32,625 nt of DNA from Acidimicrobiales bacterium. GTDB taxonomy: Bacteria > Actinomycetota > Acidimicrobiia > Acidimicrobiales > MedAcidi-G1. Both the position numbers and the translations under genes were made by a program. The first letter of the stretch is position 1. Each line of letters opens with the position of its first letter. The stretch is taken from NCBI GenBank assembly GCA_022449565.1, contig JAKUSA010000014.1, forward strand, positions 1 through 32,625. The letters are read 5' to 3'. Below, piece after piece: positions 1 to 32,625 of the stretch. The notes under the pieces were generated by a model. That model searched no databases. It saw only the letters and a program-made list of their open reading frames with translations, and was not told the origin of the DNA.

Positions 1-11
1 GCGGCCCTCGG

Positions 12-37
12 ACCGGCGCCGATGTCTCGGCGCCGGT
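12..37. other. Perfect 11-bp inverted repeat with 4-nt loop (ACCGGCGCCGA-TGTC-TCGGCGCCGGT)
   Basis: Read directly from sequence; just upstream of the first CDS, with no T-tract. Confidence 0.6.
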
Positions 38-49
38 ACGGTCACGGCG

Positions 50-757
50 GTGCACCCGATGGAGCGCCTACGCCTCGTAGCCCGGGCCGGAGGTTCCGCT
101 CGCGAGGTGGCTCTTGGCGCGGCACAGGCGCTCAGTCCGGTTGCCGGGAACCCGGCGGCGTTGCTTACGGCCTGCCGACGTCTTGTGGCCCGCAGGCCCG
201 GATCCGGACCGCTGGTCTGGCTCGCCGCCCGCGCTCTCTGCGCCCCCAACCCGGCGGACGCCCTTCGCCAGTCGGAAGTGCTCCTCCGAGCCGATCCGAC
301 ACCTGATCGCATCGGGGGGTCGTTGCCCGCCGGGTCGGTGGTGGTGGTTGCCCAGGGTGTGCCCTACCCCGGATCGGACCGAAGGCCGGACCTTCAGGTG
401 GTGGTGGGCGAGGAGGCTGCTGTTCCAGCCGCCGATCTGGTACTGGCCGAAGCGACAGCCTGGGGGCCGGACGGGTGGCTGGCTCCTACGGGGACGGCGG
501 CACTGTTGCAGCAGGCCTCCGCCTCGGGGGCGGAGGCCTGGGTAGTCGTCGGCCGGGGGGTGGCCCTGCCCGAACAGATGTGGTCACTGGTCGTGGCCGA
601 CCGTCGACCCGACCAGTGGGCCGGGTTCGGTCTCGACCTACTCGGGTCGGCGCCGGTCGTTCAGGTGCTCGGGGAAACGGGTCTGGTGATCCCCAGCCTG
701 GTCGCCGGGCGGTCCGACTGCCCGGTGGTGGCCGAACTCTTCGGAGGGACGGTATGA
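50..757 (+). CDS. Hypothetical protein upstream of mutY
   Basis: 235-aa ORF ending within 4 nt of the mutY start; no confidently recognised domain. Confidence 0.6.
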   Translation: MHPMERLRLVARAGGSAREVALGAAQALSPVAGNPAALLTACRRLVARRPGSGPLVWLAARALCAPNPADALRQSEVLLRADPTPDRIGGSLPAGSVVVVAQGVPYPGSDRRPDLQVVVGEEAAVPAADLVLAEATAWGPDGWLAPTGTAALLQQASASGAEAWVVVGRGVALPEQMWSLVVADRRPDQWAGFGLDLLGSAPVVQVLGETGLVIPSLVAGRSDCPVVAELFGGTV

Positions 758-1626
758 CCGGGCTCGAACCCCTCCCAGGAGTGGTTCTGGAGTGGGGTGG
801 GGCCCACCGACGGGATCTTCCGTGGCGTCATACCCGGGATCCGTGGGAGGTGCTGGTCGCCGAGGTGATGCTTCAGCGGACCGGGGCCGATCGGGTGTCC
901 TCCTACTGGAGTCGGTTCCTGACCCGATTCCCGACCCCGGCGGCCTGCGCTTCGGCTCCGCTGTCGGAGGTCATCGTCGAATGGACGGGCCTGGGGTACA
1001 ACCGCAGGGCGCTGAACCTTCATCGTTGCGCTGTCGCGCTTGTCGAGCGCCACGGAGGACAGGTCCCAGAAAACCTTGAGGACCTGCTGGCCCTACCGGG
1101 GATCGGCGCCTATACGGCCCGAGCGCTATTGGTCTTCGCCCTCGAACGGGATGTGGGTGTGGTCGACACCAACGTAGGTCGGGTCCTGGCTCGCTGGTCG
1201 GGGGAGTCGTTGAAGCCGTCCCGGGCCCAGGATCTAGCTGACCGCTCCGTTCCCAACGGGGAGGGGTGGGCCTGGAACCAAGCACTCCTCGATCTCGGCG
1301 CAACCATCTGCCGGGCCGGTGAGCCCGATTGCGACCGATGCCCGCTGTCTACCGACTGTCAATGGAAGGGGTCGGGACCTGATCCGGCGCGCGGCTCGGC
1401 GCAAGTAGGAGGTCGACAGTCACCGTTCGAAGGTTCGGACCGTCAGGGCCGTGGTCGGCTTGTAGACGCCCTACGGCAAAAACCTGTGGAAGCCAACCTG
1501 CTTTCCGAGGCCATGGGTTGGCCCCGGGAACCCGACCGGGCAGAGAGGGTGGCTGCCGGCCTGGTCGCCGATGGGCTGGCGGAACGGGTGGGTGAGCAGT
1601 ACACCTTGCCGACCGGTGGCAGTTAG
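754..1626 (+). CDS. mutY: A/G-specific adenine glycosylase (MutY-like)
   Basis: In-frame ATG at 754 inside ORF 475..1626; HhH-type LPGIGAYTARALL, VDTNVGRVLAR, and Fe-S cysteines C-x6-C-x2-C-x5-C (CRAGEPDCDRCPLSTDC). Confidence 0.88.
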   Translation: MTGLEPLPGVVLEWGGAHRRDLPWRHTRDPWEVLVAEVMLQRTGADRVSSYWSRFLTRFPTPAACASAPLSEVIVEWTGLGYNRRALNLHRCAVALVERHGGQVPENLEDLLALPGIGAYTARALLVFALERDVGVVDTNVGRVLARWSGESLKPSRAQDLADRSVPNGEGWAWNQALLDLGATICRAGEPDCDRCPLSTDCQWKGSGPDPARGSAQVGGRQSPFEGSDRQGRGRLVDALRQKPVEANLLSEAMGWPREPDRAERVAAGLVADGLAERVGEQYTLPTGGS

Positions 1627-2150
1627 CCGACCCCGGTGAGGGCGGAGACCAGTTCGGCGACCGCCTCGTCGGCCAGGGCAACCATCTCTCCGTCGGTGCG
1701 GTCCTGAATGGGGTGGCCGACGAACACCCTGGCCACATCGAAGCCGAGGGCCCGGGCCTGGACCTCGGCAGCGTCGGTGAACGGGATGGAGGCCACCATC
1801 ACCGAGGGAACTCCCCGTCGCTCCAGGTCGTCGATGTCATGCACACTGCACGACGTGCAGGATCCTCAATCGGCGAGGGCTTCTATCACCGCGTCGCAGG
1901 TGGTGGCTATCTCGTGGCGTAGGTCGACCGGTGCCGGCTTGGTAAACGTCGGTTTGGTGTAGCGCTTGACCCGGGCTCCCAGTCCGCCAATTCGCTCCTC
2001 AACCCGATCAAGGAAGACGTCACCCCGAGGCTTGGAGATGTCGAGCAACCCGACGGTCAGCCCGGCGAGGCTCTCGGGGCGAAGGCACCGTTCCCGCTCG
2101 GCAGGTCGATCCTCCGCGGTGGGATCCAGAACGGTGGCATGGGTGTTCAT
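1623..2150 (-). CDS. UGSC-family selenoprotein (Sec at in-frame TGA 1866..1868, residue 95 of 175)
   Basis: ORFs 1866..2150 and 1623..1844 are in one frame separated by one TGA; readthrough gives ..DAVIEALAD-U-GSCTSCSVHDIDDLERRGVPSVMV..; hairpin follows the TGA. Confidence 0.88.
1836..1854 (-). promoter_or_regulatory. Candidate bacterial SECIS hairpin (UGSC gene)
   Basis: On - strand GUCGUGCA-GUG-UGCAUGAC, 8-bp stem (one G-U), loop starts 19 nt after UGA. Confidence 0.65.
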
Positions 2151-3616
2151 GGGATGACCTCCCTCGTCACCGGTTCGCTACCGGCCGGGCCGTTCAACCA
2201 GCCGCCGATCACCGCTGAGAATAGGCCTGCTGGGCCGCCGGCATGCACCACGAGCAGTCCACCCGGTCGGAACTTGGGAACGGTGATACCGGCCAGCCCC
2301 TCAGGGATACCCTCCTCGATCCCGCCAGCCCCGAACACGATCCCGTCGGTCTCTACCATGAGGAGCGCTGAGATCTCCTCTGTGAACCTCGTACGGTTCC
2401 AGCCGGCGTCTCGGTAGCGGGACATGTGCTCCGGTGAGATAACCAGCATGGCGTCGAGACCCATCACCATCCGGGGCGAAACGGCACCAAGCAGGGCGTC
2501 GGCCAGCATCCGGGTCAGCGACTCGGGGCTACGGCTCCGCTGGTCGACGACAAGGCGTGGCCCCTCCCCGCAGAACGCAGTGACCGCGCTCAGGTCGGGA
2601 CCAAACCCGCGTTCCTCAGCCAGAGAGGTCCACGGAGATCCGGCTTCGTCCTCGGCAAAACAGAATCCCTGTTTACCCATGTGGCCAAGCGTCGCCCGAT
2701 CCACACCTCCTGGGGCCCCGCCACCCATGTTGCGCACCACTAACTGCACTGCCCGGCCTATGGAGCTGTTGGCCCGATTGCCGTGGCCGAGAACGTTGAT
2801 CCCGGAGTTCATACCGATCTGGGAGGCGAGGGGGCCATTGACGATAAGGATCGGACCGACCGACATGGTGGTTGCTAATACGCCGTGCATGTTGAACTCA
2901 TCGCTGCAAACCGCTTCGACGGAAGCCAGCACGACTGGTAGGTACTCAGGTCGACAACCGGCCAGGACCGCGTTAACGGCCACCTTCTCCACTGTGCACT
3001 CGGCGAGGTTCGGCGGGATCAGACACACCACGTCATGGGCGTCCCGGCTGGTGCCCTCCAGCATCCGGGCCACCCGAGCCTCGGTGGGGGGCACCACGGG
3101 GAGACCATCAGTCCACCCCCGGTCGAACATCGCCTCGTGGTCGTCCTCGAGGGTGGCCAGGTTCACCCGGCGGGAGCTGAGTCTCGAGTCCTCGAACCGG
3201 GACCGGAGTTCATCGACCCGCCCGGGGTCGACCGTCAGCGAGCCTCAACCGGGCTTGAAGTCGGGAAGGTCGGGTCCAAGGGCGGTTTGGCCGGTGAGGT
3301 CATGCCAGGCGTCGCGGTCCCAGCCGGTGGTCCGGGCCACCTCGGTTCCGCCCTCGATACGTACCAGGGTGGGGACCGCGTCGAGGCCTAGATGCCAACT
3401 CACAGTGAGATCCGTGTCGTCGACCACCCAGTCGGCCTCGGTGGGGAACCCCGGGTCGTCCTGGCTGTAGACGGTGAGCCCCGGCTCCTCGGCGAGCTGC
3501 TCGAAGACCGGCACTACCAACTGGCAGGCCGGGCAGTCCCGTTTGACCACTGCGACCAGACCGTCCGATATCCCCAGATCGGCGAGGTCGGTGGCCACCC
3601 GTGGAGTCTCGCGCAC
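2147..3616 (-). CDS. Thioredoxin-like / 'GWTDGLPVVPPT' domain selenoprotein (Sec at in-frame TGA 3245..3247, residue 124 of 489)
   Basis: ORFs 3245..3616 (thioredoxin-like, KRDCPACQLVVPV) and 2147..3166 share a frame; the 78 nt between TGA and the GTG at 3166 is open and codes GSLTVDPGRVDELRSRFEDSRLSSRR; no ribosome-binding site seen before the GTG; TGA followed by Gly-Ser as in the adjacent UGSC gene. Confidence 0.75.
3212..3232 (-). promoter_or_regulatory. Candidate bacterial SECIS hairpin (Trx-UGS gene)
   Basis: On - strand GUCGACCC-CGGGC-GGGUCGAU, 8-bp stem, loop starts 20 nt after UGA. Confidence 0.65.
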
Positions 3617-3726
3617 CGGATACCCGGAGGGAGATTTGCGTCACAGCAGGACACCGTCTCACTGGGTGCCGCCTGAGCGCTCCCGGCTAGCCTCGAGCGA
3701 CCGGTAGCCGAGAAGAGGGCGGGAGC

Positions 3727-4215
3727 GTGGGCGAGACGATCGACGGGGACCGGTATCGGAAGGTGCTGGGCCGGTATCCCACCGGGGTCACCCTGGTCAC
3801 CGCCACCGGCGAGGACGGTCCGGTGGGCATGATCATCGGTTCTTTCGTCTCTGTGTCGCTGGAACCTCCGCTCGTCGGGTTCCTCCCCGCAAAGGGTTCC
3901 CAGACCTGGCCGTTGATCGAGGCCACCGGGGTGTTCTGTGTGAACGTGCTGGCTGACAACCAGCAGGGGTTGGTGGACTTGTTCGTCGGGAAGGAAGGCG
4001 ACCCCTGGGCGTCTGTGTCGTTCCGGCTGGCGGACTCGGGCTCTCCGATCGTGGAAGGCGCCGTGGCGACAATTGACTGCTCCATCGACCAGGTGGTCGA
4101 GGCCGGTGACCACTGGTTCGTGACGGGCGAGGTGACTGGGGTCGAATGCTCGGACGAAGGCTCTCCTTTAGTGTTCTTGGGCGGGATCTACGGCCGCTTC
4201 GAAGGCCTGCGCTGA
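3727..4215 (+). CDS. Flavin reductase family protein
   Basis: RYPTGVTLVTATGEDGPVGMIIGSFVSVSLEPPLVGFLP..FCVNVLADNQ typical of flavin reductase-like FMN-binding proteins. Confidence 0.85.
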   Translation: MGETIDGDRYRKVLGRYPTGVTLVTATGEDGPVGMIIGSFVSVSLEPPLVGFLPAKGSQTWPLIEATGVFCVNVLADNQQGLVDLFVGKEGDPWASVSFRLADSGSPIVEGAVATIDCSIDQVVEAGDHWFVTGEVTGVECSDEGSPLVFLGGIYGRFEGLR

Positions 4216-4733
4216 TGGCTGTCTACGCCATCGGCGATCTTGAGCCACAGATCGACCCAAGTGCCTACGTCCACCCAGACGCCGTGGTGATTGGCAATGT
4301 GGTGATCGGGGCCCGGTCTAGCGTCTGGCCGCACGCGGTCATTCGGGGCGATGACAACCTGATCAGTATCGGTGCCCGCAGTTCGGTCCAGGACAACGTT
4401 GTCCTGCACTGCACACCGGAGTTCTGCACCACGGTGGGGGACGATGTCACGCTTGGCCACCTCTGCCATCTGGAGGGGTGCACGATCGAGGACGAGGCGC
4501 TGATCGGGGTTGGGGCCGTGGTCTTGCACGAGGCGGTTGTGGGACGGGGAGCCATTGTGGGGGCCAATGCGGTAGTCCGAAACGGCCAGGTGGTTCCTCC
4601 TCTCTCGATGGCCCTGGGGGTACCGGCCACCGTCCGGGAAGGGACGGTCGCCCCAGGGGCCAATCTGGGTAGTGCCGAGTCCTACGTGGAGCGGGGTCCG
4701 AGGTTCTCGGACCTGATGCGGAGGGTCGACTGA
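4215..4733 (+). CDS. Gamma carbonic anhydrase family protein (hexapeptide repeat)
   Basis: Left-handed beta-helix repeats IGNVVIGARSSVWPHAVIRGDDNLISIGARSSVQDNVVLHC; ATG at 4215 overlaps the upstream stop. Confidence 0.85.
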   Translation: MAVYAIGDLEPQIDPSAYVHPDAVVIGNVVIGARSSVWPHAVIRGDDNLISIGARSSVQDNVVLHCTPEFCTTVGDDVTLGHLCHLEGCTIEDEALIGVGAVVLHEAVVGRGAIVGANAVVRNGQVVPPLSMALGVPATVREGTVAPGANLGSAESYVERGPRFSDLMRRVD

Positions 4734-4737
4734 GCAG

Positions 4738-5631
4738 GTGGAAGTAACCCTCGATCCGGGCCGCATCGGCGTTTGGACCGGTCTGCTCGACTCCCTGCCC
4801 GCCGCCCGGGCCGTCGAAACCGTCGCCGAACTGGAGTCGATGGGATATGGGGCGGTGTGGATCCCCGAAACGGTCGGGCGGGACGCCCTGGTCCACGCGG
4901 CGCTCCTATTGGGTGGCTCGGAGCGGATAGTAGTGGCCACCGGAATTGCCAATGTCTACGCCCGTGACGCCGTGACCATGGCTAACGGGGCTCGAACTCT
5001 TGCCGAGGCCTACCCGGATCGCTTCCTCCTCGGGGTGGGGGTGAGCCACGAACCCCTGGTGGCCAGGGTCCGTGGTCACGACTGGGGCCGGCCGGTGACC
5101 TACCTGCGGCGATACCTTCAGGCCATGGCTGACGCTCCCTACTGGGCCCATCGACCGTCGGCCGATCCGCCGGTGTGCGTGGGGGCCCTCGGGCCCCGGG
5201 CCCTGGCTCTGGCCGCCGAGTTGACCTGGGGCGCCCATCCCTACAACGTGACCGTCGACCACACAGCCGGGGCGCGGGAGTTAATGGGTCCCGACGCCTT
5301 CCTGGCGCCGATGGCTGCGGTGACCGTTGAATCCGACGCGTCCCGGGCGCGTGAGATCGGCCGACAGACGCTCGGCTTCTACCTGGATCTACCCAACTAC
5401 CGGAACAGCCTTCGCCGCCAAGGGTTCGACGACGAGGACTTCGTCGATGGCGGCAGCGATCGGATCGTTGACGCGCTGCGGCCCTGGGGAGATGTTGAGA
5501 AGGTGGCCGCATCGGTGCGTGAGCACCTTGACGCGGGCGCCGACCACGTGTGCGTGCAGGTCATGAATCTTCCAGGCGACGAGCTTCCTCTCGACGGGTG
5601 GCGCGCCCTGGCCTCCGCGTTAGTCGGTTAA
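4738..5631 (+). CDS. LLM-class F420-dependent oxidoreductase
   Basis: RIGVWTGLLDSLPAARAVETVAELESMGYGAVWIPETVGRDALVHAALLL; luciferase-like fold motifs. Confidence 0.85.
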   Translation: MEVTLDPGRIGVWTGLLDSLPAARAVETVAELESMGYGAVWIPETVGRDALVHAALLLGGSERIVVATGIANVYARDAVTMANGARTLAEAYPDRFLLGVGVSHEPLVARVRGHDWGRPVTYLRRYLQAMADAPYWAHRPSADPPVCVGALGPRALALAAELTWGAHPYNVTVDHTAGARELMGPDAFLAPMAAVTVESDASRAREIGRQTLGFYLDLPNYRNSLRRQGFDDEDFVDGGSDRIVDALRPWGDVEKVAASVREHLDAGADHVCVQVMNLPGDELPLDGWRALASALVG

Positions 5632-5636
5632 GCGCG

Positions 5637-6395
5637 GTGGCCGAGCATCACTTCACCTCAGGTGATCTGACCCTGGCCGCCCACTTGGAACTACCCGAGA
5701 CGGGTGGTGAGGGGGTGCCGGGGGTTCTGATTATTCACGGGTTCCCTGCTGGTCCCCGAGGCGGGGCGAACTCACCGTCGACGCTTCCGGAGCTGGCGTC
5801 GCGGATCGCCACGGAGATGGGATGGGTGGCCATGGTCCCTCACCTGCGGGGAATGGAGGGATCCGAGGGTTACTTCAGCCTCGACGGGTGGCGGGACGAC
5901 GTGCAGGCAGCGGCCGTCGATCTCCTGGACCGCCCGCGGGTGGACGGCGTATGGGCCATCGGTTTCGGCACCGGAGCCGCCCTGGCGGTCTGCGCAGCGG
6001 CCCGCGAGACGCGGATCAGGGGGGTGGGGGCCTTGTCTGCACCGGCCGACTGGTCGGAGTGGGTCGCCGAGCCGCGACGTCTACTTATCCACGCCCGCCG
6101 GGCTGGGATCGTTCCCGGGGACGAGGTCACCGGTGGTTTCGAGGAGTGGGCAGCTGCGTTTGGCGACCTGGCCGCCGAACGGGCGGCACCAGATTTGGCC
6201 GGACGTGCCCTGTTGGTGGTGCATGGCACTGAAGATGACGTCGTGTCGCCACTTGAGGCCCGGGCACTCGCCGCAGCGCACGGGGCTGCCGACCTTCGAC
6301 TCATCGAGGGTGCCGGGCATCATCTCAGGCACGACCCGAGGGCGATCGCCGTGCTCCTCGGGTGGTTGGATCGGCAACGGCGGTTGGCCGGCTGA
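5637..6395 (+). CDS. Alpha/beta hydrolase (dienelactone hydrolase-like)
   Basis: In-frame GTG 5637 in ORF 5550..6395; VLIIHGFPAGPRGG and C-terminal LLVVHGTEDDVVSPLEAR..GAGHHLR. Confidence 0.8.
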   Translation: MAEHHFTSGDLTLAAHLELPETGGEGVPGVLIIHGFPAGPRGGANSPSTLPELASRIATEMGWVAMVPHLRGMEGSEGYFSLDGWRDDVQAAAVDLLDRPRVDGVWAIGFGTGAALAVCAAARETRIRGVGALSAPADWSEWVAEPRRLLIHARRAGIVPGDEVTGGFEEWAAAFGDLAAERAAPDLAGRALLVVHGTEDDVVSPLEARALAAAHGAADLRLIEGAGHHLRHDPRAIAVLLGWLDRQRRLAG

Positions 6396-6442
6396 GCGCC
6401 GCTCCGTTGGCGATCTGGCATCAGAGGCGGTGAATTGGCGGT

Positions 6443-6476
6443 CGGGATTGTTACTATCCAGGTAGGAGAAATCCCG
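6443..6476. promoter_or_regulatory. Putative operator/promoter of sufB: CGGGATT-N20-AATCCCG around TACTAT (6452..6457)
   Basis: 7-bp inverted repeat flanking a -10-like hexamer upstream of sufB. Confidence 0.4.
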
Positions 6477-6499
6477 TCCCTCCCAGGAGCCGCCGACCC

Positions 6500-7903
6500 A
6501 TGTCAACCACCGAGATCGGCGTAGATCTCAGCCGCTACAAGCTCGGCTGGAGTGACGAGGAGGACTACGCCTACAAGCCCAAAAAGGGCCTCGACGATGA
6601 CATGATCCGCTCCATTTCCTCGATGAAGGACGAACCTGAGTGGATGCTGGACTTCCGGCTGAAGTCTCACCAGCGGTTCACCCGCCGGCCGATGCCAACC
6701 TGGGGCGGTGACCTCGACGGTATCGACTTCGACAACATCTACTACTACATCAAGCCGACCGGGGAGCTCTCTGACGACTGGGACGACGTCCCCGAGTCGA
6801 TCAAGAACACCTACGAGAAGTTGGGGATCCCAGAGGCCGAGCGCAAGTACCTGGCCGGGGTGACCGCCCAGTATGAGTCCGAGGTCGTGTACCACCGCAA
6901 TCGTGAGGACCTCGAGGCCCAGGGCGTCATCTTCCTGGATATGGACGGTGCCCTGCGTGAGCACCCCGAGTTGGTGAAGGAGTACTTCGGAAAGATCATC
7001 CCCCCCAACGACAACAAGTTCTCGGCTCTAAACTCGGCGGTTTGGAGCGGCGGATCGTTCATCTACGTCCCGCCCGGCGTGAGGGTCGAGATGCCCCTCC
7101 AGGCCTACTTCCGGATCAACGCTGAAAACATGGGTCAGTTTGAGCGCACCCTGATCATCGCTGATGAGGGCTCCGAGGTTCACTACATCGAGGGCTGTTC
7201 AGCGCCGGTCTACACCACCGACTCCCTCCACTCGGCGGTTGTAGAGATCATCGTCAAGCCTTCGGCCCGGGTGACCTACACGACTATCCAGAACTGGTCC
7301 AACAACGTCTACAACCTGGTGACCAAGCGGGCCCGGGTCGAAGCCGAGGGGCGGATGGAGTGGATCGACGGCAACATCGGTTCCCGATTGACCATGAAAT
7401 ACCCGGCAGTGGTGATGGTCGGCCCGAAGGCATCCGGAGAGGTTCTGTCGGTGGCTTATGCCGGCGCGGGGCAGCATCAGGACGCGGGGGCCAAGATGAC
7501 CCATGCCGCCCCTGAGACCACGTCCAGCATCGTCTCCAAATCGATATCCAAGGACGGCGGACGAACCAGCTACCGAGGCCTAGTCCGTGTCGAAGGTGAC
7601 GCCCACGGGTGCCGGAGCCACGTCCAGTGCGACGCCCTGATCCTCGACGATGAAAGTGTCTCCGACACCTACCCGTACATGGAGGTGGGCTCGCCGGACG
7701 CGGTGATCGGCCACGAGGCCACAGTGTCCAAGGTGGCCGACGACCAACTGTTCTACCTGATGAGTCGTGGACTGTCCCAGGAGCAGGCCATGTCGATGGT
7801 CGTCAACGGCTTTATCGAACCGGTCACCCGGACCCTGCCCATGGAGTACGCCGTGGAATGGAGTCGATTGATCGAACTCCAGATGGAGGGCTCGGTCGGC
7901 TAA
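6500..7903 (+). CDS. sufB: Fe-S cluster assembly protein SufB
   Basis: [70 protein letters not shown]. Confidence 0.95.
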
Positions 7904-7950
7904 GCGTCCGGGTTGCCCTGCCGGCACCCCGTCTGGGGCACACTTGCACT

Positions 7951-8319
7951 ATGCCGATGCGCGAGGACTGCCTCAACTTCGAGAGCCGCAGTTATCCGAA
8001 TGGGGAAACGGTTCGCAAGTGCAACCTTGACCTGGCGCCGGAAGCTCCCTGGCGGTGCCCCGATGAGTGCACCTCGTTCACCAAGCGGCGGGTCGATGTG
8101 AACTGGAGTTACGGATCGTTGGTTACCCCGAAGACCCCGGAGGAGCCCGAGGGCCTTGGTTCCGACGACAGTATCGCCGCCATCCTTGACGCCGCAGAGG
8201 ACATCGTCAACGAGGCTGGTCCCCGGGTAATAGCCGACCTGGAGTCCGAGCGTTCCGGTCGGAACCCCTTCCGGCGGCTCCGGTCTAAGGGCCGCGGCAA
8301 GCGTCGACGCCGACGCTGA
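7951..8319 (+). CDS. Conserved-looking hypothetical protein with N-terminal Cys cluster
   Basis: In-frame ATG 7951; MPMREDCLNFESRSYPNGETVRKCNLDLAPEAPWRCPDECTSF, basic C-terminus. Confidence 0.65.
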   Translation: MPMREDCLNFESRSYPNGETVRKCNLDLAPEAPWRCPDECTSFTKRRVDVNWSYGSLVTPKTPEEPEGLGSDDSIAAILDAAEDIVNEAGPRVIADLESERSGRNPFRRLRSKGRGKRRRRR

Positions 8320-8613
8320 GGGGCCTAACGGGATTGTCCCGTATCAGGTCCAGAGGGGAGTCGGAAACTCGCCCACCGTGTCAATCGCCACAAGGATCTC
8401 CGGGCCGCTCGAGCCGACAAGGCCGCGGTAGATCTCCTCGCGCCGGCTTCTCCGATGAATCGGGCAATATCTGTCTCGCCGGTGCCCCGTTCTGCAGGCC
8501 AGGTGGGCAGTTCGGCGTTCCTGCCTGGGAGGGTGTTGTCGGGTTCGGTTTGCAACCCCGAAGGTTCGAGGTGGACGAGGCGGAGGCTCCTACCGGTACC
8601 CTGTGGGGTCCAC

Positions 8614-9585
8614 ATGGAGGAGAGCACCGTCACCCTCAGCGTTCCCGGTAACGACCTCATGCCGGGGCTGGTCGGGCAACGCGACGAACTGCTTCGGCAG
8701 GTCGAGGGGGCGTTCCCAGGTGCCGCCATCAACGTGCGTGGCAATGAGATCACCATCGGCGGCGACAATGCCGAGACGGTACGCCGGGTATTCGACGAGA
8801 TGGTCTTGATACTCGAGCAGGGGGTGTCGATCGATTCCCTGACCCTGGAGCGGGCCATCGACATGGTCCGAGCTGACGAGAGCCCTTCCGAGGTGTTGAC
8901 CACCGAAGTCCTCCGTACCGCTCGCAACAAGCCGGTACGGCCGCGCTCCGCGGGCCAGAAGCGTTACGTGGAGGCGGTCGCCGACGGCATCGTTACATTC
9001 GCCATCGGCCCCGCGGGCACCGGCAAGAGCTGGCTGGCGGTGGCGATGGCTATCCGGGCCATGAAGGCTGACCTGGTGGATCGGATCGTGCTGACCAGGC
9101 CGCTGGTGGAGGCCGGGGAACGGGTGGGTTTTCTCCCCGGGGACCTGATGGCCAAGGTCGACCCCTATCTCCGCCCGCTCTACGACGCGCTCTTCGACAT
9201 GCTCGACGCCGAGCACGCCCAGCGTCTCCTCGACCGCGGCCAGGTGGAGGTAGCCCCACTGGCCTTCATGCGGGGGCGGACCCTTAACAACAGTTTCATC
9301 ATCCTGGACGAGGCGCAGAACACGACTCCGGAGCAGATGAAGATGTTCCTAACCAGGGTGGGGTTCGGCTCGCGGGTTGTGGTGACTGGTGACATCAGCC
9401 AGGTGGACGTACCCGCTGGCCGCAGTGGGCTCGAGGGTCTGGAGTCGATGCTTACTGGGATCAACGGGCTGTCCTTTGTTCGCCTTGGCGCCAGAGACGT
9501 GGTCCGGCACCGGATCGTGCAGGACATCGTCGAGGCCTACGACCGGGCCGACTCCCGGTCGGTGGACCGGCCATCTGACGACTGA
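8614..9585 (+). CDS. PhoH family ATPase
   Basis: In-frame ATG 8614; Walker A GPAGTGKSWLAVAMA, Walker B SFIILDEAQNTTPEQMKMFLTRVGFGS, TGDISQVDVP. Confidence 0.93.
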   Translation: MEESTVTLSVPGNDLMPGLVGQRDELLRQVEGAFPGAAINVRGNEITIGGDNAETVRRVFDEMVLILEQGVSIDSLTLERAIDMVRADESPSEVLTTEVLRTARNKPVRPRSAGQKRYVEAVADGIVTFAIGPAGTGKSWLAVAMAIRAMKADLVDRIVLTRPLVEAGERVGFLPGDLMAKVDPYLRPLYDALFDMLDAEHAQRLLDRGQVEVAPLAFMRGRTLNNSFIILDEAQNTTPEQMKMFLTRVGFGSRVVVTGDISQVDVPAGRSGLEGLESMLTGINGLSFVRLGARDVVRHRIVQDIVEAYDRADSRSVDRPSDD

Positions 9586-9589
9586 CCCG

Positions 9590-10075
9590 GTGAGCGACCA
9601 AATTCCACAACCCCCGTCCGGTCCACTGGTCACCGTCGTCGACGACCGGTCTGACCGCCGGATCCCCGTGGACAGCGAGCGGTGGTCGTTCCTGGCCACC
9701 CGAATCCTGGCCGAGGCCTACACGGGGATGGCCTGGATCGAACTGGCGATTCATTTCGTCGACCCGGAGGCCATCGCGGCCCTGAACCGTGACCACCTCG
9801 GGGGTGACGGTCCCACCGACGTGTTGGCTTTCCCGGTCGATCTCCTCGGGGAGGTCCCCGACGGGTCGCCGGTGCTGCTCGGCGACGTGGTGCTCTGTCC
9901 GGCAGTCGCGGCGGGGCAAGCATCCGACCACGGCCGGGAAGTCGACGCCGAGCTGTCTCTCCTACTGGTCCACGGGATCCTCCACTTGCTCGGTTACGAC
10001 CACGCCGACCGGGAAGAGCGCGTCGTGATGCAGCGGCTCGAACAGGAGTTGCTGGAAAGGCATGCCCGGCTGTGA
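9590..10075 (+). CDS. ybeY: rRNA maturation endoribonuclease YbeY
   Basis: GTG 9590 in frame; metal motif HGILHLLGYDH, TDVLAFPVD. Confidence 0.93.
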   Translation: MSDQIPQPPSGPLVTVVDDRSDRRIPVDSERWSFLATRILAEAYTGMAWIELAIHFVDPEAIAALNRDHLGGDGPTDVLAFPVDLLGEVPDGSPVLLGDVVLCPAVAAGQASDHGREVDAELSLLLVHGILHLLGYDHADREERVVMQRLEQELLERHARL

Positions 10076-10085
10076 AGACCTACCG

Positions 10086-10934
10086 ATGAGTATCGGAGGA
10101 GCGATAGCGCGGCTGCTCCGTTCACTGGCCGAGCGCCTGACTCCCGGATCGGGTGGCGGTGGCGAGCCAGAGGTCTCGGAGGAGGAACTTCTGGCCGTCG
10201 CCGATCGGGCCCTGGAGTCTCACTCGATCGAGGTCGAGGAACATGAGTTGATCGGGTCGGTGATTGCCTTTGGCGACACTCTGGTCCGCGAGGTCATGGT
10301 GCCCCGACCGGACATCGTCAGTGTCGGTGCCGACTTCACCGCGGCAGCGGCCATGGAGGTGGCGGTGCTCAATGGTTTTAGCCGAGTGCCGGTCAGTGGT
10401 ACTGGTGTGGACGACATGATCGGGGTGGTCCACGCCAAGGACCTAATGGAGGCTCAGATGGACTCCCGCGGTGAGGTGTTGGTGGGGGAGATGGCTCGGG
10501 CACCGTTGTTCGTGCCCGAAACGAAGAACGCCGGTGAGCTTCTCCGGGAGATGCAGTCCAATCGTCACCACATGGCCGTTGTGGTCGATGAGTACGGGGG
10601 CACGGCGGGGCTGGTGACCCTCGAGGACCTGCTTGAGGAGGTGGTTGGGGAGATCGTGGACGAATTCGACCGTGAGGAGCCGCTTGCTCAACCGCTCCTC
10701 GGCGGTGGGCTCCGGGTTCACGGCCGGATGCCGGTCGACGAGTTGAATGGACTCTTGGGTGAGACTCTGCCCGACGGTGACTGGGACACCGTCGGCGGGC
10801 TCCTCTTCGACGCGCTCGGCCATGTGCCCGACGTTGGGGAAAGCCTCGACATGGCCGGACGCAGATTTTGCGTGGAACAGGTGATTGGTCGACGCATCAC
10901 CCGGGTTCGCATTAGCTCCCTTCCAGGCTCATGA
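10086..10934 (+). CDS. CBS domain protein, CorC/HlyC-like, without the DUF21 membrane domain
   Basis: [48 protein letters not shown]-terminal CorC_HlyC-like region. Confidence 0.88.
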
Positions 10935-11833
10935 GCCGCGATCGGACCGCCCTTAGCGGGTCGGTCACCTCCGGGATTGTGCAGCCGGCTGGCCACCGGT
11001 CCGGTTTTGTGGCCCTCGTTGGTCGACCCAATGTCGGCAAGTCGACTTTGCTAAACGCGCTCCTTGGTCAGAAGGTGACGATCGTTTCCGACAAACCGCA
11101 GACCACCCGCACCCAGGTACGCGGGGTCCTTACCCGTCCGGATGTCCAGGCCGTATTCTGTGACACCCCAGGGATTCACAAGCCCCGGACGTTGCTCGGC
11201 CGGCGTCTCAACGACACGGCTCGCTCGGCTCTGTCCGACATGGACGTGGTCCTGTTCCTGGTGGAGGCCAACGCTCCGATCGGCCGAGGGGACCGCTTCA
11301 TCGCCGGGCAACTTCTCCCGGGGCATACCGTATTGGTCCTCAACAAGGTCGACCGGGTGGGTAGCAGCCAGGTGCTCGCCCAGTTGGCGGAGGCCGCGGA
11401 GTTCGGGTTCGACGAGTACTTCCCAGTGTCGGCAACCAGCGGTGAAGGCGTCGCCGGTCTCTGCGACCACGTGCTTGGTCGACTCCCCGACGGCCCCCGC
11501 TACTACCCAGACGACATGGTCACCGACGTGCCAGAGGCCTTCTGGGTGGCGGAACTGGTCCGCGAGCAGCTACTGACCGAGGTGCGGGAGGAGGTCCCAC
11601 ATTCGCTCGCCACACGGGTGACTGAATGGGAATGGCCGCTAATCCGATGTGAAATCCTCGTGGAACGGGACTCGCAGAAGGGGATCGTGATCGGCAGGAA
11701 GGGAGAGGTGCTCAAACGGGTTGGGACCAGGGTGCGCGAGCAACTCCCCGATGGTGCCTTTCTGGAATTGGTGGTCCGGGTCGACAAGAACTGGCAGCGA
11801 CGCCCCAGGTCCCTTGACCGGCTCGGCTACTAA
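10931..11833 (+). CDS. era: GTPase Era
   Basis: GRPNVGKSTLLNALLGQKVTIVSDKPQTTRTQVRGV, DTPGIHKP, NKVD, C-terminal KH-like IVIGRKGEVLKRVGT. Confidence 0.95.
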   Translation: MSRDRTALSGSVTSGIVQPAGHRSGFVALVGRPNVGKSTLLNALLGQKVTIVSDKPQTTRTQVRGVLTRPDVQAVFCDTPGIHKPRTLLGRRLNDTARSALSDMDVVLFLVEANAPIGRGDRFIAGQLLPGHTVLVLNKVDRVGSSQVLAQLAEAAEFGFDEYFPVSATSGEGVAGLCDHVLGRLPDGPRYYPDDMVTDVPEAFWVAELVREQLLTEVREEVPHSLATRVTEWEWPLIRCEILVERDSQKGIVIGRKGEVLKRVGTRVREQLPDGAFLELVVRVDKNWQRRPRSLDRLGY

Positions 11834-11884
11834 CCTGAATCCCCCGCCACCGGCACTTCGGGGCGATTCGGTAGTTTCGAGGGT

Positions 11885-12607
11885 GTGCTTCCCGCCGATC
11901 TCGACCCGGACCGCATTCCCGGCCACATCGCCTGTGTTATGGATGGCAACGGGCGGTGGGCCCGGGAGCGCGGCCTACCTCGTACTGAAGGTCATGAGGC
12001 CGGCGAGGAGGCCTTGTTCGACGTCGTCGAGGGGGCCATCGAGGCGGGGCTGGAGTGGTTCACGGTGTACGCCTTCTCGACGGAGAACTGGCGGCGACCT
12101 CCCGAGGAGGTCCGGTTCCTGCTTGACTTCAACGAGCAGATCATCCTGAAGCGTCGAGACCAACTACACGAGCGCAACGTCCGGATCCGCTTCATCGGCC
12201 GACGGGACGGCAGGGTTCCCCGACGGGTGATTCGCCGCATGGAGGAGGCCGAAGTGCTCACGCGGGCCAACACCGGACTCACCTTCACGGTGGCCTTCAA
12301 CTACGGCGGACGAGCCGAACTAGTCGACGCTGTACAACGGATCGTCGACTCGGGCCTGAGGCGGGTCAGCGAGAGAACTGTCGCCCGCCACCTCTACGAC
12401 CCTGACATGCCCGACCCGGATCTGGTGATCCGCACCTCGGGGGAGCACCGGGTTTCGAACTTCCTGCTGTGGGAGCTGGCCTACAGCGAACTGATTTTCA
12501 GCGACACTCTTTGGCCCGACTTCCGCCGGGAAGATCTTTTCACAGCTATTAAGGAGTACCAGGACCGGGAGCGTCGCTACGGGAGCCTGGCCGGTGGGGG
12601 TCGGTGA
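11885..12607 (+). CDS. uppS: Isoprenyl transferase (UPP synthase family)
   Basis: HIACVMDGNGRWARERGLPRTEGHEAG, YAFSTENWRRPPEEV, DLVIRTSGEHRVSNFLLWELAYSELIF. Confidence 0.95.
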   Translation: MLPADLDPDRIPGHIACVMDGNGRWARERGLPRTEGHEAGEEALFDVVEGAIEAGLEWFTVYAFSTENWRRPPEEVRFLLDFNEQIILKRRDQLHERNVRIRFIGRRDGRVPRRVIRRMEEAEVLTRANTGLTFTVAFNYGGRAELVDAVQRIVDSGLRRVSERTVARHLYDPDMPDPDLVIRTSGEHRVSNFLLWELAYSELIFSDTLWPDFRREDLFTAIKEYQDRERRYGSLAGGGR

Positions 12608-13323
12608 GCCTTTACCGCGCCCGGGGAGTTGTGCTGCGGACCTGGCGCCTCGGCGAGGCCGACCGGATCGTCGTGTTGCTCACCCCTGAGGAGGGGAAGG
12701 TACGGGCTGTAGCCAAGGGTGTTCGTAAGACTCGCAGCAAGTTCGGCGGTCGGCTTGAGCCGACCAGCCACGTCGCCCTACAACTGTTCAGGGGTCGCGG
12801 CGAACTGGACATCGTCACCCAGGCAGAGACCCTTGACCGCTTCGAGGGCCTCCGGGTGGACCCGGACCGTTTCGCTGACGCCTCAGCGATGCTCGAGATC
12901 GCCGACACGGTAGCCCCCGATGGCGATCCGGATCGGCGCCGCTACGAAATGCTGCTCGGTGCTCTACGGACCCTCGACGAGCGGCCCTCCCCACTACTTG
13001 TACCGGCCTTCTTCCTGAAGGTGCTCGACCACGAGGGCCTGGCTCCGAGCCTCGCGGCCTGCGTGCGCTGCGGGAGTGACGGTCCACTGGTGGCCGTTGA
13101 CGTCGGCGAGGGCGGCGTCTTCTGCCAGACGTGTCGTCGCGGCAGGTCGTTGTCCGACGGGGCATTGGCCGTCATGCGGGCCGTCCTGGGCGGTGGCCTG
13201 AGTGCTGCTCTGGCCGTCGTCGACCAGCAGGTGTGCGCGGAGGTCGACCAGGTGGTCACCGAGGCCGCCGAGTACCACCTGGAGCGTCGGCTGCGTGCCC
13301 GGCGGACTATGTATGGCAACTGA
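12604..13323 (+). CDS. recO: DNA repair protein RecO
   Basis: LYRARGVVLRTWRLGEADRIVVLLTPEEGKVRAVAKGVRKTRSKFGGRLEP; Cys pairs CVRCG/CQTC. Confidence 0.93.
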   Translation: MSLYRARGVVLRTWRLGEADRIVVLLTPEEGKVRAVAKGVRKTRSKFGGRLEPTSHVALQLFRGRGELDIVTQAETLDRFEGLRVDPDRFADASAMLEIADTVAPDGDPDRRRYEMLLGALRTLDERPSPLLVPAFFLKVLDHEGLAPSLAACVRCGSDGPLVAVDVGEGGVFCQTCRRGRSLSDGALAVMRAVLGGGLSAALAVVDQQVCAEVDQVVTEAAEYHLERRLRARRTMYGN

Positions 13324-13400
13324 GTGGATCGGTCGGGGAGGCGGTACCGGCTCGCAGACCTCACCGATCCCGGGGACCCTGCCCGGTACCCTTTGCGCCC

Positions 13401-14720
13401 ATGGTCCCCAACGACGAGACCCTCTTCGACAAGGTCGTAAACTTGTCCAAGCGCCGGGGCTTCGTCTTCCAGTCAGCGGAGATCTACGGCGGGTTCAGGT
13501 CCACGTACGACTACGGGCCGATCGGCGTCCTTTTGCTACGGGCCGTGAAGGACCAGTGGTGGCGTTCGATGGTGCAGCTTCGCCACGACGTTGTCGGCCT
13601 TGACGCATCAATACTGTCGCCCCCTGCCATCTGGGAGGCCTCAGGCCATCTCGCCAACTTCACCGACCCTCTGGTGGACTGCCGCGACTGCGGGGCCCGC
13701 CACCGCCAGGACAGGCTCGACAATCCGGAGGTCTGCCCAGCCTGTGGGACCAAAGGAGAGTTGACTGAGGCCCGCCAGTTCAATCTCATGTTCAAGACCC
13801 ACGCCGGGCCAGTAGTCGAGTCGGCCGCCGAGGTCTACCTGCGTCCGGAGACGGCCCAGGGGATGTTCGTCAACTTTGCCAACGTGGTGAACACCAGTCG
13901 GAAGAGGCCGCCCTTCGGTATCGCCCAGGTCGGCAAGTCGTTCCGCAACGAAATCACCCCGGGAAACTTTGTGTTCCGGACGCGCGAGTTCGAACAGATG
14001 GAGATGGAGTACTTCGTTCCCCCCGACCAGTCCGAGGAGTGGTTCCGCTACTGGTGTGAGGCACGCCGAGACTGGTATCTGGACCTAGGCATACCATCAG
14101 ATCGGCTGCGCCTAAGAGACCACGGGGCGGACGAGCTCAGCCACTATTCGGCAGCCACCGCCGATGTCGAGTTCCTATTCCCCTGGGGGTGGGACGAACT
14201 GGAGGGGATCGCTAACCGCACTGATTTTGATCTGAAGCAGCATGCGGAGGCCTCCGGCAACCGGCTCGAATACAACGACCCGGGGTCCGGGGAGCGATAC
14301 GTGCCCCATGTGATCGAGCCGGCGGCCGGTGCGACTCGCACGGCCATGGCTTTCCTGATGGCTGCCTACGACGAGGAGGAGGTCCGCGGCGAGACCCGTA
14401 CCGTGCTGCGCCTCGACCACCGTCTCGCCCCCTACAAGGTCGCAGTACTCCCACTGTCGAAGAAGGACGAGTTGATCGAACCGTCCAGAGTGGTCCTAGG
14501 CGCCCTGCAACCTCACTGGATGTGCGACTACGACCAGACCCAGGCCATCGGCCGCCGCTACCGCCGCCAGGACGAGATCGGCACACCGTTCTGCGTGACC
14601 ATTGACTTCGACACCCTGGAGGACAGGGCGGTGACGGTTCGGGAGCGCGACTCGATGGATCAGGAGCGGGTTGCGATTGATGACCTGGTCGACCATCTTT
14701 CGGGTCGCCTCGCCCACTGA
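13401..14720 (+). CDS. glyS: Glycyl-tRNA synthetase (dimeric type)
   Basis: FQSAEIYGGFRSTYDYGPIGVLL, VYLRPETAQGMFVNFANV, RNEITPGNFVFRTREFEQMEMEYF. Confidence 0.95.
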   Translation: MVPNDETLFDKVVNLSKRRGFVFQSAEIYGGFRSTYDYGPIGVLLLRAVKDQWWRSMVQLRHDVVGLDASILSPPAIWEASGHLANFTDPLVDCRDCGARHRQDRLDNPEVCPACGTKGELTEARQFNLMFKTHAGPVVESAAEVYLRPETAQGMFVNFANVVNTSRKRPPFGIAQVGKSFRNEITPGNFVFRTREFEQMEMEYFVPPDQSEEWFRYWCEARRDWYLDLGIPSDRLRLRDHGADELSHYSAATADVEFLFPWGWDELEGIANRTDFDLKQHAEASGNRLEYNDPGSGERYVPHVIEPAAGATRTAMAFLMAAYDEEEVRGETRTVLRLDHRLAPYKVAVLPLSKKDELIEPSRVVLGALQPHWMCDYDQTQAIGRRYRRQDEIGTPFCVTIDFDTLEDRAVTVRERDSMDQERVAIDDLVDHLSGRLAH

Positions 14721-14730
14721 TCGGACACCG

Positions 14731-14991
14731 GTGAGCGCCGAGGCCCACCCCGGGGGCTGGTTAGCCAGCCTGGTCGCCGATGCGGTCACCGACGGGTCGG
14801 CGGCGGCCCGGGGCACCGCGGTGGCTGCCGTGTCCCCTGAGTTGGTCGAGCGTCTTCTCCACGGAGGGTTCGAGAACCGGTCGGCCGACCTCGAGGTGGT
14901 CGCTACTGGTACGGGGGCCAGTCCGGGCGCCGCTGCGGGCGTGGTCTGCCTGTCCAGCGAGGAGGTAATAGTCGCCGGCGACCGGGACTAA
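14731..14991 (+). CDS. N-terminal piece of a PEP-utilizing (PPDK-like) protein ending at TAA
   Basis: Same frame as 15004..16272; ..TGTGASPGAAAGVVCLSSEEVIVAGDRD-TAA-PAILVCTETSPSDEPGM. Confidence 0.55.
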   Translation: MSAEAHPGGWLASLVADAVTDGSAAARGTAVAAVSPELVERLLHGGFENRSADLEVVATGTGASPGAAAGVVCLSSEEVIVAGDRD

Positions 14992-15003
14992 CCAGCGATC
15001 CTG

Positions 15004-16272
15004 GTGTGCACCGAAACCTCACCATCCGACGAGCCGGGGATGCGCCTCGCCGAAGGGATCGTGACTACCCGGGGCGGCATGACCAGCCACACCGCGGTGG
15101 TGGCCCGGGGGTGGGGACTCCCCGCAGTGGTGGGAGTGGAAGACCTACGAGTGAATGTTGACCACGCCATGATTGGCGGTCACCGTCTCGAACCAGGCGA
15201 CCGCGTTTCGCTTGATGGTGGCACGGGTGAGGTTCTGGTCGGCAACCTCGAGGTCTCCTCAGTAGAGGTCACTCCTGAGTTGGCGACCCTGCTGAGTTGG
15301 GCGGATGAGATCCGCATCGGTCGGGTCGGCGTCAGGGCTAACGCCGACACAGGCGCTGACGCCGAACGGGCCCGTGCCTTCGGCGCTGAGGGGATTGGGC
15401 TATGTAGGACTGAGCACATGTTCCTCGGCGACCGACTGCCATTGGTTCAACGTTTCATCGATGCCGATGGTGGACCCGACGAGGCCGACTCCCTAGCGGC
15501 ACTCGGCCAGGCTCAGCGGGCTGACCTGGCCGCGGTACTTACTGCCATGGCACCCCACCCGGTCACGGTACGACTACTCGACGCGCCGCTGCATGAATTC
15601 GCTGGTGGTACCGGATCCACCGAGTGGGCGGAGCACAACCCAATGCTGGGTACCCGTGGGGTGCGCTTGGCCGTGCTCCGGGAGGACCTCTATCGGATGC
15701 AGACTCGGGCCGTGCTCGGCGCCCTCGCCGACGTTCGGGCGGCCGGCTGCACGCCCCGGGCCGAAATCATGGTGCCCATGGTCACCGAACCGGCCGAGTT
15801 GGCCCTGGTGCGATCCTGGCTTGAGGAGGAGATCGCCGCGTCGTCGGAGTCGATCCAGGTCGGCACGATGATCGAGACCCCACGGGCGGCCCTGGCTGCC
15901 GGCATGGTGGCCCTCCACGCCGACTTTTTCTCGTTTGGCACCAACGATCTGACCCAATTGGTGTTCGGATTCAGCCGAGATGACGTAGAACGCAAAATCA
16001 TGACCCCATACCTGGAGTTGGGTCTCTTGGAGGCCAACCCGTTCGAGATCCTCGACGCTACGGTCGTTGCCCCACTTGTAGCGTCGGCGGTTACTGCGGG
16101 TCGGGCCGTCCGGCCTGAGCTGCCAGTGGGCGTCTGCGGCGAACACGGGGGTGATCCGACGTCAATCCGCTACTTGGTGGCAGCAGGGGTCGACTACGTC
16201 TCTTGCTCACCTTTCCGAGTGCCTGTGGCCCGACTAGCTGTTGCCCAGGCCCTGCTCGATATTGAGGATTGA
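15004..16272 (+). CDS. PEP-utilizing enzyme, PPDK-like C-terminal part
   Basis: GIVTTRGGMTSHTAVVARGWGLPAVVG (phosphohistidine), GIGLCRTEHMF, GTMIETPRAAL, SFGTNDLTQLVFGFSRDD, GVCGEHGGDP. Confidence 0.85.
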   Translation: MCTETSPSDEPGMRLAEGIVTTRGGMTSHTAVVARGWGLPAVVGVEDLRVNVDHAMIGGHRLEPGDRVSLDGGTGEVLVGNLEVSSVEVTPELATLLSWADEIRIGRVGVRANADTGADAERARAFGAEGIGLCRTEHMFLGDRLPLVQRFIDADGGPDEADSLAALGQAQRADLAAVLTAMAPHPVTVRLLDAPLHEFAGGTGSTEWAEHNPMLGTRGVRLAVLREDLYRMQTRAVLGALADVRAAGCTPRAEIMVPMVTEPAELALVRSWLEEEIAASSESIQVGTMIETPRAALAAGMVALHADFFSFGTNDLTQLVFGFSRDDVERKIMTPYLELGLLEANPFEILDATVVAPLVASAVTAGRAVRPELPVGVCGEHGGDPTSIRYLVAAGVDYVSCSPFRVPVARLAVAQALLDIED

Positions 16273-16332
16273 CGACCGCGGGTCTCCTCTGAGCCGAAAA
16301 ACGCCGTCGGGGCCCGCTGATAGGTTCCGAGC

Positions 16333-18132
16333 ATGGCGATCGTGGACGACGATGTGCGTCGGGTCCGCGACGAAGCTGACATCGTACGGCTGATCACCCC
16401 GCACACACAGTTGAAGAAGGTGGGGCGACAATGGAGCGGTCTGTGCCCGTTTCACAACGAGAAGACTCCTTCCTTTTCGGTGAACCAGGAAAAGGGCGTC
16501 TACTACTGCTTTGGGTGCCAGGCCCAGGGTGACGCCATCGAGTTCGTCCGCCAGATGGAGGGCCTGGATTTCGTAGGGGCCGTCGAGGTCCTCGCCGCTC
16601 GATCCGGCATCACCCTCCGCTACACGGAAAGGGCCGAGGGTCGTTCCCGGAGCCGCCGTAAGGAACTCACAGAACTGGTCGCCCGGGCGGCCGCCTTCTA
16701 CCACGAGAGGCTCATGGACCAGGGTGACACCGACGCCCGCCCGGCCCGCGACTACCTGCGGTCCCGCGGCTACGACGGAGAGGTAGCCCGCACCTTCACC
16801 ATCGGCTGGGCTCCCGACGGCTGGAACGCCCTGTCCACCCACCTGAAGGTCTCCGATGAGGACCTGGTTGCTGCCGGATTGGGGGCACTCAACCGCCATG
16901 GCGGTCAGTACGACTTCTTTCGGGCCAGGATCGTGTTCCCCATCTTCGATGAACGGGGTGAAGCAGTGGGTTTCGGCGGCCGGAAGCTTCCCGACGCAGA
17001 GGGGCCGAAGTACAAGAACACCTCTGACCGGGCGGAGATCTACTCGAAGAGCCAGATCCTTTACGGGCTCAACTGGGCGAAAACCGAGGCGGGTCGGATG
17101 GACGAACTGGTGGTTTGTGAGGGGTACACGGACGTGATCGGCTGCCATCTGGCCGGTGTAGAGCGCTCGGTCGCCACTTGTGGGACAGCACTCACCCCGG
17201 ACCACGCGCGGAAGATGGCCCGGTTCGTGAAGCGGGTGGTACTGGCCTTCGATGCCGACGGGCCCGGCCAAGCCGCCGCTGAGCGGGTCTATGGGTGGGA
17301 GTCGGAGTTCGGCCTCCAGTTCGCAGTCGCCGACCTACCAGCCGGTTCTGATCCCGGCGACCTAGCCCGCTCGGATCCCGAGGGCATGCAACGGGCAATC
17401 GCTGAGGCCCGTCCATACCTGGAGTTCCGGGTTGACCGAGTGCTCGAGCGGGCCGAGATGGATTCGCTGGAGGGACGGGCCCGGGCGGCCACCGAGGCGA
17501 TGGTTCTAGTTGCCGAGCATCCCGAGGAACTAGTACGTGACCAATACGTGATGCGCATCGCCGACCGATGCCTGGTGTCGGCCGACGAAGTACGGCGGCT
17601 AGCCACAGTGGGTGGGCGTAACTCACCGAGCTCCGGCCAACGACCTGATGTGCGGTCAGCCGGCGGATCGGGTGGGAACATTCCGGGGAGGTTGACGATC
17701 GAACATCAGGCGCTGCGCCTGTTGATCCACCGACCCGAGGACCTGTCGGCCTGGCTGGCCCCAGCCCTGTTCGCCGATCCGGTCGCCGAGATGGCCTACC
17801 GCGCATTGGCCGAGGTCGGTGAATTCCATGGCGCCCGGGCGACCGTCGACGACGAGACCGCCGACCTGCTGGGCCGCCTGGCCGTGCAGGATGCTTCCGA
17901 CGACGACCCGAAGGGCGTGGTCTGCCGGTTGCTGGCACTGGCCGCCGAACGCAATGCGGTCGAGTTGGAGGCCCGAGCCCGCTCCTCCGGGGACCTCGGG
18001 ACCTACCAGCCGTCGATCGCCTTCTTGCGACGCGGGGTCATTGACCTGCGAGAGACAGTGGCCGACCTTGACCAGGTGGAGCCGTTACTACGGTGGCTCA
18101 TCGACTACTCAGAAAATGACACCGATGGTTGA
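16333..18132 (+). CDS. dnaG: DNA primase DnaG
   Basis: Zn motif CPFHNEKTPSFSVNQEKGVYYCFGC; toprim ELVVCEGYTDVI; VVLAFDADGPG. Confidence 0.95.
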   Translation: MAIVDDDVRRVRDEADIVRLITPHTQLKKVGRQWSGLCPFHNEKTPSFSVNQEKGVYYCFGCQAQGDAIEFVRQMEGLDFVGAVEVLAARSGITLRYTERAEGRSRSRRKELTELVARAAAFYHERLMDQGDTDARPARDYLRSRGYDGEVARTFTIGWAPDGWNALSTHLKVSDEDLVAAGLGALNRHGGQYDFFRARIVFPIFDERGEAVGFGGRKLPDAEGPKYKNTSDRAEIYSKSQILYGLNWAKTEAGRMDELVVCEGYTDVIGCHLAGVERSVATCGTALTPDHARKMARFVKRVVLAFDADGPGQAAAERVYGWESEFGLQFAVADLPAGSDPGDLARSDPEGMQRAIAEARPYLEFRVDRVLERAEMDSLEGRARAATEAMVLVAEHPEELVRDQYVMRIADRCLVSADEVRRLATVGGRNSPSSGQRPDVRSAGGSGGNIPGRLTIEHQALRLLIHRPEDLSAWLAPALFADPVAEMAYRALAEVGEFHGARATVDDETADLLGRLAVQDASDDDPKGVVCRLLALAAERNAVELEARARSSGDLGTYQPSIAFLRRGVIDLRETVADLDQVEPLLRWLIDYSENDTDG

Positions 18133-18337
18133 CGAGGCCCCGGCAGCCTACTCGTGGTCCGGGGTGTCCGAATTCGAGTTCACCCGACTGGTAAGGCACG
18201 GGAGGACTCGTGGCCGCCTGAGCCTCGATTAGGTGATCGATGTGGTACGCGACACCGAGTTGACGTCGGAATTGATTGAGGCAGTACGGGCCGATCCATT
18301 GAGGAGTTACCTCGAGGGAGACGACCGGGTTGGTTAG
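18125..18337 (+). pseudogene. Sigma-70 region-1.1-like fragment interrupted by TAG (18230..18232)
   Basis: Readthrough gives ..EFEFTRLVRHGRTRGRLSLD*VIDVVRDTELTSELIEAVRADPLRSYLEGDDRVG*, resembling RpoD region 1.1, directly after dnaG. Confidence 0.5.
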
Positions 18338-18394
18338 GGTCCGCCGCTTCCCCGTGTCATGGGGAAGCCGGTTGGTATCCTTCGCTGTCACCAT

Positions 18395-18467
18395 TCCGGG
18401 GTAGCTCAGTTGGCAGAGCGTCGGACTGTTAATCCGCAGGTCGTGGGTTCGAGCCCCACCCCCGGAG
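18395..18467 (+). tRNA. tRNA-Asn (GTT)
   Basis: Acceptor TCCGGGG/CCCCGGA; anticodon loop CTGTTAA; T-loop GTGGGTTCGAGCCCCAC. Confidence 0.93.
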
Positions 18468-18468
18468 C
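18427..18468 (+). repeat. att-like direct repeat, copy 1 (within tRNA-Asn)
   Basis: TGTTAATCCGCAGGTCGTGGGTTCGAGCCCCACCCCCGGAGC; 41/42 identical to 19908..19949. Confidence 0.85.
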
Positions 18469-18644
18469 AAGGAAACTGCAGGTCAGAGCCAGTCCTTAGG
18501 GGCCGGGGTGATCTTCGAGTAGGCCCTTCTGGCAGCCCTGCTAGTCGGCCCGTCCGATACGAACTAAACACCTACCCACGGCTCGCGCTGCAAAGCCCGC
18601 AACTGTCAACAGAAGCAGGGCAGCATCACGACCAGGAAGAAGAT

Positions 18645-19661
18645 GTGAATCACAAACCGACAACCGTGTTCGATCGACTCGGTGCTCTACGGGGCCTGCT
18701 CACGATCAGCGACGATGATTTCAATGCCTACATGCGGTCCTACGACGAGTTATTCGTCGACTCGCCCGAAAACACTAAGGCAGACCACGACAACGGTGTT
18801 CCGCTGAAGGGGTATCCGCAGGGCAGCAGTGACGAACTCCAGGAGCTTTACAAGGTCATTCATCTACTCTGCACGCTCGGCTCGGTTGAAAAGATGTACA
18901 TGCCGCCCGAGATCGATCCGGAACAATCAGTGCTCCAGAATCAGATCCTGTTCGAGCGGATTGTTGCCAACGATCTCAATCTGAGCAGAGGAGACAAGGT
19001 GCTCGACCTGGGGTGTGGCTGTGGCGCCATAGCCGAGCACATCGCTGAACTCACCGGGGCGACGCCCTACGGCATCAACCTTGACAGATCTCAGATCGAG
19101 AAGTCCTGGAAGAACCCGAACCTTTCGAGTTCCAACTTCACCATCGGCGACTTCAACAAACCACTCGAATTCGATGACGGCGCGTTCGACGCTATCTACG
19201 CCATCCAGCCGATGACCTACGTCAGCGACCATGAGTTCACATTCAAGGAAGTGTTTCGCGTCCTGAAACCAGGAGGGATGTTCGTCATCAATGACGTCGC
19301 GGCGCTCGACGCCTACGACCGCGAAAACGAACACCAGAAGACCCTGATTCAACACACCCGCGAGCTGACCGTGTTCGGAGGGTTCTGGCACTACAAATAC
19401 TGGGAAGACTCGTACAGGAACGCCGGTTTCAATCTGATCTCCTCCCTAGGGCGACCTGCGGTGGAGATGATCAAGAAAGAGGTCGCACTGTTCGACAAGT
19501 ACGAAGCGGCGTTCAAGTTCCTCGCCAAGATCCACCTGATTCCGAAGAAGACCGACGCACTGATGAAACGCTTGAACGAAAACAGCCAGTCCTACATCCA
19601 AGCCGAGGAAGAGGAACTGCTGACACTCAACTGGCACTGCGTCGGACAGAAACCGGAGTGA
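18645..19661 (+). CDS. SAM-dependent methyltransferase, sterol-C24-methyltransferase (Erg6/SMT)-like
   Basis: VLDLGCGCGAIAEHIAELTGATPYGINLDRSQI; FDDGAFDAIYAIQPMTYVSDHEFTFKEVFRVLKPGGMFVINDVAALDAYDRENEHQ. Confidence 0.75.
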   Translation: MNHKPTTVFDRLGALRGLLTISDDDFNAYMRSYDELFVDSPENTKADHDNGVPLKGYPQGSSDELQELYKVIHLLCTLGSVEKMYMPPEIDPEQSVLQNQILFERIVANDLNLSRGDKVLDLGCGCGAIAEHIAELTGATPYGINLDRSQIEKSWKNPNLSSSNFTIGDFNKPLEFDDGAFDAIYAIQPMTYVSDHEFTFKEVFRVLKPGGMFVINDVAALDAYDRENEHQKTLIQHTRELTVFGGFWHYKYWEDSYRNAGFNLISSLGRPAVEMIKKEVALFDKYEAAFKFLAKIHLIPKKTDALMKRLNENSQSYIQAEEEELLTLNWHCVGQKPE

Positions 19662-19699
19662 CTCGGGGCGTTTCCTGAACTGCGTCTCCGCTCGAGTCA

Positions 19700-19716
19700 C
19701 CCCGCGAGCGGGGTTT
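19700..19716 (+). terminator. Terminator-like hairpin CCCCGC-GA-GCGGGG followed by TTT
   Basis: GC-rich inverted repeat with short T run about 40 nt after the methyltransferase stop. Confidence 0.4.
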
Positions 19717-19907
19717 CAGCGGGCCAGAGACGAAAGGGGGGGAGCGCTAGAACCAAGACAGCCCTGCCGGTGGGCGGCGCTCAATGCACACCTCATTGCA
19801 CAGAATGCACACCACCAGGCGGACACAGACTTACCCGACAGACACAGAGGCGTGAATCCACGGGCGCTAGAGGTCTAGGTGGACACCTCGGACAGATTTC
19901 TGTGATT

Positions 19908-19949
19908 TGTTAATCCGCAGGTCGTGGGTTCGAGCCCCATCCCCGGAGC
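19908..19949 (+). repeat. att-like direct repeat, copy 2 (partial tRNA-Asn 3' part)
   Basis: TGTTAATCCGCAGGTCGTGGGTTCGAGCCCCATCCCCGGAGC; no 5' tRNA half upstream. Confidence 0.85.
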
Positions 19950-19985
19950 CAACCTCCTTCTGTCGGTGGTCAGCGGGGAGCGATC

Positions 19986-21191
19986 TCAGCTCCGGCCGCT
20001 CCTCCAGGTGAGACGTGAGCCGAGTAAGTGCCCACCGGGCATCACCACGGCGAGGGCAATGAGGAATGCGGCGAGGGGTCCGACCCCGATCCAGTTAACC
20101 AGGGCGTTGGTGACAGCCAGGCGGGTGAAGAGCAGCACCCCGAGGACGAGGTGCATCCCCACCAGCCGTCGGACGCGGTCGAGGAAGGTGCGGGCCGGAC
20201 GGCCGGCGAAGGTCCACAGGTCGTGGAGAAGGACGGTGAACAGGATCGCGGTCTCGCCGGCGATAGCCGCCGACCGAGTCAGGTTCCAGCCGCTCAGGTC
20301 AAAAAGGGCCAGGAACACTACGGCGTCAAGTGCCAGCGCCACCCCGGTGACCGCCAGGTAGCGGACGAGGGCTCGGCTACGCAGTGGGTAGACGCGCAAT
20401 CGGAGGAGGTGTCGGAGGTAGCCGACGTAGTGACCGACCGCCACCTTGGACCGGCCGGCGGTTCGTTGCAAGAACACATACGGGGATTCAACAAGCCGAC
20501 GGACATCACAACGGGCTAGGACCTCCAGGAGGATCTTGTAGCCGACGGGATCCATTTCGGTGCCGGCGACGATGTCCCGTCGGAGTAGGAAGTAACCGCT
20601 CATCGGGTCGGTTACCCGGCCGATCGTTCCGGGGAGGAGCAGCTGTCCCAGGGTCTGCGCCCCGCGTGAGAGGAGGCGGCGGGCGGGCGACCAGCCGACC
20701 ATTCCCCCTTCCGGGAGGTGCCGGCTGGCCACAGCGACATCGGCACCCTCACTCATCGAGGCAAGGAGGTCCACGATCACATTGGGCGGGTGTTGCCCAT
20801 CGCCGTCGATAGCCCCCAGGAGGCGTCCGTGGGCGTACGACCAACCACCGAGTACCGCGGTGGCCAGGCCAGTGGCCTCTTGCCGTCTGATGACGGTCAA
20901 CTCGGGGATCTCGGTGGTCAACCCGGCGGCTACCCGCCAGGTTTCGTCGGGACTGTCGTCGTCAACGACGATGAGTTCGAAGCCGACTCCGGTGGCTGTC
21001 AAGGCTGCGTGGAGGCCCCGGAGAAGGTCGCCGATGTTGTCGGCCTCGTCGTAGGTGGGCACGACCAGGCTGACCTCGATGGTCGGGTCGTACCCGTCTG
21101 GGATGGGGCGGGGTTGGTCGCCGGTGACCTCGACGACCTTGCCGGAGGTCACGACGTCTCCTGGCGACGGTGGTAAGTATGGGCGGTCCAC
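19986..21191 (-). CDS. Glycosyltransferase family 2 (dolichol-phosphate mannosyltransferase-like) with C-terminal GtrA-like membrane domain
   Basis: SLVVPTYDEADNIGDLLRGL, ELIVVDDDSPDETW, GAIDGDGQHPP, DPMSGYFLLRRD; four hydrophobic C-terminal segments. Confidence 0.88.
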   Translation of the reverse strand: MDRPYLPPSPGDVVTSGKVVEVTGDQPRPIPDGYDPTIEVSLVVPTYDEADNIGDLLRGLHAALTATGVGFELIVVDDDSPDETWRVAAGLTTEIPELTVIRRQEATGLATAVLGGWSYAHGRLLGAIDGDGQHPPNVIVDLLASMSEGADVAVASRHLPEGGMVGWSPARRLLSRGAQTLGQLLLPGTIGRVTDPMSGYFLLRRDIVAGTEMDPVGYKILLEVLARCDVRRLVESPYVFLQRTAGRSKVAVGHYVGYLRHLLRLRVYPLRSRALVRYLAVTGVALALDAVVFLALFDLSGWNLTRSAAIAGETAILFTVLLHDLWTFAGRPARTFLDRVRRLVGMHLVLGVLLFTRLAVTNALVNWIGVGPLAAFLIALAVVMPGGHLLGSRLTWRSGRS

Positions 21192-21249
21192 GGTACCGGA
21201 TCGATGGAGGGGTCGATCGGGGAGTGGGTCGGGCTGCGATACTGCAGTA

Positions 21250-21322
21250 GGGCCGGTAGCTCAGTGGTCAGAGCAGGCGACTCATAATCGCTCGGTCGGG
21301 AGTTCGATCCTCCCCCGGCCCA
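21250..21322 (+). tRNA. tRNA-Met (CAT)
   Basis: Acceptor GGGCCGG/CCGGCCC; anticodon loop CTCATAA; T-arm GGGAGTTCGATCCTCCC. Confidence 0.9.
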
Positions 21323-21424
21323 CCTGTCCAGGCGGTCATTTCGGGGAGCCAAACGGAACTAAGCGAAACCGCAGGCGAAGCGGGAGGACAGAAGGGCTAT
21401 GGCCCCCCGGTTCGTCTGTTCCAC

Positions 21425-21712
21425 TCATGCCGACACCCCCTTCCCCTTCTCGGGGTTGGTGCGGAACTCCTTCTCGCACTCCAAGACTGCTTGGGCGAGG
21501 CTGCCAGCGTTGGCCGCGTTCGAGTTACCCGCAAACCCTTGACCGATTGCCGCGGCTCGTGCCCAGCACGCCTCCTCACGGGTGGCGTCCGCGTTCACGA
21601 AGATGGCGATGGCATTGAGGAGCAGCAAGCTCGCGATGACGATGAAGGCGATGACCTTCCAGGCGCCCCCGGATCGGTTTCCCCCACCTAGCGGATTCGG
21701 GTCGAAGTCCAT
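21425..21712 (-). CDS. Hypothetical single-TM protein
   Basis: 95-aa ORF with hydrophobic segment VIAFIVIASLLLLNAIAIFV. Confidence 0.5.
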   Translation of the reverse strand: MDFDPNPLGGGNRSGGAWKVIAFIVIASLLLLNAIAIFVNADATREEACWARAAAIGQGFAGNSNAANAGSLAQAVLECEKEFRTNPEKGKGVSA

Positions 21713-21791
21713 GCAGTATGTCTAGACGCGTCCGGATGGCATTGCCTCAGTGATCGGGTCGTACTTGACACTGGAAACTACGGTGGTCGGC

Positions 21792-22220
21792 ATGGGCACT
21801 CGGGAGGTCATCGCTGCGGGCAGCGCGTTTGGGCTGGCGACCAACGCGCAGAGCGACTTGCCCTTCCGGGTACGGGAACTAGCGCGGATGCGCATTGCTC
21901 AACTCAACGGCTGCGGACTCTGACTGGGATACAGGAATCCGCCGGGAGCGGAACCAGGGCTTACCGAAGAGGAGTACCAGCACGTCGCCGAGTGGGCTTC
22001 GTTTGATGGCTACTCGGCGGCAGAGCGGATCGCCATCGAATACGCCGAGCGCTTTGAGGGCAATGTGGCGGCCTGTGACGATGCTTTCTTCGAACGCCTA
22101 GCGGAACACTTCGGGGAGGAGCTCGTCCGGGACCTCACCTTCTGCATCGGCGGCTATCTCGGGATGGGCCGTATCACCCGTGTATTGGACCGCGGTAACG
22201 CCTGCCCAATCGTCCACTAA
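21792..22220 (+). CDS. AhpD/carboxymuconolactone decarboxylase-like selenoprotein (Sec at in-frame TGA 21921..21923, residue 44 of 142)
   Basis: Readthrough gives LPFRVRELARMRIAQLNGCGL-U-LGYRNPPGAEPGLTEEEYQHVAEW..AAERIAIEYAERFEG..DLTFCIGGYLGMGRITRVLD; TGA replaces the second Cys of the family CxxC. Confidence 0.8.
21938..21952 (+). promoter_or_regulatory. Candidate bacterial SECIS hairpin (AhpD-like gene)
   Basis: UCCGC-CGGGA-GCGGA, loop starts 19 nt after UGA; extendable by GG/CC across a small internal loop. Confidence 0.5.
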
Positions 22221-22235
22221 GGAGGGGTCTCGCCG

Positions 22236-23417
22236 TTACCTCTGGGTGCTCCCAGCTTGCCGGTCCGGAAGGCGCTGGAGCACCTCGAGGCAGGCGGTCA
22301 GGTCGGCGATGTCGACGAACTCGTCAGGACGGTGGGCGACGCCGATGTCGCCGGGACCCCACACCACGGCCGGGACACCGGCTGTTTGGAAGAGTCCCGC
22401 CTCGGTCCCGTAGGCAACGACGTCGACGGGGGTCTCACCGACCAGGTCGCGCATCAGGTCTAGGGCCGGCGACGACTCCTGCCACTCGAGGCCGTCGACC
22501 TCGCAGACGACGTCGGTCCTGATGGCTGCGTCGGGGTGGATTGTGCGCATCTCAGTCAGCAGTTCGTCACCCAGCGCCGCCATCCGGTCCTTGACGAACG
22601 CGGCGTCTGCCTGCTGGATGGGCCGCATCTCCCAGTCGAAGGAGCACCGGTCAGCGACAACGCACCGGCCCTGGCCGCCGTGGATCGTGCCGACGTTGAA
22701 CGTGGTGTGGGGTGGCTCGTAGGGGCTGTCGTCCGGGGCCCGCTCGACGAGTTCGTCCCAGAGCCCCATGAGGCCGGTGATCCAGAGGGTCGCGTAGTGC
22801 ACGGCGCTGACCGCCCGGCCGGGTTCGGAACTGTGGCCGTTGAGGCCGGTGATCTCGGTCCGGTACTCATAGCAGCCCTTGTGGGCGCCGATGACCCGGA
22901 GGCCGGTGGGCTCGCCGATGATGCACGCGGCCGGGCGGCGTCCCGACTGGACCAGTTCCTTAAGCAGGATCGGCGCCCCGTGGAAGCCGTCCTCCTCGTC
23001 GAAGGTCAGCGCGACGTGGATCGGGCGCTCGAGGTCGAGGACCGCATACCCGGGGGCCAACGCCAGCACGCAGGCGATGAAGCCCTTCATGTCGGCTGTA
23101 CCCCGCCCGTAGATCCGGTCTCCACGACGAGTTGCCTTGAAGGGCGGCGTGGCCCAGTCGGCGGCGTCGACGGGGACGACGTCGGAGTGGCCCGAGAGCA
23201 CGATGCCGCCGTCGACGTTGGGACCGATGGTGGCGAACAGATTGGCCCTGCTCCGGGTCTCGTCGTGCGTGAGGACCAGGTCGGAGCAGAGCGGCCCGAG
23301 CTGGTCCTCGACGTATCCGATGAGGTCGACGTTGGGGGTCAGGGCGACGGTCGGGAAAGCGATCAGGTCATCGAGGACAGCCAGTGTCTCATCGAGCAGC
23401 GCGTCGTCGCCGGGCAT
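22236..23417 (-). CDS. argE: M20 family acetylornithine deacetylase (ArgE-like)
   Basis: VLSGHSDVVPVD, YGRGTADMKGFIACVLA, LTFDEEDGFHGA, IIGEPTGLRVIGAHKG. Confidence 0.8.
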   Translation of the reverse strand: MPGDDALLDETLAVLDDLIAFPTVALTPNVDLIGYVEDQLGPLCSDLVLTHDETRSRANLFATIGPNVDGGIVLSGHSDVVPVDAADWATPPFKATRRGDRIYGRGTADMKGFIACVLALAPGYAVLDLERPIHVALTFDEEDGFHGAPILLKELVQSGRRPAACIIGEPTGLRVIGAHKGCYEYRTEITGLNGHSSEPGRAVSAVHYATLWITGLMGLWDELVERAPDDSPYEPPHTTFNVGTIHGGQGRCVVADRCSFDWEMRPIQQADAAFVKDRMAALGDELLTEMRTIHPDAAIRTDVVCEVDGLEWQESSPALDLMRDLVGETPVDVVAYGTEAGLFQTAGVPAVVWGPGDIGVAHRPDEFVDIADLTACLEVLQRLPDRQAGSTQR

Positions 23418-23422
23418 AGATA

Positions 23423-24607
23423 TCAGTCCTTCACGAAGAGTCCGCGGGGGTAGTTGGCCAGCGGCTCAGCGGGCCCCTCGTCGCGGATGAGCAGGCTCTC
23501 GGTGATCTCAAGCCCCCAGTCGTCCATCCAGATCCCGGGCATGAAGTGGAAGGTCATGCCCGGCTTGAGGATCGACTCGTCGGTGGGCCGAAACGAGATG
23601 GTGCGCTCACCCCAGTCAGGCGGGTAGCTGAGCCCGATCGGATAGCCGCAGCGCCCCTCTTTGTGGATGCCGACCTTCTCGAGGGTTCCGTAGAGGGCGT
23701 TGGCAACGTCGCACGCCCGGTTCCCGGCCCGGGCCGCGTCAAGGCCATTTTCGAGCGCGTCGAGCAGCGCCTTCTCGACCTCGAGCATCTCGGGCGGCGG
23801 GGTGCCGAGGTACACGGACCTGCACAGCGGCAACTGGTAGCGGCGGTGGGCGCCGGCGATCTCGAAGAAGGTGCCGGCTCCGCGCTCGAACGGCTTGTCG
23901 TCCCAAGTTAGGTGCGGGGCCGAGGCGTCGGCTCCGGTAGGGAGCATCGGCACGAAGGCCGCGTAGTCGCCGCCGAACTCCTCGGTGCCCGACATCGCAG
24001 TGCGGTAGATCTCACCGACCAGGTCGCATTTACGCATGCCCGGCTCGACGAGTTCTCGGATCCGCTCGTGCATGAGTTCGACAATGCGGGCGGCCCGTCG
24101 CATGTAGACGAGTTCCTGCTCGGACTTGACGCCCCGCTGCCAGTTGACGAGCCCGGTGGCGTCGACCACCTCGGTGTCGGGTAGGGCCGCCACGAGGTTC
24201 TGGTGGGCGGCCGCCGAGTAGTAGTAGTTGTCGAGTTCCACGCCGACACGGCCACTGGAGAGGCCGAGGTCGACGAGTAACCCTCCCAGCTGCGCGAAGG
24301 CGTGGCGCTCGATCGACATGACGTGGTCGTCGGAATAGTCGAGGATGCGGGACTCGTCCATGTAGACGGTGCGGCGGGCGCCGTTGGCGTCCATACGTCG
24401 GCCCCACCACCATGGTTCACCATCGTGGGAGACGACTACCGCCTGGGGCGTGTAGAAGGACCATCCGTCGTAGCCAGTCAGCCACGCCATGTTCGACGGG
24501 TCAGCGGCGACCATGACCTCGACGCCTGCGGCATCCATCGCGGCGCGCACCTTTGCGAGGCGGGCCGCGTATTCCTCACGGCTGAAGTCCAGTTCGACGT
24601 CCCGCAC
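23423..24607 (-). CDS. M24 family peptidase-like, ectoine hydrolase (DoeA)-like
   Basis: ADPSNMAWLTGYDGWSFYTPQAVVV..WWWGRRMDANGARRTVYM; M24 creatinase/prolidase fold motifs. Confidence 0.75.
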   Translation of the reverse strand: MRDVELDFSREEYAARLAKVRAAMDAAGVEVMVAADPSNMAWLTGYDGWSFYTPQAVVVSHDGEPWWWGRRMDANGARRTVYMDESRILDYSDDHVMSIERHAFAQLGGLLVDLGLSSGRVGVELDNYYYSAAAHQNLVAALPDTEVVDATGLVNWQRGVKSEQELVYMRRAARIVELMHERIRELVEPGMRKCDLVGEIYRTAMSGTEEFGGDYAAFVPMLPTGADASAPHLTWDDKPFERGAGTFFEIAGAHRRYQLPLCRSVYLGTPPPEMLEVEKALLDALENGLDAARAGNRACDVANALYGTLEKVGIHKEGRCGYPIGLSYPPDWGERTISFRPTDESILKPGMTFHFMPGIWMDDWGLEITESLLIRDEGPAEPLANYPRGLFVKD

Positions 24608-24774
24608 CGGTACAACGTAGTGGTCGTGTGCTGCGGGCGGAATGGACCGGAGGCAAAAGCGTTCGGAACGCAGGCGGACTGTCCGACGGGCAGGTGGTGC
24701 CGCGCGAAGAGCACGGCTGGGTAGGCCCCGATCGGCGTCCTAACCGAGGGCGAGGTGGGGACGGCCCTGGCCGG

Positions 24775-25641
24775 TCACATCCGGTCTCCGGCTTGCTGTT
24801 CGAAGAAGGACGCCCCTGTCGGAACCTCGGAGAACGACATCTCGATCGGGGTGCACCGGACACGGTTGGTGCGCACCCCTCGGATGAGTTCCCCCTCGTG
24901 CTCGCTGGGGACGTGGCTGGTCTCGAGCGGATAGCTGTCTTCGGATCGGTAGGCGCTGATGAACAGGGTCCTTGGTCGGTCCGACAGGTTCGGGTCCGAG
25001 CCGTGCAGGACGCGGCCGTGCATGAGGCAGGCGGACCCCGCCGGTCCGATGCACGGGATCGCCTCGGCCTGTGCTCGTTCGGCGACCTCGGGGGCTACGG
25101 CACCCGTGAAGACGCCATCCTGCCAGTGTTCGTACAGGGGCCCGTGGTGGCTGCCGGGCACGAGCTTGGGTGGGCCGTTCTGAAGGGTCACCTCGTCGAG
25201 GAAGTAGAGGACGGCGAGCATGTCGTCATTGGTGTGGGCCTCGAACAGGATGTCCTGGTGGAACTTCACCTCGGTGGCGGTTCCGGGTTGTTTCGAGTTG
25301 ATCTTCGAGTGGTTGAACTCGATGTTCGGTCCGATGAGCTGTGCCGTAACGTCGACGGCGAGGCCTGAGCGCATGACTCCGAGGTAGGCGTCCGACAGTT
25401 CGGTCGGTGAGGCGATACGTCGAAGGGCGGGCCGCTCGGCGCAGTGGCCGGGCTCGAGATCGAACCGGGGTCTCCCGTCGATGGTGATGCCGTAGGGTTC
25501 GCCGTGGCTACGGCTTTCCTCCACCCAGGCGTCGAACTCGTCGTTGAGGACCTTGAGCACGTCAGGGGGGAGCGCCTCTTCAAGGAACAGGTAGCCGTCA
25601 CGCTCGAACCGTTCAACCTGCTCCTCCGTGAACACCTTCAT
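24775..25641 (-). CDS. Phytanoyl-CoA dioxygenase (PhyH) family protein
   Basis: RDGYLFLEEALPPDVL, KFHQDILFEAHTNDDMLAVLYFLDEVTLQNGPPKLVPGSHHGP, HGSDPNLSDRPRTLFISAY. Confidence 0.85.
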   Translation of the reverse strand: MKVFTEEQVERFERDGYLFLEEALPPDVLKVLNDEFDAWVEESRSHGEPYGITIDGRPRFDLEPGHCAERPALRRIASPTELSDAYLGVMRSGLAVDVTAQLIGPNIEFNHSKINSKQPGTATEVKFHQDILFEAHTNDDMLAVLYFLDEVTLQNGPPKLVPGSHHGPLYEHWQDGVFTGAVAPEVAERAQAEAIPCIGPAGSACLMHGRVLHGSDPNLSDRPRTLFISAYRSEDSYPLETSHVPSEHEGELIRGVRTNRVRCTPIEMSFSEVPTGASFFEQQAGDRM

Positions 25642-25867
25642 GCCTCGTCCTCCTCGAAGATCACTCCGGCGGCTTCCGGGTCCACACCCGCCGGCCGGAT
25701 CGTTTCTGCGTTAACGGTTAAGAAGAACGTCATGCCCTAAGGCTCGCGCAGTTCCTAGTCCACCTGCTCTTCTAGCGAGGTCTAGCTCCAGGATTGGCTA
25801 AAGCTTGACTATGAAACCCGCGACTACCGAAAACCACCGGTGACCTGTGTTTCTGGACCCGTAGTTG

Positions 25868-25901
25868 CTCGGTTCAGGAGTTCGATCCTCCAACGACCCA
25901 T
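25868..25901 (+). repeat. Partial tRNA 3' end resembling tRNA-Met
   Basis: CTCGGTTCAGGAGTTCGATCCTCCAACGACCCA versus CTCGGT-CGGGAGTTCGATCCTCCCCCGGCCCA of the tRNA-Met; no 5' half upstream. Confidence 0.55.
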
Positions 25902-25904
25902 TAG

Positions 25905-26279
25905 CTAGATATCACCCAGGTCGGGGGCCTCGTCGTGCCAGCAGGTGACCCCCCAGGTCACGGCGAGCATCGTGCAATCGGAACCGGGTGCCGCTCCGTG
26001 CCAGTGGGCCTCGTCGGGGGGGGCCACGACGAGGGTGCCCGGTTCGAGTTCCACGCGACCGTCCTGCTCAGTCCCGACGCGTCCCCTCCCCGAGACGACG
26101 AAGAGCAGCTGCCCACCCGGGTGGTGGTGCCAGTTGGTCACCGCGCCATCGTGGAAGTGACCCAACGCGGTGTCGGGGTCAACCTCGGCGGAGGTGGCAT
26201 TGAGCAGCTCCAGTTCGACCGGTCCCGTGAAGGGCCCTCCGGGAGTGGGGCTGCGGTCACCGCCGGTGACCACCCTCAC
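25905..26279 (-). CDS. Cupin domain protein
   Basis: NWHHHPGGQLLFVVSGRGRVGTEQDGRVELEPGTLVVAPPDEAHWHGA. Confidence 0.85.
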   Translation of the reverse strand: MRVVTGGDRSPTPGGPFTGPVELELLNATSAEVDPDTALGHFHDGAVTNWHHHPGGQLLFVVSGRGRVGTEQDGRVELEPGTLVVAPPDEAHWHGAAPGSDCTMLAVTWGVTCWHDEAPDLGDI

Positions 26280-26529
26280 GATCGTGACCCTCTCGCCGAG
26301 TGATCTACGAACCTCACGGGGCCCACGCTACGGGCCAGGCGGGAAACCCACCAGAGTCTCGGCGGACACTCGGCTGTTCTTGATCAGGTCCTGCTCCGAT
26401 GGTGGGAATCGCGCCGATTAGGGTTAGCGCCGGGACATCCGGGAACCGGACGGTTTGCCCTGCGCGGACTCACGGTCGGCCGATCGGGAGTCCGCTCCTC
26501 CCTTAGGCCACCAACTGAAGGGAGTCGAC

Positions 26530-28485
26530 ATGGGGGTGGCTATCGCCGTATTGGGCGGGTTGGTCCAAATTGCGATTCCGATCGCTGTGATCGTCTTCTT
26601 CGTCCGACGCCGACGAGGCGGAAATGCCGGCATGGACCTCGGGCTGGTGGTACGGCGACTGTTCGAATACGGCTTCCTGTACGTCCTCCTGTGGATCACC
26701 GGTGTGGGAGTGGCCGGGCTTCTTTCCGAACTGTTCGAAGTACTGGAGGGGGCAGCGGCTGACGAAACCGGTGAGGTTGCTCTTTGGTGGACCTTTACTT
26801 TGGTGGGAGGCGCTGGTCTGGCCGTACATTCCCTCTTGTTGCGCCGTCGGTTCATCCGCGGGCCTGATGAGACGGCCTTGACCTTTTGGTGGGCGTATCT
26901 GAGCGTCGTCGATCTAACTGCCCTGGGCGCCGGGATTGTCTCTTCGGTACTCACCCTTTCATGGCCGATCGCTGGACACACGTTCAACGCCGGCGCCCCA
27001 GCTGTTTTGATAGTCGCCGCGACGGCATGGGCGGTTCACTGGCGTCTGGCCGGGCGACCGGTGGCTGTCAGACCGGCCCGCAATCAGGCCCACCTGCTAG
27101 TCGGATCCCTGGTTGGGATGGTGGGCCTCGGTGTCAGCTTTGTTCTTGCCCTGAGCCAACTGCTCGGATGGTTCTACGACGGCGTCACCCCTGGGTTGAG
27201 ACCCGACGTCGACGGCTGGGTTCCGTTGGACACCACCTTCGACGAGGTGGCCGACGCGCTGCCATCGTTGATCACCTTCGGCCTTGTCTGGTGGTGGTAC
27301 TGGTGGAGGAACGCTCGGTCGACAGGCCACAGCGCACAACGTCACACGTACGTTCTTGTAGTCGGGGTACTCGGTGGGTTGGCCGCTGCGGTCGCCGCGG
27401 CTAGCGGGTTTTTCTTCTTATTGCTGTCGTGGCTGTTCGTCGACCAGCACGGGATGTCGGCCACCGAGCATTTCGAACCACTACCCGAGATGGTGGCCCT
27501 GTTCCTCGCTGGCACAGCACTCTGGGCTTACCACCGGCGAGAACTCCCACCAGTGCGAGTCCGCACCGAGGTAGAGCGCTCCTACGACTATCTGTCGGCC
27601 TGGGTGGGCCTGGTGGCTTCCACGGTGGGCCTGTACGTCCTCCTCGAAGGTGTGGTACTTAGCCGGGTCCTCTCCGGGTCGGGTAGCGGGGGGGGAGAGG
27701 CAGATGCGCTGGTACTACTTCTCGTTCTTTTGTCGGTCGGTGGCACCGTCTGGTGGCGAGCCTGGTCTCGCACCAGCTCCCACGCCGAGGACCAGTCAGA
27801 GTTGGCTTCACCGGCCCGCCGTATCTATCTGTTTGTGGTGTTTGGCTCCACCGCTCTGGCCGTGCTGGTCGGGCTCCTCTTCCTCGTTTTCAACGTCGTC
27901 TACGGCCTCCTCGAACGGGACTTGAGCGCCGACCGGGTCGCCGACATGGGAGTTCCGTTGGCTGTAATCGGCTCGACAGTCGGCGTGGCCGTCTACCACA
28001 GTCGCTTCCTCCGACAAATCCGGGCTCTTCGCGTCGGGGAACAACTACCACAACCCAGAACCGGCATCATCGAGACATACGGTCTGTCCCATATCAGCCT
28101 CTCGGTCAACGATCCTGAGGTATCCCTCGTCTTCTACACGGCGCTCTTCGGCGTACGCGAGTACTTCCGTGATGAGAACCACATTCAGGCACTTGGACCC
28201 GGAGAACACGACGTGCTCGCCTTCGAGCGCCGTCACGATCACGGACTGTCGGGCGGGATCCACCACTTTGGCTTCCGCCTCACCTCGCCCGACGACATCG
28301 AATCTGCCATCGAGAAAGCCAAGGCCGTAGGAGCAACGATCCTCCGGCACGGCGAGCACCGTCCCGGCGAACCGTACCTGTACATCGCTGATCCTGATGG
28401 CTACGAAATTGAGATCTGGTACGAGCCACATCCCGGTGAAGAACCACCACTGGGCAATGGCAATCCGACAATGGGGTCCGGTTGA
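26530..28485 (+). CDS. Multi-TM protein (DUF5671-like repeats) fused to a C-terminal VOC/glyoxalase domain
   Basis: Repeated RRxYxY..hydrophobic..LL units, then GLSHISLSVNDPEVSLVFYTALFGVREYFRDEN..HHFGFRLTSPDDIESAIEKAKAVGA..YLYIADPDGYEIEIWYE; ATG 26530 in frame. Confidence 0.75.
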   Translation: MGVAIAVLGGLVQIAIPIAVIVFFVRRRRGGNAGMDLGLVVRRLFEYGFLYVLLWITGVGVAGLLSELFEVLEGAAADETGEVALWWTFTLVGGAGLAVHSLLLRRRFIRGPDETALTFWWAYLSVVDLTALGAGIVSSVLTLSWPIAGHTFNAGAPAVLIVAATAWAVHWRLAGRPVAVRPARNQAHLLVGSLVGMVGLGVSFVLALSQLLGWFYDGVTPGLRPDVDGWVPLDTTFDEVADALPSLITFGLVWWWYWWRNARSTGHSAQRHTYVLVVGVLGGLAAAVAAASGFFFLLLSWLFVDQHGMSATEHFEPLPEMVALFLAGTALWAYHRRELPPVRVRTEVERSYDYLSAWVGLVASTVGLYVLLEGVVLSRVLSGSGSGGGEADALVLLLVLLSVGGTVWWRAWSRTSSHAEDQSELASPARRIYLFVVFGSTALAVLVGLLFLVFNVVYGLLERDLSADRVADMGVPLAVIGSTVGVAVYHSRFLRQIRALRVGEQLPQPRTGIIETYGLSHISLSVNDPEVSLVFYTALFGVREYFRDENHIQALGPGEHDVLAFERRHDHGLSGGIHHFGFRLTSPDDIESAIEKAKAVGATILRHGEHRPGEPYLYIADPDGYEIEIWYEPHPGEEPPLGNGNPTMGSG

Positions 28486-28555
28486 ACACGGCAATGGCTA
28501 GCCACTCATCCAGGACCAAGGTCACGGTTCACTTCAGCCACGCGGTCGGTGCTAT

Positions 28556-30076
28556 GTGATTACCGACAGGCAAACTCAGGAGGGGGACGAAGAGGTCACG
28601 GCACTCGACGAACGGTCGTTGGGTTGGCTGCGGTACCTCTATCGCAAGGTAACCACCCCGGACAACTGGGACCGTGACGGTCGGCCCCATCCGCATTGGG
28701 ACAACATCACCGGGCCGCCGATGTTCTCTTGGCACCGTTTCGACCTGGTCGATTCGAGCTACGCGGTTGCCCTGATGAGCGACCGGACCCCAGCTTGGAG
28801 AGAGGTCTATTCGCAGATCCTGGACCAGCTCGTCACCCGGCACACGTCTTGGTGGGCGGCCGAAGACTGGATGACCCAGTTTGGGCCCGATCCCGATCGG
28901 GCGAACTACCCGGAGGTATGGCGGCCGCTGATCCCGCCGAACCTCTGGGGCGACTACGACGTTCCAGGTTGGACAGCTAACGGCATCGAGCCCTATGGGG
29001 TCCAGATGGATCCGGTAGCAGCCGACGGAATGTTGTTCTTCAAAGGGTTTTTTACTCTTCTGATGGGGCTGCACCGGTACGTCTCCGGCGATGAGAAGTG
29101 GGACGATCCGTTTGAGATGATCCGTGATGGCGAAAACACGTTCACCTGGACGCAGTCCGGTATCGCCGCCCATTTGGCTGACCAGTGGCATGAACGCCAG
29201 ATCGGCGTTCATTGTGAGAACACCAAGATTTGGCCCTATTGACTGAGCGGCGCGGGTCTCGGTCTGAGGCTCCACGATCTGCTCCTGGGAACCAGCCACC
29301 ACAAGGTATTCGATCGGTGGTGGGAACACGCCGCCAACCACTACGTCACTTGGGAGGATGGCAGGCCCGTCGCCATGGACCTCTACTACGACCCGATCGC
29401 TGACGAGCACCTCGCCAGTCCTGCCGGGCTCATCGCCCCGATCTGGTACATGGCCCCCCAGCGGCGTGACTTCGCCGAGACCGCCTGGATGGCTGCGGCG
29501 TCGACGAGCGGCCTATTTGGTGATGGAGACCTGCTTGGGCTCGACGACCCGAGGTGGTCGGTGATGCTGGCTTGGCATACCGGTGAATTCGTAGATGGAA
29601 AAGTGAAGGCCCGGCTCTGGGATCACCTCGAGGCGTCGTTCGAACCCACTTGGGATCGAGACCTAGGCGAGTTCACGTTCCGGTTCGGCCTCGATGAACC
29701 CCACCCGCGCGGCCAGATGAACGCAAGGGCCATGGCCGGCTGGGTCTGTACGCCGGGGGCTTGGCACCGGATCTTTAATGAACCCAACCTGGAGAAGTTC
29801 GACGAGCCCACAGTTAGTGGGCTGGATTTTCCTCGCGTCGCTCTGAGCGAGGCCCGCTGGGATGGGACAGCACTCCACCTGGCTGCTCATCCACAGAACG
29901 CATCAGCGACCGACACCCGCACCTCGGTCCAGATCGATGGTCTGCCCTCGAACAATGGGTGGATGCTTACCCGCCCGGACGGCAGTACCACAGCTATTGA
30001 GATGTCGACCAGCCCCACTGGGACCGAACTTGAGCTAGTAGTTGACGGTGGCGGCTACCAGCTGTGGCGAAGTTGA
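28556..30076 (+). CDS. Linalool dehydratase/isomerase-like selenoprotein (Sec at in-frame TGA 29240..29242, residue 229 of 506)
   Basis: ORFs 28556..29242 and 29375..30076 share a frame and the interval 29243..29374 is open; readthrough gives ..QIGVHCENTKIWPY-U-LSGAGLGLRLHDLLLGTSHHKVFDRWW..; C-x8-U spacing matches the recalled Cys171/Cys180 pair of LDI. Confidence 0.75.
29254..29272 (+). promoter_or_regulatory. Candidate bacterial SECIS hairpin (LDI-like gene)
   Basis: GGGUCUC-GGUCU-GAGGCUC, 7-bp stem with two G-U pairs; loop GGUCU starts 18 nt after UGA. Confidence 0.6.
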
Positions 30077-30191
30077 GAAGGTCGCCGGGGTCTATCGGCT
30101 GGATCCACCGAGAAGAACGTCCGATTCGGCTTGCTACAGATCAGTATTAGACAGATTTTCGCCCCAGAGGGATGAAGACGGAATCCGAATC

Positions 30192-30326
30192 ATGGCTGCT
30201 GCCGAGGCCCTCGTGGCTCTCGTCGCCGCCTTCCTGCCGCTGTCTGGTGAACAGGTCGCCGCCCTCCTGGGCATCGTGGCCGTGGTCACCGGCGAGCGGG
30301 TCGTGAGGAAGGTGAAGGCGTCCTAG
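30192..30326 (+). CDS. Small single-TM protein, holin-like in character
   Basis: 44-aa MAAAEALVALVAAFLPLSGEQVAALLGIVAVVTGERVVRKVKAS. Confidence 0.35.
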   Translation: MAAAEALVALVAAFLPLSGEQVAALLGIVAVVTGERVVRKVKAS

Positions 30327-30611
30327 CCTGAGCCCACAGCTCCACCACGCAAGGAAGGACCACTTGAAAGCTTGTCCGATCAATCGTTCGCGTACTACTG
30401 GTTGGTGGCACCGATGTTGGTGTACCAACTGCAATGGGCGCATGTGGATACGTCACCATGTCTCTGGTGAATGGCAGGGCCAGTCGGTCCGCTAGGTCGC
30501 CAAGATCGCTTCGGTTGAATGCTTCTGATATGAGGTAATGGACCTGATCCTGGACCTTGAAAAGCAGGGCGCGTATCATCGGCCCCCGGCAGCACCGTTG
30601 ATTGGTCGGGC

Positions 30612-31304
30612 CTAGTTGTTCGGATTCCGTTCCTCGCCCCAGGTGTTCCAGAACGTGAATTTGTCGAGTGGTACTCGGGTGGCCGGCTTGAAATCTGTGC
30701 CGAGAGTGTGACCGACGGTGATCAACGCCACTTGCGTCACCTCCTCGTAAGGGATCTCTAGTACCTCGGCGGCTTCCTGTTCGTGGAAGAGGTGAATAGT
30801 TGTCCAACAGGTCCCTAGGCCGCGTTCCCGTGCCGCGATCATGAAACTCCACACGCTTGGGATAATCGACGCATAGGTCGACGCACCACCCATGTTCGGC
30901 ATCTCGTCGAGGCGGCCGGGTAGGCAGGGAACCAGCATGACGGGAACCCTGTGCATGTTCTCCGCCAGGTAGGTGGCCGATTCGATGACCCGGCGCTGTT
31001 GGGCGACCTGCAGGTCGCCCATGGTCGCGGCCAACGCCCCGGCGCTGGTGTCCATGTTTGCGTACACCTCGAAGCCTCGTCGGTAGATGTCACCCAGAGC
31101 GGCCCGCTTGTCAGCGTCGGTGACCACCAGGAACTGCCACCGCTGACTGTTGGACCCGGTCGGGGCCTGGATGGCCAACTCCAGACACTCCCGGATCAGG
31201 TCGTCGTCGACCGGGCGGTCGAAGTCAAGTCGCTTACGCACTGATCGGGTGGTGGATAGGGCATCGTCCACTGAAAGATTGAGGTTCGTCATGGCGGAGA
31301 CCAT
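30612..31304 (-). CDS. Nitroreductase family protein
   Basis: TTRSVRKRLDFDRPVDDDLIRECLELAIQAPTGSNSQRWQFLVV; RERGLGTCWTTIHL. Confidence 0.88.
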   Translation of the reverse strand: MVSAMTNLNLSVDDALSTTRSVRKRLDFDRPVDDDLIRECLELAIQAPTGSNSQRWQFLVVTDADKRAALGDIYRRGFEVYANMDTSAGALAATMGDLQVAQQRRVIESATYLAENMHRVPVMLVPCLPGRLDEMPNMGGASTYASIIPSVWSFMIAARERGLGTCWTTIHLFHEQEAAEVLEIPYEEVTQVALITVGHTLGTDFKPATRVPLDKFTFWNTWGEERNPNN

Positions 31305-31361
31305 AGTGAGAGATGCTGGCTAGGTAGCCATGGTGAGTTGCGGGGAGTTAGGAGGACCTCG

Positions 31362-31733
31362 GTGGTCAAGTTGACGTTGTGCATGCGCCGACTACCACAC
31401 CTCACCCGCGCCGAATTTCACCGCTACTGGCGCGACGAGCACCCGAAGGCCGCGCCCGCTGATGCCGTGGAGAGCCTCGGCATCCGGCGCTACGTCCAGG
31501 TTTTCGCCCTGCCCGAGGATCTCAACGAGACCCTCCGGGCAGTCCGGGGTGGCGAGGAGGATTTCGACGGTGTGGCCGAGATCTGGCTTGACGGAGCCGA
31601 CGACTACCTAGACCGCTGGACCGACGGAGCAGGTCTGGAGGCGGTCAGGGCGTTCCTCGACGACGAGGCCAACTTCGTGGACTGGGCCCGGTCGGTGTTC
31701 TTCCTCGGAGAGGAAGAAACGGTGATCGGCTGA
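31362..31733 (+). CDS. EthD domain-containing protein
   Basis: VKLTLCMRRLPHLTRAEFHRYWRDEHPKAAP; in-frame GTG about 31362 within ORF 31338..31733. Confidence 0.8.
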   Translation: MVKLTLCMRRLPHLTRAEFHRYWRDEHPKAAPADAVESLGIRRYVQVFALPEDLNETLRAVRGGEEDFDGVAEIWLDGADDYLDRWTDGAGLEAVRAFLDDEANFVDWARSVFFLGEEETVIG

Positions 31734-31748
31734 GACGAGGTCAACCGA

Positions 31749-32625
31749 TCAGCGGCCTTCGACGAGATCGCGGATTCCCTCCACGGTGCGGAACATGTTG
31801 GTTGTCTGCTCGTCTTGGCGTCGGGCGATGATCCGGGCCTCCATGTCGGGCATCGACTCGATCGCAATCGTCAGTCCCGACGGCCCGGGGCCCAAGACCA
31901 TGGTGAAACGCAGGCGGGTGGCACCGGCCAGCGGCTCGAGTTCGAAGCGCCACTGGGCAGCGGGATTTTCGACATCACCAGCGTTCCAGGCGAACACCCG
32001 GTCTTCCTCATAGGCCACGACGTGGCACACCACCTGCCAGTCACCTAGGTCGTCCCGTTGGTTCCGACCCCGGAAACGAGCACCGAGCGCCGGTCCGTCA
32101 TCTATCCATTCGGCACCCTGGAACTCGTCGCTGAACCGGGCCGGGAGGTTGATGTCGACCAGGTGGGGCCAGATGTCACGGGCTGGCGCGTCGACGTCGA
32201 CCTCGACGGTTACACCTGGCCCGTCAGAGTGGACTGGGGGCCCCTCGGCGGGATGGACGGTGGTACGGCCCCAGCGTTCGAACCAGGTGATCTCCCGGGC
32301 CGGCCGGCGGGGCGCCGGGGAGAACTCGTCGCCCGCCGTGTAGGCCACAGGGAGCAACACCACCTGGGTGACCCCGGTCGGGATGCCGAGCAGTTCACCA
32401 ACCCGGTCGGCGGCCCCAAGATGCAGAGTGGTCCAGGCACTGCCCAGGCCACGCGAACGCAGAGCCAGGCAGAAGCTCCACGCGGCCTGGATCACGGAGT
32501 CGAAGAGGCCAGGCTGTCCGCTGCCGTCGTGTTCACCGTAAATGGCCACCAACACAAGGGCCGGTACCTCGTGGAGGTGCTCGGCCAGATACGCCGAGGA
32601 GACCATGGTGTGTTCGTTGTGGTGA
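31749..32625 (-). CDS. Nitroreductase-SRPBCC fusion protein (N-terminus beyond window edge)
   Basis: AYLAEHLHEVPALVLVAIYG..LRSRGLGSAWTTLHLGAADRVGELLGIP then VTVEVDVDAPARDIWPHLVDINLPARFSDEFQGAEW; frame stays open to the window end. Confidence 0.75.
   Translation of the reverse strand, partial: HHNEHTMVSSAYLAEHLHEVPALVLVAIYGEHDGSGQPGLFDSVIQAAWSFCLALRSRGLGSAWTTLHLGAADRVGELLGIPTGVTQVVLLPVAYTAGDEFSPAPRRPAREITWFERWGRTTVHPAEGPPVHSDGPGVTVEVDVDAPARDIWPHLVDINLPARFSDEFQGAEWIDDGPALGARFRGRNQRDDLGDWQVVCHVVAYEEDRVFAWNAGDVENPAAQWRFELEPLAGATRLRFTMVLGPGPSGLTIAIESMPDMEARIIARRQDEQTTNMFRTVEGIRDLVEGR

Follow-up and report, generated by a model that had tools for sequence, protein, structure and literature searches.

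The analysed window, the whole 32,625-nt stretch of contig JAKUSA010000014.1, carries an intact tRNA-Asn gene whose segment from the anticodon loop to the 3' end recurs downstream as a second 42-bp copy, the two enclosing 1439 bp (18469-19907). The copies differ at a single position (C/T), the downstream copy lacks the tRNA 5' half, and the repeat is not a product of chance, since its blastn match within the window has E = 2e-16. The description in the earlier note of a cassette bounded by tRNA-Asn and a copy of its 3' part is therefore real, holding at 41/42 positions. As in a genomic island, the intact tDNA marks one end, and its own 3' fragment, displaced and in the same orientation, marks the other. 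The cassette holds one long open reading frame, encoding a methyltransferase, and contains neither an integrase nor an integrase remnant, bearing out an earlier claim; no tandem element is now present at this tRNA-Asn. To the right lies a GT2/GtrA-type gene, which adjoins tRNA-Asn in element-free relatives. The features are listed in Table 1.

Table 1. Features of the cassette and its flanks in the window, with the family integrases found beside tRNA or tmRNA genes.
Feature	Position	Strand	Basis
tRNA-Asn(GTT), presumed regenerated target gene (attL)	18395..18468	+	ARAGORN, intact
Core repeat within tRNA, anticodon loop to 3' end	18427..18468	+	41/42 match to 19908-19949
Element-type, terminator-like sequence after tRNA	18469..18510	+	blastn, 88% to G063:C23 attL, L049 13036-12995
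GCCGGGGTG, 9-bp overlap of two homologies, candidate deletion scar	18502..18510	+	homologies 1-42 and 34-74
Remnant of conserved gene end (DPEAAGVIFE-stop type) and following motif	18502..18553	+	blastn, nhmmer, 82-93%
Methyltransferase upstream region, 84-86% to G024 and G029 copies	18556..18644	+	blastn L159, L160
SAM-dependent methyltransferase, 338 aa, probable residual cargo	18645..19661	+	Pfam, PDB, NCBIfam
Left extension of arm (GCCCTGCCGGTGGGCGGCGCTCAA), partly conserved	19761..19784	+	alignment
Putative attP P-arm: TGCAC at 19785, 19797 and 19806, then GACA-containing repeats, end CGGACAGATTTCTGTGAT	19785..19906	+	alignment, nhmmer
Original 3' part of tRNA-Asn, presumably displaced (attR core)	19908..19949	+	41/42 match
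Right chromosomal flank: GT2/GtrA-type glycosyltransferase	19986..21191	-	Pfam; tblastn in L140, L141, L146, L149, L150
Integrase beside tRNA-Lys(CTT)	C37 of the window's assembly		full-length
Integrase beside tRNA-Arg(TCT)	G010		
Integrase beside tmRNA	G015 and G063		
Integrase (truncated) beside tRNA-Asn	G063:C23		

The source assembly (labelled G000, with contigs C9, C37, C132 and C20) is a fragmented MAG, 74.6% complete with 3.7% contamination. Contig C37 is 3.7 kb long and C9 is also short, and C37 may come from an organism other than that of the window. The second tRNA-Asn of the assembly, on C132, was considered as a further integration site and rejected, its flanks being nearly identical to those of G033 from another genus: the contig end there (L045 14602-14978) carries a sigma C-terminus, tRNA-Asn and a terminator, and on this sequence similarity C132 is probably a contaminant. 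Within the window a sigma-factor gene remnant with an in-frame TAG lies at 18127-18337. Many relatives have a sigma-factor gene of about 415-435 aa after dnaG, and C20 holds another sigma-70-like gene, 51% identical; in one other genus, two loci (L144, L145) yielded no linked sigma gene in the interval from dnaG to the GtrA-type gene.

The cassette has a G+C content of 0.566, compared with 0.651 and 0.645 in the 10 kb to its left and right, respectively, and ranks third lowest among 1560 sliding windows of the same size, the lower ones overlapping the cassette itself. The codon usage value of the methyltransferase frame, 0.278, falls within the range of five host genes (0.22-0.32) and was rejected as a sign of foreign origin, as it does not discriminate. 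Of the compositional difference proposed earlier, the lower G+C than the neighbours thus held while codon usage did not, which limits the claim to G+C.

The methyltransferase matches Methyltransf_31 (Pfam, E = 2e-17), and its nearest solved structures in PDB, phosphoethanolamine and sterol methyltransferases, are informative at the domain level only; among the NCBIfam models listed, none reached its cut-off. Homologues with 84-95% amino acid identity occur in four other genomes from two genera (g5, g3), in unrelated contexts with no tRNA or arm nearby, whereas the DnaG proteins encoded at the tRNA-Asn locus share 51-67% identity among the genomes compared. This patchy distribution points to lateral spread of the methyltransferase, with a slowly evolving protein as the alternative.

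Directly before the displaced tRNA fragment lies a conserved arm. Its detection began with a query of the cassette against its own assembly, which returned a second match of 120 bp at C9; a right-end query then matched eight of 61 genomes, the window's own included, and a consensus query located the arm in 11/48 genomes of the family. A degenerate arm pattern found seven stretches among 84,980 species genomes, all in Acidimicrobiales-type MAGs, while the exact pattern had no match among IMG/VR viral contigs and the arm none among phage records. The aligned copies have about 122 bp in common, with three TGCACA repeats at the start and CGGACAGATTTCTGTGAT at the end, and in nearly all of them, across genera, a tRNA or tmRNA 3' fragment follows directly: of Asn type in the window, G028, G023 and G019, of Arg(TCT) type in G063:C23, Pro-like in G015:C19 and G013, and of tmRNA in G015:C18 and G063:C45. 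This anatomy is that of a putative attP arm beside an attR core.

Several copies depart from the pattern. The C9 copy (L003, 5003-5122), 99% identical to the consensus, abuts coding sequence rather than a tRNA, apparently part of a short-chain dehydrogenase, making a secondary site or a rearranged element end possible. The flank of the G009:C4 arm has no recognised tRNA or tmRNA identity, a T-loop-like core common to G015 and G034 has no assigned identity, and G014 and G062 hold partial arm matches. A second, divergent arm in G013 (L041, G013:C2, 13800-13926, minus strand) abuts a tRNA 5' half in reverse, which suggests that this element integrated from the opposite side of the anticodon loop. 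At L038 (G015:C18, 11064-12470), two arms of the same orientation flank a small gene at a spacing of about 1.2 kb; one abuts the tmRNA 3' fragment and the other the T-loop-like core seen in G034, a likely tandem of two element ends.

The partner ends of these elements carry a tyrosine integrase. PF00589 matches in 14 genomes were followed by a subfamily search, which identified in four genomes an integrase directly downstream of a tRNA or tmRNA gene, with 68-80% amino acid identity between loci; across 298 genomes of the order, the integrases that come next reach about 35% identity at most. Between loci, identity is 77-89% for catalytic domains and 47-59% for N-terminal domains (the two tmRNA copies left out); core-binding domains are 88% identical between the Lys-site and Asn-site integrases and 55-67% between other unlike targets. 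No phage or plasmid source came to light: the integrase matches listed among phage and plasmid records are only 23-29% identical, and a search of IMG/VR gave no integrase relatives. Contig G063:C45 carries a complete 33-kb island, reading tmRNA, integrase, cargo, arm and tmRNA 3' end, with an interior of about 31 kb that is mostly 50-56% G+C. The ten cargo frames examined encode metabolic or transport proteins, including molybdopterin dehydrogenase subunits, a BMP-type ABC transporter, hydantoinase A/B, a thiolase, amidohydrolases and a beta-lactamase-family protein, and none has a phage or conjugation domain. These islands apparently constitute an undescribed family of tDNA-targeting integrative elements in marine Acidimicrobiales. 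Neither the arm, nor the family of relatives, nor the integrase elsewhere in the assembly figured in the earlier note; they are new here.

All integrase-bearing left ends (5/5) contain exactly two TGCAC repeats, 10-11 bp apart and 59-85 nt after the tRNA, matching those of the arm; such repeats are absent from tRNA-Asn loci with no arm nearby (0/10). In G034 the repeat reads GTCAC at the left end and in the arm alike, in corresponding places. That both ends change together is the strongest sign that a cognate integrase recognises the repeats, which would then be its binding sites; this paired replacement of TGCAC by GTCAC also suggests that integrase arm specificity could be mapped by comparison alone. 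The GTCAC element occupies the same tRNA-Asn (L042, 15560-17000, G034:C5) and contains part of a different integrase, oppositely oriented.

The left end of the window contains no TGCAC repeat. Its match to the integrase-bearing G063:C23 covers 42 bp and stops exactly at GGGGTG; the terminator-like sequence involved is a weaker diagnostic because the native terminators of element-free loci resemble it. The remnant that overlaps this match is of a type that relatives carry at the ends of genes and immediately to the left of the arm, and the nine bases common to both homologies (GCCGGGGTG/GCCGGAGTG) resemble a microhomology scar. Such a gene end was also considered as a second recombination site and rejected, looking instead like a conserved protein C-terminus, for example of pentapeptide-repeat frames; a further DPEAAGVIFE gene-end motif lies elsewhere in the window (25650-25684, minus strand). 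Decay of the integrase at this tRNA-Asn is seen directly in a sister element (G019, L050), which keeps only a C-terminal integrase fragment along with two cargo genes, while a former integrase of the window's own element would be a matter of reconstruction, as the cassette holds no integrase fragment.

The genus of the window is represented by one genome, and the element-free loci belong to other genera of the family. Five genomes (G021, G024, G003, G067 and G068; loci L140, L141, L146, L149 and L150) show tRNA-Asn followed by the GtrA-type gene and tRNA-Met with no arm, most cleanly in G021, where the end of the gene lies about 90 bp after the tRNA. The empty site sought earlier is thus represented by element-free loci in related genera but not by one of the same species, and absence is shown at the orthologous locus. 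Vertical sharing of the arrangement was rejected, as orthologous loci of related genera lack the element. Site-specific integration at the tRNA 3' end, proposed earlier, is supported by these loci, by an arm that abuts the distal repeat and is common to a complete integrase-bearing island, and by the rejection of vertical sharing and of a decayed tandem tRNA copy.

Taken together, the cassette is quite probably a decayed remnant of a tyrosine-integrase integrative island, with the methyltransferase as residual cargo. A circular form of the island would have carried an attP site with a P arm bearing three TGCACA repeats, a core corresponding to tRNA-Asn from the anticodon loop to the 3' end, and a P' arm with two TGCACA repeats, the integrase gene lying directly beside P'. 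Recombination into the anticodon loop of tRNA-Asn would have supplied a new 3' half from the island and displaced the original half to 19908-19949. A later deletion between short homologies, GCCGGGGTG at the left end and GCCGGAGTG at the end of a cargo gene, may have removed the P' repeats, the integrase and the left cargo in one event, leaving the gene tail, the methyltransferase, the P arm and attR. If the P' repeats are needed for movement, the cassette would now be immobile.

The cassette could instead be a non-autonomous unit still mobile in trans, the C37 integrase binding the common arm to excise or integrate it. This is considered unlikely, even though the window arm shows no visible decay, with three TGCAC repeats and 93% identity to the consensus, because the window lacks the P' repeats that every integrase-bearing left end has, and carries a visible deletion scar. 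A full-length family integrase does exist in the same assembly, yet its 3.7-kb contig may come from a different organism. A single base separates its tRNA-Lys core (GGACTCTTAATCCG) from the Asn core (GGACTGTTAATCCG), and the Lys-site and Asn-site integrases share 88% identity in their core-binding domains; nevertheless, no second methyltransferase cassette was found adjoining an arm, and the four close homologues lie in ordinary contexts. Between the options of mobilisation in trans and a deletion remnant that had been left standing earlier, the missing P' TGCAC repeats and the 9-bp scar favour the remnant.

A broader scheme, in which one integrase family with a common attP arm serves complete islands as well as single-gene cassettes that lack an integrase, at several tRNA genes and at tmRNA, is distinctly speculative and improbable as it stands. 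If true, small cassettes such as this one would travel in trans from one tDNA site or genus to another, and tDNA-targeting integrases would sustain a division of labour like that of integrons. It is very improbable that the arm of about 122 bp is itself a MITE-like transposable element lying near tRNA genes incidentally: it is repeated and free of coding sequence, and its C9 copy adjoins a protein-coding region, yet one of its ends nearly always meets a tRNA or tmRNA fragment in a single orientation, the partner ends have a tRNA or tmRNA and an integrase with the same repeats, and the repeat type in G034 switches jointly at both ends. A decayed tandem duplication of tRNA-Asn enclosing the methyltransferase gene by chance would fit the bare tRNA fragment at the right but is scarcely credible, as that fragment is preceded by an arm also found before other tRNA and tmRNA fragments in other genera, and insert-free orthologous loci exist.

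The reading as an island remnant links an anonymous 1.4-kb cassette to an island family carrying metabolic genes among marine Acidimicrobiales, for which such elements appear little described in the literature searched, with one full-text match. In MAGs, tRNA-flanked islands are usually broken across contigs, and the common arm offers a sequence by which islands and their remnants can be found there.

Among known systems, integron cassettes and CALIN elements were compared by site type and integrase: here a tRNA core beside a long arm makes up each site, and the family integrase scores 25.4 against the integron integrase model, far below its cut-off of 265. Tycheposons, cargo-carrying marine elements at tRNA genes (PMC10872708, PMC11389934), are compared through second-hand description: the marine host is alike, and a tRNA border, a tyrosine recombinase and metabolic cargo are combined in the complete relatives rather than in the window, while the integrase family and target set, as far as that description extends, are particular to this actinobacterial family. 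Islands of the parent family agree with the description of the tDNA-targeting islands with tyrosine integrases catalogued by Islander (PMC4383910), with a regenerated target, a displaced 3' fragment, crossover in the anticodon loop and tmRNA as a further target, but differ in having one conserved attP arm common to several different tDNA targets. The cassette itself would be discarded by the Islander algorithm because it is too short, below 2 kb, and has no integrase. A close parallel is the cis-mobilizable element (CIME), a decayed integrative element retaining attL and attR (PMC5704250). The cassette likewise lacks integrase and transfer genes and has a regenerated tRNA target, an attR with its arm and retained cargo; unlike a CIME, its attL keeps the tRNA core and loses the TGCAC repeats, so that attL function is probably lost, and its parent family showed no conjugation genes among the frames tested. 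On the best reading, the cassette looks like a decayed integrative element, a CIME-like deletion remnant.
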